Positions 1 to 46,187 of a stretch of 46,187 bases of DNA are shown piece after piece. Location: the IMG/VR virus record IMGVR_UViG_3300028597_000002, positions 1 through 46,187 of that record; one strand, 5' to 3'. Within the stretch, counting starts at the first letter, position 1, and the number at the start of each line of letters is the position of its first letter. The notes beneath the pieces were generated by a model that saw only the letters and a program-made list of their open reading frames with translations, was not told the origin of the DNA and did not search any database. Source of the stretch: a virus. A program made the position numbers and the translations under genes.

Positions 1-125
1 TGTGAAGTGTGCGGGGAGAAGCACTGGAACTACATTTGTTGCCACAAGTGCAACTTCAACAATCACCGTTGCCACTTCTGTGGTGAAGAGTTGGGTCACG
101 CCGAGTTTTCCATCTGCTACATCCT
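1..125. repeat. 125-bp direct terminal repeat, left copy
   Basis: These 125 bases are identical to 46063-46187. The repeat lies inside a coding frame that continues through both copies, so joining the ends restores one gene. This is typical of a circular assembly overlap. A true short terminal repeat in the virion cannot be excluded from sequence alone. Confidence 0.95.
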
Positions 126-144
126 AGAAGGGCTGGGAGAGTGA
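1..144 (+). CDS. C-terminal part of a zinc-finger protein that begins at 45778
   Basis: This frame is open from base 1 to a TGA at 142-144 and is the end of the gene starting at 45778. After joining at the 125-bp repeat the protein is about 142 residues. This part is dense in Cys and His: CEVC, then CCHKC, then HRCHFC. That pattern fits one or two treble-clef or zinc-ribbon units at the C-terminus. Its stop overlaps the GTG start of the next gene, so the two are probably translationally coupled. Function is unknown; binding of nucleic acid or a host protein is inference. Confidence 0.8.
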   Translation, partial: CEVCGEKHWNYICCHKCNFNNHRCHFCGEELGHAEFSICYILEGLGE

Positions 145-287
145 ATCCCGAAGAAGAAGAGTACAGTGGTCCGAACAATGAGCTTCAGGGAATTGTGGAC
201 CACATGGAAAGGTCAACTTACGACAGCGACCTTGACGAGTTCGATATGTTTGACGGACAAATCAATTACGCTGACTACGGGGACTGA
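141..287 (+). CDS. Small acidic protein, 48 aa
   Basis: A GTG at 141 overlaps the upstream TGA as GTGA. The frame runs to TGA at 285-287. The protein is strongly acidic, beginning MNPEEEEYSGPN and rich in Asp and Glu in its second half, with no Cys and no membrane segment. It is the last gene before a long non-coding stretch, so it probably ends the operon that crosses the genome ends. I do not recognise it. Small acidic early phage proteins are often host-protein or DNA mimics, but nothing here proves that. Confidence 0.6.
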   Translation: MNPEEEEYSGPNNELQGIVDHMERSTYDSDLDEFDMFDGQINYADYGD

Positions 288-345
288 CTTTTAAAAGTCA
301 CCTACTGTATCCGTGGCCGATACACAAGGTGGCTTTAGTCCTCCG

Positions 346-360
346 GAGTGATCCACTCCA
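346..360. promoter_or_regulatory. Candidate operator palindrome
   Basis: GGAGTG, a 3-base spacer ATC, then CACTCC form a perfect 6-bp inverted repeat. The left flank (TCCGGAGTG) recurs at about 37049-37057, in the other large intergenic region of the rightward arm. A dimeric regulator site is the simplest reading. Confidence 0.4.
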
Positions 361-484
361 CCCGTTTGGCCGTCGGTTTTCGGGCTATTTGGCCTGATGG
401 GACGGGGTTTCTCTGCGGCCCTCATGCGCTATACTACAGGTGAGCGCTGAGGGTTGTGTGAGTCCCTTAGTCGCTTCCCCCTAC

Positions 485-529
485 TTTCCTCTCTTGTTTT
501 AAAAGTTAGGCACAAGACAAGAGGGGAAA
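485..529 (+). other. RNA hairpin in the leader before the 669 gene block
   Basis: The arm at 485-500 (TTTCCTCTCTTGTTTT) pairs with 514-529 (AAGACAAGAGGGGAAA) over 15 of 16 positions, counting one G-U. The loop is 13 nt. It lacks a terminal U-run, so it is more likely a leader structure than an intrinsic terminator. Confidence 0.45.
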
Positions 530-668
530 AAGGGGAAAACCTAGTTAGCGGTCGCTTTTGGCAAGTGCGAGCGAAGGTTGAAAGTTGGGAGGCCACGCCC
601 GACTTTCCCTGTAATTCGTGTCGCAGACTCCCAGAAGCGGCCGCTAATTTCGTTTACAGGGGAGAAAA

Positions 669-797
669 GTGAACAAGGAAGAACTTAAGTGGCATCTCGT
701 AAGTTGCGAAGTCGCTTGGTATATTTTCACCACAGCGATTTTTGCGGCAGCCTGCACTAAGGTTGTCGTCGCTAACTTTATGGGGGGTCTCTGGTGA
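669..797 (+). CDS. Small single-pass membrane protein, 42 aa
   Basis: A GTG start follows GGGGAGAAAA. The protein has a short charged N-terminus (MNKEELKW), then a hydrophobic segment of about 20 residues (WYIFTTAIFAAACTKVVVAN), and ends FMGGLW. The stop TGA overlaps the GTG of the next gene. It is the first gene of a tightly coupled block of six. One membrane helix with a tiny soluble part resembles phage accessory membrane proteins such as holin-like or superinfection-exclusion factors; I cannot tell which. Confidence 0.65.
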   Translation: MNKEELKWHLVSCEVAWYIFTTAIFAAACTKVVVANFMGGLW

Positions 798-979
798 AGA
801 ATCGTCCGCCGAGAAAGTGGCCCTCGGTGAATCGCAAGCGGTACAAGAACATGTTGTATCGCAATCAGGGGGCGGCTTGTAGAGATTGTGGCAAATACAA
901 ATCGATTGATCAGCTTCACTTCCGTAAGAATGAAGATGGTGACTTTCACCATTTGATTTGTGGGGGGTGCAGTCGATGA
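794..979 (+). CDS. Small basic zinc-binding protein, 61 aa
   Basis: A GTG at 794 overlaps the previous stop. The N-terminal 25 residues are very basic (KNRPPRKW...NRKRYKN). They are followed by CRDCG near residue 29 and by HHLICGGC near the end, giving a two-CxxC ribbon, with an HH pair reminiscent of small HNH or McrA-like folds. No full HNH signature is visible, so nuclease activity is not claimed. The stop overlaps the next ATG (ATGA). Likely a DNA- or RNA-binding accessory protein. Confidence 0.7.
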   Translation: MKNRPPRKWPSVNRKRYKNMLYRNQGAACRDCGKYKSIDQLHFRKNEDGDFHHLICGGCSR

Positions 980-1194
980 CAGTTTGGCTGGATTTTCGGA
1001 CGGAGCCGATTATGGATGTGCCGGAAGTTGACATTCGCCTTAGCGTTTTCACTGGCATTGACGAAGGTCCAGAGCGAACACTTTCCTGCAATGACATAAA
1101 TTGTGGGTGGTGGGATGTTGCCTTTTCTCCGGGACAGGCAATCGAAGTGAAGCGTCAGCACCAAAAGTGGCACGAGGATGGAATGCCGGTATGA
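976..1194 (+). CDS. Hypothetical protein, 72 aa
   Basis: ATG at 976 overlaps the preceding TGA. An upstream in-frame start at 958 would lengthen the overlap without a better ribosome site. The product is soluble and mixed alpha/beta in composition (MTVWLDFRTEPIMDVPE...), with two isolated Cys and several Trp. It ends ATGA-coupled to the next gene. I do not recognise a family. Confidence 0.65.
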   Translation: MTVWLDFRTEPIMDVPEVDIRLSVFTGIDEGPERTLSCNDINCGWWDVAFSPGQAIEVKRQHQKWHEDGMPV

Positions 1195-1403
1195 GTGAAA
1201 CCGAAATCGAAATGTTGAAAAGGGTTGTCGGCAATCAATCAGTGATGCTGCATAACTTGAAAGAAAAGATTCAATCGCTGGTCAATTTGAACAACTTGGA
1301 CAGCGAACCGGTCCAAGCGTGGGAAATTCTTCGATCGCTCTCAGAGTGGGCCGAGGAATGTGATAGCCTGATGCTCGAAAACATCAAAAATCGTCAAGCG
1401 TAA
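1191..1403 (+). CDS. Hypothetical helical protein, 70 aa
   Basis: ATG at 1191 overlaps the previous stop TGA. The sequence is Leu/Glu/Lys rich (EIEMLKRVV, LHNLKEKIQSLVNLNNL) and predicted mostly helical, probably a short coiled coil or helical hairpin. There are no membrane segments or metal sites. It sits directly upstream of the HNH-type gene, separated by an 11-base gap that holds AGGAGG. Function unknown. Confidence 0.65.
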   Translation: MSETEIEMLKRVVGNQSVMLHNLKEKIQSLVNLNNLDSEPVQAWEILRSLSEWAEECDSLMLENIKNRQA

Positions 1404-1414
1404 ATAGGAGGCTA

Positions 1415-1966
1415 ATGAAGTGCGTAGCTCATCTCGTAGGTTTTGACTGGGAATGTCGAGATCCCGAAAAGTGTGAGGGTGAAAATGGACCTGCCGAGTA
1501 TTCTCTTTCTGACAGTGTTTTGGGGGGTAATCCTGATGTTCCTCCTGAAGCGACTGAAGAAGAAGAAGTAGAGCTGCGCACTTACAAAGATGACTCCTCT
1601 TTGCGCGATCAGCAAAGTACGGGACGAAAGAGGGCGGCACGCTGGTTTCCCCTCGATGAAACTGCACTTTGCGAGTGGGCAATGAAGAAGAATTGTGGTG
1701 GCGGGAAGCATCCCATTACAGGTTGTGCGATGGGTTTGCAGCAAGCCCGCCATCACGGTCCAGACAAGAACACGCTGAACAACGAAAAGGGGAATGTTCA
1801 CCGAATTTGTCACACGTGCCACAATCGTTGGCACACTTTGAACGATGATGGTTATGTTTGGGGTGCGATTCATGAACCACACCACCCGGACACTTGCACA
1901 TTGCAAGACATTGCCGATAGCGAAGAGTTCTGGAAGGGTAGAGCAGTTGTCAAAGCCAAAGACTAA
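1415..1966 (+). CDS. HNH-type endonuclease-like protein, 183 aa
   Basis: ATG at 1415 follows a strong AGGAGG. The C-terminal half carries a metal-finger nuclease signature: CEW...NCGGGKHP around residues 89-102, then ARHHGPDKN, then ICHTCHNRWH near 137-146. HNH family members use the His pair and the Asn/His to cleave DNA; in phages they can aid packaging or act as homing nucleases. The first 60 residues are poorly conserved in style and very acidic. They overlap a +1-frame membrane ORF (1485-1571), so the true N-terminus is less certain than the domain. Free-standing early-region position suggests a selfish or DNA-processing role. Confidence 0.75.
   Translation: MKCVAHLVGFDWECRDPEKCEGENGPAEYSLSDSVLGGNPDVPPEATEEEEVELRTYKDDSSLRDQQSTGRKRAARWFPLDETALCEWAMKKNCGGGKHPITGCAMGLQQARHHGPDKNTLNNEKGNVHRICHTCHNRWHTLNDDGYVWGAIHEPHHPDTCTLQDIADSEEFWKGRAVVKAKD
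1485..1571 (+). CDS. Nested +1-frame membrane peptide, 28 aa (tentative)
   Basis: Inside the HNH gene, in the +1 frame, ATG at 1485 follows GAGGGTG with 5-base spacing. It encodes a textbook single-span peptide: MDLPSI, then FLTVFWGVILMFLL, then a positive tail KRLKKKK, ending with TAG at 1569-1571. A hydrophobic helix with an all-Lys/Arg tail is unlikely noise, and the host frame over the same bases is low-complexity and acidic. It could equally be a chance product of composition. Confidence 0.4.
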   Translation: MDLPSILFLTVFWGVILMFLLKRLKKKK

Positions 1967-1994
1967 CGTCTTCTGCGGAAAGCGGAAGCGTGGA

Positions 1995-2342
1995 GTGACT
2001 TTCGTTTCTTCCACCTTAGCAATTCGGGAAGCGAAGAGAATCTTTGACGAAAGCGGCGTGAAGTTCTTTATTTACCGCTGTCCGCTTTCGCCCTGTCGTG
2101 AGCAGGGTGGCTACATTCATTTCACGAAAAGTGAACCCACCGGCGTTAAGCTACTCACTTTTAACAAGAAACTTCTCGACTATCATCAGTCAGTCGAAGA
2201 ATTCAGGAAGGGCAAAAAGAAGAAGAGCAAGAGTCCTTCTAGCATCATGCACAGAAGGCGTCAAAAGGTAATCCGTAAGACTCCCATCTTTGTGTGGGAA
2301 GGCGAAGGCGGAGCCCTTCACCCGAAAGACCTGGAGGACTGA
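1995..2342 (+). CDS. Hypothetical basic protein, 115 aa
   Basis: GTG at 1995 follows GGAAGCG. An alternative TTG at 1947 has GGAAGGG upstream and would add 16 residues including a Cys. The core reads FVSSTLAIREAKRIF, then FFIYRCPLSPC, then GYIHFTK, suggesting a small alpha/beta fold with a Cys pair. The C-terminus is strongly basic (KGKKKKSKS, MHRRRQKVIRK), consistent with nucleic-acid contact. Unknown family. Confidence 0.6.
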   Translation: MTFVSSTLAIREAKRIFDESGVKFFIYRCPLSPCREQGGYIHFTKSEPTGVKLLTFNKKLLDYHQSVEEFRKGKKKKSKSPSSIMHRRRQKVIRKTPIFVWEGEGGALHPKDLED

Positions 2343-2344
2343 AG

Positions 2345-2650
2345 GTGAGTTTCTTCACCGAACGTCAGCGAAAGCTCATTCTTGATGCCATCAAGAGCGA
2401 GCAAGGGGAAGTCATGGCAGAATTCGACAATGAAATGTTGAAGCGGCAGCTGGATGGTCTGCTGACTTTGGCTGGAATTCAGAGCCAGGAAGTGGCGAAG
2501 CTTCAGTTGGCGATTGAAGGTCTGACAGATATTGTCAAGGCTGATGCGCAGAGAATGATGAACTACGAAACTCGGCTGCAAAGTCTGGAAAGTGAACTTC
2601 GGTTTCTTCGAGACAGGACAAATAGGGACGAAAGCGAAAGTGACACCTAA
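2345..2650 (+). CDS. Coiled-coil protein, 101 aa
   Basis: GTG at 2345 lies 7 bases after GGAGG in the end of the preceding gene. The protein is almost entirely helical with heptad-like Leu/Ile spacing (EMLKRQLDGLLTLAGIQ, AKLQLAIEGLTDIV, ETRLQSLESELRFLRDR) and an acidic end. Probably a dimeric or trimeric coiled coil. No enzyme motif. The next gene starts inside its last codons. Confidence 0.65.
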   Translation: MSFFTERQRKLILDAIKSEQGEVMAEFDNEMLKRQLDGLLTLAGIQSQEVAKLQLAIEGLTDIVKADAQRMMNYETRLQSLESELRFLRDRTNRDESESDT

Positions 2651-2918
2651 ACGCCTCACGCTCGAACAAAAACTCCAAGTCGTCTGTTTTCACTCTTTTG
2701 GCGCAACCAAGCCGAATTGGGTGGTAGACAGCACACATGGTCACCCTGTATGCTGGCTCTGTGCCAAACCCGCACCCGATCTTCTTTTGAGAAAATGTTC
2801 GGGATGTGGAAATGAATTCATTCTCAACTTTGGTCCCGACTGGCGACCGAAATACTTTGTCCATGAGAATGGGCAAGTTTATGAGAACGGATTCTTTTGC
2901 GGCACAGAATGCTGGTGA
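2640..2918 (+). CDS. Zinc-finger-type protein, 92 aa
   Basis: GTG at 2640 overlaps the previous stop by 11 bases. A short helix (LTLEQKLQVVCFHSFG) precedes CWLCAKP, then CSGCGNEF, and a final CGTEC. These three CxxC/CxxxC groups fit two zinc sites. An 89-base gap follows with a small GGTTG-TGGC-CAACC hairpin (2966-2979) before the nuclease gene. Probably DNA- or protein-binding; no specific role is visible. Confidence 0.65.
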   Translation: MTPKRLTLEQKLQVVCFHSFGATKPNWVVDSTHGHPVCWLCAKPAPDLLLRKCSGCGNEFILNFGPDWRPKYFVHENGQVYENGFFCGTECW

Positions 2919-3007
2919 GAGTTCCGTGGCCGGTTCTTTCTTCAGCTAAAACTCACACCGTGGTAGGTTGTGGCCAACCCGCTGCGAACAAAAGAAAAGG
3001 TGCCTAA

Positions 3008-3961
3008 GTGAGCCATCAGGTTGGTGTTTCCAATACTGAGGCTTCAAGTTCCTATGCCTGTGAATTGGCGTGGGGTTTGGGGTTTCATCCGGAACAGAAC
3101 TGGCAGCTTCGTGAAATGGGTGAAGCGCGTCAGCGTGGAATCTATTTCCACGAGGGTCTTGAGATTCACTACAAGGGTCTCATGGATGGCCGTAACTATG
3201 ACGAGTGCGCTCAGGATGCCCTGAACCACATTCAGAAGTTGCGCGTCGCAGAGATGAATGCCGGAATGTTCGTTAACGGCAAGCTTCTCGAAATGCTCAA
3301 CTGGAACTATGACATGCTCCAGAAGTATTTCGAGCACTACCGGTCAGATATCGAGGACTGGGAGATTCTGGGTGTAGAAAGTTTTTACGCCCAGGAACAC
3401 CCGAACGAAGATGATTTCTATCTTCCCTCGCGCGTCGACCTTGTTGTTTACCACAAGCGTGGTGAATTCAAGGGCGAAACTTCTCCGGTTGACCACAAGA
3501 CAACATACGACTTCTGGCTGCCGTTCAAGTTCCAGCTCAATTCTCAGTTCCCCCTCTACATTCGGGCGCTACGAGACACAAGGTTTCCTGGCAAGGAAAT
3601 TCCAGTGGTGAAGCGGGTCATTGTCAATCAGGTCCGAACGCGAAAGCTGAAGGACCCGAAGATGGAAGACCTTTTTCGCCGCAAGGCGGAACCGTACACC
3701 GAAAAGCGGATTCAGACAGTCTTCCAGAATCACATGAAGACTGCACTTCGCTTGGCTTATCTGAAGCGACTTCCCTGGGAAGAAGCTTTGGAGGAGTTCA
3801 AGATTTCGCTCGGATCAATGGCTTGTCAGTATTGTGACTTCAAGGATGTCTGTAACGCATTCTTCGACGAGACTGACATGTCAAAGGCTATCGCAGCAAC
3901 AATGAAGCGGAACGAATACGGTTACCCGCCGCTGGAGGAAATTCGTGCCAGGGGAAATTAG
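3008..3961 (+). CDS. RecB/Cas4-like Fe-S PD-(D/E)XK nuclease, 317 aa
   Basis: The motifs of the Cas4/AddB nuclease group are present in order: Cys18; a His motif around residue 48 (GIYFHEGLEIHY); Asp144 in RVDLVVY; the catalytic PVDHKTT with Asp162 and Lys164; the QxxxY motif Q180-FPL-Y184; and CQYC plus C282 (Cys273, 276, 282). The one-plus-three cysteine layout matches a 4Fe-4S cluster that staples the nuclease domain. Family members are exonucleases generating 3' or 5' single strands. It lies beside a RecA-fold ATPase and an ssDNA-binding candidate, suggesting end resection for recombination-dependent replication. GTG start at 3008. Confidence 0.9.
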   Translation: MSHQVGVSNTEASSSYACELAWGLGFHPEQNWQLREMGEARQRGIYFHEGLEIHYKGLMDGRNYDECAQDALNHIQKLRVAEMNAGMFVNGKLLEMLNWNYDMLQKYFEHYRSDIEDWEILGVESFYAQEHPNEDDFYLPSRVDLVVYHKRGEFKGETSPVDHKTTYDFWLPFKFQLNSQFPLYIRALRDTRFPGKEIPVVKRVIVNQVRTRKLKDPKMEDLFRRKAEPYTEKRIQTVFQNHMKTALRLAYLKRLPWEEALEEFKISLGSMACQYCDFKDVCNAFFDETDMSKAIAATMKRNEYGYPPLEEIRARGN

Positions 3962-4196
3962 CTTCAGCCTACCGGTTTATCGGGCAGAGTTTTATCATAA
4001 TACGCCCGGTACAGATGGGGTTTGGCATCGTGTCTTCAATGTCGCCGAAATTGGCGACGAGAAAAAAGATGCCCTCGAAGCACTCAAGGTAGCCCGAAAG
4101 ATTTTTCTCGATGATGGATTTGATGACCTTCGGGTTTATCGAGTTTACATCGAGAAACTGGAAGTCCCAGAAGGGGGGAATAGTGGCAACCGTTGA
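3945..4196 (+). CDS. Hypothetical protein, 83 aa
   Basis: GTG at 3945 is placed by GGAGG at 3932-3936 and overlaps the nuclease gene by 17 bases. The product has alternating beta and helix character (FSLPVYRAEFYHN, EKKDALEALKVARKIFLDDG, LRVYRVYIEKLEV), resembling a small alpha/beta sandwich. Its end overlaps the next gene's GTG start. Sandwiched between nuclease and recombinase genes, it may be an accessory subunit; that is inference. Confidence 0.65.
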   Translation: MPGEISFSLPVYRAEFYHNTPGTDGVWHRVFNVAEIGDEKKDALEALKVARKIFLDDGFDDLRVYRVYIEKLEVPEGGNSGNR

Positions 4197-4992
4197 TCGT
4201 TCCATGGATGACGTCATGCTGAAATGGCTCGAAAGAGCCTCAAAGAAGCCTGGCGAGATCACCGCAAAAGTGGTTCTGATCTTTTCTGAGGCTGGTCTCG
4301 GAAAGACGGTTCTCGCTTGTCGACTCGGCAAAAGAATTGCCCTCATCACGAATGAGATGGCAGGTTCTTCATCTTTGGCCAACTGGCCGGAGATCGAAAA
4401 AAACGTCCGCGTGATTCCTTTTGACCCGCCGGAAGCTTTTGCTAACACCGGTCTCGGTTATTGGGATTGGACGCGGAGAATGATTCCGCTCATCGAAGAA
4501 GGTACGTTTCGTCATTATGACGGCGAACCGTTCGACACGATTGTCCTTGACACTATCTCTGGAATGATTTCCGATGAGGTGCAGCAAATCGTGAAGAGTG
4601 GAGCAGCAACCGAAAAGGGGAAAGTTTCCGCTGAGGCTGCTGGACGTCCCGACTATCTTGTGTCGGAACAAAGACTCAGGCCGGTGCTGACGGACATTGC
4701 AAATCTCACACGATGCAGTGTCATCATGTTGTCGCATCAACGCCTTGGGGATAAGCTCACGCCCGGAGCAAATACGAGGGCTGACGCTCACGCGGCAGCT
4801 TTCAAGGAAATCAACAAGTACGTCTCTGTCATGGCGTACATGAAGATTGATAACTCCGGAAAGCGTGTGCTTCAGGTGATGCCAAATGGCAATGGTGTCG
4901 CTGTAAAATCTCGGTACCATTTTCCGAGTGCATTCGTCACCGATGGCGAATTCGTGGCCCACATCGAAGAATGGAAGAAGGCAAACGCATGA
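4183..4992 (+). CDS. Sak4-like RecA-fold ATPase, 269 aa
   Basis: GTG at 4183 is preferred over an upstream in-frame ATG because it follows AAGGGGGG and gives the usual short overlap. Walker A is SEAGLGKT (residues 35-42), Walker B is FDTIVLDT (117-124), and a sensor-like VIMLSHQR carries His185. This short RecA-core architecture without N- or C-terminal domains is characteristic of phage Sak4/AAA_24 single-strand annealing or recombination ATPases. The adjacent ssDNA-binding candidate and RecB-like nuclease support a recombination role. Alternative: a generic AAA ATPase of replication. Confidence 0.85.
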   Translation: MATVDRSMDDVMLKWLERASKKPGEITAKVVLIFSEAGLGKTVLACRLGKRIALITNEMAGSSSLANWPEIEKNVRVIPFDPPEAFANTGLGYWDWTRRMIPLIEEGTFRHYDGEPFDTIVLDTISGMISDEVQQIVKSGAATEKGKVSAEAAGRPDYLVSEQRLRPVLTDIANLTRCSVIMLSHQRLGDKLTPGANTRADAHAAAFKEINKYVSVMAYMKIDNSGKRVLQVMPNGNGVAVKSRYHFPSAFVTDGEFVAHIEEWKKANA

Positions 4993-5603
4993 GTGACATG
5001 AACGAGAATGAGGAAGTTTTCGACTTCGAAGGTGGACTCTTCGAAGAGGCGGGCGTAAATGTCGCCGACATTCCCAATGACCCGTTCGGGTTCGGGAATG
5101 AGTTCTGGCCGATTGTTGTTCTGGAAGTCGGCCCCATCAAGGTCACCAAGAATGGTGACAAGCTTGGCCAGATGGTGAAGTTTGCCGTCGACCACCCGGA
5201 CTACGCGACTCACTACGTCGGGACAAAGGGTCTCGGAAATGGTACGTGGTACCGGCTTCCGGTTCCTCTGAAGCTGCGGGATCGCATTCCTTACGACCCG
5301 AATGGTGCAGACGAGAAGAAGGACAATCACAAGATTGGACTTCTTTACGGAGCCCTCGGCTTCCCCAAGGACCAGTGGGCAAAGCTGAACCTTTCCAAGC
5401 TTGTCGGAAAGCGCATGATGGCAAAGATCAAGCCGGTCATGGAAGACGGCTACTACAAGTTCAACATCAACGCCATGAAGACGCTGGAAGAAGGCGCGGA
5501 TTCCGGCTGGTCCGGAAACGGCGGCGGCGGAACTTCTGCATCTTCCGCAAAGTCGGAAGCCGAGAAGGCCCGTGAGGCACTTGCCCGTGAAATGGGCGAG
5601 TAA
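4989..5603 (+). CDS. Predicted ssDNA-binding protein (DUF669-like), 204 aa
   Basis: ATG at 4989 overlaps the ATPase stop (ATGA). After an acidic 30-residue lead, the body has beta-strand-rich segments around VGPIKVTKNGDKLGQMV and RLPVPLKLRD, as in phage DUF669 OB-fold proteins that copurify with recombinases. It then has a Gly/Ser linker (SGNGGGGTSASS) and an acidic, helical C-terminus (REALAREMGE). That tail layout resembles SSB C-terminal tips. Codon use is GC-richer than in its neighbours, suggesting high expression. Gene order nuclease-ATPase-SSB supports the call. Confidence 0.75.
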   Translation: MSDMNENEEVFDFEGGLFEEAGVNVADIPNDPFGFGNEFWPIVVLEVGPIKVTKNGDKLGQMVKFAVDHPDYATHYVGTKGLGNGTWYRLPVPLKLRDRIPYDPNGADEKKDNHKIGLLYGALGFPKDQWAKLNLSKLVGKRMMAKIKPVMEDGYYKFNINAMKTLEEGADSGWSGNGGGGTSASSAKSEAEKAREALAREMGE

Positions 5604-5615
5604 CACCTAAAAGCT

Positions 5616-5660
5616 GGGGGAGCGAGGTTGAAAGAATAGGCCCTTGCGCCTCGCTCCCCC
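5616..5660 (+). terminator. 12-bp GC-rich hairpin after the SSB-like gene
   Basis: GGGGGAGCGAGG (5616-5627) pairs perfectly with CCTCGCTCCCCC (5649-5660) around a 21-nt loop. No U-tract follows (TTCCCCCC), so it may be a weak terminator or an mRNA-stabilising 3' end for the upstream operon. Confidence 0.55.
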
Positions 5661-5716
5661 TTCCCCCCACAAAACAACCAGACGCAAAAAAACTCACACA
5701 CAGAGGAAAAAGAACA

Positions 5717-6019
5717 ATGGCTACTCTTCGCCTTGAGATTGACACCGACGCTTCCTACACTTCCGCCGAACTGGAGGAGCTTGAGGAAGCTTTCCTGGAG
5801 TTCATTCTTCCCATCGACGGTGATGTTCGGCAGGGCACGGAGAATGTTCGCCTGATCGCGGAAGCTTCCGAGGACGACGAAAAGGACAAGGTTCGCGAGG
5901 CGGCGCTGAATCTCATCAAGTCGGGAGCGCTCCGCGTGAACATTGCGATTGTCGAGGACGTCGAAAACCCGGACGAGGAAATGTTCGGCACCGGGGATAT
6001 CTTCATGAACCTCAGCTAA
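5717..6019 (+). CDS. Hypothetical acidic protein, 100 aa, probably abundant
   Basis: ATG at 5717 follows AGAGGAAAAAG. It is flanked by strong hairpins on both sides (5616-5660 and 6036-6078), so it may be made from its own transcript. Sequence is acidic with a beta-like N-terminus (ATLRLEIDTDASY), a Glu-rich helix (AELEELEEAFLEF) and a second helical part. Codon use is biased to C-ending codons like the SSB-like gene, suggesting high expression. I do not recognise a family. Confidence 0.75.
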   Translation: MATLRLEIDTDASYTSAELEELEEAFLEFILPIDGDVRQGTENVRLIAEASEDDEKDKVREAALNLIKSGALRVNIAIVEDVENPDEEMFGTGDIFMNLS

Positions 6020-6035
6020 TTAGCTGACGCATACC

Positions 6036-6078
6036 GGCCCCCAGAATCCATAGACCCCCCCCTATGATTCTGGGGGCC
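6036..6078 (+). terminator. Strong hairpin between the 100-aa gene and the helicase gene
   Basis: GGCCCCCAGAAT (from 6036) pairs with ATTCTGGGGGCC (to 6078). The stem is extended inward by CATAG/CTATG, with a C-rich loop. Pyrimidine-rich TCCCCTTTG follows. This is probably an intrinsic terminator or attenuator reducing read-through into the helicase gene. Confidence 0.65.
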
Positions 6079-6114
6079 TCCCCTTTGTTCCTCCGGTGAA
6101 AGAAAGGACCCGAC

Positions 6115-7212
6115 GTGGATGAGGAATTTGCCTTTGCGGATGCAGAAGAAGATGGGGAAGATCTCAACACTTTCCTGTCTGAATCTCTCATCCCAAAGCA
6201 GGTTTCTCCTGAAGAAGACTTGGCGAACAAAGTCAAGGTCACGACGGAAGCCGGTCTGAGGAAAGTCACGTCAATCATTGACGTGATGGAAGATGACGAA
6301 AAGCTAGAATTTGTCATCCAAGATTTGCTTCCGGATACGGGTCTTATGTATGTTGCAGGAGCGTCAGGAAGTGGAAAGACGATCCTTGCAATTCAGGTCG
6401 CTGGTGACATTATCAACGGCAGGGGGACGCTGGCATGGCAATTGGGTCCAGCTTGGAATGAAAATTTCAAGGCTCTTTTCCTCTCCCTCGAAATGCCAAA
6501 GAAGGAACTTCAACTTCGGTTGCATCACATGTATCCGAAGCTTTCCGATGAGGAAAGAAAAGCCTTCATGGATAGGTTCCTTTGTTACTCGGACTTTGAG
6601 CCGCTTGAACTTTGGAATCCTACTCACCAGCTAGACCTTGTACTACTCATAAAGGAGTATGGAATTAACCTTCTTTTGGTTGACTCCGCTTCAGTGAGTT
6701 TCGCATCAAGTCTGAAGAATGACGAACAAGTCAACGAAAGCATCAAGTTCCTCTACAAGATTCGCTCTCGCTTCAATCTGGCAATGATTGTGGTGGCCCA
6801 CACTCGGAAGCCAACAATTGAAATGATCAACAACCCAGAGAATGCAAACATCAATGAGTTGTTTGGTCACGCTGGTGTCGGTCAAAGTGCCTCGTCCGTC
6901 ATCATGATGATGGAAGATGAAGCCCAGCGAAAGAAAACAATCAAATCAGGCGACGGAACGAATGTCGAGAAGGTCATGCATATGGTCAACGCGAAAGCTC
7001 GCTTTGGCGCAAATGCTGGCGCTTTCAAGGCAAAGTTGACTTCAAAAGCAGCAGTCGACAAGGGTGAACCTCTTATGTTCCGTCGTGACGCGATCCCGAT
7101 TGAAATGACCGAGGAGCAAAGGCGCGCCATCAACAAGCAACTTGCTACAGATGGCATTGCTGACGCGTTCAAGGGAATTGATTTCGGAAATCTAGGGGGT
7201 GACGAAGAATGA
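6115..7212 (+). CDS. RepA/DnaB-like replicative helicase ATPase, 365 aa
   Basis: GTG at 6115 follows GAAAGGAC. An acidic 60-residue lead precedes a RecA-type core: Walker A GASGSGKT (82-89); FLSLEMPKKELQLRL, which matches the helicase H1a-type LxxEM motif; LLLVDSAS as Walker B; and MIVVAHTRKP as the H3-like His motif. This is the AAA_25 (RepA) arrangement of hexameric plasmid and phage helicases. No primase domain is attached. It is likely the phage replication helicase or helicase loader, acting with host polymerase. The end overlaps the next gene (ATGA). Confidence 0.85.
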   Translation: MDEEFAFADAEEDGEDLNTFLSESLIPKQVSPEEDLANKVKVTTEAGLRKVTSIIDVMEDDEKLEFVIQDLLPDTGLMYVAGASGSGKTILAIQVAGDIINGRGTLAWQLGPAWNENFKALFLSLEMPKKELQLRLHHMYPKLSDEERKAFMDRFLCYSDFEPLELWNPTHQLDLVLLIKEYGINLLLVDSASVSFASSLKNDEQVNESIKFLYKIRSRFNLAMIVVAHTRKPTIEMINNPENANINELFGHAGVGQSASSVIMMMEDEAQRKKTIKSGDGTNVEKVMHMVNAKARFGANAGAFKAKLTSKAAVDKGEPLMFRRDAIPIEMTEEQRRAINKQLATDGIADAFKGIDFGNLGGDEE

Positions 7213-7391
7213 GTGATCACGTACTTGTTCTCAGCACCGAAGAAGTGAAGGCTCTGAAAGCTCTCTGTCGGGCAGGAATTAAGATGGCCGACCAGGGTTC
7301 GCCTTACTTTCAGAGAGTTCAGCCCGCAACAAAGACAGCTCTCCAGAAACTTCTTTCGGAGGTACCGGATGAGCAGATTGACCGGAAATGA
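7209..7391 (+). CDS. Hypothetical protein, 60 aa
   Basis: ATG at 7209 overlaps the helicase stop. Short helical protein (STEEVKALKALCRAGIKMAD, TKTALQKLLSEV) without metal sites or membrane segments. Coupled to the helicase gene and followed by an overlapping zinc-ribbon gene. Possibly a helicase partner, on position only. Confidence 0.65.
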   Translation: MSDHVLVLSTEEVKALKALCRAGIKMADQGSPYFQRVQPATKTALQKLLSEVPDEQIDRK

Positions 7392-7605
7392 GCTGACCTG
7401 GGAATGCGTTCGTTGTGATAACGAATGTTTCCCAGAGGAGACGACAACAAGATTCGGTGATCAGTATTGTCCCGAATGCGCGAAGGATGGAAAGTGGCTG
7501 ACAGTCCTAAACGACACATCATCGCCGTTGACCCCGGCGACAAGAACAACGGTATCGCATATTTCACGCAAGAGGGCAATGGGCCAACGGGTTCGGCGGA
7601 TCTGA
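7369..7605 (+). CDS. Zinc-ribbon protein overlapping the resolvase gene, 78 aa
   Basis: ATG at 7369 has an excellent site (GGAGGT at 7358-7363). The N-terminal 45 residues form a clear zinc ribbon: CVRCDNEC, then YCPECAKDG. The frame then continues for 112 bases over the start of the RuvC-like gene, giving a basic, Ser/Thr-rich tail (SHISRKRAMGQRVRRI). The ribbon is convincing; the tail may be a by-product of the overlap. Confidence 0.65.
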   Translation: MSRLTGNELTWECVRCDNECFPEETTTRFGDQYCPECAKDGKWLTVLNDTSSPLTPATRTTVSHISRKRAMGQRVRRI

Positions 7606-8051
7606 AGTTTATGCAGATCGAAGGTCCGAAGGGTTTGAGTGATCTCCTCAAGTTCATTTGGGGGATCTTTCAGGCTAAGGAAACGACCGATGGCTACGAC
7701 AAGTTCAGAAACAACCCTCACAACTTGTTTTTCGTCATCGAGAACTTCAGGGTCGACACGGTTTCTCGTGGTGGTAGGGATTCTTCTAGGTTCCAGTGGA
7801 ATGAAATGCTGACCTCGCAAATGATTGGTCGCGTGAGACTTCTTGCCGAATGGCTTGAAGCGCCAGTCTTTATGCAGGAGCCAAGTTCAGTTTGGCCGAT
7901 GGCTCGAAAGTGGGCACCATTCCCACTCCCAAAGGGCCACCCGCCGGATGACAAGTCAGCTTTCTGTCATGGCGCAAAGTTCATGATGGACAAGGGTCTC
8001 ATCAATACGGTCGATCAGATCACTTTCAACGGGCAAGATAAGATGTTCTAG
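7494..8051 (+). CDS. RuvC-like Holliday-junction resolvase, 185 aa
   Basis: GTG at 7494 follows AAGGATGG; an earlier TTG is possible. The RNase H fold acidic residues are visible: Asp13 in IIAVDPGDKNNGIAYF, Glu83 in FFVIENFRV, and a C-terminal PPDDKSAFCHGAKFM with Asp152/153 and His159. The family cleaves four-way DNA junctions, needed here to clear recombination or replication intermediates before packaging. It is the last rightward gene before the bidirectional terminator. Confidence 0.85.
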   Translation: MADSPKRHIIAVDPGDKNNGIAYFTQEGNGPTGSADLKFMQIEGPKGLSDLLKFIWGIFQAKETTDGYDKFRNNPHNLFFVIENFRVDTVSRGGRDSSRFQWNEMLTSQMIGRVRLLAEWLEAPVFMQEPSSVWPMARKWAPFPLPKGHPPDDKSAFCHGAKFMMDKGLINTVDQITFNGQDKMF

Positions 8052-8066
8052 TCTGACCTAGCCAAC

Positions 8067-8101
8067 AAGAAACCCCCCTGAATTCGCCAGGGGGGTTTCT
8101 T
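8067..8101. terminator. Bidirectional intrinsic terminator between the two arms
   Basis: AAGAAACCCCCCTG (8067-8080) and CAGGGGGGTTTCTT (8088-8101) form a perfect 14-bp stem with a 7-nt loop. U-rich ends on both strands fit termination of the rightward replication operon and the leftward late operon, which converge here. Confidence 0.9.
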
Positions 8102-8127
8102 GCGTTCTAGACTAGTCGAAGGCCACT

Positions 8128-8445
8128 TCAACTATGACCGTAGAGCGGATTGTACCGCCCCAGATCCTCCAAATCATTTCGGAGTTCGAACCGCTCTTCT
8201 TTTGAATATCGCCGGTCCCTTTGACGGTCCGACATATTCCCCCATATGCCTTCACTGTCGTGCAATACAGCGAACTCACGGCATATTTCACGCACAGGAC
8301 ATTCAGCGCAGAAATCTTCCGCCTTCTTTCCCCGATACAACGGGTTTTCCTGAAACCCTTCCCGCTGCATTTCTTCAGGGAAAAACAAATACGACGGGGC
8401 ACCTTTGCACGCTGCGCCTACTTGCCAACTGAATTGGTTAGGCAC
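8128..8445 (-). CDS. WhiB-family Fe-S transcription regulator, 105 aa
   Basis: Four cysteines at 13, 46, 49 and 55 (FCAECPVREIC) followed by GIWGNMSDRQR match the WhiB cluster-binding site and its G[IV]WGG turn, here with Asn for the last Gly. A basic tail follows. WhiB proteins bind a 4Fe-4S cluster and the major sigma factor and occur in actinobacteria and their phages. Phage versions can interfere with host WhiB2-dependent septation or redirect transcription. It is the promoter-distal gene of the leftward arm, just before the shared terminator; a GTG start without a strong ribosome site suggests low translation. Confidence 0.92.
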   Translation of the reverse strand: MPNQFSWQVGAACKGAPSYLFFPEEMQREGFQENPLYRGKKAEDFCAECPVREICREFAVLHDSEGIWGNMSDRQRDRRYSKEERFELRNDLEDLGRYNPLYGHS

Positions 8446-8593
8446 ATGTTCAAGATAGAACGTCTGGTGCCCTTGTGTCTAGCCACGATGCACGTGTCTG
8501 ACAGTTTTTTCACAACTTCCGACTTTACCCACTTTGCCCGACTTAAGGCCCGCATAAGGCAGGTGAGTTAGGGATGCCTAAATTGGTTGACAC

Positions 8594-8722
8594 TTATTTC
8601 TGGAATACCCATCCCAGCACGCCCCCTACCAGGAGTGAGCCGACCATGCCAGCGACCCACCAAATCACTTTCTGCTGGCCAGCTTTGATTTCCCGAATGT
8701 CATTCTTTACTTCCGTCAACAT
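8594..8722 (-). CDS. Small holin-like membrane protein, 42 aa or longer
   Basis: From ATG at 8722 the protein has a charged helix (LTEVKNDIREIKAGQQK), then one hydrophobic span (VIWWVAGMVGSLLVGGVLGW). This is the XhlA-like layout of holin-associated proteins. The frame stays open upstream, and the only strong ribosome site (AAAAAGGTGG) sits just before an in-frame ATT at 8762-8764, which would give 56 residues. Position directly after the transglycosylase gene fits a role in lysis or DNA ejection. Confidence 0.55.
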   Translation of the reverse strand: MLTEVKNDIREIKAGQQKVIWWVAGMVGSLLVGGVLGWVFQK

Positions 8723-8775
8723 TATGCCGACTTCACGAAATGTTTTCGGGTACTCGTCGCTAATGGTCCACCTTT

Positions 8776-9342
8776 TTAGGCTCTGTTCAAAACACTCATG
8801 ACGTACGCATACATTGACGGGTAGCCATTCTGAGGTTTCTTGCTATACATGTTTCGATAGCCCCAATCGCCGCCGTACCAAGTTGCAGCGGCTCCAGCCA
8901 TGCCACGACTTTTCAGGTACTGGCCAAGTTTGTACTTGGCAATGGCATCCTGAATTTGAGGACTATTCATGAACTGGGAATAACTAATGTCATAACCCAA
9001 AGCTTCGCGGTCCCAACCGCCATTTCCTTCAAAGTTGGAACGCAAAATTTGGTACGCCCCAGAAGCGCCGGACGGGTTGGTAGCCCGGTAGTTGCCCCCC
9101 GACTCCTGCCCCCGGATCGCCCGCATGAGACGGCCGAGATCGCCCGGAATGGCACCTGTACCGGCGGTAACTCCCGAACTGACACCAGGCACTGAACCGA
9201 GACCCGCGAACGCCTGTAGGGCCGCCTGAGGCTTTGGCTTAGGGAGCTTCATTTGGGGCGTATATGTTCCACTTTGTCCGATCTGTCCCAGTCGATTCAT
9301 GAAAGAATTCAACTTGTCATCCTGACCAAAACTTACCGCCAT
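8776..9342 (-). CDS. Lytic transglycosylase-like virion protein, 188 aa
   Basis: ATG at 9342 is favoured by AAAGGGG seven bases upstream; a GTG at 9348 is an alternative. After a Gly/Pro-rich lead, RAIRGQESGGNYRA contains the catalytic Glu80 of the SLT/transglycosylase fold, followed by GASGAYQIL, typical of the family, and a Trp/Tyr-rich end. It follows the NlpC/P60 gene and the giant virion protein, so it probably travels in the virion and opens peptidoglycan during DNA entry rather than acting as the endolysin. Confidence 0.82.
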   Translation of the reverse strand: MAVSFGQDDKLNSFMNRLGQIGQSGTYTPQMKLPKPKPQAALQAFAGLGSVPGVSSGVTAGTGAIPGDLGRLMRAIRGQESGGNYRATNPSGASGAYQILRSNFEGNGGWDREALGYDISYSQFMNSPQIQDAIAKYKLGQYLKSRGMAGAAATWYGGDWGYRNMYSKKPQNGYPSMYAYVMSVLNRA

Positions 9343-9358
9343 CTTCACACCCCTTTCA

Positions 9359-10195
9359 CTAGTAAGGTCGCAGCACCAACATTGGAGCGCCGTTGCTGTT
9401 TGTGAGATTCGACTGAATTACGCCAAGTCGAGTATTTGCGGCGTGAACAATTTTCCCATTGCCGACGTAAATGCCAACATGTTCAGGTCCGCGAGAACCG
9501 GGCCTATAAAAGACAAGGTCGCCGGGACGAATCTGGCTGACTGGAACTTGTTTGCCGCGCTTTGCCTGTTCGTAAGTTGTACGGGGAACAGAGATTCCCA
9601 TTTGCCTGTAAAGCTGCTGGACTAGACCAGAACAATCTACGCCATTGCTGAGGCTATTTCCACCCCATACGTAAGGCGTTTTATTTCTCGCGACCTGCAT
9701 TGCTTTAGCGGCAATTTGAGCGCCAATGTTCCCGGAAGCTGCGCCAGGAATGTCAGTAGCTGAACTTCCCTCGTAGCTTCCAAAGCCGTAGCTGCCAATG
9801 TTTTGCATGTTGACAGCATTTTGATACGCTCTTTTAGCTTCCGCCGTTTGTGTAGCTAGGTCACCGCGTCGACTGATTCCCTTGAGAACCGTTTTCCCGG
9901 CGTCCCCAAAGTTTCCGAGATTGAGTTCAGGTTTCCCGAATTCATCAAACTTCAGGCCAGCCGACTTGTTGACTAGATCAGTCGCAAGGCGATTTGTTCC
10001 CTGCTGTCGCAGGGCGCCATAAATTGAAGCGCCAGTTTCTTTTCTGGTGCCCAACTTGTCCAGCACGCTTTGACCAATGCTGTCAGTGGTTTCCCCCTGC
10101 TGCATAATGGTCGGCATATAGTCGTAACCGACGCCTTTTAGGGACGACTTTCCGATGCCCAGTTTGTTTTTGAATTGCATGAAGGGCGTTGCCAT
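9359..10195 (-). CDS. NlpC/P60 cysteine peptidase, virion-associated, 278 aa
   Basis: ATG at 10195 follows GGAGGTGA. The N-terminal 155 residues are helical and probably dock in the virion. The C-terminal domain has the NlpC/P60 triad: Cys188 in GVDCSGLV, His239 in EHVGIYVG and a third polar His251 in KIVHA. The family cleaves gamma-D-Glu-diamino acid bonds in peptidoglycan. Together with the neighbouring transglycosylase it would cut both glycan and peptide during infection. The overlap with the 66-aa gene covers its first codons. Confidence 0.88.
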   Translation of the reverse strand: MATPFMQFKNKLGIGKSSLKGVGYDYMPTIMQQGETTDSIGQSVLDKLGTRKETGASIYGALRQQGTNRLATDLVNKSAGLKFDEFGKPELNLGNFGDAGKTVLKGISRRGDLATQTAEAKRAYQNAVNMQNIGSYGFGSYEGSSATDIPGAASGNIGAQIAAKAMQVARNKTPYVWGGNSLSNGVDCSGLVQQLYRQMGISVPRTTYEQAKRGKQVPVSQIRPGDLVFYRPGSRGPEHVGIYVGNGKIVHAANTRLGVIQSNLTNSNGAPMLVLRPY

Positions 10196-10338
10196 TTCAC
10201 CTCCAATTCGAAACCTGAACTATTTTCACACCTCGGATTCATGCAAGCGTGAGTATTAGTTGGCTCATGGTAATGCAGCAACTTTTCATCTATCGGACAG
10301 TAACATGTGTACTCATTGCACTTATGTTTTGGCTTCAC
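10138..10338 (-). CDS. Cys-rich small protein, 66 aa
   Basis: GTG at 10338 overlaps the stop of the 1521-residue gene (GTGA). The sequence has CNEYTCYC followed by HACMNPRC, a plausible zinc site. It runs 58 bases into the NlpC gene, so its last 19 residues are dual coding. Without it, a 140-base gap would be left in an otherwise seamless operon, which supports it being real. Confidence 0.55.
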   Translation of the reverse strand: MKPKHKCNEYTCYCPIDEKLLHYHEPTNTHACMNPRCENSSGFELEVKWQRPSCNSKTNWASESRP

Positions 10339-13300
10339 CTAAAGTTCTGCTCCGCCTTCTTCTTGAAGTATTCCCTCAAGTCAAACTGTGCACTCTTCTG
10401 GTATTTTCCAGTGTCAACGGCTTTTGCGCCAGTCAGAAGGTTCAGAATGTTTGTCGTGTTCGGGAAACCTTCAGACTTTGTACTCTCTGAAACGCCAAAC
10501 TGCCCTGAAACTCGACCGGCCTGGGACACGACAGGAATTTGCTTGGCCATATAGTCAAGCCACTGTTCATTTGTGTGTCCGATTGGAACATTTCGCCCAA
10601 GGGTTTGACCCTGACCCATTTCAATTGGCACCTTCATCATTGGGTTCAACATGTCGACTGTTGTCTGACCAGGGTGACCCAACATTGCCATAATGTCCAG
10701 CACAGGAGTTGACGGGTTAATTACCCGATAGGCTCCAGCGCCACCCATGATTGGGCCAATTCCTCGATCACGTACCCAATCGGGGAACATTTGATCAGTG
10801 GGGAACATGTCAGTTGTCTGATTGTTCGGGCTAATTCCGTTGTTGAGGGCAATGGCTTCCATCAAGCGTGGATATGCCATAACCTTCGGACCGGCAAAAA
10901 TCACACTTTCAATAGCAAGCGGAATAGCTTTTCTCGTCCAAGAGTAGAACGGGAAAACTCGCTTCATGAAATTGCGCTCAAACTTTGTCAGGTCAATTCC
11001 GTCGGGGTGCCACTTTCGGACGCTTCGTGCGCTCGCGCTAGCCGCATTAGTGAAGCTAGCCTTGGACTTTGCGATTCCGTCAATGAATTGGGCGAGTCGG
11101 GGGATGTGGTCTCGAACTTCTGAAATAGTATGTACCGCTCGCTGCCCCTTTCCTCCGAGGGGTCGGAACTTGTCGAGAACTGTTGAAACATCACTGGCCA
11201 CTTCTTCAAGCACTCGCGCACTTGGCAGAATTCCTTCACGGTAGGCAGCGGTGTAAATCATGTCTGCCGTGACTTTGGTGCCGTTTGGCATGGTGACAAT
11301 CACCTTATTGCCAGCGGCTGGAATTTTGAGCCCTGAGTCACCTTCGTTCAAAACACTTCGAGCGACTGCCTGCTCCAAAGCTTGTGGACCAGCCAAAGCT
11401 TCAAAACTATTCGCACTGCGCGTGCCAATTTCGGCAAATTCGCCATACCTGCCCTTTTGGGCAAGCATAGTTTTCATGGCCTGCTCGTAGCGAATTGGCT
11501 TGTTGACTCCAGCGATCCAGTTGAAATAAATGTCGCCAATCAGGTTTGTCCAGTGGTGACCAGGGATGTAAATAGTCAGCGACGCTTTCAGCTTTGAAAG
11601 CACATTGTCGAAGTACTGAAGTGACTTTGCGTTTGGCGTAGAAACTTCTTCCAGCAACTTAGCAAACTGCTGAGCCTGCCGTGCACCTTCTTCAGTGAAG
11701 AAGTAGCCGCGAAGTCTGGGGTGATTCACGCCGTACTTTACGTCGTCACTCCTGTGAGGTGACGCGAAACGACTAATGATTTCGTCGAACATGTTCTTCT
11801 CGCGCACAGTGTGCTCGACAGCATTCTGCACTTGGTGAAGAAACTTGTACGGGTCCTTAATGTCCCAAACTTCCCATGACTTTGTCCAATCAATTCCCTT
11901 GGAAAAGTCACGTTCAACGCCGGCGGCGTCCTTAACTTTCTGTGCAACGAATTGATACTCCGGAAGTCCGAACCGCCTCAAATTCGAGTTGAGTTCATCC
12001 AGAAGAAGGCGATTACGCCCAACGACGGTAGAGTCAGCAATGGCACCAGTACGAAGGCCAGTTCCACCAAAAAGGTTTTCCATGACCTTTGCAATTTCAG
12101 ACTGGAGCTTTGCGACCTGACCACTAGATACCCCATTCTGTTGCGCAGCCCTCATTGCCTCGTGCCAAAGATCTGCGTCCTTGGGGTCAAAAGTACGGGC
12201 AAGATTGTTCAAAAGGCGTGCGCGACGGCCAACAGTTGAAAGTGCGGAACCCTGCTCACGAAGGTAAATGGGGCGCATGTCCTGAACCCCATAAGCGGCA
12301 TTAAATCGCGCTCCAAGCCACTCTTTTACAAGTGCAGCCGTTCCCGAAACTCCGCCAAGTCGACTGGACGGAGGAAGGTCCGCAGCGCGTGAAATTGCAT
12401 TGGTGACGCTGCGCACAAAGTTAGGATCATTAACAGCACCACTAGCTTTTCCTCCTACCTTTCCGGCACCCTTTCCGGCCCCCATGCGAACATTCCTGGG
12501 ACCGTGAACAGGAGACTTTCCAGTAGTGCCAAGCCATGCCTCAGTCTTCAATTTCTGACTTCTGAGAACACCCTCAACAGGGTTGTTCCTACCGGTCAGA
12601 TTTGAAAGATAGGCGTCGGTGACTCGTGCGCCAGAATCGCCACCACCAAGTTTGGCAGTAACAAGTTTTGCGGAATCAATTGCCTTGTTGATGAGGTCTT
12701 TTGCTCGGCCAGCGGAAAGCTTGGAGCGGTCAATTTCTTCGAGGATCTGCTTTCCTGAGCCAATTCCTCGATTGACAGCAGGTGCAGCTTCTACGGCACC
12801 TTTTGCACGAAGTGCCTGAAGTGCATTTATCTGTTCCTCGGAAAGCTGAGCCAGAGCTTTCGGGTCACCTCGGAGAATGCCCGTAATGAAGGCGTGGCTA
12901 CTTCCCAGGAACCGTGGGCCAAGAGCTTCGGCGACTTCAGAAAGTCGGAGTGGAACGCTTTCAGCAGTCTTTGCGGCAGACTGCGGAATCATTCCCTTTG
13001 TGATGAAATAATCCTCAACACTCCGCAGAATCCGAACTGCCTTATCATACTTAGCGGCGTTTCCAAACTTGAGATTTGTGGTGATGAGGTTCCACATTCG
13101 GGCCTGCTGAGGACCTGAATATCGAACATTGTCTCCTCGTGCGATTGCCTTTGCAAGCCCCTCATAAGTGCCGGGAGCCCTACCGCGTCCCAAGATTTCA
13201 TTTTCGAATTTCCTGACGACTCGGTTTGCAAGCTGAGCTTCCTTTACCTTGAGCTTTGGGCCAACACGAAGTCCAATTTCTTCAGCGCGAAGTTCGTTAG

Positions 13301-14900
13301 AAAGTCGACGCTCAACTTCAACTGGAATCTTGGTGTTCTTTACGTCGTCGGCAACCCTATTTCGAAGGGCGGGCGCCAAACCTTCTGCACCCCTGTGACC
13401 GACTTCCTTGATTACTTGAGAAGCCCTTTCGAGAAGTTCTTCAGTCTTTGTCCACTGAACCTTGGGATGAGCCGCAAGAATCCTCGCAGCTTCATACTTC
13501 CAATTCTTCTTTCCAGAGCTGGCAAGATTGACAATCTGCTTGACGACCTTTGCCTGATCTGCGCCACCAAGAACAATTCCCTGCTTGGGAAGTTCACGAC
13601 GGCCAATTCCGGCGAGGGTTTTATATTTTCCCTTATCTCCAATTGCAGCCGGAGGAACGGCATCGCCAACCTTTGCCGCAGCTTCTCCAGCTTCATCGGC
13701 GGAATGGCCAGCCGCAATCATTACGTCGTCAGAAAGAGTTTTAGTGAGAGACCTCACCAATTCTTCCTGGCTTGGAGAAGTCCCAAGAGTCTTCTGAACT
13801 TCATTAATGTCGTCTAGGAATTTGTGAGTATTTGGAAAGCGGACCCCCTCGAAGGCATAGTTGAGATAACTGCCTACGCGATAGGACCACCCACCTCCAC
13901 TCCTCATCATTTTTGCAATTTGTTCTGCAACCCCAATCTGATCCTCTGGGGAAATTGCAAGATTGGGAGGAACTTCAGAAGCAGGTTTTGCAGCTTTCAC
14001 TGAAGACTTGGGCACAAAATCTGGAGTCTGACCAATAATCCCGACCGGGGGAGTAGAATTAATGTCAGGCTTGACTGGAATTCTGTCAGTAGCCTTTACG
14101 TCGAGACCCTTAAGAATTGCTTCATCAGCAGGATTTCCAGCCCTGGCGGCGTCCAAGCCTTCCGTCAGTTCCTTAGAAACCTGTGCACCCTTTCGAGCGG
14201 CACCGAATCCAGGAAGAAGGAAGTTCAGCGGGTCGCCACCAATGTCTGACGCAATTCCTGTCAGCATCTGATTGCGAAAATAGTCTTCTCGCGCGTCTGG
14301 AGAATCAAGGTCATCAGGAATTGCAAGTTCAAAGAAAGTCTTATCCCACATAGACTTTTGATTGACCTTGTCAAGAATTCCCTTGACTTCGTCCCAATTC
14401 TCAGGCTTCATAGCATCCGCAGTAGACATTCCTGTCGTCTTGCGAATTGCTACGTCGGAGAAATGTGTCTTGTCAGACTTGTCAGACTGCCATTCATCAT
14501 TGATATCGACACCCGGTACTGCATCAAGTAGGCCCGAAGCTCCTCGCAATCCTGCGCCGATTCCTCTTCCAGCACCCGTGAAGACTCCGCCAATTGTTTT
14601 GCCAATGTCTTCCACGACTGAATCATTTGGATCGCTCTGGTGACCTGCAAGAGCCTCATCCATTGCATTGGCGACCCCGTAAAGTGGCGTAGAAAGAAGG
14701 TCAAAAAGACTGCTCAGAGCTGTCTGCCTATTTGCAGCCTTAGATTCCTTGTTCAGCTTAGCGATTTCTTTTAGGGTTACCTGGGACGGCTTTGACCAAC
14801 CTGCATTGGCCATAATCATTGCAGCCGTATTGCGAACACTTTCACCTTCAATAGAAGTTCGCGGTGCAATGAAACTTAGGTCAAGAGGCTTGTAAACCAT
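10335..14900 (-). CDS. Giant internal (ejection-type) virion protein, 1521 aa
   Basis: ATG at 14900 follows GAGGTGAA. No enzyme motif was found. The chain is long, helical and Ala/Lys/Glu rich, with several low-complexity linkers and a central basic stretch rich in Gly/Lys. Size, position after the tail nozzle genes and adjacency to two peptidoglycan hydrolases match internal core or ejection proteins of podoviruses (T7 gp15/gp16 type), which leave the capsid with the DNA and form a trans-envelope channel. A minor structural role of another kind is possible. Confidence 0.75.
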   Translation of the reverse strand: MVYKPLDLSFIAPRTSIEGESVRNTAAMIMANAGWSKPSQVTLKEIAKLNKESKAANRQTALSSLFDLLSTPLYGVANAMDEALAGHQSDPNDSVVEDIGKTIGGVFTGAGRGIGAGLRGASGLLDAVPGVDINDEWQSDKSDKTHFSDVAIRKTTGMSTADAMKPENWDEVKGILDKVNQKSMWDKTFFELAIPDDLDSPDAREDYFRNQMLTGIASDIGGDPLNFLLPGFGAARKGAQVSKELTEGLDAARAGNPADEAILKGLDVKATDRIPVKPDINSTPPVGIIGQTPDFVPKSSVKAAKPASEVPPNLAISPEDQIGVAEQIAKMMRSGGGWSYRVGSYLNYAFEGVRFPNTHKFLDDINEVQKTLGTSPSQEELVRSLTKTLSDDVMIAAGHSADEAGEAAAKVGDAVPPAAIGDKGKYKTLAGIGRRELPKQGIVLGGADQAKVVKQIVNLASSGKKNWKYEAARILAAHPKVQWTKTEELLERASQVIKEVGHRGAEGLAPALRNRVADDVKNTKIPVEVERRLSNELRAEEIGLRVGPKLKVKEAQLANRVVRKFENEILGRGRAPGTYEGLAKAIARGDNVRYSGPQQARMWNLITTNLKFGNAAKYDKAVRILRSVEDYFITKGMIPQSAAKTAESVPLRLSEVAEALGPRFLGSSHAFITGILRGDPKALAQLSEEQINALQALRAKGAVEAAPAVNRGIGSGKQILEEIDRSKLSAGRAKDLINKAIDSAKLVTAKLGGGDSGARVTDAYLSNLTGRNNPVEGVLRSQKLKTEAWLGTTGKSPVHGPRNVRMGAGKGAGKVGGKASGAVNDPNFVRSVTNAISRAADLPPSSRLGGVSGTAALVKEWLGARFNAAYGVQDMRPIYLREQGSALSTVGRRARLLNNLARTFDPKDADLWHEAMRAAQQNGVSSGQVAKLQSEIAKVMENLFGGTGLRTGAIADSTVVGRNRLLLDELNSNLRRFGLPEYQFVAQKVKDAAGVERDFSKGIDWTKSWEVWDIKDPYKFLHQVQNAVEHTVREKNMFDEIISRFASPHRSDDVKYGVNHPRLRGYFFTEEGARQAQQFAKLLEEVSTPNAKSLQYFDNVLSKLKASLTIYIPGHHWTNLIGDIYFNWIAGVNKPIRYEQAMKTMLAQKGRYGEFAEIGTRSANSFEALAGPQALEQAVARSVLNEGDSGLKIPAAGNKVIVTMPNGTKVTADMIYTAAYREGILPSARVLEEVASDVSTVLDKFRPLGGKGQRAVHTISEVRDHIPRLAQFIDGIAKSKASFTNAASASARSVRKWHPDGIDLTKFERNFMKRVFPFYSWTRKAIPLAIESVIFAGPKVMAYPRLMEAIALNNGISPNNQTTDMFPTDQMFPDWVRDRGIGPIMGGAGAYRVINPSTPVLDIMAMLGHPGQTTVDMLNPMMKVPIEMGQGQTLGRNVPIGHTNEQWLDYMAKQIPVVSQAGRVSGQFGVSESTKSEGFPNTTNILNLLTGAKAVDTGKYQKSAQFDLREYFKKKAEQNFR

Positions 14901-14901
14901 T

Positions 14902-16272
14902 TCACCTCAGCTTTCCAAGATACGCCTGGAGAGCCTCCATAGTAGCGTTAATGTTGCCAGTAGAGTAACGACTTCCTTCCTTCTCGAACTCTCGTCGGAG
15001 AAGGTCCATCATGAATTCCTGGCCAACATCACTGTACTTTGGAGCGCGGCCCATACTTTCGTCACCAGGCTCAAGAATGAACTTTCCCTGAGTGACCTGC
15101 TTGTTAGAAAGTACGTCGTTGAGCTGCTCCATGAGATTCGACGCAAGAATTGGCTGATCCGGATACTGACTGGCGAGATAGTTCCTCGCTCCAGCAAGTC
15201 CCGTTGTCAAAGTTCCTTCAGCGCCAAACTGCTGAGCCATGCTGTTGTCACTCGGAGCGTACTTTGCAGCAGAATTCTGCGCCTGAAGCTGGAAATTGAA
15301 CAGCTTCATCATGTTGTCAAATTCCTGCTGACGCGAAGTCTCCATGCGCTGCTGATCCTGCGCCTGCATTTGAGCAAGAAGTGCCTCAATCGCAGAACCC
15401 TTCTGAGCTTTGAGAGAATTCACCTGACCATTCGCCTGGTTCATGAATTCATCAAGCGCAGTACGAATTTCCTGAGCGGTGTTTTCGCCCGCCATCTTTG
15501 CATTGTTGCTCAGATTTCGAGTGTAGCTCATATCAGCATTCTGCTGCTCATTGAGAGCGCTCATGTTTTGCTGCTGGTCAAGTTCCATCTGACTCTGGAA
15601 ATAAGCCTGATCTTCCTGAGCCTGCTGAGAAGCGTCCTGCGATGCAGCCTGAATTCCCAGGCGCTTCAAAACTGCATCCTGCTCATTCGCATTGTCCTGA
15701 TACTGCTCTTTCAGAACATTCTGAGCATCGTCATATCGAGCATTCGCGGCCTGATCTTCAGCGGCAAACTGCTGTGTAAGCTCAGGAAGCTGAGCCATGT
15801 AATCTTTCGCCAGAGCTCCGTACATTCCCCTAGCATCTTTCATGGACCGATTTCCACGATCGGCCCGCATTCCCATTTCATCTACGAGTGCAGAAATCTG
15901 CGGATCAAATTGTGCCGAAACCTGGGACTGAGCCATCTGACGGAGAGTTTCAAGAGGGGTCGGTGCAACATTGATCGCATTGACTGCGTTGAAAAGCTGA
16001 TCCTGGAGCGACTGGAAAGGTGATGCGATGCCATCAACAAGACCCTTTTCGACTGCCTGACGCTTTTGTGCCGCAGCCTGCTTTTCAATAAGTTCAGCGA
16101 GAGAACTCGCCTGCTCCTTTGCGCCGAAAAGAGCATTGGCTGCACCGAAATTGCCAAAAGCCCCGGCTGCCGCACCGAGACCTCGATTGCTCTTCTTCTT
16201 TGTCTTCTTCTTCTTGTTCTTGTTGTTGCCGAGCTTGTTACTCGACTGGTTTTCAATTCGAACGTCTGGCAT
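14902..16272 (-). CDS. Helical internal virion protein, 456 aa
   Basis: ATG at 16272 overlaps the previous stop (TGATG). A Lys-rich N-terminus (NNKNKKKKTKKKSNRG) is followed by an Ala/Gly-rich hydrophobic patch, then about 350 residues that are extremely Gln/Ala/Asn/Asp rich and helical (many QQ and DQ repeats). It resembles T7 gp14/gp15-like internal proteins in composition. Probably part of the ejection complex; no catalytic motif. Confidence 0.65.
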   Translation of the reverse strand: MPDVRIENQSSNKLGNNKNKKKKTKKKSNRGLGAAAGAFGNFGAANALFGAKEQASSLAELIEKQAAAQKRQAVEKGLVDGIASPFQSLQDQLFNAVNAINVAPTPLETLRQMAQSQVSAQFDPQISALVDEMGMRADRGNRSMKDARGMYGALAKDYMAQLPELTQQFAAEDQAANARYDDAQNVLKEQYQDNANEQDAVLKRLGIQAASQDASQQAQEDQAYFQSQMELDQQQNMSALNEQQNADMSYTRNLSNNAKMAGENTAQEIRTALDEFMNQANGQVNSLKAQKGSAIEALLAQMQAQDQQRMETSRQQEFDNMMKLFNFQLQAQNSAAKYAPSDNSMAQQFGAEGTLTTGLAGARNYLASQYPDQPILASNLMEQLNDVLSNKQVTQGKFILEPGDESMGRAPKYSDVGQEFMMDLLRREFEKEGSRYSTGNINATMEALQAYLGKLR

Positions 16273-16826
16273 CAAATCCCCAATTTAGCGGCCCGGCGAC
16301 GAATCGCATCCTGTTTGGCATTGTTCATTTCAGTTGTGAGCTGACTCAGGAAACTCTTTCGCTGCGCTCCCAGATCACCAATCTGGTCAGTCTTTCCTGT
16401 CGTCAAAGCTTTCATTCGGGAGTTGAATTCGGTGTTGTAGTCACCAAGAGCTTTGGCAAAAACACCCGAATGCAAAATACCCCGTCCGGCAAAATCATTT
16501 TGCTGGTCGAGCCTGTCTTGCGCGCCCTGGCGATTGAGCGTTCGCTGACTTTCCGTATAGTCTCGATTGACGATGCCGGTCTGCCGTTTGTAATTTGCTT
16601 CATAATCAGCCTTCGACTTGTTGTAATCTGAAAGCTGCTGCTGGTAAGTTGTGTCTCCAGCAAGATACTTCGCCGTTGCCGACTGCTTCTTCTTGGACTT
16701 TGACTTCGGCTTGGGCTTTGGCTTTGGCTTAGGCTTTGTGGCAGGTTTCGGCTTTGGCTTTGCAGGTGGCTTTGTTTCGCCGACATTTGAAATGATTGGT
16801 TTCGCTGCTCCGGTTACAATTGCCAT
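16272..16826 (-). CDS. Lys-Pro-repeat virion protein, 184 aa
   Basis: ATG at 16826 follows the upstream TAA directly. Residues 20-47 are a Lys-Pro repeat (PAKPKPKPATKPKPKPKPK), then a polybasic SKSKKKQ, then a helical domain with Tyr, Gln and Arg. The KP array suggests an extended, DNA- or envelope-contacting arm. Likely an internal virion or tail-associated protein by position. Confidence 0.65.
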   Translation of the reverse strand: MAIVTGAAKPIISNVGETKPPAKPKPKPATKPKPKPKPKPKSKSKKKQSATAKYLAGDTTYQQQLSDYNKSKADYEANYKRQTGIVNRDYTESQRTLNRQGAQDRLDQQNDFAGRGILHSGVFAKALGDYNTEFNSRMKALTTGKTDQIGDLGAQRKSFLSQLTTEMNNAKQDAIRRRAAKLGI

Positions 16827-17141
16827 TTACAGTCCCCTCAACCTGCGTCGAATCGCCTCAGTTCGTGGGTCATTTTTGGCAGAAGTTGTGGAACGACCAA
16901 CAACTTCCGGCCCGGACGGTCGAGAAGGTTTCCAATCTGGACCGCCAGACCTAAGTACAGTCTTCTGAATTTTATGAAAAGGCTCTCCGGGTCCAACACC
17001 TTTACCCATGTCAGGCTTTCCCTGGCCATAGGTGTTCCATGCGGTATATTTGCTACCTACTTTATTACTACCAAAGAGCCAGTCTGAAGGTTTGTTGATA
17101 ATGGCTACAGTCTTTTTGTAACCTGGCCTCTTTGTCGCCAC
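16827..17141 (-). CDS. Basic disordered structural protein, 104 aa
   Basis: GTG at 17141 sits directly after the upstream TGA and follows AGGGGAAAG. Very basic with Gly/Pro/Ser (RPGYKKTVA, KVGSKYTAWN, RPSGPEVVGRS), ending TEAIRRRLRGL. Its C-terminus resembles that of the 89-aa upstream neighbour (both end in short RRL helices), suggesting related small virion proteins. Function unknown. Confidence 0.6.
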   Translation of the reverse strand: MATKRPGYKKTVAIINKPSDWLFGSNKVGSKYTAWNTYGQGKPDMGKGVGPGEPFHKIQKTVLRSGGPDWKPSRPSGPEVVGRSTTSAKNDPRTEAIRRRLRGL

Positions 17142-17411
17142 TCACTTTCCCCTCTTCAGGTCACCAAGCATAATGTCAGGGCTCATCGGACTTCCGGACA
17201 TTTGTCCCTTCAGTCGGCGAAGAACCGCTGACTTCATGGCACGAGATTTGTTATCCCGCTCATTGTAGCCCATTTGTCCGGAGCCTGAAACTCTGCCAAT
17301 GTTCGGCATTGACCTTCCGCCGCCATACACTTTCTTGCCAGCGGCGTAACTATTGAATCCCTTGAAACCTGGCGGCTTGTTGGGAACTCTTTTGTTTCCG
17401 AAACTGTCCAT
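17142..17411 (-). CDS. Basic Gly-rich structural protein, 89 aa
   Basis: ATG at 17411 overlaps the nozzle gene stop (TAATG). Basic and Gly/Ser rich, with SAVLRRLKGQM near residue 66 similar to the RRL motif of the following protein. No hydrophobic segments. Its place between tail nozzle and internal proteins suggests a minor virion component. Confidence 0.6.
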   Translation of the reverse strand: MDSFGNKRVPNKPPGFKGFNSYAAGKKVYGGGRSMPNIGRVSGSGQMGYNERDNKSRAMKSAVLRRLKGQMSGSPMSPDIMLGDLKRGK

Positions 17412-19099
17412 TAGTTCACCGACTTAGGTGCAAGCTGCTTGCCAGCGATAAATGCAGTGATTGAGTAAAGTCGCGCAGGACCATCGGTCGTGTTGCCGGA
17501 AGTTTTCATTTCGACCTTGAACTGAACAAGTCGGAAACGGAGACTTCTGCCAAACCTAATGAATCGACGCGCCAAACCTGCACCCTGTGGCTGAGAAACC
17601 ACAATTTCAGGAATGTCGAAAAGTGGGTACGCCCAGGTGTTTAGCTGACTCCACTTATATGCATGAAGCTGAGCCCAGGTAACTTTATACGCAATCGAAA
17701 ATGGATACAAAGTCCCTGAAACATCTCGACCTGTAATGCAGTCGATTCCCCAATGCATGAGTCGCTTGAATCGGTGCGAAAGTCCCACGTCGTAAGTCTT
17801 CGTCGTCATAGAACAATTGATGTCCTTGTATGCCGGGACAATCTGACCATTCTCGAGAATTACATCTTCGTAGCGATCCTGCATAATGAAAAGCTTGCAG
17901 TGAACTTTCCAGGCTCCGGAAGTTCCTAGTCCGGCACTGTCGGTGACTTTCGCAAGAGCGCTGCAAGCAACGTAGGAGTCAAATCCTCGGCGGAGTCCAG
18001 TATTTGTGTTGTCGAGCCGAACAGCTCTTCCAATGTAGTGAATGGACTCATCATCACTCTTGTAACGCGTCCAGGCCCGAAGTCGTAGGTGGTATACATA
18101 TAGACGATTGAAGAATCTTGCATAAAGTCTGTCACCAACGAGTGAGAGACTTTGAGCAAATTTCCACCATTCGTCAATTCCCGTGTCTCCTTCATACGGA
18201 GTAGTGTGATCATATTCAAAGGGAACCTTAACTGAAACTCGCGTGAAAGTGTAATTCGTCATTTCATAAACTTCATTGTACTGAAGCATGAAAATTGAGT
18301 TCTCATACGAGACTGCGCAATTCCTGTTCATCACTCCGACAGTCTGCGAAATGTTCTGCAAAACTGCCTGAGCGGGACCCTGGTCATAAGACAACACGTA
18401 GGTCTTGTTGTCCTTCATGACAATCAAATTGTCCTGATAGACCAGAAGTTCATTTACTGCATCGCCGTCTCCCGGATTGATGTCAAAAAAGTTCGAGCCG
18501 GGGAAGCTCCCGAAATTTGCCAGATCGCTGAAAAACAAGCGAGAACTGTTGGCAATGCTTCGGCGACCAGAGATGAATAGACGGTCTTTGTAAACTGTCG
18601 CAGCATAGCCTCGCGGCATGTTTGGCAATGCAGTGACGAGGCCATCATTGAGGCTGTACTTTTGTCCGGTTCCCAGGGAGGTGCTTCCTCCTTCTGGCCC
18701 CGGAGCCAAATATATGTCGTCGGAGTAGCGTATGGCACTCTGATAAGTGCCGTCGGCAATCTTTTGGATGGTCCCATCATTCGTGCCACCCATGAAATAT
18801 ACCCAAGCGGCGAAGACTCCGGTATGGCAGGAATTGAAGATGAGGAATTGTACGCCCTCATAAACAAAGCTCCCCAACATCAACTGATGAGACTCGGGCG
18901 GAAGTGTGCCCGTTGTCAAAGTGACAGTTTCGCCATAGAGCAAAGTCCACGGTGGCCGACTTTTCAGAGAGCCGTCGAGGTCAATGTCAAAGTTGGTGCA
19001 ATCGACCATTTCATTGTCAGAAATTGCCGACATGTCGGAGTAGGTATTTATTCCTCCGGAATACGGACCGATCTGAAGCTCAGAGACTGAACTAGCCAT
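17411..19099 (-). CDS. Tail tubular protein B/nozzle-like protein, 562 aa
   Basis: The protein begins ASSVSELQIGPYSGGINTYSDM, followed by a beta-rich chain with repeated strand segments (LLVYQDNLIVMKDNKTYVL, NSIFMLQYNEVYEMTN). A propeller-like nozzle following the adaptor gene is the hallmark of the T7 gp12 position. Length is shorter than T7 gp12 but usual for actinophage podoviruses. Start ATG at 19099 overlaps the adaptor stop by 8 bases. Confidence 0.78.
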   Translation of the reverse strand: MASSVSELQIGPYSGGINTYSDMSAISDNEMVDCTNFDIDLDGSLKSRPPWTLLYGETVTLTTGTLPPESHQLMLGSFVYEGVQFLIFNSCHTGVFAAWVYFMGGTNDGTIQKIADGTYQSAIRYSDDIYLAPGPEGGSTSLGTGQKYSLNDGLVTALPNMPRGYAATVYKDRLFISGRRSIANSSRLFFSDLANFGSFPGSNFFDINPGDGDAVNELLVYQDNLIVMKDNKTYVLSYDQGPAQAVLQNISQTVGVMNRNCAVSYENSIFMLQYNEVYEMTNYTFTRVSVKVPFEYDHTTPYEGDTGIDEWWKFAQSLSLVGDRLYARFFNRLYVYHLRLRAWTRYKSDDESIHYIGRAVRLDNTNTGLRRGFDSYVACSALAKVTDSAGLGTSGAWKVHCKLFIMQDRYEDVILENGQIVPAYKDINCSMTTKTYDVGLSHRFKRLMHWGIDCITGRDVSGTLYPFSIAYKVTWAQLHAYKWSQLNTWAYPLFDIPEIVVSQPQGAGLARRFIRFGRSLRFRLVQFKVEMKTSGNTTDGPARLYSITAFIAGKQLAPKSVN

Positions 19100-19775
19100 T
19101 CATCATCCCCCCATCAAGATACATGTCATCCTCTGGGAGAATAGTGATTCGCGGGTAATACTCCCGCTCAGTCCACTTTTCCTGGCCTTTGAGCTTCTGG
19201 ACCTGGGTTTCAAATTCACCCTTCTTGTAGGCAGCTTTCTCCAGGTCCTCATCCATTTCGTATGCCATTTTCATGCAATACTCAACAATGGAATTGTGGT
19301 ACCTGTCAGGAAGCCCCAGACCTTCGGCCAGATTTCCTACACTTGCAGGGTGACGAGAATAGTAAAGTCGAAGGCCATTGGTAATACTTTCATTGGGAGT
19401 GGGGAACAAAGTGACAACCCCGCCATAAATCATGAAAACTTCAGGCTTTGCGTTCCCATAGCCTCCCTGAGAAACTGGAGCTTTGAAGCCGTCAATGTAC
19501 TCATTGAACTCAGAGAAGCTCAGGCCCCGAATTCGAAAATTGTTATACATCAAAGAGCGCAGGGTGTTCAGGTCAGCTGGAAGTGGATATTCTGCCTGCC
19601 CCATGACAATGTCATTAGTTGCGACAGTTTCCATCAACTCTTCATTGTCGATGGAGATCTGAAGCTGAGCGTCATTGATCCAGCGGAAAATGTCTGCGTC
19701 AGTTACCTGAACCCCAGCGTCATCGCCAAATGTGCGTCGTACGCGATCCGCTACGTCCTGGACGTTCAAGGTCAA
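19092..19775 (-). CDS. Tail tubular protein A/head-tail adaptor (gp11-like), 227 aa
   Basis: A TTG at 19775 is selected by the strong AGGGGAG site. The protein has the typical gp11 start: VQDVADRVRRTFGDDAG, then ITDADIFRWINDAQ-like ends (here VTDADIFRWINDAQLQIS), and YPLPADLNTLRSLMYN. T7 gp11 and P22 gp4 family members form the ring below the portal. It overlaps the 166-aa gene by 56 bases. Confidence 0.85.
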   Translation of the reverse strand: MTLNVQDVADRVRRTFGDDAGVQVTDADIFRWINDAQLQISIDNEELMETVATNDIVMGQAEYPLPADLNTLRSLMYNNFRIRGLSFSEFNEYIDGFKAPVSQGGYGNAKPEVFMIYGGVVTLFPTPNESITNGLRLYYSRHPASVGNLAEGLGLPDRYHNSIVEYCMKMAYEMDEDLEKAAYKKGEFETQVQKLKGQEKWTEREYYPRITILPEDDMYLDGGMMNG

Positions 19776-20220
19776 TCAGCTCCCCTCGTGAATCATGAAT
19801 CATGTAGGAGGATTTGTTGTTTCGAATCACAGCTTTCGCCATTTCATGCTGCTCTTGGCGGCGTTCATGATTTATCTTTGCGTTGTAAATCTCCTTCGCA
19901 CTATTGTAGTTGTCGAGCCAGGTGAGCAAATTGCCGGATCGATTCTTTTGGTCGGCGGCAAAGACAGTAGCCAAAAGGCGCTCATCAGCTTCTTGTGCCG
20001 TGCACACGAGATACGGGCGGCCATTTGGTGGAAAACAAACGACACGGAAAGGATCGTCGTTTTCGTTTCTACGGCCTGGGGGAATCCATTGCAGCTGAAG
20101 CTTCGAATCGTAATCCTGTAGGATTTCGTTCACCCGTCGCTGCTTTTCGGATATCCAATTCTTTCCATCGTTCGAGGGAAAGTAAATATGACCGTCATCG
20201 GTCAAGTCAATTCCTGTCAC
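19720..20220 (-). CDS. Hypothetical structural-cluster protein, 166 aa
   Basis: GTG at 20220 overlaps the previous stop (GTGA). Mixed alpha/beta N-terminal half (HIYFPSNDGKNW, PFRVVCFPPNGRPYLV) and a charged helical second half (YNAKINHERRQEQHEMAKAV). Its last 19 codons overlap the adaptor start. Located where podoviruses carry connector or head-completion genes, but no family motif is recognised. Confidence 0.6.
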   Translation of the reverse strand: MTGIDLTDDGHIYFPSNDGKNWISEKQRRVNEILQDYDSKLQLQWIPPGRRNENDDPFRVVCFPPNGRPYLVCTAQEADERLLATVFAADQKNRSGNLLTWLDNYNSAKEIYNAKINHERRQEQHEMAKAVIRNNKSSYMIHDSRGELIDLERPGRSGSRTTHIWR

Positions 20221-20660
20221 GAAAAGATCCTTGTGGCTGTGATGAATCCATTGTAGGCAACACCTGCGGTTGCTGCATTTACGGAATAAATTGCGAACTG
20301 AGTTCCTGCCGCAGCCTTGAAATAAAAGACACTCTTTGCTGGCTGATTCAGAACGGGCAAAACAGGAATCTTAGAAATCAGTGTTCCACCAAACCTGAAG
20401 CCAACATTGTAATTGTCGGCAGCTGCGGGAACACCTTCAGAAAACCAGACTACGCATTCAATCTGGTGAAGCTTTCCAGCAGCATCGGGCGGGGGCTGGT
20501 GCGTAGCGATCAAAGTATTTGCACCAGGAGCGACAACAGTCCCTGAGCCGAAACCTGTTTCTCCAACAGGTCCAGTAACTCCCTGAAGCGCGTAAGAACC
20601 GTCGCCCAACTTTGCGTAAGCATTCTGCATCATTGTGGACAAAGATTCAGTCGCAGCCAT
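20217..20660 (-). CDS. Capsid-proximal beta-rich protein, 147 aa (decoration or head fibre candidate)
   Basis: ATG at 20660 follows GGAGGAAA. A short helical lead (ATESLSTMMQNAYAKLGDG) is followed by a beta-rich, Gly/Ala/Val domain (NTLIATHQPPPDAAGKLHQI, VGFRFGGTLISKIPVL, TQFAIYSVNAATAGVAY). It is the first gene after the major capsid gene and its attenuator hairpin, a frequent location of decoration proteins. Function is inferred. Confidence 0.6.
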   Translation of the reverse strand: MAATESLSTMMQNAYAKLGDGSYALQGVTGPVGETGFGSGTVVAPGANTLIATHQPPPDAAGKLHQIECVVWFSEGVPAAADNYNVGFRFGGTLISKIPVLPVLNQPAKSVFYFKAAAGTQFAIYSVNAATAGVAYNGFITATRIFS

Positions 20661-20680
20661 TTTCCTCCAAATACGTTAAA

Positions 20681-20720
20681 GGGGGCGGACTATGGGGATT
20701 GACACCCATAGTCCGCCCCC
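20681..20720 (-). terminator. 16-bp perfect hairpin after the major capsid gene
   Basis: GGGGGCGGACTATGGG (20681-20696) pairs with CCCATAGTCCGCCCCC (20705-20720) around an 8-nt loop. It lies 21 bases downstream of the capsid stop on the leftward transcript. Incomplete termination here would make capsid mRNA far more abundant than downstream tail mRNA. Confidence 0.8.
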
Positions 20721-20741
20721 ACAACCGGACGCAAACTTAGT

Positions 20742-21929
20742 CTAGCTCTCGGTAACGTCCCGCACAATACCGTTAGAGTTTCGACGGTGGCAGCCAAGCT
20801 GACGATAGGTGTAAAGAGTTGCGTCATAAGCATCGTAACCAATTACACGCTGCCACTTTGAGCCGTCCCGGTCCATGAAAGACCAGTCACTTTCGCGATA
20901 GTACTTCAGAGTCTTTTCATTCAGGAAGTACATCCGGTTCGGCTGGCAATCCAGGTCAGAAATGACCGGAACTTCACCGTTGTCCGTCGTGAACTTGAGG
21001 CCCTTGAAGCCACCCTCAAATTCCGTGACATTGCTGTACTCTCGCTGCTGAACAAGCAGGTTAAAGTACGAACGACGAACACCCATAGTCGTCGTGATGA
21101 GGGTCGTCTTTCCACCCTGCTGACGAATGTCGTCGATCATCCGAATCATCATAGACTCAGAAAGTGCACGGTTCGTGCCACCATTAGCATTTACAACAGA
21201 CTTCCACTTCGTCTCGACAGTGGGGTCAATGTTGTAAAGAGTTCCCGTGTCGGAAACAATCTGCTGAAGACCGATCGTCTCACGGTTCAGGTTTCCCTGA
21301 CGGACGACAATGTCACCATTCGCGCCGGTAGCAATTGCCGCACCATCGAGAACAACTGTCGTGGGAGTTACGGCCGTAACAGTTCGACCGGTAGCACGCT
21401 GAGTTGTGCCAGTGGAATCATAAACATCAACCACCATGCCAACTTCCATGTACTGCGTATTTGTGGAAGTGATGGTGTTTGCCGCGTAAGCGGCAGAAGA
21501 AGTCATCAGGGCGCCGACAGAAGTTCCGTAAACCTGTCGGTTCATGTCCTTCGCGACATCATCCTGAAGACCAGACATTTCCTGGTCCAGAACAGAAGCA
21601 AAAGCCTGACCGTTCGTCTTTGCCAGTTCCATGGTCTGACCGGAAAGTCGGACCGCACCGTAAAGATAAGCCAGGGTGACACGCGCACTTGCGTAGCCCT
21701 GATTCTGGGCAGTCGGAAGCTGCTCCATTTCCAGTCGGGCACCAATTCCGTGGTTACGCCGCACGTGAATTGGAAAGACAACGTACTTTCCACCGACTTC
21801 GGAAGTTACGCCCTCGGAAGTCTGCTCAAGCCGCTTAGAAGTCGTCAGCTCATTCTGAAGCTGATCCTGAATCTTCGGCTCGTAAATTTCCTTGAGGATG
21901 TTTGTTGCAGTAGTAAGAGTTGCCCCCAC
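20742..21929 (-). CDS. Major capsid protein (HK97 fold), 395 aa
   Basis: GTG at 21929 follows GGAGG closely. Features typical of HK97-fold capsids without a cleaved delta domain: helical N-arm (TATNILKEIYEPKIQDQL), the long spine-like segment after VVFPIHVRRNHG, a beta-insert (MVVDVYDSTGTTQRATG), and a conserved-looking end with PVISDLDCQPNRMYFLNEKTL and WSFMDRDGSKW. The upstream scaffold and downstream attenuator support it. Codon bias points to high expression. Confidence 0.9.
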   Translation of the reverse strand: MGATLTTATNILKEIYEPKIQDQLQNELTTSKRLEQTSEGVTSEVGGKYVVFPIHVRRNHGIGARLEMEQLPTAQNQGYASARVTLAYLYGAVRLSGQTMELAKTNGQAFASVLDQEMSGLQDDVAKDMNRQVYGTSVGALMTSSAAYAANTITSTNTQYMEVGMVVDVYDSTGTTQRATGRTVTAVTPTTVVLDGAAIATGANGDIVVRQGNLNRETIGLQQIVSDTGTLYNIDPTVETKWKSVVNANGGTNRALSESMMIRMIDDIRQQGGKTTLITTTMGVRRSYFNLLVQQREYSNVTEFEGGFKGLKFTTDNGEVPVISDLDCQPNRMYFLNEKTLKYYRESDWSFMDRDGSKWQRVIGYDAYDATLYTYRQLGCHRRNSNGIVRDVTES

Positions 21930-21940
21930 GGGCCTCCAAT

Positions 21941-22726
21941 TTATGAATTCATTTGCTGCTGAACCATTTGAGCAACAAGATTGCGTCGCTCAACACCGCT
22001 CAACTTTCGCGGGTCAATTGCCTGAGAAGGGAGACCCGTTCCTCCGCCAGAATTTCCCATCACCTGGGGGGCAAATGGGCGGGGATTCTGCTGAAGGATG
22101 TTGCCGACCAGCTTTTCGTAGCTTTGTGCAGCTTCCTCAAAAGTTGCACCGTTCGCTACCAGCGAAAGAACGTACCTTTCGTCAAAGTTCGGATGCTTTG
22201 CCTTCAGACCTTCTATTTCAGCATCAAGCTCAGCATCTGCCCTCTGGGCTTCTTCTCGCTGCTGCTGTCCAAGAATTGTCTGAGCGACTAGATCCAAACC
22301 TTCCTGGAGCTGGTCGACACGCGGGTCTTGGAAAGTTGAAGACTCTTCTTCCTCTTCCTCAACTTCCTCGCTTTCGGCCTCATTTCCTCCGAGACCGTAA
22401 GCTTCGGCGAGTGCAGAATAGACAGCCTGCGGATTGGTATTCAGCTGATACATAAGCTGATACCCCTGAGCCAAATCTTCAGCGGAAATGCCGTGGTCGA
22501 CAAAATCCTTGTAACCCTCGTAAGACTTCAGCTGCTCATTAGCACTTTCAATTCGCTTCTGAGCTGCCTGGTCCCACTGCTGAAAATGCGGCGTCAGAAC
22601 TCCATGAAACTGTTCTGGAATTGCACTCAGAGCTTCACCCCAAGCCGGATTTAGCCCTGGAGAACTTTCGTTTCCACCATCAACGTCAGTTCCCTGTACC
22701 GATCCGTCATCAATCGGTGTAGCCAC
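21941..22726 (-). CDS. Capsid scaffolding protein, 261 aa
   Basis: GTG at 22726 follows GGGGAAAA. Composition is typical of scaffolds: highly acidic middle (EAESEEVEEEEEESS), Gln-rich helices (LVAQTILGQQQREEAQRAD), and a basic helical end (DPRKLSGVERRNLVAQMVQQ) that would dock on capsid protein. It directly precedes the capsid gene. Confidence 0.85.
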   Translation of the reverse strand: MATPIDDGSVQGTDVDGGNESSPGLNPAWGEALSAIPEQFHGVLTPHFQQWDQAAQKRIESANEQLKSYEGYKDFVDHGISAEDLAQGYQLMYQLNTNPQAVYSALAEAYGLGGNEAESEEVEEEEEESSTFQDPRVDQLQEGLDLVAQTILGQQQREEAQRADAELDAEIEGLKAKHPNFDERYVLSLVANGATFEEAAQSYEKLVGNILQQNPRPFAPQVMGNSGGGTGLPSQAIDPRKLSGVERRNLVAQMVQQQMNS

Positions 22727-22747
22727 TTTTCCCCTTTTCCGGCCCGT

Positions 22748-22760
22748 ACCTCTAAAAGAG
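22748..22760 (-). other. Small hairpin before the scaffold gene
   Basis: CCTCT-AAA-AGAGG is a perfect 5-bp hairpin in the 54-base gap between the Acb2-like and scaffold genes. It may separate translation of the two genes; too weak to be a terminator. Confidence 0.3.
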
Positions 22761-22780
22761 GCCCTAGACCCATTTACAAG

Positions 22781-23032
22781 TTACTGCGGATGCTCCAGCT
22801 CGACAAGGGCACCTGAATTGCCATCGCAAGCAATGGCACCATTTGCCCACATCATTGCTTCTCGAATCCTTTCGATGCAAATCCTACGCGCGTCGCTGGG
22901 GGGAACATTGTCAATCACCCAGTGAGCGAGATTTGCAAAGTTGCTTCGAGTCGCGTTGTGAATCTCTGCGGTTATATCAGTCGCAGGGTGAAACCCGAAG
23001 TCGTTCGTGACCTTTTCGTGCGACTGATTCAT
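22781..23032 (-). CDS. acb2-like: Acb2/Tad1-like cyclic-nucleotide sponge, predicted anti-CBASS protein, 83 aa
   Basis: The pattern of this short helical family is visible along its length: an aromatic-plus-FHP start (VTNDFGFHPAT), a conserved H/R helix (EIHNATRSNFANLAHWVID), a CP-like VPPSDARR, and the diagnostic end EAMMWANGAIAC. In the Acb2 family these helices form oligomers that sequester CBASS cyclic di- and trinucleotides and can also bind Thoeris-type signals. Located among capsid genes, as in other phages carrying it. Binding residues are not verified here, so specificity is unknown. ATG at 23032. Confidence 0.75.
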   Translation of the reverse strand: MNQSHEKVTNDFGFHPATDITAEIHNATRSNFANLAHWVIDNVPPSDARRICIERIREAMMWANGAIACDGNSGALVELEHPQ

Positions 23033-23033
23033 T

Positions 23034-23228
23034 CTACTTCTCCGGCTTCTTTCCGCTCATGGCCTGAAGTCGACGCTTTGCAGCCTCAGACTTCACCTGA
23101 CGAGTTTTGTCTCCCGTGGCATTCTTGTTCTTGTTCATCCACGGTGGAAGCTTCTTCTCAGGAATCTGTGCCACTGGTTTACCTTTCTCGTAAACTTCTT
23201 TAAGAAGCGGCTGGTGGGAAACTTTCAT
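23034..23228 (-). CDS. Small basic protein, 64 aa
   Basis: ATG at 23228 overlaps the upstream stop (ATGA). Lys/Pro-rich and basic throughout (EVYEKGKPVAQIPEKKLPPW, KNKNATGDKTRQVKSEAAKRR). Probably disordered or helical. Lies between portal and scaffold genes; a minor head component or DNA-condensing peptide is possible but unproven. Confidence 0.55.
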   Translation of the reverse strand: MKVSHQPLLKEVYEKGKPVAQIPEKKLPPWMNKNKNATGDKTRQVKSEAAKRRLQAMSGKKPEK

Positions 23229-23494
23229 GCCGTAGAAGTCGGCTGCTGACTAGAAATTGTCGTCTTGTCGTCAATCGACCTGAGAGCGAAAATCATGTCG
23301 TTGACAGTCATTTCATTCAGCTTTGCAGTGGTGTAATAGCCTGCATTTGCTGCTGCCAGTCGAGTGCGCATTGCCGAAACGGAACTGTAATTTACCGGAG
23401 TCGTCAGACCGGAACCAGTTCCACCCATTCCATCAACAGCCTTGAGGGAATTGGTGAAATTAGTACGGGGTGCGCCCATCTGGGAATCTGCCAT
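23225..23494 (-). CDS. Hypothetical head-region protein, 89 aa
   Basis: ATG at 23494 follows the portal stop by a few bases. Gly/Thr/Ala-rich N-terminus (VDGMGGTGSGLTTPVNYSS) then a helical segment (AMRTRLAAANAGYYTTAKLN) and a short end (VNDMIFALRSIDDK). Possibly a small capsid or portal accessory. No recognised family. Confidence 0.55.
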   Translation of the reverse strand: MADSQMGAPRTNFTNSLKAVDGMGGTGSGLTTPVNYSSVSAMRTRLAAANAGYYTTAKLNEMTVNDMIFALRSIDDKTTISSQQPTSTA

Positions 23495-23499
23495 TTAAA

Positions 23500-25743
23500 T
23501 CATCCCATCGGTGGAATTTGTTCTTGCGGTGCGCCTTCTTCTGGAGCCATTCCTTGCTCTGGAGGCATTTGACTCGGATCGCCTCCAGCGACAATTGCCT
23601 GAAGCATTTCATCAGGGGCCTGGCCTTGTTCCATTCCACCTGATGTTACCGCATTCTGGCCGTCCTGGGGAGCAGGCTGACCAGGAATCATTCCGAGCGC
23701 CATCATGTGCTGATTGACATGCTGCTCGAAAAGATTCTTCGTTTCCTGGGGAAGCTGCTCATACTCCTGAGACTTTCGATAAGTGTTGTGCACCTGAATG
23801 TGAGCCTGGTGTGCATCGAAAGAATTGACAGGAACAATGAGCGGCGGTTCTGTGGGATTTCCTGCCATGTCGACAAGTGGCTGACCAGACTTCGGGTCAA
23901 CAAGTCCCAGTTCAGGATTCGGTTCGCCAGTGATAGGATCTTTTGCAACAAAAGTTGCTGCGTACTGAGAAATCTGTTCCTGAGTTACGGACGCCATTCG
24001 CATATTCTCGCGAGAAGCCTGCGCAAAGTCCACACGAATTTCATCGTACAGCCTACTTACGCCACCCATGTCCATAAGCTCAAGGCCCTTTTCCGGGGGA
24101 ATGAAGCCCTGAGTCATCATGTCCATCAAGAAAGCTTGCTTGGCAGCCTTAGAAGTAGGAAGTGCAGAACCAGCTTCGACCCGAAGGTCAGTATTTTCGC
24201 GAAGATCTGCACCCTGAAAACTCATAACATTGAAAGTTCCGTCCTTGCCGGTAACTTTCACCTGTCGCGGAGTATCCCAATACTGCTTGACGTAACAAAG
24301 CGTCTGATAGCCAATCTTCTCAAACGCCTCTTCAATGCCCTGATAAGTCGTTGAGAGCATTGATTCGTCCTGCTCCTGCAAAAAGTTAATTGCAGTTGCA
24401 GCGGTTACGCCAGAAGGAACCTGACCCTTGGAAACCTGATGCTGGCCCGAAATATCTTCGAAGTCCATCAAAAGTCGATCCAGCTCCTGCAAAACATATG
24501 GTGGCATGTTTTGCATCGGCATGGGAGTCGGCTCAGGATAACCAAGATTGTACTGAATCACCTGACCGGGTTCAGTTGTAATCTTTGACGCGTCGATGGA
24601 ACCCTTTGCCGCAAGAAGTCGCTCATGGGCCATAGCATTCTTGTTTTCAGTGATCTGGCCTCGTGTGCGATTGTATTCGCGCTGAATCGCAACAAGGTCA
24701 GTCACAACGCTGTCGGCGTAAAAGCGACCGGATGGAATGTGAGGGATCTTTGTATATGGGTACTGCTGATGAATGTACGGATTTCCCTCTACGTACTGAA
24801 CAAGCTGATCGCCAATGATGGTAAACATTCCACCATTGGGCATGAATTCTACATTGCCGGGCTTAACCCAAACTTCATAGCACATGACAGAATCGCGCTT
24901 GAATTCACCGGCGCCAACAAGATTCAAGAAGCTGTCACTTAGAATGTCGGACGCTTCCATTGTGTTCGGTTCGACTTTCATGCCATACCGAAGCTTAATC
25001 CACTCAGGGGAGCGCGTCTGAATCTGAATGACATAGGGCTGATCTTCTATGTCTTCCTGCATCATATCCGGCACGAAAAGGTGGAAGGGGGTCACCATTT
25101 CGTAGCAGAAATCCCCGTCAGGGGGATTTTCAGCAGGCAGACCCATCTGCTGAGCCATTGCCTGAACTTCAGGAGGAAGAGGCTGCCACTGCTTTGACTT
25201 CTTGGTTGGGTCCCAATAAGTCTTGATGAAACCTGTGCCAGTCGTCAAAGTCCAAAGAATTGTCTGACGGAACTTGGCGTGAATTTTCTGCTGCCTGTAG
25301 ACGGAATCCCAGATCTGCTCACCAGCCTGAGCGGCTGAAAGATCCTTGTCTTCATTCGTAGCGGGAACAACTGTTGCGCTCGGCTTCTGAGCAGTCAGTC
25401 GAGATATCTCTGTACGAATGATAGGGCGGATACGATTAATAACAGGCCGAGCACGAAAGTAGGGAGCAGGTGGAATGTAAAGACGAACGCCAACACCGCT
25501 ACCATTAGAATTCGAAGTAGGTAGAAGCTGAACATTTTGCTTCCCCGCGTAGAAAGCGAGATTCAGATACCACTGACGTTCAACTTGCTGACGAATTGTG
25601 CGGCACCGGAGGTGAGCATTCTTCGTCCACGAAATGACACGATTGGCAAAGTCCGCATCTTTTGAGCGACTCGCAAGCTGAGAAAGTTGCTCCTGAGAAT
25701 ACGGCTCAATGTTCCCTCCGGGGACAACCGAAGATGTTGCCAT
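23500..25743 (-). CDS. Portal protein, 747 aa
   Basis: ATG at 25743 has the leader AACTTTAAAAAGGAGG. Large podovirus-type portal: N-terminal helical stem region (VERQWYLNLAFYAGKQNVQ), the core around FRQTILWTLTTGTGFIKTYWD, the central FYADSVVTDLVAIQREYNRTRGQI (read in parts) and a Gln/Met/Pro-rich C-terminus (QMPPEQGMAPEEG). The portal ring is the packaging channel and tail attachment site. It follows the terminase and acidic genes and precedes scaffold/capsid, the classic order. Confidence 0.88.
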   Translation of the reverse strand: MATSSVVPGGNIEPYSQEQLSQLASRSKDADFANRVISWTKNAHLRCRTIRQQVERQWYLNLAFYAGKQNVQLLPTSNSNGSGVGVRLYIPPAPYFRARPVINRIRPIIRTEISRLTAQKPSATVVPATNEDKDLSAAQAGEQIWDSVYRQQKIHAKFRQTILWTLTTGTGFIKTYWDPTKKSKQWQPLPPEVQAMAQQMGLPAENPPDGDFCYEMVTPFHLFVPDMMQEDIEDQPYVIQIQTRSPEWIKLRYGMKVEPNTMEASDILSDSFLNLVGAGEFKRDSVMCYEVWVKPGNVEFMPNGGMFTIIGDQLVQYVEGNPYIHQQYPYTKIPHIPSGRFYADSVVTDLVAIQREYNRTRGQITENKNAMAHERLLAAKGSIDASKITTEPGQVIQYNLGYPEPTPMPMQNMPPYVLQELDRLLMDFEDISGQHQVSKGQVPSGVTAATAINFLQEQDESMLSTTYQGIEEAFEKIGYQTLCYVKQYWDTPRQVKVTGKDGTFNVMSFQGADLRENTDLRVEAGSALPTSKAAKQAFLMDMMTQGFIPPEKGLELMDMGGVSRLYDEIRVDFAQASRENMRMASVTQEQISQYAATFVAKDPITGEPNPELGLVDPKSGQPLVDMAGNPTEPPLIVPVNSFDAHQAHIQVHNTYRKSQEYEQLPQETKNLFEQHVNQHMMALGMIPGQPAPQDGQNAVTSGGMEQGQAPDEMLQAIVAGGDPSQMPPEQGMAPEEGAPQEQIPPMG

Positions 25744-25760
25744 TCACCTCCTTTTTAAAG

Positions 25761-26108
25761 TTATCGGTTGAAACCGAATTCCGTCATGAAGTCAGGGTCA
25801 TCCTGATTGTAGGCCATGTTAGGGTTCAGGCCCATCTTCTCGTAACGCTTGGCGAGAGAAACTGCCAAAGCCTCATCGTCAAGAATTGGCGCTTCCTCGA
25901 CGGGTTCGCTTCGGCTTGTTTCCTTCGTCGTCCACTGAAGCCTCTGAAAAGTCTCCAGATTCTTCGACGCCAGAAGATTCGCTGTCGTCGTCAGAACTTC
26001 CCTCTGATCCTTCAGAATCTTCGACAACCACCGCGTCAGGTATATTGTCGTTGCTGATGAGATCAGAGTTATCACAATGACAGTTACGGAGAAGTATGCG
26101 GGCTGCAT
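25761..26108 (-). CDS. Membrane-anchored protein overlapping an acidic gene, 115 aa
   Basis: ATG at 26108 follows AGGAGCAGGT. The N-terminus is a single membrane span (AYFSVTVIVITLISSATTIY) followed by a basic/polar helix (TRWLSKILKDQREVL), then a cytoplasmic-type tail ending FMTEFGFNR. Its first 77 codons overlap the 188-aa gene in the +1 frame; its last 38 codons are free, which argues that this frame is real. The span could be a spanin or holin-like factor or a virion membrane anchor. A frameshift product of the upstream gene is an alternative. Confidence 0.6.
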   Translation of the reverse strand: MQPAYFSVTVIVITLISSATTIYLTRWLSKILKDQREVLTTTANLLASKNLETFQRLQWTTKETSRSEPVEEAPILDDEALAVSLAKRYEKMGLNPNMAYNQDDPDFMTEFGFNR

Positions 26109-26445
26109 TTACCTGCTCCTGAAGTCGTTCAATTTCGAGATTCGCATTTCCGTAATTCAGGAGAGCCTTTTCGTACTGACCAAAAAGCTTATTGTAATTG
26201 CCATAAGTGGCAAAACCCATCATCTTTGCAACTTCAGCGAGACAGAAAGTGCAGAGGTAAAAGACGCCAAACCAATCCTGCGTCTTGCCAAAGTCCGCGA
26301 ACTGTCGACCGTCCCCGCCCGAACTTCCGCAAACAACACAGATGCCAGGATTCAGGACCGGCTCATTTGTGATACGAAAACGTGACTGAGGGAATTCCTC
26401 AGCCACCTTTTCGACATCGACTCTTTCGATGTTAGTTACGTCCAC
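25879..26445 (-). CDS. Zinc-finger/acidic-tail protein, 188 aa
   Basis: GTG at 26445 overlaps the preceding stop. It has CVVCGS early and CTFCLAEV later, suggesting a zinc site in the first 85 residues, then a helical segment and NCHCDNSD. The last 65 residues are Ser/Glu/Asp-rich (DSEGSEGSSDDDSESSGVEE) and end basic (KPKRTRRG). The acidic tail overlaps the membrane ORF. Function unknown. Confidence 0.6.
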   Translation of the reverse strand: MDVTNIERVDVEKVAEEFPQSRFRITNEPVLNPGICVVCGSSGGDGRQFADFGKTQDWFGVFYLCTFCLAEVAKMMGFATYGNYNKLFGQYEKALLNYGNANLEIERLQEQVNAARILLRNCHCDNSDLISNDNIPDAVVVEDSEGSEGSSDDDSESSGVEESGDFSEASVDDEGNKPKRTRRGSANS

Positions 26446-26903
26446 TTCGTGGAATCACTTTCCTCAGTTGAATCAGACTCAGTCGTGACAGCTTCGTCGG
26501 AAACTTCGCTTCCTTCCGGTGCTTCCGAACTCTCTTCCTCTGCATCTTCGACAACCACGAGATTTTCTTCCTCGTTGGAATCGGAGTAGACTCCATTGTT
26601 TTCCTCATCCTGAACAGTTCCCGCATCCTCATCCGGCCTTCCGGAATCTACAGGAATGTCATTCGGGTTCTCATCGGCAAAATGTACCGACTGATAGTTT
26701 GAGGGAACAGTTCCCGTGCGCTCCTGAACCTGCGGAGTCCAATCCGGGTAAGTCCGCTCAACAATAACTTCTCGCGCCTCTCGACCTTCTACGCGCGCTG
26801 CACGGTCTTCGTGCTGCTGCTTTTCAAGACGCTCAAGATTCTCATTGTTAGCAGCATCACCGAGAGTCGGATTGTTCCAGATCTCCGGATCGAGGTCAGT
26901 CAT
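26436..26903 (-). CDS. Acidic disordered protein, 155 aa
   Basis: ATG at 26903 follows GGAGGAAA. N-terminal 75 residues are polar and helical (NLERLEKQQHEDRAARVEG); the second half is dominated by Glu, Asp, Ser and Val (EEENLVVVEDAEEESSEAP). No Cys or membrane segment. Probable disorder. Lies directly after terminase, where several podoviruses have small unknown genes. Confidence 0.6.
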   Translation of the reverse strand: MTDLDPEIWNNPTLGDAANNENLERLEKQQHEDRAARVEGREAREVIVERTYPDWTPQVQERTGTVPSNYQSVHFADENPNDIPVDSGRPDEDAGTVQDEENNGVYSDSNEEENLVVVEDAEEESSEAPEGSEVSDEAVTTESDSTEESDSTKWT

Positions 26904-27027
26904 TTTCCTCCGTCTTTTTGATTTGCCGTGTACCTACGGGATGATGCTGACAATCACAGCCATTACAATCCGCGTGCCAACTTGGAAGGTTATTGTCAGC
27001 AGCATTTGCGCAATGTCTACATATCAT
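26896..27027 (-). CDS. Cys-rich zinc-finger micro-protein, 43 aa
   Basis: ATG at 27027 overlaps the end of the large terminase by 11 bases, and the stop overlaps the next gene's start by 8. Protein starts MICRHCANAADN, then HADCNGCDCQHH. CxxC plus CxxCxC with two His fits one zinc site. The tight overlaps on both sides argue for a real gene despite its size. Confidence 0.55.
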   Translation of the reverse strand: MICRHCANAADNNLPSWHADCNGCDCQHHPVGTRQIKKTEEND

Positions 27028-28552
27028 CGTTTAGAACAACCCGCCAACCATTGTCACGATCAGACAAAACCCTGGGATTCAAATTAGGGTCAGTGTTCCA
27101 AGAACCATGCCCAGGAAGTTTCGCTGACGATCCTCCAATTGCTGGAAGTGGAGACTTCTCCGGCAAGTTTATCGTTTGCTTCAATTCTGGCATGAAGCTA
27201 AAGAAGTACCTGCATTCATCACATGCGTGATCATCCTTTTTGTGGATTTGGTCATATGGATTGTTCTGTGATGCTTGCTTTTTTGACGCCCAAGTTTTCC
27301 AACGAAGGCGACTAATTTCACGAATCAGGTTAGCGCAGTTACGCGTTATGCGCCAGGAGGGTGTTCCGTCTTCTCTAAGGGCAAGGTACTGATTAACTTT
27401 TGCCACCCCAGTGAGTACATCGTTATTTCCCAGGACAAACCCAATGCCCCGTATTGCATACTCAGTTTGAATTGACGTGCCAGTGACAGCCTGCTTTTGG
27501 GCGAGAGCCGGGTCACAAATGTTGACATCTGGAATTCGATTGTGGGCAGCATTCTTCGCATGAATGACTGCCGCGTGGTATTCAATGATACGTCCACTTT
27601 CGTAGTGCTCATCGAAAGTTATGACCTCGTTGTCTTGATTGACGGCGTGCCAATGCACTGCCGTTGGATTGTTGAAGCCGTGGTCAAGAGACATGTAGTG
27701 CTTGTAATTTCGCCCCTTAAATTCAAGGGGATCAATTTCGTCAATGACATGAATCTTGGGATTGAAAGCCTTGTAGACAAGTCCACCCATCTGGACAAAC
27801 TTGCCCTTACCTCGCGCATCAGCTTCATCTTCTGAAAGCGAATCAAGGAATTCTTTCACCTCGGTTTGATCGAGGTGGGGATTCTCGGCCATATCGACCT
27901 CTGTAATGTCGATATTCTTGTCGCCAAGGATTCCCTTTTCATAGATTACATCATAGATCCACGTCATACCTTCGACGGGAGTCATCGTGATCCATGCATG
28001 ACCTTTTCGGTCGATGAGTCGAGCCATATTTTCTGTGTAAATTGTTTCGGGCGGCTCTTCGTCAAAATGGACAAAATCCCGTGACGTTCCCGCAAATTTG
28101 TCCAAGTCTTGGTCGTATGACATGAGTTCAACGAAAGAACCATTTTCAAGATAAAGTGTTCTCGTAGATGCTTCGTAAGCAGAGAACCAAGAGCCCCCTC
28201 GGAGTTGAGATGGTGGAAGCCATTGCTTGAGCTGAGGCTTGATGATTTTTTCAATTCCATTGAGAAAGTCAACCGAGATGATTCGTCCGGCAATTGGTCG
28301 ATCCGGAATTCGCTGGAAAGGATGACTCCGGGTGAGCCACCAAATATCTTCAACGATACCTCCCGTAGTTTTGCCGGACCGGTTTCCTCCAATATAAAGA
28401 CGAATTCGCTTGGCGGAGTTATGAAACTTCTTCTGCTTTGCGTGAGGAACGTACGAATTGATATCTGGAAAATCTGCAACTCTTGCAAGGTTTTCTCCGA
28501 GGTCTCGAAATGCATCCTGAATGTTGGCGATCTTCTTTTGCCTAGGCGGCAT
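27017..28552 (-). CDS. Terminase large subunit, 511 aa
   Basis: ATG at 28552 has the leader AACTTTAAAAAGGAGGT. The ATPase domain has Walker A GGNRSGKT (55-62) and Walker B FVHFDEEP (160-167), with the catalytic Glu following Asp. The C-terminal nuclease begins at MSLDHGFNNPTAVHW, with Asp290 as a metal ligand. This protein drives DNA into the procapsid and cuts concatemers. Usual length. Confidence 0.95.
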   Translation of the reverse strand: MPPRQKKIANIQDAFRDLGENLARVADFPDINSYVPHAKQKKFHNSAKRIRLYIGGNRSGKTTGGIVEDIWWLTRSHPFQRIPDRPIAGRIISVDFLNGIEKIIKPQLKQWLPPSQLRGGSWFSAYEASTRTLYLENGSFVELMSYDQDLDKFAGTSRDFVHFDEEPPETIYTENMARLIDRKGHAWITMTPVEGMTWIYDVIYEKGILGDKNIDITEVDMAENPHLDQTEVKEFLDSLSEDEADARGKGKFVQMGGLVYKAFNPKIHVIDEIDPLEFKGRNYKHYMSLDHGFNNPTAVHWHAVNQDNEVITFDEHYESGRIIEYHAAVIHAKNAAHNRIPDVNICDPALAQKQAVTGTSIQTEYAIRGIGFVLGNNDVLTGVAKVNQYLALREDGTPSWRITRNCANLIREISRLRWKTWASKKQASQNNPYDQIHKKDDHACDECRYFFSFMPELKQTINLPEKSPLPAIGGSSAKLPGHGSWNTDPNLNPRVLSDRDNGWRVVLNDDM

Positions 28553-28562
28553 GACCTCCTTT

Positions 28563-28796
28563 TTAAAGTTCGTAGTTCAGATGATGGATCAGGTCTTTGC
28601 GCGCTCGATTCTTAGTCCATCCATGACCGCATCGAGTTCCTTCGCTAGCTTCAGCCAAATAACCATTGAAATATTGCCTAACGGCCCGAAAGTTTTTCCT
28701 ACCCAATTGGTACTTCAAATACTCTAGACCTCGTCGATACCTTTTATGCTTCAAATCCATAAACAGCCCAACAGGGTAAATTTCTACATCATACAT
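28563..28796 (-). CDS. Hypothetical basic protein upstream of terminase, 77 aa
   Basis: ATG at 28796. Short start (MYDVEIYPVGLFMDL) followed by Lys/Arg/Tyr-rich helices (KHKRYRRGLEYLKYQL, NFRAVRQYFNGYLAE) and a Cys/Gly/Trp part (GTRCGHGWTKNRA). Its stop lies inside the terminase leader. Unknown family; the basic helices could bind DNA. Confidence 0.65.
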   Translation of the reverse strand: MYDVEIYPVGLFMDLKHKRYRRGLEYLKYQLGRKNFRAVRQYFNGYLAEASEGTRCGHGWTKNRARKDLIHHLNYEL

Positions 28797-28979
28797 GGAT
28801 TCCCCAATTCAGTTCGAAAACTTTAAACTTGCTACATTTTGCGGGGGGCCCTACCTCCGGAATACGGCAGGCACTACCGGGCAGGCCCCCTCCGCTCCTG
28901 CGTCGCTCCAGAAACCTGCCCGGCAGTTCCAGCCTACATTCCTGCGGCCCCCGCAAAACTCCGCAAGTTCAAACTTTTC
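28797..28979 (-). other. Intergenic region with a nested hairpin
   Basis: Between the fibre genes and the terminase block there is no ORF. A two-level structure occupies 28837-28958: an outer stem TTTTGCGGGGGGCC/GGCCCCCGCAAAA (one bulge) and an inner 13-bp stem at 28873-28885/28915-28927 (one G-U or mismatch). It could terminate fibre transcription or protect mRNA. Confidence 0.6.
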
Positions 28980-29648
28980 TCACACTGCCGTGTACCTTGC
29001 TGTTCCGACAGCATATTGTACGCCGGTCAAATAGACCCGGTTAAAGTCGGCAGTTCCGCCAAAAGCTCGGATGCTAGAAGTGTTGAAGTCGTCCTGAAGG
29101 AAAAGTCGGACACCCTGATAAATGTTCAGGTTCGTGTCGACGGTTCCTACTGAAACAGGAGAATGTCCCAGCATGTAACCCCCGCCTTCTCGTGGGCTAA
29201 GTCCAATAGGCAGGGTTTTGAAAAGCTGGTACGAAACATTTCTCGAGATGTTTCCGGAGGTTGGCCCGATGATTCCTCGCCAGTAGCACTGACCTCTATT
29301 GTCGAGAGCTATTTGGAAAGGTGCGGCTGGAACGGGATTCAAAGTCCAGCCGGTAATGTCCATGCATGTATTGGGAACTGTCACCCAGGGGGAAATGGCA
29401 TCCTGGATGGGTCGCCAATGCCAACCCCAGTTCGCATCTTTACATGCGAGCAGATAGATTGACTGGGTGTCGCTCTTGTAAAACCTGTCGCCGACATTAT
29501 AATTCCCGGCTGTTGGTAGACTTGTGCCAGCAGGGGCGGCGGGAATGTCGGCTAGCTTGTCCCAGTTCGCATTGAGCCAAGTTTCAAAGTTGGCCATGCT
29601 GTCATTTGGGTCTGCCATATTGAATCCATAGTTTGGCGTGACCGGCAT
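28980..29648 (-). CDS. Fibre/receptor-binding-like protein, 222 aa
   Basis: ATG at 29648 overlaps the previous stop (TAATG). The first 40 residues contain the segment FETWLNANWDKLADIP that is shared in style with the two upstream genes. The rest is beta-rich with Trp/Tyr/Gly (YNVGDRFYKSDTQ, WHWRPIQDAISPW). No collagen-like repeats. One of three tandem, similarly sized proteins that probably act as tail fibre or appendage modules. Confidence 0.6.
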   Translation of the reverse strand: MPVTPNYGFNMADPNDSMANFETWLNANWDKLADIPAAPAGTSLPTAGNYNVGDRFYKSDTQSIYLLACKDANWGWHWRPIQDAISPWVTVPNTCMDITGWTLNPVPAAPFQIALDNRGQCYWRGIIGPTSGNISRNVSYQLFKTLPIGLSPREGGGYMLGHSPVSVGTVDTNLNIYQGVRLFLQDDFNTSSIRAFGGTADFNRVYLTGVQYAVGTARYTAV

Positions 29649-30280
29649 TAGTACCACCACCAAACTTGGTCAACCATAACAAAGTTGCCGCCACCAGCGC
29701 CGCCCATATATTGCACTGATAGGCGGACGTAAGTATTTCCCACTGGCTGCTCAACTTTAATGAGCCCACCCTGCGCAACAGAAGTACTTGACCCTGTATT
29801 CAGGGAAATAGCACAGGGATTGTAGTGAATGTTTCCGATCGGCTGCATTGATGCTGGAGGAGAGCCAGCGGCATCCGAATTGAGCAGAAAGAAAGATCCC
29901 ATGGGCCAGGCGCTTGCAGCGGCGTCATACTGAAAACCGCCAGTACATTCCACCATTCGATAAAGTGGATTGTTTCGCCACTTTGGGGTGAATCCTGTCC
30001 TGGGTGCTCGTGCTACAGCTACAGGAAAGTTAGTCCACGCCGACCAACCCTCTGAAATGTTCTGAGGAGCGATGAGTGACGAAGTGCCGCGAACGCAGAA
30101 TTCAAAAGAGCCGTTGAAATGCTCTTGGCCTGTTTCTACGTTCGTCATGGTCCCACCTTTCATATAAGGCGTTAGTTTCGCCTCAATGTGGTCCCAGTTT
30201 GCATTTATCTGTGCAGCTTCATCAACAAGTGGATCATTCGGGGCCGGCGGTGCAATCTTGTTAAAGTTCAAGTATGCCAT
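29648..30280 (-). CDS. Fibre/receptor-binding-like protein, 210 aa
   Basis: ATG at 30280. N-terminal module NDPLVDEAAQINANWDHIEA parallels the neighbours (NxNWD/E then helix). The remaining 160 residues are beta-rich, Gly/Ser/Thr/Trp rich, ending FVMVDQVWWWY. Typical of a variable trimeric fibre head. The gene ends overlapping the next one. Confidence 0.6.
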   Translation of the reverse strand: MAYLNFNKIAPPAPNDPLVDEAAQINANWDHIEAKLTPYMKGGTMTNVETGQEHFNGSFEFCVRGTSSLIAPQNISEGWSAWTNFPVAVARAPRTGFTPKWRNNPLYRMVECTGGFQYDAAASAWPMGSFFLLNSDAAGSPPASMQPIGNIHYNPCAISLNTGSSTSVAQGGLIKVEQPVGNTYVRLSVQYMGGAGGGNFVMVDQVWWWY

Positions 30281-30283
30281 GTT

Positions 30284-30946
30284 TCACCCCGTAACACCTG
30301 CATCGTATTTGATCCCAGTGAATTCAATGCGGCTTTCACCGGACCCGACAGTAGGATTTGACCCGTACCTTCGAATTTCCATCCTGCCAAGTTCGTTGAG
30401 AAAGACGCGCGCAATGCTGTAATTTGTGGAAGTGTTGCCACACCACACGTTAAAGTATTGCGATCGAGCGGGCCGGAATGCGGATGGAATTCCACCGTCA
30501 GGAATGACAACAACTGTCGTGCTTACGGGAATAGTGTCGCCGTCATTTAGCTGAATTGCCCCGATCCACTCAATTTCACGCTTTGTCGCTCCGGAGATGA
30601 CTTTGTTCTCCCGAACGAAAAATGGAAGGTTGGGATATTCTTTGTACCCGCCAGTCAGCCAAGATTTCCCGCTAGTCCAACTGTTGACAGGGCTAGAAGG
30701 GCTCTGCCAAAAGAAGCGGCCGGACTGAAAGTATGTCATGACACTGTTCGAATAGGACTTGTAAAACTTTGGCCTATCGACAGAGCCGGTAACATTTGGG
30801 ACGGGGTCCGTGACGTATTCATATTCCATCAGCCGCTTTGCAGCAGTGTCAAGAATTTCCCAATTCCTGTTGAGCTGGGTGTTTACGTCGACGAATTCCG
30901 TCGTAGCGGGTTTATACAAATCAAGGTTAGCTGTGAGATCTCCCAC
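30284..30946 (-). CDS. Fibre/receptor-binding-like protein, 220 aa
   Basis: GTG at 30946 follows AGGGAAAG. N-terminus TTEFVDVNTQLNRNWEILDT again has the NRNWE motif; the C-terminal two-thirds is beta-rich (FYKSYSNSVMTYFQSGRF, DTIPVSTTVVVIPDGG). First of the three fibre-like genes to be translated, right after the endolysin gene. Probable appendage or host-recognition protein. Confidence 0.6.
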   Translation of the reverse strand: MGDLTANLDLYKPATTEFVDVNTQLNRNWEILDTAAKRLMEYEYVTDPVPNVTGSVDRPKFYKSYSNSVMTYFQSGRFFWQSPSSPVNSWTSGKSWLTGGYKEYPNLPFFVRENKVISGATKREIEWIGAIQLNDGDTIPVSTTVVVIPDGGIPSAFRPARSQYFNVWCGNTSTNYSIARVFLNELGRMEIRRYGSNPTVGSGESRIEFTGIKYDAGVTG

Positions 30947-30951
30947 TTTCC

Positions 30952-31794
30952 CTACTTCTTGGGGATCTGAAGCTTGATGTTCGGCTCAAAGTGAATGAGC
31001 TTCTGATTCACCTCAACAATTTCAAGCCAACGTCGGCCGTCGCCGAGGTGCTTTTCAGCAAGCCCCCAAAGAGTGTCACCATTCTTTGTGGTTATAACTT
31101 TCATCGACGGAAGCGTGGGCGTGGGATTTGCGGGTCGCTGAGGAAGTGGCTTCTTCGGCTTGGGGCCTTCTTCAATTGCCTGCTCGACGTGGTTCCTGAA
31201 ACGGGCTACGTCGAAAAGCTTTCCGCTAGACTTTCCGGGGTCCCACTTTCCCTGCTGCCATTCGCCGTGAGCGAAAGCACTTTCCGCCTTCCAATTATGG
31301 AAAGTGCAGATGGCAGCATTCAGGCGTACGGCAGTATGATAAAGCTTCGGGTACTCAGTTTCCGGGTTGGAAAGACCGTCATACATCCATTCCCAACCGT
31401 AGAAAGCACGGTTCCCGTCGGTGTCAGCCTTTCCAGGCTTCAGGACACCCTTATAGTTCTCAGCCTTAACCTTTGCGAGAACATTTCCGTCGCCAAGTCC
31501 GGCGTGATTGCACCGTCCCCAGCCATTGAGAAGAACCTTTCCAGTGGTGGTAATTCCACCATGGCAAAGTGGGCCAGGGAGACTTGCGTACCCCCGCCAA
31601 AGAACATCCCGACCGGCCTTGTTGTCCTTGCCGCCCGTGTGGTGATTCAGAGAGCCGTGAACTTCCCCCCACGCTCCGCGTGAATTACGATTGTGCTCAA
31701 ACCACTTTACGTCGCCGCGCGAGTTATCCTCAGTGGGAATGTCCCACTCGTCGAGAATCTTCAAAAACTGCTTGTGACTCATAGGTGCAGACAT
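30952..31794 (-). CDS. Endolysin: N-acetylmuramoyl-L-alanine amidase with LysM, 280 aa
   Basis: Amidase_2-type catalytic domain with the zinc His motif SLNHHTGG (His51/52), plus LCHGGITTTGKVLLNGWGRC and a further conserved His (CNHAGLGDGN). A Pro-rich linker (PKPKKPLPQRPANPTPTLP) leads to one LysM repeat (VITTKNGDTLWGLAEKHLG to end) for peptidoglycan binding. Hydrolyses the amide between MurNAc and the stem peptide. Holin is two genes upstream in transcription after the terminase small subunit. Confidence 0.92.
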   Translation of the reverse strand: MSAPMSHKQFLKILDEWDIPTEDNSRGDVKWFEHNRNSRGAWGEVHGSLNHHTGGKDNKAGRDVLWRGYASLPGPLCHGGITTTGKVLLNGWGRCNHAGLGDGNVLAKVKAENYKGVLKPGKADTDGNRAFYGWEWMYDGLSNPETEYPKLYHTAVRLNAAICTFHNWKAESAFAHGEWQQGKWDPGKSSGKLFDVARFRNHVEQAIEEGPKPKKPLPQRPANPTPTLPSMKVITTKNGDTLWGLAEKHLGDGRRWLEIVEVNQKLIHFEPNIKLQIPKK

Positions 31795-31799
31795 TTATT

Positions 31800-31994
31800 T
31801 CAGCCTCCAGTGGGCGGAGCCGGGGGAGTGGTGGGAACTTCTACTTCTTCACCGGGTTCCGGCTCAGGTGTCGGGACAACCTTCGTGTTGAGGAAAACTT
31901 CAACCTCTTCGGCGAGAACAAAGTCGGCCGTGTCGGTCTTGTCGTCCCAACCGAATTCATTCAGAAGGTCTGCAAGCTTTTGGAGGAAAGTCAT
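31800..31994 (-). CDS. Acidic Pro-rich small protein, 64 aa
   Basis: ATG at 31994 overlaps the preceding stop; GTG at 31997 is also possible. Helical N-terminus (MTFLQKLADLLNEFGWDD) then acidic, and a disordered Pro/Glu C-terminus (PTPEPEPGEEVEVPTTPPAP). Lies directly before the endolysin gene. Could assist lysis or be a small structural protein; unknown. Confidence 0.55.
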   Translation of the reverse strand: MTFLQKLADLLNEFGWDDKTDTADFVLAEEVEVFLNTKVVPTPEPEPGEEVEVPTTPPAPPTGG

Positions 31995-32407
31995 CACACC
32001 TGCCTAAAGTTAACGAACTTCGAGAGAAGTGTCACAAGGTCATTCACGGTAGGCGCAGCTGGAATTGTCCACTCGGCGCGAGTCTTTCCAAGATTCACCG
32101 GGTCCATTTCCAGCTTGCCTATCTTTGGCGAGGTTACACCGTCGTGAATGTGGTTACCAGGGCTGGACTGATTTCGCCCAGGACCCAAAGTATGGTGCAA
32201 ACTTTGCTGGCTACTGTCGGCGTCACTGTTAAAATGCGCTCGGTTACTTTCTTCTGCCGAGGGAACATTTCCGCCAGCATAGTCTTTTGCTGCTGAGTAA
32301 ACCTGACCAAAATCGTCAGGCTTTGTTACCGGGGCGGGATTGATTTCACTACCCGGCTTAATGTTCAGCTTCGTGGGTTTGAGTTCCCTGCCAATTCCTT
32401 CAGCCAT
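31994..32407 (-). CDS. Small virion-like protein with NHIHDG motif, 137 aa
   Basis: ATG at 32407. N-terminal polar region, then GPGRNQSSPGNHIHDGVTSP, a His-Asp-Gly pattern that recurs in phage appendage proteins, and a hydrophobic helical end (VNDLVTLLSKFVNF). Likely a short tail or fibre-associated protein. It overlaps the small terminase end by 8 bases. Confidence 0.55.
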   Translation of the reverse strand: MAEGIGRELKPTKLNIKPGSEINPAPVTKPDDFGQVYSAAKDYAGGNVPSAEESNRAHFNSDADSSQQSLHHTLGPGRNQSSPGNHIHDGVTSPKIGKLEMDPVNLGKTRAEWTIPAAPTVNDLVTLLSKFVNFRQV

Positions 32408-33149
32408 CAGTCATTTCCTCAAACTTCGGAGGGGCTGGAACCTGCGGAGCTATTTGCGCCTGACCTGCAATTGTTTGCATTCTGTAGCTCTGCGCGCCAG
32501 CCAGCATGTTATTTGAAAGTCCAGTCGACAAACTTTCAGCCGATGCCGCCTGACTCAAATCCATGGCTAGATTGTGCAGAATGATCGGGTCCTTCACGTA
32601 CTTCTGAATGATCTCAATAAAGGTGTGAAGGATTCGTCGCACGTCGACCTGAGCTTCCTCGTTAGGTCGATACCTTCCGGTCACTTCGTAATAAGTTTTG
32701 ACAGCTGCGACATTTCCATTGCGCACACCTTTCATGAGACCCTTGTGAGCCTCATGCATTTGGTGTTCCAGCATAAGTTCACTGCGCTGCCGAAGGTAGT
32801 CGGCAAAGTTTTGATCCTGAAGCCACATAGACCACTGTCGACTAGAAATACCCATGTCGCGCAGTTTCTTTTCGTCGCTCCTGCGATCAATCAGATCTGT
32901 CATCACCGCAGCAGCATGCATTTGCTCAGGGGTGAAACAATCTTCAGCCGCGGGGAACATGATTCCACGAACTTTGAAGCTCTTCTGAACAAGTGGGTTA
33001 GCTTTGAAAGCTGTGAGAGTTTCTTCAGGCAAATTGTAACGAGCATTGATTTGGGCGTCGGTTGGAGCGCCACCAGTTGAAGCGCAAAACCTTTCGATGA
33101 AGTGAATCAGGTCAAGATCTACGTCAGTCAAAGTTGCAACTTCGCTCAC
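32400..33149 (-). CDS. Terminase small subunit-like protein, 249 aa
   Basis: GTG at 33149 overlaps the holin stop. N-terminal helix-turn-helix-like part (TDAQINARYNLPEETLTAF) then a second HTH-like region (EKKLRDMGISSRQWSMWLQD), a helical multimerisation segment (RSELMLEHQMHEAHKGLMKG) and YYEVTGRYRPNEEAQVDVRR near the end of the core. This layout matches phage small terminases that recognise packaging sites. The gene is separated from the large subunit by lysis and fibre genes, which is unusual. Confidence 0.7.
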   Translation of the reverse strand: MSEVATLTDVDLDLIHFIERFCASTGGAPTDAQINARYNLPEETLTAFKANPLVQKSFKVRGIMFPAAEDCFTPEQMHAAAVMTDLIDRRSDEKKLRDMGISSRQWSMWLQDQNFADYLRQRSELMLEHQMHEAHKGLMKGVRNGNVAAVKTYYEVTGRYRPNEEAQVDVRRILHTFIEIIQKYVKDPIILHNLAMDLSQAASAESLSTGLSNNMLAGAQSYRMQTIAGQAQIAPQVPAPPKFEEMTDG

Positions 33150-33394
33150 CAGCGACCTCGCTTCTGAATTTCAGCGTGCAGGTTTTCAACTTCCTGGAAG
33201 TGCTCCTTCTCAGGCACCGTGAAATACCGCGTCGCTACTGCGATGAAAGTTGTTGCCAGGTACCCAAGGATATGCGCGAAGTCAATGTTTCCCATGCGCC
33301 AATCCTGGAAGACCTGCAAAGCTACCGCGATGAGAAACGCATTGATGACAGGGTTTCGCCGAACGGATACCCAAAAGTTTTTTAGCAGCTTCAC
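33146..33394 (-). CDS. Holin, 82 aa
   Basis: GTG at 33394. Two membrane segments, NAFLIAVALQVFQ and ILGYLATTFIAVATRYF, separated by a short polar turn, then a charged C-terminal helix (VPEKEHFQEVENLHAEIQKRGRW). Size and topology match two-span actinophage holins. Genes in the same transcript encode the amidase, so lysis is timed with late expression. Confidence 0.8.
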   Translation of the reverse strand: MKLLKNFWVSVRRNPVINAFLIAVALQVFQDWRMGNIDFAHILGYLATTFIAVATRYFTVPEKEHFQEVENLHAEIQKRGRW

Positions 33395-33580
33395 AATTGT
33401 TGCCTCAACTTTCTAGTGAAAACGGTTGTCAATAAGACGGGGCTGGGGGCCGGAAATCCATGATCACCCCCTAGGATGCCCCTTCCTGGCGTTTGACGGT
33501 ACCTCTCGCGCCCTTGACCCCCTCTTAGGCACTTACCTTCAGCCTCAGCCTGACAGGTCCTTAGAGAGCCGTACAGAGCC
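33395..33580 (-). other. Gene-free segment between regulator and holin
   Basis: These 186 bases are GC-rich with a run CACCCCCTAGGATGCCCC. A 73-codon leftward frame crosses it but has no ribosome site and an unlikely composition. A packaging start site close to the small terminase gene is a possibility; no direct evidence is visible. Confidence 0.4.
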
Positions 33581-34096
33581 TCACCCCCTGGGGGCTGCTC
33601 CCAAACTTTCAAAAGTTTCTGACCAATTGTTGTCGATCAACTTTACTTCGAGCAATGCCTCAAATACCTGCTGTGGCATCTTGTTCACAATGTTTTCTTC
33701 GTACTTCTGCACCATGTCAGGGTGCACGCAAAAAGCCACAGCGAATTGAACTGGGGAAGTCCAGTAGCCGCTCCGCCATCTTTCAAAGATAACGTGGCCA
33801 GGCAGGGAACTTCCGTGGCGCTCCAACTTGTGAGGATTGAAACGCTCTTTCGTCGCGATGCGCGATGCCTTTTGAAAGACCTCGTATCTATGCGAAACCG
33901 CAGCGAGATTGATGTTCAAAGCTTCCGCTGTCCACTTTTGAAGTGCAGGGTTCAGCTTGCTATAAGTTCCCTGCTCTACGCGGGAAATGTACTGGCGACT
34001 TAGGCCCAATCTTTTAGCCAAAGCCGGCCCGCTCATACTTTGCGCAAGTCTTGCGTCGGCAACTGGATTAGCGAATCTTCCAGCAAAACTTCCCAA
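33581..34096 (-). CDS. XRE/Cro-CI-type regulator, 171 aa
   Basis: TTG at 34096 follows the leader AACTTAAAAAGGAGG. HTH region SGPALAKRLGLSRQYISRVEQ (read in parts) at about residues 22-42 is a typical XRE helix-turn-helix. The C-terminal 110 residues are helical with several Trp and no peptidase motif. It is the first leftward gene behind promoter 34155-34183, so it may control the divergent early/late switch or autoregulate. Confidence 0.8.
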   Translation of the reverse strand: MGSFAGRFANPVADARLAQSMSGPALAKRLGLSRQYISRVEQGTYSKLNPALQKWTAEALNINLAAVSHRYEVFQKASRIATKERFNPHKLERHGSSLPGHVIFERWRSGYWTSPVQFAVAFCVHPDMVQKYEENIVNKMPQQVFEALLEVKLIDNNWSETFESLGAAPRG

Positions 34097-34154
34097 GGGC
34101 CTCCTTTTTAAGTTCCGTGAGTGGCCTTTTTGGGTTTGGGGTTACTGTGTTCTA

Positions 34155-34183
34155 ATTTTACGTCGGTACCTGTTGGTTGACAA
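34155..34183 (-). promoter_or_regulatory. Sigma-70-like leftward promoter
   Basis: On the minus strand TTGTCA (34183-34178), a 17-base spacer and TAAAAT (34160-34155) are close to consensus. It would drive the XRE regulator and the late genes. TTGACAAC overlaps the -35 on the plus strand as a near-palindrome, a possible operator half. Confidence 0.7.
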
Positions 34184-34198
34184 CTGTAGAGAGAAAAA

Positions 34199-34384
34199 GT
34201 GAAAAAATTCCTGGTCGGGGCGACCCTTGCAACTTTCGTCGCTTGGGTGCCTGTAACAGTTGGTTTTGTTTTCGGTATTTACCTCGTCGAACACTTTGAT
34301 TTCGAGGCCCTAAAGTTTGAGGCGTACTTTTGGTTTTTGATGGTCTACGGGGCGGCGGAATGGTTGACAAGCTTTTTTGGGTGA
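34199..34384 (+). CDS. Two-span membrane protein, 61 aa
   Basis: GTG at 34199 follows GAGAGAAAAA. Two hydrophobic segments, VGATLATFVAWVPVTVGFVFG and YFWFLMVYGAAEWLTSFF, with a charged loop (EHFDFEALKFEA). First rightward gene after the divergent region. Compatible with a superinfection-exclusion or early membrane protein; not identified. Confidence 0.65.
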   Translation: MKKFLVGATLATFVAWVPVTVGFVFGIYLVEHFDFEALKFEAYFWFLMVYGAAEWLTSFFG

Positions 34385-34494
34385 ACTGGGGCTAGGGAAC
34401 CAGAAAAAGGAAACGCGAGTGGAAATCAGGACAACATTAATCCCCCTGGCAAACTTTCCCTTGTAAGTCACCAAGGCGAAAGTTGGGGGAGATC

Positions 34495-34800
34495 ATGTAC
34501 GCGGGAACAATCGCAGTCATCATCGCGGGTCTGATTGGTCTGCTGGCCATGGCTTTCGGTGTTGAGGGTGACGAGCCGATGGGCGCGGACATTGTTCCCG
34601 TTGTCATTCCTCCGATGCCGAACTACGCGCCGCTCAGTGAAGTCACGTGGGAAGACTTTCACGCCGACGCGTACCAGGAATACGCCGACGCTTTCGATGA
34701 CTATTTCAACGCCATCGAATACAAGCGTGCGAAGAATGGCGCGTCGATGGTTCGTCGCCCCGGTGACAAGTCGTTCCGTTTCGTGAAGAAGGGTAAGTGA
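34495..34800 (+). CDS. Membrane-anchored acidic protein, 101 aa
   Basis: ATG at 34495 follows GGGGGAG. One N-terminal span (TIAVIIAGLIGLLAMAFG) then an acidic, aromatic-rich soluble part (WEDFHADAYQEYADAFDDYF) and a basic end (RPGDKSFRFVKKGK). Its stop overlaps the next GTG. Unknown function. Confidence 0.65.
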   Translation: MYAGTIAVIIAGLIGLLAMAFGVEGDEPMGADIVPVVIPPMPNYAPLSEVTWEDFHADAYQEYADAFDDYFNAIEYKRAKNGASMVRRPGDKSFRFVKKGK

Positions 34801-35084
34801 TCAAAGTGAAGAAGTTCATCGGAGCCATCGCGTTTCTGGACAGTGAGAAGGAGGATCGGCGTACGGCAGTCATGACTTTCGAGATCATGACGGACTGGTT
34901 TCAGTCGGTGCTCGAATTCCACCGTCAGGCAGTAAAGCTGGGGGACTTTGACGGAACGGAGATTCTCGTCAACGTCTACGAGTACAGCGGAACGCACAAG
35001 CCTTTCGAGGGCGTTCACCCGTACATGTTCGACTCGCAGGATCTGATTCATTCTGAATCGATCCGAAACCCGTACCACGTCTGA
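34797..35084 (+). CDS. Hypothetical protein, 95 aa
   Basis: GTG at 34797 overlaps the preceding TGA. Basic start (MIKVKKFIGAIAFLDSE), helical middle (MTFEIMTDWFQSVLEFHRQA) and beta-like end (GTEILVNVYEYSG). Last gene of a three-gene unit closed by the terminator at 35086-35127. Not recognised. Confidence 0.65.
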   Translation: MIKVKKFIGAIAFLDSEKEDRRTAVMTFEIMTDWFQSVLEFHRQAVKLGDFDGTEILVNVYEYSGTHKPFEGVHPYMFDSQDLIHSESIRNPYHV

Positions 35085-35085
35085 G

Positions 35086-35127
35086 AAAGTGCGGGGCCAG
35101 TCTTCGGATTGGTCCCCACTTTTTTTG
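35086..35127 (+). terminator. Intrinsic terminator
   Basis: AAAGTGCGGGGCCA and TGGTCCCCACTTT pair around a TTCGGA-containing loop, followed by TTTTTTT. This closes the 34199-35084 unit. Confidence 0.8.
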
Positions 35128-35733
35128 TCGGCGGCTGGAAAAGCGGGTGGAAGTTTGGGGCCTAGGCGTCCAGTCGCTAATGTTCTGGATGTAGGTCAGC
35201 GGCTCCGGTCCAGCGGCGGTTAGATTCCGTGCGCAGATTGGGCACCAAGGCGGGGAATTGTTTTCCCTAGAGCGTGCGAATGTCGCCCGGCAAAACTTTG
35301 AGAACTAAACATCGGGATTCACCCGAAAGTCTTCAACGCTGGGAAGCGTGGGCGACTTTCCGCGATAGAACATTGTGAGTCGAAACTCTTCCGACCATCC
35401 GTTTCAGCAGGCGCGAAATTGCCTTCCCTGGGAAGTTTGTACTCCCATACCGCATAAGTGCGAACCACTGAACAATGGTCCGTCGGAATAAGTCGACTCC
35501 ACTAGCCAAGAATATGAGCGCCACCTTTAGGTGTGACTCATGTTCAACGCTTGACAAGTGATCCATAAGCATTCGCTTAGCGCGATGCGGCTTTGGGCAT
35601 AACCGTGAACGGTCAAACCGGACACGAAAAATTCGCCCCTTCCGAGGGGTGAGTTATGCCCATTGCCGCTTCAAGGGCTGATAGACTTCCCTTGGGAAGC
35701 GATAAGGCAACACCCAACCGAAAGGATCACATC
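35128..35733. other. 606-bp gene-poor region with inverted repeat
   Basis: Only one weak leftward frame (35333-35572) is present. The right part carries an imperfect inverted repeat: GCGGCTTTGGGCATAAC (35587-35603) and GTTATGCCCATTGCCGC (35653-35669), 15 of 17 positions complementary. A CTTCCC-TT-GGGAAG hairpin lies at 35686-35699. It lies upstream of the highly biased 343-aa gene and may be its leader, or an origin. Confidence 0.5.
35333..35572 (-). CDS. Doubtful leftward ORF, 79 aa
   Basis: The only long frame in the gene-poor region. Amphipathic, basic helices (ESHLKVALIFLASGVDLFRR, ISRLLKRMVGRVSTHNVL). No ribosome site, opposite to its neighbours, and not coupled to any gene. It may be a cryptic gene, an antisense artefact or a relic. 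Confidence 0.3.
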   Translation of the reverse strand: MLMDHLSSVEHESHLKVALIFLASGVDLFRRTIVQWFALMRYGSTNFPGKAISRLLKRMVGRVSTHNVLSRKVAHASQR

Positions 35734-36765
35734 ATGGCCAGCATGACGTTCGAAGAGGCGCTTGAGGTCGTCAAGGGTATGGGTATCCCTGACGCGGGAC
35801 TTAAGCCGCTCCAGGACAAGTGGGCCGAGACCGAAAAGATGATCCTGCTCAACAATGAGCGGATCGTGAAGATCAACGCGGCAAAGGCGCAGGACCCGAC
35901 AAAGCCCGGTTACGCGGATGAGCTGGACAAGCTTTGGGCGGTGCACGCTCCGCAGGACTCCGAAATGTCGGAGAAGGAGAAGGAATACCAGGCCATCACC
36001 GCAAAGGCCGAGAAGCTTCTGAAGGAACTGCGGGAATTCGCCAAGACCAAGGTGACCCCGCCGCTTTCGGAGAAGGAGAATGCTGATCTCCGAAAGGCCG
36101 TCAACGACGGAAAGCCCGCCATCGATTCCGCGCGTGAGGGAATCAAGGCAATGGCAACAATGGTCGATGGCATTCTCACTGCCGCAGGAAAGCCGATTGA
36201 GGGTGGACTTGTTTCGCTTCTCCCGGAAGCTGACTCTCTGAAGAGTCTTCGGGGCCGAAAGGCTTCGGGTGGAAGTAGCACGTCCTACATGACGCGCATC
36301 GGTGATGGAATGGTCAACGGCACTTCCATCGCAAAGGATGGCAAGGCCAATTTCCACGCGGTGGCTGACAAGGTTTCGGAACTGTTCGGGGCCGGTCAGT
36401 TCCCCGCCAACAAGGTCACGGGTGAAGAAGTCGAAACCGAGTTTTACAAGGCGATCGGTAAGGACTTCCGGTCGATGAAGACCGTGAAGACTCCGGATGC
36501 GCCGCAGGTTTCGGAGTTCGATTTCACCAAGGAAGTCACCACGGGTGAGAACACGACGGAAACCCGTACGGTGAAGATCTCAATTGTTGCGAAGGAGTCG
36601 GAGGCGAAGACGGAAAGCGAGAAGCCTGCCGACAACAAGAGTGACAACACCCCGGCCGTGAAGAATGAGGGTGAGACCGAGAAGGTGGACGCCGAGAAGG
36701 TTCCCGCTCAGGAAGTTCCCGCCCCGGCAAAGAAGGCGACGGCCGCAAAGCCCGCCAACAAGTAA
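35734..36765 (+). CDS. Abundant early protein with Lys/Pro/Ala tail, 343 aa
   Basis: ATG at 35734 follows GAAAGGATC; an upstream ATG at 35656 lies in the inverted repeat and is rejected. Residues 1-150 are helical and charged, followed by a Ser/Gly hinge (GRKASGGSSTSY), a compact domain around 175-275 (KANFHAVADKVSELFGAG) and a 60-residue disordered tail (VPAQEVPAPAKKATAAKPAN). Codon use is strongly GC-ending compared with adjacent genes, implying very high expression. Monocistronic between a leader and a terminator. Unknown family; a nucleoid-binding or host-takeover role is inference. Confidence 0.75.
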   Translation: MASMTFEEALEVVKGMGIPDAGLKPLQDKWAETEKMILLNNERIVKINAAKAQDPTKPGYADELDKLWAVHAPQDSEMSEKEKEYQAITAKAEKLLKELREFAKTKVTPPLSEKENADLRKAVNDGKPAIDSAREGIKAMATMVDGILTAAGKPIEGGLVSLLPEADSLKSLRGRKASGGSSTSYMTRIGDGMVNGTSIAKDGKANFHAVADKVSELFGAGQFPANKVTGEEVETEFYKAIGKDFRSMKTVKTPDAPQVSEFDFTKEVTTGENTTETRTVKISIVAKESEAKTESEKPADNKSDNTPAVKNEGETEKVDAEKVPAQEVPAPAKKATAAKPANK

Positions 36766-36784
36766 AACCCGCTAGACCAAATTA

Positions 36785-36812
36785 CCCTCGGTCAAATGGC
36801 CGGGGGTTTTTT
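36785..36812 (+). terminator. Intrinsic terminator after the 343-aa gene
   Basis: CCCTCGGTC-AAAT-GGCCGGGGG forms a stem with one G-U type pair followed by TTTTTT. It directly follows the 343-aa gene and isolates its transcript. Confidence 0.8.
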
Positions 36813-36844
36813 GGGTAGAAGCCAAAGACGAAAGGAAGCAACAA

Positions 36845-36967
36845 GTGAAGTACTTGGTATGCAGCAAGTGTGACAACGTAGATGTTGAAGAAGATTCCGG
36901 CCCATACAATGGCGGGCCATGCGGGAATCCGAAATGCACCGGAACTTACCAGCCGATGAAAGACTGA
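36845..36967 (+). CDS. Zinc-ribbon micro-protein, 40 aa
   Basis: GTG at 36845 follows GAAAGGAAGC. Sequence starts MKYLVCSKCDNVDVEEDSG and contains PCGNPKC before the end, giving the two-CxxC/CxxxxC pattern of a tiny zinc ribbon. Framed by terminators at 36785 and 36980, so possibly transcribed with read-through only or from its own start. Confidence 0.65.
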   Translation: MKYLVCSKCDNVDVEEDSGPYNGGPCGNPKCTGTYQPMKD

Positions 36968-36979
36968 AAGGTCAGACCC

Positions 36980-37008
36980 AACCCCCTCAATTGAGGGGGT
37001 TTTTTTTG
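36980..37008 (+). terminator. Strong intrinsic terminator
   Basis: AACCCCCTCAA/TTGAGGGGGTT is a perfect 11-bp palindromic stem (36980-37001) followed by a T-run of eight. Nearly symmetrical, so it may act in both directions. Confidence 0.85.
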
Positions 37009-37373
37009 TGCCTATTTTCTGGCGGCCGACCCCCTAGGGTGAGAGGTCTTCCGGAGTGGAATTTCCGCCGGTCGACGCCTATAGGTGAGAGGGTTCGCAA
37101 ACAACCAAACTTTGAGCGAACAAGTGAACTTTGCTTTGACCTCAAAAGTTTTGGCCTCACGAACTTTCCAAAAGTTGAATGGGGCCAAACGGGTGAACTA
37201 CTCCGTATGGGTACTGTTGGGGCACCCGGGGACTGTTGGGGTAAATCGGACAACTCACCCTGTTTATAACCAACCGGGACCTCACAGCCAGACCGACTGA
37301 AAGGAGTGTCGGCTGACTGTGAGTCCCATGACTTTTGCACAAAATAGGCCCCTGACCTGCGGCTTTTTCAGCG

Positions 37374-37402
37374 TTGCATATAGACTTGCAGATCTGTAGA
37401 AT
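37374..37402 (+). promoter_or_regulatory. Sigma-70-like rightward promoter
   Basis: TTGCAT (37374-37379), a 17-base spacer and TAGAAT (37397-37402) form a good vegetative promoter. It is about 100 bases upstream of the winged-helix gene start. Confidence 0.7.
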
Positions 37403-37430
37403 CTGATTGACACATCCTGAGGATCTGCAA
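37386..37430. promoter_or_regulatory. Operator-like inverted repeat over the promoter
   Basis: TTGCAGATC (37386-37394) and GATCTGCAA (37422-37430) are perfect 9-bp inverted arms. The left arm lies in the promoter spacer and the right arm downstream of the -10. The arrangement suits repression by a dimer or loop formation, possibly by the winged-helix protein encoded next. Confidence 0.55.
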
Positions 37431-37501
37431 AAGCGGACATACCGGGCGGGGGCCCATAGTCCTGAGACTTTAGGGCTAACTTTCAAAAGATTGGAGGATA
37501 C

Positions 37502-38155
37502 GTGAATCTTAGCGAGAAAAAGAAAGTCAAGGCTTCTAACCAAAGTCTTGTGTACGGCGTGTTTGGCGAAGACGAAAAGCTTACCGTTCGAGAAGTTGCC
37601 GAACGCGTGAACTTGGGTCTCCGCGAGAATGGCCCGCACGAAAGAATCAGTGAAGCCACTGTTCGACGTGCGGTGAGTGATCTGGAGAAGTTGGGTTCAC
37701 TCAAAAGTTATGGGAGGCAGAACAATGCTTTCCTGTACGGCAAGCCGACAGCTGCATTGTTTGACAGCGACCGGAAATTGATCCCTTACGCGGGTGAATT
37801 GAAGGACGTTGAAGATTTCATTCGCATCATCACTAACCCCAAAGAACGGCCTTTCACGCGCAACACGGCCGTGATGGGGGAGAAGATGCAGCACAATGTG
37901 CGCCGACAATTGGCGTATGTTGTGATGAGTTCCATCGACGCTGGCTTTTCTCAGCAAGTTCGTGACGTGAATACCACGCTGCACAAGCTTGTTGAGGACT
38001 TGGCGTATGTTCACAGCGTGCTGGAAGGTTTCTTGAATAGTCCCGTTTGGTACCCGCAATATCGGGACCAGATGGCTGTGGCCGTTCGGGAAATGCAGAA
38101 GAACGACCCGGAACTTTTCCAGTTGGCGCTGGACTACATCAAGAGCGGGGAATGA
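37502..38155 (+). CDS. Winged-helix regulator-like protein, 217 aa
   Basis: GTG at 37502 follows GGAGGATAC. The first 90 residues form a winged-helix: KKVKASNQSLVYGVF, then LTVREVAERVNLGLR, recognition-type ISEATVRRAVSDLEKLGSLK, and a wing YGRQNNAFLYG. The remainder is helical (NVRRQLAYVVMSSIDAGF, TTLHKLVEDLAYVHSVLEGF), fitting dimerisation. Expected to regulate the early genes or its own promoter. Confidence 0.75.
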   Translation: MNLSEKKKVKASNQSLVYGVFGEDEKLTVREVAERVNLGLRENGPHERISEATVRRAVSDLEKLGSLKSYGRQNNAFLYGKPTAALFDSDRKLIPYAGELKDVEDFIRIITNPKERPFTRNTAVMGEKMQHNVRRQLAYVVMSSIDAGFSQQVRDVNTTLHKLVEDLAYVHSVLEGFLNSPVWYPQYRDQMAVAVREMQKNDPELFQLALDYIKSGE

Positions 38156-38159
38156 CACT

Positions 38160-38179
38160 CTTTGCGAGAGTACGCAAAG
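38160..38179 (+). terminator. Short hairpin after the regulator gene
   Basis: CTTTGCG-AGAGTA-CGCAAAG is a perfect 7-bp stem starting four bases after the stop. No U-run follows; may serve as weak terminator or RNA end. Confidence 0.45.
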
Positions 38180-38210
38180 TCCCACATGAACAACTAAAAC
38201 TTCCCAATCT

Positions 38211-38247
38211 CTAGCCAAGGCTTTCGTGGCCGAAAGTTTTTGGCTAG
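38211..38247 (+). other. Nested hairpin upstream of the 189-aa gene
   Basis: CTAGCCAA (38211-38218) pairs with TTGGCTAG (38240-38247), enclosing CTTTCG-TGGC-CGAAAG. The inner stem is followed by TTTTT, so it may be an intrinsic terminator. Confidence 0.55.
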
Positions 38248-38298
38248 GGTGAAGGATCGCACCACCACCAAAAAATAACTCACACAAGGGTGGCAACA

Positions 38299-38868
38299 GT
38301 GCACGAAGTATCAATTCCCGCGACGATTAATGACCATGACGCGCTCAATGGTCATTCTTCTCGCATCAATTGGCCGAACAGTCTTCACCCGGTCACTTTG
38401 AAGGTTCACTTCCACCTGTGCGAACTTCTTCACGCGTGGAACGCGTACCCCTTCAAGCGGGTGGAAAGCTTTGGCATCGCCGCTATCGACGAATGGTCGG
38501 AGCGAATGGGCCAGACGCGATTCAGCTTCACCTCTGAGGAAAGTCTGACCGACTTCCTTGACTTGTATGGTCTCGATGACTTTGAACTGAAGCGGTCGGG
38601 GCCGAACAATGGCACGGACTTTTGGTGGCTGACTCTCACCAACAAGTTCGCACGCGAGGACGTGAATGAATTCCTCAAGGTCTATGCCGCGTGCATGAAC
38701 AACCTTGCTGTAATCAATGACGAAAGGCTCCGCGCCATTCGCACTGACGGCGGCAAGGTTGGCTTCATTTGCGTTGACCATTTCTCAGCGCGTGAAGCTG
38801 CGGAACTTATCCGCATCAAGCAGGCGCGCATGATTCTGGGGAAAGGCTTCAAGAACAATGAGAGCTGA
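38299..38868 (+). CDS. Hypothetical protein, 189 aa
   Basis: GTG at 38299 has AAGGGTGG six bases upstream; a GTG at 38290 would leave no room for it. Soluble alpha/beta protein with Trp and His-rich segments (HFHLCELLHAWNAYPF, GTDFWWLTLTNKF) and a charged helical end (REAAELIRIKQARMILGKG). No known motif. First gene of the early operon after the regulator. Confidence 0.65.
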   Translation: MHEVSIPATINDHDALNGHSSRINWPNSLHPVTLKVHFHLCELLHAWNAYPFKRVESFGIAAIDEWSERMGQTRFSFTSEESLTDFLDLYGLDDFELKRSGPNNGTDFWWLTLTNKFAREDVNEFLKVYAACMNNLAVINDERLRAIRTDGGKVGFICVDHFSAREAAELIRIKQARMILGKGFKNNES

Positions 38869-38873
38869 GCAGA

Positions 38874-39101
38874 ATGACACGGGGCAAGCATCGCCGGAAG
38901 AAAGTTCGGGCGAACTTCAGCTTTCAAGTACCGAGTTTCATGCTGCGCAAACCGAAGAAGGCAAGAAGCTTTTTCACCGCGCTCAAAGGCTCTCGGACTT
39001 TTTCGATTGTGTTGCTATTGGTCGCCGTGCTGTTCGGCACGAGTCTAATAGTGATTTCACTCAAAGGGATTAGCGTTAGCGTGAAAATCAAAACCCCCTA
39101 G
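38874..39101 (+). CDS. Single-span basic membrane protein, 75 aa
   Basis: ATG at 38874. A very basic first half (TRGKHRRKKVRANF, LRKPKKARSFF) precedes a clean membrane span (TFSIVLLLVAVLFGTSLIVIS) and a short extracellular-type tail. Type II-like orientation is expected from the positive-inside rule. An alternative 71-codon acidic frame (38858-39073) overlaps it almost entirely in another frame; the membrane product looks more protein-like. Confidence 0.6.
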   Translation: MTRGKHRRKKVRANFSFQVPSFMLRKPKKARSFFTALKGSRTFSIVLLLVAVLFGTSLIVISLKGISVSVKIKTP

Positions 39102-39113
39102 GCGGTGAAAGGG

Positions 39114-39148
39114 CGGGGCCCGGACTTTGACCGGAATTTCGGGCCCCG
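39114..39148 (+). other. GC-rich hairpin
   Basis: CGGGGCCCG (39114-39122) and CGGGCCCCG (39140-39148) pair perfectly. Two copies of CTTTGACCGRA surround the right arm. No U-run; probably mRNA processing or a weak terminator. Confidence 0.5.
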
Positions 39149-39178
39149 GCTTTGACCGAATGAGGGAGGGAAAAGAAA

Positions 39179-39328
39179 ATGAACGAGTCGGCGCAGGAAA
39201 TGGAACGAAAGCTTTTGTTCCATGAGCGAAAGATGAATGACCCTGGGTATCCAAAGTATTGGCGAGAAAGGTGCAGGGTAATGTACTGGCACTACCTTGA
39301 GCTTCTGACGAAACCAGAGGGCAAGTGA
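39179..39328 (+). CDS. Hypothetical small protein, 49 aa
   Basis: ATG at 39179 follows GAGGGAGGG. Charged helical sequence (EMERKLLFHERKMNDPGY, YWRERCRVMYWHYLELL). Stop overlaps the next GTG (GTGA). Unknown. Confidence 0.65.
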   Translation: MNESAQEMERKLLFHERKMNDPGYPKYWRERCRVMYWHYLELLTKPEGK

Positions 39329-39552
39329 CAATTCGTCTCGTCAAGTTCAACGAAGTTCCCACATGGTGGTGCTTCACTTGTGGCGACAGTGGTCTCATCG
39401 AACATTTCAGAGCCGATGAAACCTTGCTCCGCTACGAGAAATGTGACTGCAAGCAGCCGCTTATTTGGAAGCCTTTCACGCGAGAAGTGTGGAAGCTTTC
39501 AGATGTCGAGCGCATCGCCGAGCGACGCAAAAAGATCTACTGCCCGTTCTAA
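39325..39552 (+). CDS. Zinc-binding small protein, 75 aa
   Basis: GTG at 39325 coupled to the previous stop. Contains WWCFTCGDSGL and YEKCDCKQPL, giving CxxC plus CxC, a plausible zinc ribbon, followed by a basic helix (VERIAERRKKIYCPF). Not identified. Confidence 0.65.
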   Translation: MTIRLVKFNEVPTWWCFTCGDSGLIEHFRADETLLRYEKCDCKQPLIWKPFTREVWKLSDVERIAERRKKIYCPF

Positions 39553-39564
39553 GGAAGGTAACAA

Positions 39565-40209
39565 GTGACAACCAACAAGGTCATGGAAATGATCAACGCC
39601 ATCTTTGACGGAAAGCCGTACAGGATGGAGGTCAATTCCGCTGACGACAACTTCGAGAACATGGAAGTTCGATTCAGGTCGGACAATGTCGTTTTCGTCG
39701 AAAAGGGGGGAGCTTTCGTTTGCACCGTCAATGACCCCCGTATCGCACGTGAAATTGCTGCGGCACTTGTCACATGGGCGAACAGGCAGGAAAGCAGCAA
39801 GAGTAGCGGCGTTCACATTTTGGTGAGCGCGCCGATCGCCCAGGACCCCGTGAACAATTCACGTGAATCCTGGTACACGCGCACCGTCCGAATGATGACG
39901 GACGACACTATCCAGCGAAACATGAAGGACCTCCAGAGTATCGAAGCTTCTCTTGCGAGCAATCGCAATGAGACGCCGGAACTGGAGGATGTTCGTGCCG
40001 CGATTTCCATTTGCCACGCCGAACTTCGCCGACGCAAGGAAACTCGCGCAACAACTTCACTCCGCGCGACCGAGCGAGTTAGCGGTCCCCCTGTTTCACC
40101 GGCAAAGGCTTACGGTTCCAATGAGCCGGGCAATCCTCACCCCGGAACTTTCCACGGCACTCAGATTTGCGCTGCTTGCCGAAATCTTGACAAGAACCCC
40201 GGCGAGTGA
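39565..40209 (+). CDS. Hypothetical protein, 214 aa
   Basis: GTG at 39565 follows AAGGAAGG. N-terminal alpha/beta part (FDGKPYRMEVNSADDNFENM, FVCTVNDPRIAREIAAALV), a middle helical part (DTIQRNMKDLQSIEASLAS, DVRAAISICHAELRRRKE), then a disordered Pro/Gly tail and a final ICAAC pair. A role cannot be inferred. Confidence 0.65.
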   Translation: MTTNKVMEMINAIFDGKPYRMEVNSADDNFENMEVRFRSDNVVFVEKGGAFVCTVNDPRIAREIAAALVTWANRQESSKSSGVHILVSAPIAQDPVNNSRESWYTRTVRMMTDDTIQRNMKDLQSIEASLASNRNETPELEDVRAAISICHAELRRRKETRATTSLRATERVSGPPVSPAKAYGSNEPGNPHPGTFHGTQICAACRNLDKNPGE

Positions 40210-40212
40210 ATC

Positions 40213-40440
40213 ATGTTCGAGTTTCACTTCGAGGGCGAGGAAACCTACGAAGGCACAACAAGTGACTTCTTAGAAGTCGTCTGCCAGATTGCACAGTTTT
40301 TCGACCAGTCGGTAGCAGGTTTTTATGTTGCCGCACTGCTCGAAGACAAGGTGAAAGAACTTCCGTACCTTCGGGTGATTGACTGGAAATTCGACCTCAC
40401 CTTGGGTGAAAAGGTCATCCGAGTTCACAAGGTGGTATGA
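40213..40440 (+). CDS. Hypothetical protein, 75 aa
   Basis: ATG at 40213. Acidic N-terminus (MFEFHFEGEETYEG), a helical hydrophobic middle (FLEVVCQIAQFFDQSVAGFY) and a beta-type end (RVIDWKFDLTLGEKVIRVH). Soluble small domain; function unknown. Confidence 0.65.
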   Translation: MFEFHFEGEETYEGTTSDFLEVVCQIAQFFDQSVAGFYVAALLEDKVKELPYLRVIDWKFDLTLGEKVIRVHKVV

Positions 40441-40443
40441 ACA

Positions 40444-40578
40444 ATGAAAACAATGCCTGACGACAAAGAAGAAGAGTGCGGGGAATGTAACGCTTGCGTC
40501 TACGCCGAATATGACGGCGAAGACCCGAGCACTCACTGCATCAAGTGCACTTGCATCTTCTGTATTCCGGGAGCGTAG
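40444..40578 (+). CDS. Cys-rich micro-protein, 44 aa
   Basis: ATG at 40444. After an acidic lead, CGECNAC and later HCIKCTCIFC give seven or more cysteines in 34 residues. Could bind one or two metal ions or a Fe-S cluster. Tightly spaced in the early operon, so likely real. Confidence 0.65.
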   Translation: MKTMPDDKEEECGECNACVYAEYDGEDPSTHCIKCTCIFCIPGA

Positions 40579-40580
40579 TC

Positions 40581-40748
40581 ATGATGCGAAAGAAGTACAC
40601 CCTGTGGCAGCGAATTGTTCTCGCCATGCGGGACATTCGTGAAATGGCCACACTGTCCATGAGTTGCCCCGGGTGCGGAAGTTCGCAAGTAACTGGTGGG
40701 GACGGTTCATGGATTTGCCATCACTGCGGAGCGCAGTGGCAAAGCTGA
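40581..40748 (+). CDS. Zinc-ribbon protein, 55 aa
   Basis: ATG at 40581. A basic helix (RKKYTLWQRIVLAMRD) is followed by a TFIIB-type ribbon: SCPGCGSSQV, then WICHHCGAQW. Resembles small ribbons that bind RNA polymerase or DNA. No direct evidence for a partner. Confidence 0.7.
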   Translation: MMRKKYTLWQRIVLAMRDIREMATLSMSCPGCGSSQVTGGDGSWICHHCGAQWQS

Positions 40749-40869
40749 GTCAGTGGGAAGTCCTTAGTCGTAGGGGTATTTGCAGATTTCACCACATGTT
40801 GGTGAAAAGATGCCCGTGCGTAGTGAAACCCACACCCGAACCAAAGATCTGAAAGGTTAGCGGGGCCTC

Positions 40870-41028
40870 ATGGCAAGCGAGCAAGAAAAAGAAATCCAGG
40901 AGACAGGCGAGAAGCTTTTCGCCCAGGGTTACCGCCTTGGGTGCGAAGATAAAAAGTCTGACGGCGATCGCCCCATCCACCCCTCTTGCATTAACCCAAG
41001 TGGCGAATGTGGATGCGGCAAGGGTTAA
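40870..41028 (+). CDS. Cys-containing small protein, 52 aa
   Basis: ATG at 40870. Helical acidic start (EQEKEIQETGEKLFAQGY), then LGCEDKK and a Cys/Gly end (SCINPSGECGCGKG). Possible metal site. Upstream 121 bases hold no convincing gene. Followed by a hairpin. Confidence 0.6.
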   Translation: MASEQEKEIQETGEKLFAQGYRLGCEDKKSDGDRPIHPSCINPSGECGCGKG

Positions 41029-41038
41029 CTGATCAAAT

Positions 41039-41075
41039 AGTGGGGACCGGATCAATTCGCGGTCCGGTCCCCACT
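41039..41075 (+). terminator. 13-bp hairpin
   Basis: AGTGGGGACCGGA (41039-41051) and TCCGGTCCCCACT (41063-41075) pair perfectly, followed by TTC. Similar in its GTCCCCACTT end to the terminator at 35086-35127. Possible partial terminator. Confidence 0.6.
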
Positions 41076-41091
41076 TTCAAAGGAGGAAGAT

Positions 41092-41322
41092 ATGTGCTTC
41101 AAGTGCGAGTACGACGACTTCAAGAAGATTTCGTACCGAGAAGTTCCCATCAAAGCGCTGATTCGTCTCAACGAACTCAAGGACGAAATCAAGTCCAACG
41201 GGGAAAAGGTGACCTCTTCGAAGTGGTACATGCTTCCCACTGGCAACATTATCGCCTACGTCATCTTTGAATACTGGGACGGTCACCAGATTCAGAGTGA
41301 CGCTATTCAGCTCAACGTTTAG
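41092..41322 (+). CDS. Hypothetical protein, 76 aa
   Basis: ATG at 41092 has AGGAGGAAG upstream. A short CxxC (MCFKCEYDD) then a helical part (VPIKALIRLNELKDEIKS) and a beta-rich end (WYMLPTGNIIAYVIFEY). The tRNA-like RNA starts seven bases after its stop. Confidence 0.65.
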   Translation: MCFKCEYDDFKKISYREVPIKALIRLNELKDEIKSNGEKVTSSKWYMLPTGNIIAYVIFEYWDGHQIQSDAIQLNV

Positions 41323-41328
41323 AACAAA

Positions 41329-41435
41329 GGCCCCGCATGCGGTGGCAACAAAGTTGGAAGCTTGTGACGGAAGCGTTCCCCCAGAGCGCTAGTTTCAACT
41401 TTGTTAGCTTTCGGGTTCGACTCCCGACGGGGCCA
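41329..41435 (+). ncRNA. tRNA/tmRNA-like structured RNA, 107 nt
   Basis: A 7-bp acceptor-type stem GGCCCCG (41329-41335)/CGGGGCC (41428-41434) with a discriminator-like A. Immediately inside is a perfect T-arm, TCGGG-TTCGACT-CCCGA (41411-41427), with a canonical TTCRANY loop. Between them, AACAAAGTTG (41347-41356) and CAACTTTGTT (41396-41405) form a 10-bp stem in the place of the anticodon arm; no D-stem is apparent. There is no encoded CCA (CACGA follows) and 107 nt is too long for a tRNA. The layout resembles the tRNA-like domain of tmRNA in miniature. It could also be a decayed tRNA or a substrate mimic for host tRNA enzymes. Confidence 0.6.
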
Positions 41436-41480
41436 CGACTAGCAAAAGCTAGCTCACTCACACACGGAAAGAAACCTCGC

Positions 41481-42071
41481 GTGACAAATCTCACACCTGC
41501 CGAACGTGAACTTCTCGCCATTGTGCAACACGTCGGCGACAACATGAAACCTGTGGCCAGGCTTCTGAAGAAGCTGGACGACAACTTCGGTCGCGAGGCA
41601 GCGAAGAGGCTGACGAATCTTCCGGAGGGAATTTTCGACACGCTGATTCTCGCGATCCAGAAGAACAGCTCCCCCAGGGCGAACCAGAAGCTGAAGACCG
41701 CTCAGGCAATCGAAGACAAGACGGCGAAGAAGATTGCTGTCGCGGAGAGCAAGAGCAAGGGAATCCAGGGAGAAGTTTTCCCCGGAAACTCTGATCTCTT
41801 CGCTGAAGAGTCGACCGGAAATTCCTCGGAGCGACTGGCGATTCATCTCGACGCCAACAGTGACGCCATCAATCGCATCGCCTACGACATCACAAAGGCG
41901 ATCGAGTCGGAACTTTCGTCGGGTGACAAGCTGTGGAGCACCCGTGAAATTGCGGTGCGGTTCGCAACAAACGCGGCGTACGTCTCAAAGATCTACAAGG
42001 TTCTGCGGAGCCACAATTGGATCGAGTACGTCAACCCGGACCTTCCCGGAAAGGGCTACGTGGTCAAGTGA
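41481..42071 (+). CDS. Winged-helix DNA-binding protein, 196 aa
   Basis: GTG at 41481, downstream of the RNA element; an ORF extension to 41337 would read through the tRNA-like stem and is rejected. N-terminal helical domain (AERELLAIVQHVGDNM, LTNLPEGIFDTLILAI), linker, then a C-terminal winged-helix (LWSTREIAVRFATNAAYVSK and VLRSHNWIEYV) resembling GntR/MarR-type readers. Likely a phage regulator; target unknown. Confidence 0.7.
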   Translation: MTNLTPAERELLAIVQHVGDNMKPVARLLKKLDDNFGREAAKRLTNLPEGIFDTLILAIQKNSSPRANQKLKTAQAIEDKTAKKIAVAESKSKGIQGEVFPGNSDLFAEESTGNSSERLAIHLDANSDAINRIAYDITKAIESELSSGDKLWSTREIAVRFATNAAYVSKIYKVLRSHNWIEYVNPDLPGKGYVVK

Positions 42072-42268
42072 ATCAGCAAATTGCCTTCTTCAAGAAGGAC
42101 GGGAGCATTGTCGTAGAGAACAACCCCAACGGAGAACTTTCGCCATGGGAAGGTTTCTACGAGCAATTTGGTGAGCAGCTGCACGATGTGCACACCGTCA
42201 GATTTAATCTCGGTAGGTGTGACATTCAGTTCGTCATGTACACCGACGGACGTCTGAGGCAATGGTAG
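42068..42268 (+). CDS. Hypothetical protein, 66 aa
   Basis: GTG at 42068 overlaps the previous stop (GTGA). Beta-rich short protein with aromatic residues (QIAFFKKDGSIVVENN, WEGFYEQFGEQ, RCDIQFVMYTDG). Small single domain of unknown function. Next gene starts inside it (ATGGTAG). Confidence 0.65.
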   Translation: MNQQIAFFKKDGSIVVENNPNGELSPWEGFYEQFGEQLHDVHTVRFNLGRCDIQFVMYTDGRLRQW

Positions 42269-42495
42269 CACTCGCCAAGAAGTTCGACCCGGTCATCTTC
42301 GACAACCCGGCAAATGTTACTTGCCTGGGTTTCAAAGCTGCATTCATTCACGCACTAGAAGTCAAGTGCGACGAAGATTGCGGTGACGCCCGACACTTCC
42401 GTCTCCTCAACTTGGAGACGGAAAAGGAAATCACCAGCATCTTCGCTCGCATCGACGCAATGTGTGAAGTGTGGCACGGAAAGGTGGGGAACTAG
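42262..42495 (+). CDS. Hypothetical protein, 77 aa
   Basis: ATG at 42262 overlaps the preceding stop. Helical/alpha-beta with two Cys near KCDEDCGDARH and another before VWHGK. The end overlaps the next GTG start (TAGTG). Possibly metal-binding; not recognised. Confidence 0.65.
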   Translation: MVALAKKFDPVIFDNPANVTCLGFKAAFIHALEVKCDEDCGDARHFRLLNLETEKEITSIFARIDAMCEVWHGKVGN

Positions 42496-42779
42496 TGCAC
42501 ATCGCAGTCCGAAAGTCGCTGTCAAATGGAACGCTTTCCATGACGACAGCAGGAACGTGGGACAAGCTGAAGTACCAGCTTTCAAAGTTGGATCACTTCG
42601 ACACGCGAGACTGGGACGGTCACGGTTTCGCGTGGGAAAGTTTCCGCGATGGGAACATCATCAATGACGCCTCTGCACTTTGGCGTTACATCGACATCGA
42701 GAGGGACGACACAAACGACCTGGAAGTTTTCGAGGGTCGCGTAGTCTTTCTCATCGAGATTGACCCTGTCTTCGGATAG
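42495..42779 (+). CDS. Hypothetical protein, 94 aa
   Basis: GTG at 42495 follows AAGGTGGGG. Mostly beta and polar (MHIAVRKSLSNGTLSMTTA) with a Trp/His/Asp-rich middle (RDWDGHGFAWESFRDG) and acidic end. Last gene before the long inverted-repeat element. Unknown. Confidence 0.65.
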   Translation: MHIAVRKSLSNGTLSMTTAGTWDKLKYQLSKLDHFDTRDWDGHGFAWESFRDGNIINDASALWRYIDIERDDTNDLEVFEGRVVFLIEIDPVFG

Positions 42780-42782
42780 TTA

Positions 42783-42920
42783 GAAACATTGCGGGCGCGA
42801 CCTTGACAGGGGATGACAGGCTGGTTTTGCCGTCAGGTTTGGACCGACGAAGGAGGGACGGGCCTGGCGGTAAAGCCTGACAGTCACCCCTGTCAGGGGA
42901 GTGGGGCCCCGCAATGTTTC
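42783..42920. repeat. 138-bp element with long terminal inverted repeats
   Basis: Terminal arms GAAACATTGCGGG (42783-42795) and CCCGCAATGTTTC (42908-42920) are perfect 13-bp inverted repeats. Pairing continues imperfectly inward over most of the element (CTTGACAGGGGATGACAGG against CCTGACAGTCACCCCTGTC; GGTTTTGCCGTCAGG against CCTGGCGGTAAAGCC), leaving a GC-rich loop of about 24 nt. It also holds several TGACAGG/CCTGTCA half-sites and the palindrome CCCCTGTCAGGGG. Candidates: structured leader RNA, replication origin or MITE-like relic. Confidence 0.75.
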
Positions 42921-42943
42921 GTCCACGTGAAAGGAATCAAAGA

Positions 42944-45043
42944 GTGAACCAGAACATTGACATGTCGGAGTTTGAGAAGCAATTCATGGAGGGTCGACTT
43001 TCTCCCTTCATGCCGAACGAGGATTTCAGTCGGCTAGCTTTCCTGAATGACCGCATTCGTTCTATTGAGGAAGTTTCCGAACTTCGCAAGGATGAGATTC
43101 AGTCTCTTACTTGGCGACAGGAAGCAATTCAGAAGGTAATCCGTCGTATCGAAGTTCTTCTGGACAAGTATCGCAAGAAGCGTCAGCCTCTTGACGATGA
43201 AATCAATCGTCTGAAGCGAATCAATCGCGGTGAAGACGCTAAGCGTGAAGCTTATGAGCGTGAGCGTCAGCGGCTCATTCAAGAGTTGATGGCTCAGCGT
43301 AACTTCCTGGAGCAGAAGAATTTCCTGAAGGAGTCGACGGCCAATCTTCCGTGGGCTGTTGGTGTTGACGGAAAGAAGGCGCTTCCTCATCAGCTGGAAG
43401 GTGCCGCACGACTTGTTGCTGCTGAGCGAGCAATTCTCGGTGACAAGCCTGGACTTGGTAAGACTTTGCAGGCAATCATGGTTGTTGACATGTTGCGTGC
43501 ACAGGGAGGGAACAAGGGCCGAAAGGTTCTCATCTTCACTCCCAAGCAAGTTCTCGCCGACTTCCAGCGAGCTTTCGAGAAGTGGACGGACCCGAAGTTT
43601 GTCCACGTCCTGAATCAGACGTCAGTCAAGGGTATCAAGTCGGAACTTCTCGACATGCTGATGCACTTCCCTGAGATGATTGTCATCACGAACTATGAAG
43701 TTTGGCGTAAGGATCAGTCGATCCATGACAAGCTGAAGAAGTGCGCGTTTGACACAATCATCTGTGACGAAGCGCATGTTCTGAAGAACATCAAGTCGAC
43801 TACGGCTAGAAAAGTAAGGGATCTCGTCTACGCCGAGAACCTTTGCAGCAATTGCGGTGGCCGTGACATTCACTCGGTGAAGAGTGAAGTGACTGACAAG
43901 ACTTTGTCCGTCACATGCATGAGCTGCGAAACTCGCCCGTTTGATTTCAGCGACTTCTGTTCAGTCAAGAACTTTTACCCTATGACGGGTACGCCCATTC
44001 TGAACAAGCCGCAGGAATTGTGGCCGCTACTCAACATGATGGACCGAAAGAGCTTCCCGACGGAGAAGAGCTTTCTCGAAGACTACTGCGAGAAGAAGTA
44101 CGACTACGACAATGAGCGTTGGTACTACACTTTCGGCGCGGGTGGTTCGGAACGTCTTCTCAAGAAGTTGGGAATGAGGTACACCGCCCGAACAAGGGAA
44201 AGTGCTGGGGTCATCATGCCGCCCCAGGAAGTCAAGCATCACTGGCTTGAATTTGACCCTGACGAGCACCAGCGGCAGCAAAAGTTCATCGAGAATCTTC
44301 GCCTGAAGGCAAAGATGGTTTTCGCTCCCGACCAGGAAGTGACAACCGACCAGGCACTTCATTGGTACACCCGAATGCGGCAGGCCGCAGTTTGGCCTGA
44401 CGGAATTCAGGTGAAGGGTTGTGCGCATGAGCCCATGTGCAAGGATGAATGGGATCTTCCCAACCCGAAGGCTTGCATCTCTCCGTCAATTGTTTTCCCT
44501 GCACCGGGAACTCCGCCTGTCGGTGAGAGCATTCTCATGGACAAGGCTGAGGAAATCGTTGTAGAAGCTGTAGAAGCTGAACAGCGAATTGTCGTCTTCA
44601 CGCACTTCCGTGCAGCAATTGAGGAACTAGAGCGTCGGTGCATCGGTGCTGGCTTGAGGGTCGGAAAGATTGTTGGCGGAGTGAAGGAAGAACTTCGCCG
44701 GGAATACATCGACGACTTTAACACCGAGTACACAAAGGTGGGTGAGCACAAGTATGACGTGCTCATTTGCCAGTACCAGACAGCACAGGTTGGTCTCAAC
44801 CTGAATGGCGCGCATCAGCTTCTTTGTATTGACCGGGAATGGAATCCTGGAAAGGAAGAGCAGACGCTCGACCGTGTGCGCCGTCTGGATTCTGAACTTT
44901 CCACCATCGTCCACATTCTTCACTGCGCTGGCACGGCGACGGAACTTATCGACGCGCTGAATGAGCAGAAGAAGGCAATGCTGGAAGGTTGGGAAGCTGA
45001 TGTCAGTCTTCTTGAAGCTATGCGAAAGTTCCTGGAGGGGTAA
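42944..45043 (+). CDS. SNF2-family DNA helicase/translocase with inserted zinc ribbon, 699 aa
   Basis: GTG at 42944 follows AAAGGA; ATG at 42914 lies in the inverted repeat and has no such site. Residues 30-130 are a coiled-coil arm. Helicase motifs: PHQLEG (148-153), Walker A GDKPGLGKT (166-174), DEAH (275-278), MTGTP (347-351), then the C-terminal lobe with FTHFRAAIEEL, QVGLNLNGA and EEQTLDRVRRL. An extra four-Cys ribbon (Cys301, 304, 325, 328) is inserted after DEAH. SNF2 proteins translocate on DNA and remodel protein-DNA complexes. Phage forms often aid replication or recombination. Confidence 0.9.
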   Translation: MNQNIDMSEFEKQFMEGRLSPFMPNEDFSRLAFLNDRIRSIEEVSELRKDEIQSLTWRQEAIQKVIRRIEVLLDKYRKKRQPLDDEINRLKRINRGEDAKREAYERERQRLIQELMAQRNFLEQKNFLKESTANLPWAVGVDGKKALPHQLEGAARLVAAERAILGDKPGLGKTLQAIMVVDMLRAQGGNKGRKVLIFTPKQVLADFQRAFEKWTDPKFVHVLNQTSVKGIKSELLDMLMHFPEMIVITNYEVWRKDQSIHDKLKKCAFDTIICDEAHVLKNIKSTTARKVRDLVYAENLCSNCGGRDIHSVKSEVTDKTLSVTCMSCETRPFDFSDFCSVKNFYPMTGTPILNKPQELWPLLNMMDRKSFPTEKSFLEDYCEKKYDYDNERWYYTFGAGGSERLLKKLGMRYTARTRESAGVIMPPQEVKHHWLEFDPDEHQRQQKFIENLRLKAKMVFAPDQEVTTDQALHWYTRMRQAAVWPDGIQVKGCAHEPMCKDEWDLPNPKACISPSIVFPAPGTPPVGESILMDKAEEIVVEAVEAEQRIVVFTHFRAAIEELERRCIGAGLRVGKIVGGVKEELRREYIDDFNTEYTKVGEHKYDVLICQYQTAQVGLNLNGAHQLLCIDREWNPGKEEQTLDRVRRLDSELSTIVHILHCAGTATELIDALNEQKKAMLEGWEADVSLLEAMRKFLEG

Positions 45044-45228
45044 TGAGCAACATCCATTCAGTCAAAGAGGCGTATGAAACTATCGCCGAGGCACTTAATT
45101 ACCTTATTGAGCATGGCGAAGACCTTTCACTCTTTGATTCCGACGTTACGGGCCCTTCGGCCCGTGTAATTTGGGATTCCAAGATTAAAAAGTTCTACGT
45201 CGGTGACGCGCTGAACCTGGGGGGGTAA
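45043..45228 (+). CDS. Small paralog A, 61 aa
   Basis: ATG at 45043 overlaps the helicase stop (TAATG). SVKEAYETIAEALNYLIEHG followed by a beta-like RVIWDSKIKKFYVG. Same length and pattern as the gene at 45401, suggesting tandem duplication. Unknown function. Confidence 0.65.
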   Translation: MSNIHSVKEAYETIAEALNYLIEHGEDLSLFDSDVTGPSARVIWDSKIKKFYVGDALNLGG

Positions 45229-45401
45229 TGGCTAGCAACAGATGGACCACAGAAGAGAATAATTTCCTCATGGACTTTGCTTATCGAAAGTCCTGGGAGG
45301 AGATAGCAAGAGTGCTCGGCAGGTCGGAAGGTGCTTGCAAGAAGCATTATGAGAAGATCAAGGATCTCCGTGAAAAGATGGGGACCTGGAAAGGAATCTG
45401 A
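45228..45401 (+). CDS. Myb/SANT-like HTH micro-protein, 57 aa
   Basis: ATG at 45228 overlaps the previous stop (TAATG). The protein is essentially one Myb/SANT-like domain: RWTTEENNFLMDFAYRKSWE, then EIARVLGRSEGACKKHYEKI, with the usual Trp and a helix-turn-helix R-S pattern. DNA-binding is likely. Its stop overlaps the next ATG (TGATG). Confidence 0.75.
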   Translation: MASNRWTTEENNFLMDFAYRKSWEEIARVLGRSEGACKKHYEKIKDLREKMGTWKGI

Positions 45402-45586
45402 TGGACTTCACTGGAGTTTCGCATGCGTGGCGAACTGTCGCCGAGGCGATGACATTTCTGGAGAAGGAAGGGGAACTTCCGTCTGACACGAATACCATTC
45501 GTGGGAATGAGGCTGACGCTCGTTTCAGCAATCGGACCAACGAATGGCGAGTCGTCTGGCACTTTGGCCAGGAAGATAAGGACTGA
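45401..45586 (+). CDS. Small paralog B, 61 aa
   Basis: ATG at 45401 overlaps the previous stop. GVSHAWRTVAEAMTFLEKEG lines up with SVKEAYETIAEALNYLIEHG of paralog A, and both end with a short Trp/beta segment (EWRVVWHFG). Acidic. Unknown. Confidence 0.65.
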   Translation: MDFTGVSHAWRTVAEAMTFLEKEGELPSDTNTIRGNEADARFSNRTNEWRVVWHFGQEDKD

Positions 45587-45589
45587 CAA

Positions 45590-45781
45590 ATGTTTGAGCG
45601 TCGTGGTGACAAGATGGTCTGCTCAATTCATCCCGACGTTCAAGCTGCACGTGGGGTAGCAAAGATTGGTCGAAAGCATCGACTAGTTGAAAGCTGCCCC
45701 GCGTGTGACCAATTGGTCGAAGAACTCAAGCAACTAAAGTCGCCAGAAGACAGATTCTGGGCAGATGGGAGATACAAATGA
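45590..45781 (+). CDS. Zinc-binding small protein, 63 aa
   Basis: ATG at 45590. VCSIHPDVQAARG supplies Cys and His, and SCPACDQLVEELKQ a CxxC followed by a helix, a common zinc-finger arrangement. Stop overlaps the next ATG. Confidence 0.65.
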   Translation: MFERRGDKMVCSIHPDVQAARGVAKIGRKHRLVESCPACDQLVEELKQLKSPEDRFWADGRYK

Positions 45782-46187
45782 CGTTTGACATTCTCGTCAC
45801 TCCGGTGGTCAAGAGCGACCGACACCAACCCGGAAAGGAGTACATTCAGAGCTTCATTGAGGAGCTTAGCGCAGAACTTTACATTTCCGCGCTAGAGGGT
45901 TCATATCGCTGTACGCGTCTGAACTTCACGCAAAACTTCACCAGTCAGCAGATTGAAGCAGAAGTGCTTCGTCGAAAGAGGCTGATTCGGGAAGCCAGTC
46001 GACTGGAATTGTGGTCGAAGAAGCGCACGAACAACAACTTCGACAACCCGGAAAGTTTCCCGTGTGAAGTGTGCGGGGAGAAGCACTGGAACTACATTTG
46101 TTGCCACAAGTGCAACTTCAACAATCACCGTTGCCACTTCTGTGGTGAAGAGTTGGGTCACGCCGAGTTTTCCATCTGCTACATCCT
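45778..46187 (+). CDS. Zinc-finger protein spanning the genome ends (N-terminal part)
   Basis: ATG at 45778 overlaps the previous stop (ATGA). The first 95 codons lie before the 125-bp repeat and are helical and basic (IEAEVLRRKRLIREASRLEL in style), after which the Cys/His-rich C-terminus encoded in the repeat begins. The full protein after circularisation is about 142 residues and ends at base 144. The gene crossing the contig join is the best evidence that the molecule is circular or circularly permuted. Confidence 0.8.
   Translation, partial: MTFDILVTPVVKSDRHQPGKEYIQSFIEELSAELYISALEGSYRCTRLNFTQNFTSQQIEAEVLRRKRLIREASRLELWSKKRTNNNFDNPESFPCEVCGEKHWNYICCHKCNFNNHRCHFCGEELGHAEFSICYI
46063..46187. 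repeat. 125-bp direct terminal repeat, right copy
   Basis: Identical to bases 1-125. Removing one copy gives a 46062-bp circle with an intact reading frame across the join. Confidence 0.95.

Follow-up and report, generated by a model that had tools for sequence, protein, structure and literature searches.

The window analysed here is the whole 46,187-base stretch of IMG/VR record IMGVR_UViG_3300028597_000002. Its terminal 125 bases are identical at both ends, as in a complete circular assembly, and its proteins include a P22/SU10-type portal, a terminase, an SU10-type capsid protein, an endolysin and an NlpC/P60 tail protein, as well as an exonuclease, AAA ATPases and an SNF2 helicase (42914-45043, + strand). 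Relatives of the portal occur in distant isolates infecting Arthrobacter, Microbacterium and Cellulosimicrobium. Between two codirectional genes lies an element of ~107 nt (41329-41435, +). Its 5' neighbor is a 76-aa ORF (41092-41322, +), which has a relative in G029 and whose stop codon is 6 nt 5' of the acceptor stem of the element; its 3' neighbor is a 196-aa ORF with a GTG start (41481-42071, +), which belongs to no known family and has weak relatives in G001 and G004. The search for relatives through this 196-aa protein gave none. Judging from gene order, the locus probably belongs to an early operon. A frame that stays open across the element (41337-42071) was rejected as coding, since the 196-aa ORF makes up its 3' part and covariation is seen in the RNA.

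The scan for promoters and terminators around the element gave nothing above shuffled sequences. A long GC-rich hairpin upstream (gtggggaccgg...ccggtccccac, then CTTT; 41041-41075, +) sits between an ORF ending at 41028 and the one starting at 41092, and it looks like a terminator or attenuator. Directly 3' of the element is a small hairpin, CTAGC-AAAA-GCTAG (41439-41452, +), which is present in L003 too. The equivalent early region of L002, a relative without the tRNA-like element, holds a long near-perfect hairpin (GGCCGGACAACCTGG ... CCAGGTTGTCCGGCT; 8661-8703, +). Another structured RNA (42790-42913, +; MFE -82.8 kcal/mol, z = -8.0) ends at the start codon of the helicase gene, with counterparts in L003 (9534-9637, z = -8.5) and, weaker, in L002 (about 9515-9630, z = -2.1). 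The copies have the closing sequences TTGACRGGGG / CCCCTGTCA in common; the RNA may be a leader conserved at the 5' end of the gene or a hairpin with a regulatory role.

Architecture of the element

The acceptor stem of 7 bp is formed by GGCCCCG (41329-41335, +) and CGGGGCC (41428-41434, +), followed by the discriminator A73 (41435) and a C (41436). An 8-nt spacer, CAUGCGGU, replaces the D-arm (41336-41343, +; CATGCGGT in the window) and is identical in five of the seven copies of this type. It is followed by a long arm, P2, with GGCAACAAAGTTG as its 5' strand (41344-41356, +) and CAACTTTGTTAGCT, which carries one bulged A, as its 3' strand (41396-41409, +). The apical part in between (41357-41395, +) varies in sequence and length among phages; in the window it has a CCCCC run, and the predicted fold of the arm includes a second, apical stem. 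After a one-base linker (41410) comes the T-arm, TCGGG-TTCGACT-CCCGA (41411-41427, +). Sequence and predicted fold thus bear out the acceptor stem and canonical T-arm described in an earlier, sequence-only reading of this DNA, together with the absence of a D-stem and of an encoded CCA; no anticodon loop was found in the element either. The perfect 10-bp stem of that reading is present (AACAAAGTTG, 41347-41356 / CAACTTTGTT, 41396-41405), but it is the core of a longer helix, which extends outward by GGC/GCT past the bulged A to a total of 13 bp. The predicted fold has an MFE of -48.1 kcal/mol (z = -3.58), and none of 200 shuffled sequences folded as well.

The architecture is not that of a standard tRNA. 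ARAGORN reported neither a tRNA nor a tmRNA for the element, and the Rfam scan gave nothing at gathering level and no normal tRNA fold. The tRNA family RF00005 covers exactly 41329-41435, with 19.0 bits against a cut-off of 29, and the alignment puts 42 inserted nt into the anticodon arm and shortens the D region. In 600 order-1 Markov genomes of window size, a Watson-Crick 7-bp acceptor with a 5-bp T-arm turned up once, while the same strict pair with a stem of at least 10 bp occurred in none of the 600 and exactly once in the window. With G-U pairs allowed, the acceptor and T-arm descriptor is matched ~0.3 times per genome and is not rare by itself, so the proof rests on homologues.

A conserved, covarying RNA in related phages

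Relatives were found through contigs encoding homologues of the SNF2 helicase, followed by a descriptor for the architecture of the element, which recovered it upstream of the helicase gene in L003 and L004. The fourth copy, in L060, came from a pattern scan of viral contigs; most other matches were rejected as ordinary class II tRNAs. A covariance model, R1, seeded with the window, L003, L004 and L060, added copies from the records G029 and G011. These two, G083 and the paralogues described below lie outside the seed. The pattern scan of contigs from bacterial genomes gave one copy, in the assembly of Streptomyces griseosporeus JCM 4766, on a contig of 46,429 bases with 132-base identical ends; the genome matches besides L189 did not have the fold of family members. 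This form of the element, type A, is present in seven related phages, the window included. In all members the helicase gene is a syntenic anchor 1.1-2.6 kb downstream. The copies of G011 and G084 are identical, and a 26-nt 3' half is identical in three divergent phages.

Three records (G084, G011 and G029) carry a paralogue, type B, alongside type A, with a spacer of ~9 nt (CCUCGGUGG or UCUUGGUGG). Together, the long elements span about 83-113 nt, with spacers of 8-9 nt. The RNA at G036:21790-21883, whose acceptor (CCCCCGG/CCGGGGG) is wholly different, looks like a further type B member; it is below threshold and was left out of the counts. In the early regions L204, L205, L206 and L210 (phages G011, G029, G084 and G020), the octamer CCCTGTAG shows 20-50 fold over-representation on either strand and sits in hairpin loops, before ribosome-binding sites and in type B element loops; it is absent from the window.

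Covarying homologues, which the sequence-only reading had proposed to look for, provided the strongest evidence. Over 10 distinct long sequences, 13 of the 19 base pairs showed two-sided compensatory changes (39 cells) and 94.6% of cells were paired, in an alignment that was fitted to the model and leans towards structure, and in which several counted copies came from outside the R1 seed. All three helices contributed: all seven modelled pairs of the long stem, four of the five T-stem pairs, and pairs 3 and 6 of the acceptor, which was 100% paired. None of 500 shuffles reached the observed values, sliding the partner by one base lowered the pairing to 52-59%, and an earlier count over seven sequences gave the same picture. 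The AC after the acceptor was present in 10 of 10 long copies.

The S. griseosporeus contig allowed the parts of the element to be compared. Protein identity to the window is 84-90% for its portal, terminase and capsid proteins and ~34-61% for those early neighbor proteins that have a homologue. All 41 scaffold bases (acceptor, spacer, T-arm and AC) are identical, while the long arm and its apex share little and measure 67 nt in the window vs 42 nt in the contig. Because the scaffold is identical while the long arm and the early neighbor proteins diverge, the tRNA top half is strongly constrained and the long arm constrained in pairing alone. The data demonstrate that this tRNA-like RNA is conserved, and selected for its structure, in a group of related phages. 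Its recurrence there, with base changes that compensate each other, makes the family a real one, and these tRNA mimics are apparently undescribed: the open-access literature search returned no description of them, which does not prove that none exists, and no counterpart in a tailed phage; no Rfam family covers the element.

The type A locus is absent from the close relatives G002 and G006, although absence from a record may reflect a fragment; on this distribution the locus is accessory, as would be expected of a gene meeting a variable host factor. A DNA similarity search against annotated phages, distant and near, gave no match. Model R2 matched only the phage contig among 395 genomes of the class, and R1 matches near 40 bits in Streptomyces chromosomes were tRNA-Arg or tRNA-Glu where checked. 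Streptomyces is a tentative host, since that one contig is the sole direct hint and the G+C content of ~51%, in the window as in the contig, is low for Streptomyces.

A second, shorter RNA occurs in related phages. This mini RNA of 51-53 nt, found with models R1 and R3 in four copies (G001:8158-8210, G004:3964-4014, G020:28622-28672 and G002:35513-35563), has no anticodon and consists of a 7-bp acceptor, a D-arm-like hairpin (loop GAAAUUGG in two copies), a short linker and a 4-bp T-arm. In G001 and G004 it follows type A after ~200-250 bases; in G002, which is without type A, it precedes the helicase gene by ~1 kb. All four copies have G3.U70 and three have A73 and G2-C71, while the fourth has U73; G4-C69 is not kept. 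In a three-sequence alignment, pairs 4-69 and 6-67 covary around the constant G3.U70; a score as high as the observed one came from 5 of 500 shuffles, three sequences being few. No mini RNA was found in the window, nor in 393 Streptomyces genomes, a set that held no positive control. The acceptor/T-arm module, together with a spacer or D-loop that contains G, is all that types A and B and the mini RNA have in common, so this module is likely to be the functional part.

Possible functions

RNase P, the CCA-adding enzyme, EF-Tu and the T-loop enzymes all recognise the acceptor/T-arm part. For RNase P, which gauges the acceptor-T stack, a T-loop-like structure is required while the D-loop seems dispensable (PMC4919913); the element has the acceptor-T stack, the T-loop and A73-C74. 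Because the shared module fits RNase P recognition, excision from the early mRNA and release of a stable RNA would be expected. We tentatively favor, at somewhat less than even confidence, a reading in which the element is a mimic of the tRNA top half that is excised from an early mRNA and then keeps a host or defence factor occupied in trans. The element would be transcribed with its two codirectional flanking genes, its 5' end would be cut by host RNase P, and host tRNA 3' enzymes would trim the 3' end and add CCA, releasing a stable RNA. As there is no anticodon loop, this RNA should be unable to decode. It would instead occupy a factor that recognises the tRNA acceptor or elbow, with RNase P, the CCA-adding enzyme, EF-Tu, a T-loop modifying enzyme or a toxin acting on the acceptor end as candidate partners, and the long arm would be a sequence-free block that keeps the RNA out of decoding. 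The sequence data establish the structure and the family, whereas we infer the processing and the target. The tRNA mimicry proposed in the sequence-only reading is supported by the covarying homologues, and that interpretation as a whole only in part.

The same features could also serve the mRNA itself, and a pure processing signal is the main rival, although on balance we regard it as unlikely. Together with its smaller relatives, the element would then do no more than mark cuts by RNase P and the 3' tRNA enzymes in the polycistronic early mRNA, as mitochondrial tRNAs and the MALAT1 mascRNA do, and the excised RNA would have no job. Its tight intergenic site, 6 nt past a stop codon and between codirectional genes, agrees with this, as does the restriction of the common part to the acceptor/T-arm module; with 24.8 bits against a cut-off of 42.5, mascRNA is also the best, if weak, Rfam match for the Streptomyces copy. 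Such punctuation would leave unexplained the near-invariant spacer CAUGCGGU and the kept pairing of the long arm. The present evidence does not separate a decoy from a mere processing product, and the lack of an encoded CCA also counts against the decoy reading, as does a host known from a single contig. A broader form of the decoy reading, which we consider rather unlikely, would make types A and B and the mini RNA one class of tRNA decoys, with one or two (perhaps more) per phage. They would sequester a host or defence factor whose targets are tRNA acceptor ends or elbows, and the disposable arm would bar both use in translation and cutting by anticodon nucleases.

The kept scaffold and variable arm would also suit a regulatory RNA, in which the top half stabilises the molecule and the loop of the long arm pairs with target mRNAs, as a natural equivalent of the engineered tRNA scaffold. 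Several apices are C-rich, with CCCCC in the window and in all three type B copies, and engineered RNAs with a hairpin for the anticodon arm are processed and stable in E. coli (PMC3753655). That the family has no loop sequence in common speaks against one antisense target for all members. Within its own genome the element has no complement longer than 11 nt, and we consider this role improbable. More doubtful still is an aminoacyl carrier, charged without an anticodon and delivering or sequestering the amino acid outside translation. The mini RNA would carry alanine, given that its G3.U70, A73 and G2-C71 are bacterial alanine determinants (PMC9976931) and that the neighboring pairs covary; the long element could possibly be charged by a synthetase that tolerates the long arm. 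However, the fourth mini copy has U73 and G4-C69 is not kept, and position 3-70 of the long elements is C3-G70, U3-A70, U3.G70, G3-C70 or A3-U70, so no single acceptor identity is kept there. Last, a decayed tRNA gene or an attachment site left by integration, also raised in the sequence-only reading, is strongly disfavored and very improbable despite the phage tRNA-Leu-like acceptor and the tRNA fragments common in prokaryote genomes (PMC9897764), because a covarying 5' half and stem would not be preserved in an att core, all three helices covary, the scaffold is identical in divergent phages, the 24-nt 3' half was in 0 of 100 other Streptomyces genomes and only in the phage contig (with the host inferred from that one contig), and no integrase was found among the subset of window proteins scanned.

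The covarying family, with an alanine-type mini RNA in the same region, offers a testable entry to how phages use or block tRNA-handling enzymes. Such genes are overlooked by tRNA finders in phage genomes.

Comparison with known tRNA-like RNAs

With tRNAs, including class II tRNA-Leu and the D-armless mitochondrial tRNA-Ser, the element shares the 7-bp acceptor, the 5-bp T-arm with a 7-nt loop containing UUCRA, and the discriminator A. Unlike them, it has no anticodon arm of 5 bp with a 7-nt loop in its fold or in its homologues, its variable long arm is 0-1 nt from the T-arm, and it stays below the cut-off in Rfam and is not seen by ARAGORN. The long elements have the 8-9-nt spacer for a D-arm, while the mini RNA has a reduced one. 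Mitochondrial tRNAs may also be D-armless and still be processed (PMC7609411). Only 0-1 nt separate the long arm from the T-arm, so it may represent an enlarged class II variable arm and not an anticodon arm. The L004 element has the same acceptor as the tRNA-Leu of phage DS1 (GGCCCUG/CAGGGCU+A), and the acceptor and A73 of the element resemble phage tRNA-Leu, from which it may have originated. In other viruses, we observed a class II tRNA-like gene with a very long variable arm, missed by ARAGORN (L062 1495-1605, +; an unrelated viral contig), and tRNA-like genes of 110-111 nt with an extended middle part (L018 9669-9779, L046 1562-1672, L029 5775-5884 counted on the - strand, and L051 3954-4063), which ARAGORN misses where it was run.

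The tRNA-like domain of tmRNA has an acceptor, a T-arm, a long helix (P2) in the anticodon-arm position and no D-stem. The element resembles it in all of these, but it shows no tag reading frame or pseudoknots (ARAGORN none, no Rfam tmRNA at cut-off), and the alanine pair G3.U70 is missing from the long element, which has C3-G70 in the window. Bacterial Y RNA (YrlA, RF02553) likewise has a tRNA-like module and no decoding role; the element scores 12.5 bits against a cut-off of 69 and ends at its acceptor. A Ro60/Y RNA reading was rejected, with TROVE/Ro60 genes absent in nine of these phages.

MALAT1 mascRNA is a tRNA-like RNA cut out of a longer transcript; it differs from the element in being animal and much smaller, and the Rfam match is far under the cut-off. 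The pseudo-tRNA tRNAOther of B. cereus is likewise a small tRNA-like RNA with a job outside translation (PMC3399842), but it keeps a Trp anticodon and is chromosomal. In the engineered tRNA scaffold a hairpin likewise replaces the anticodon arm (PMC3753655), although that scaffold is artificial and keeps the D-arm.

Viral tRNA mimics close the comparison. Plant RNA viruses and tmRNA are well-known examples of tRNA mimicry. The plant-virus tRNA-like structures are likewise viral mimics (PMC9976931); they form the 3' ends of RNA genomes, whereas the element is a gene in the interior of a tailed DNA phage genome.
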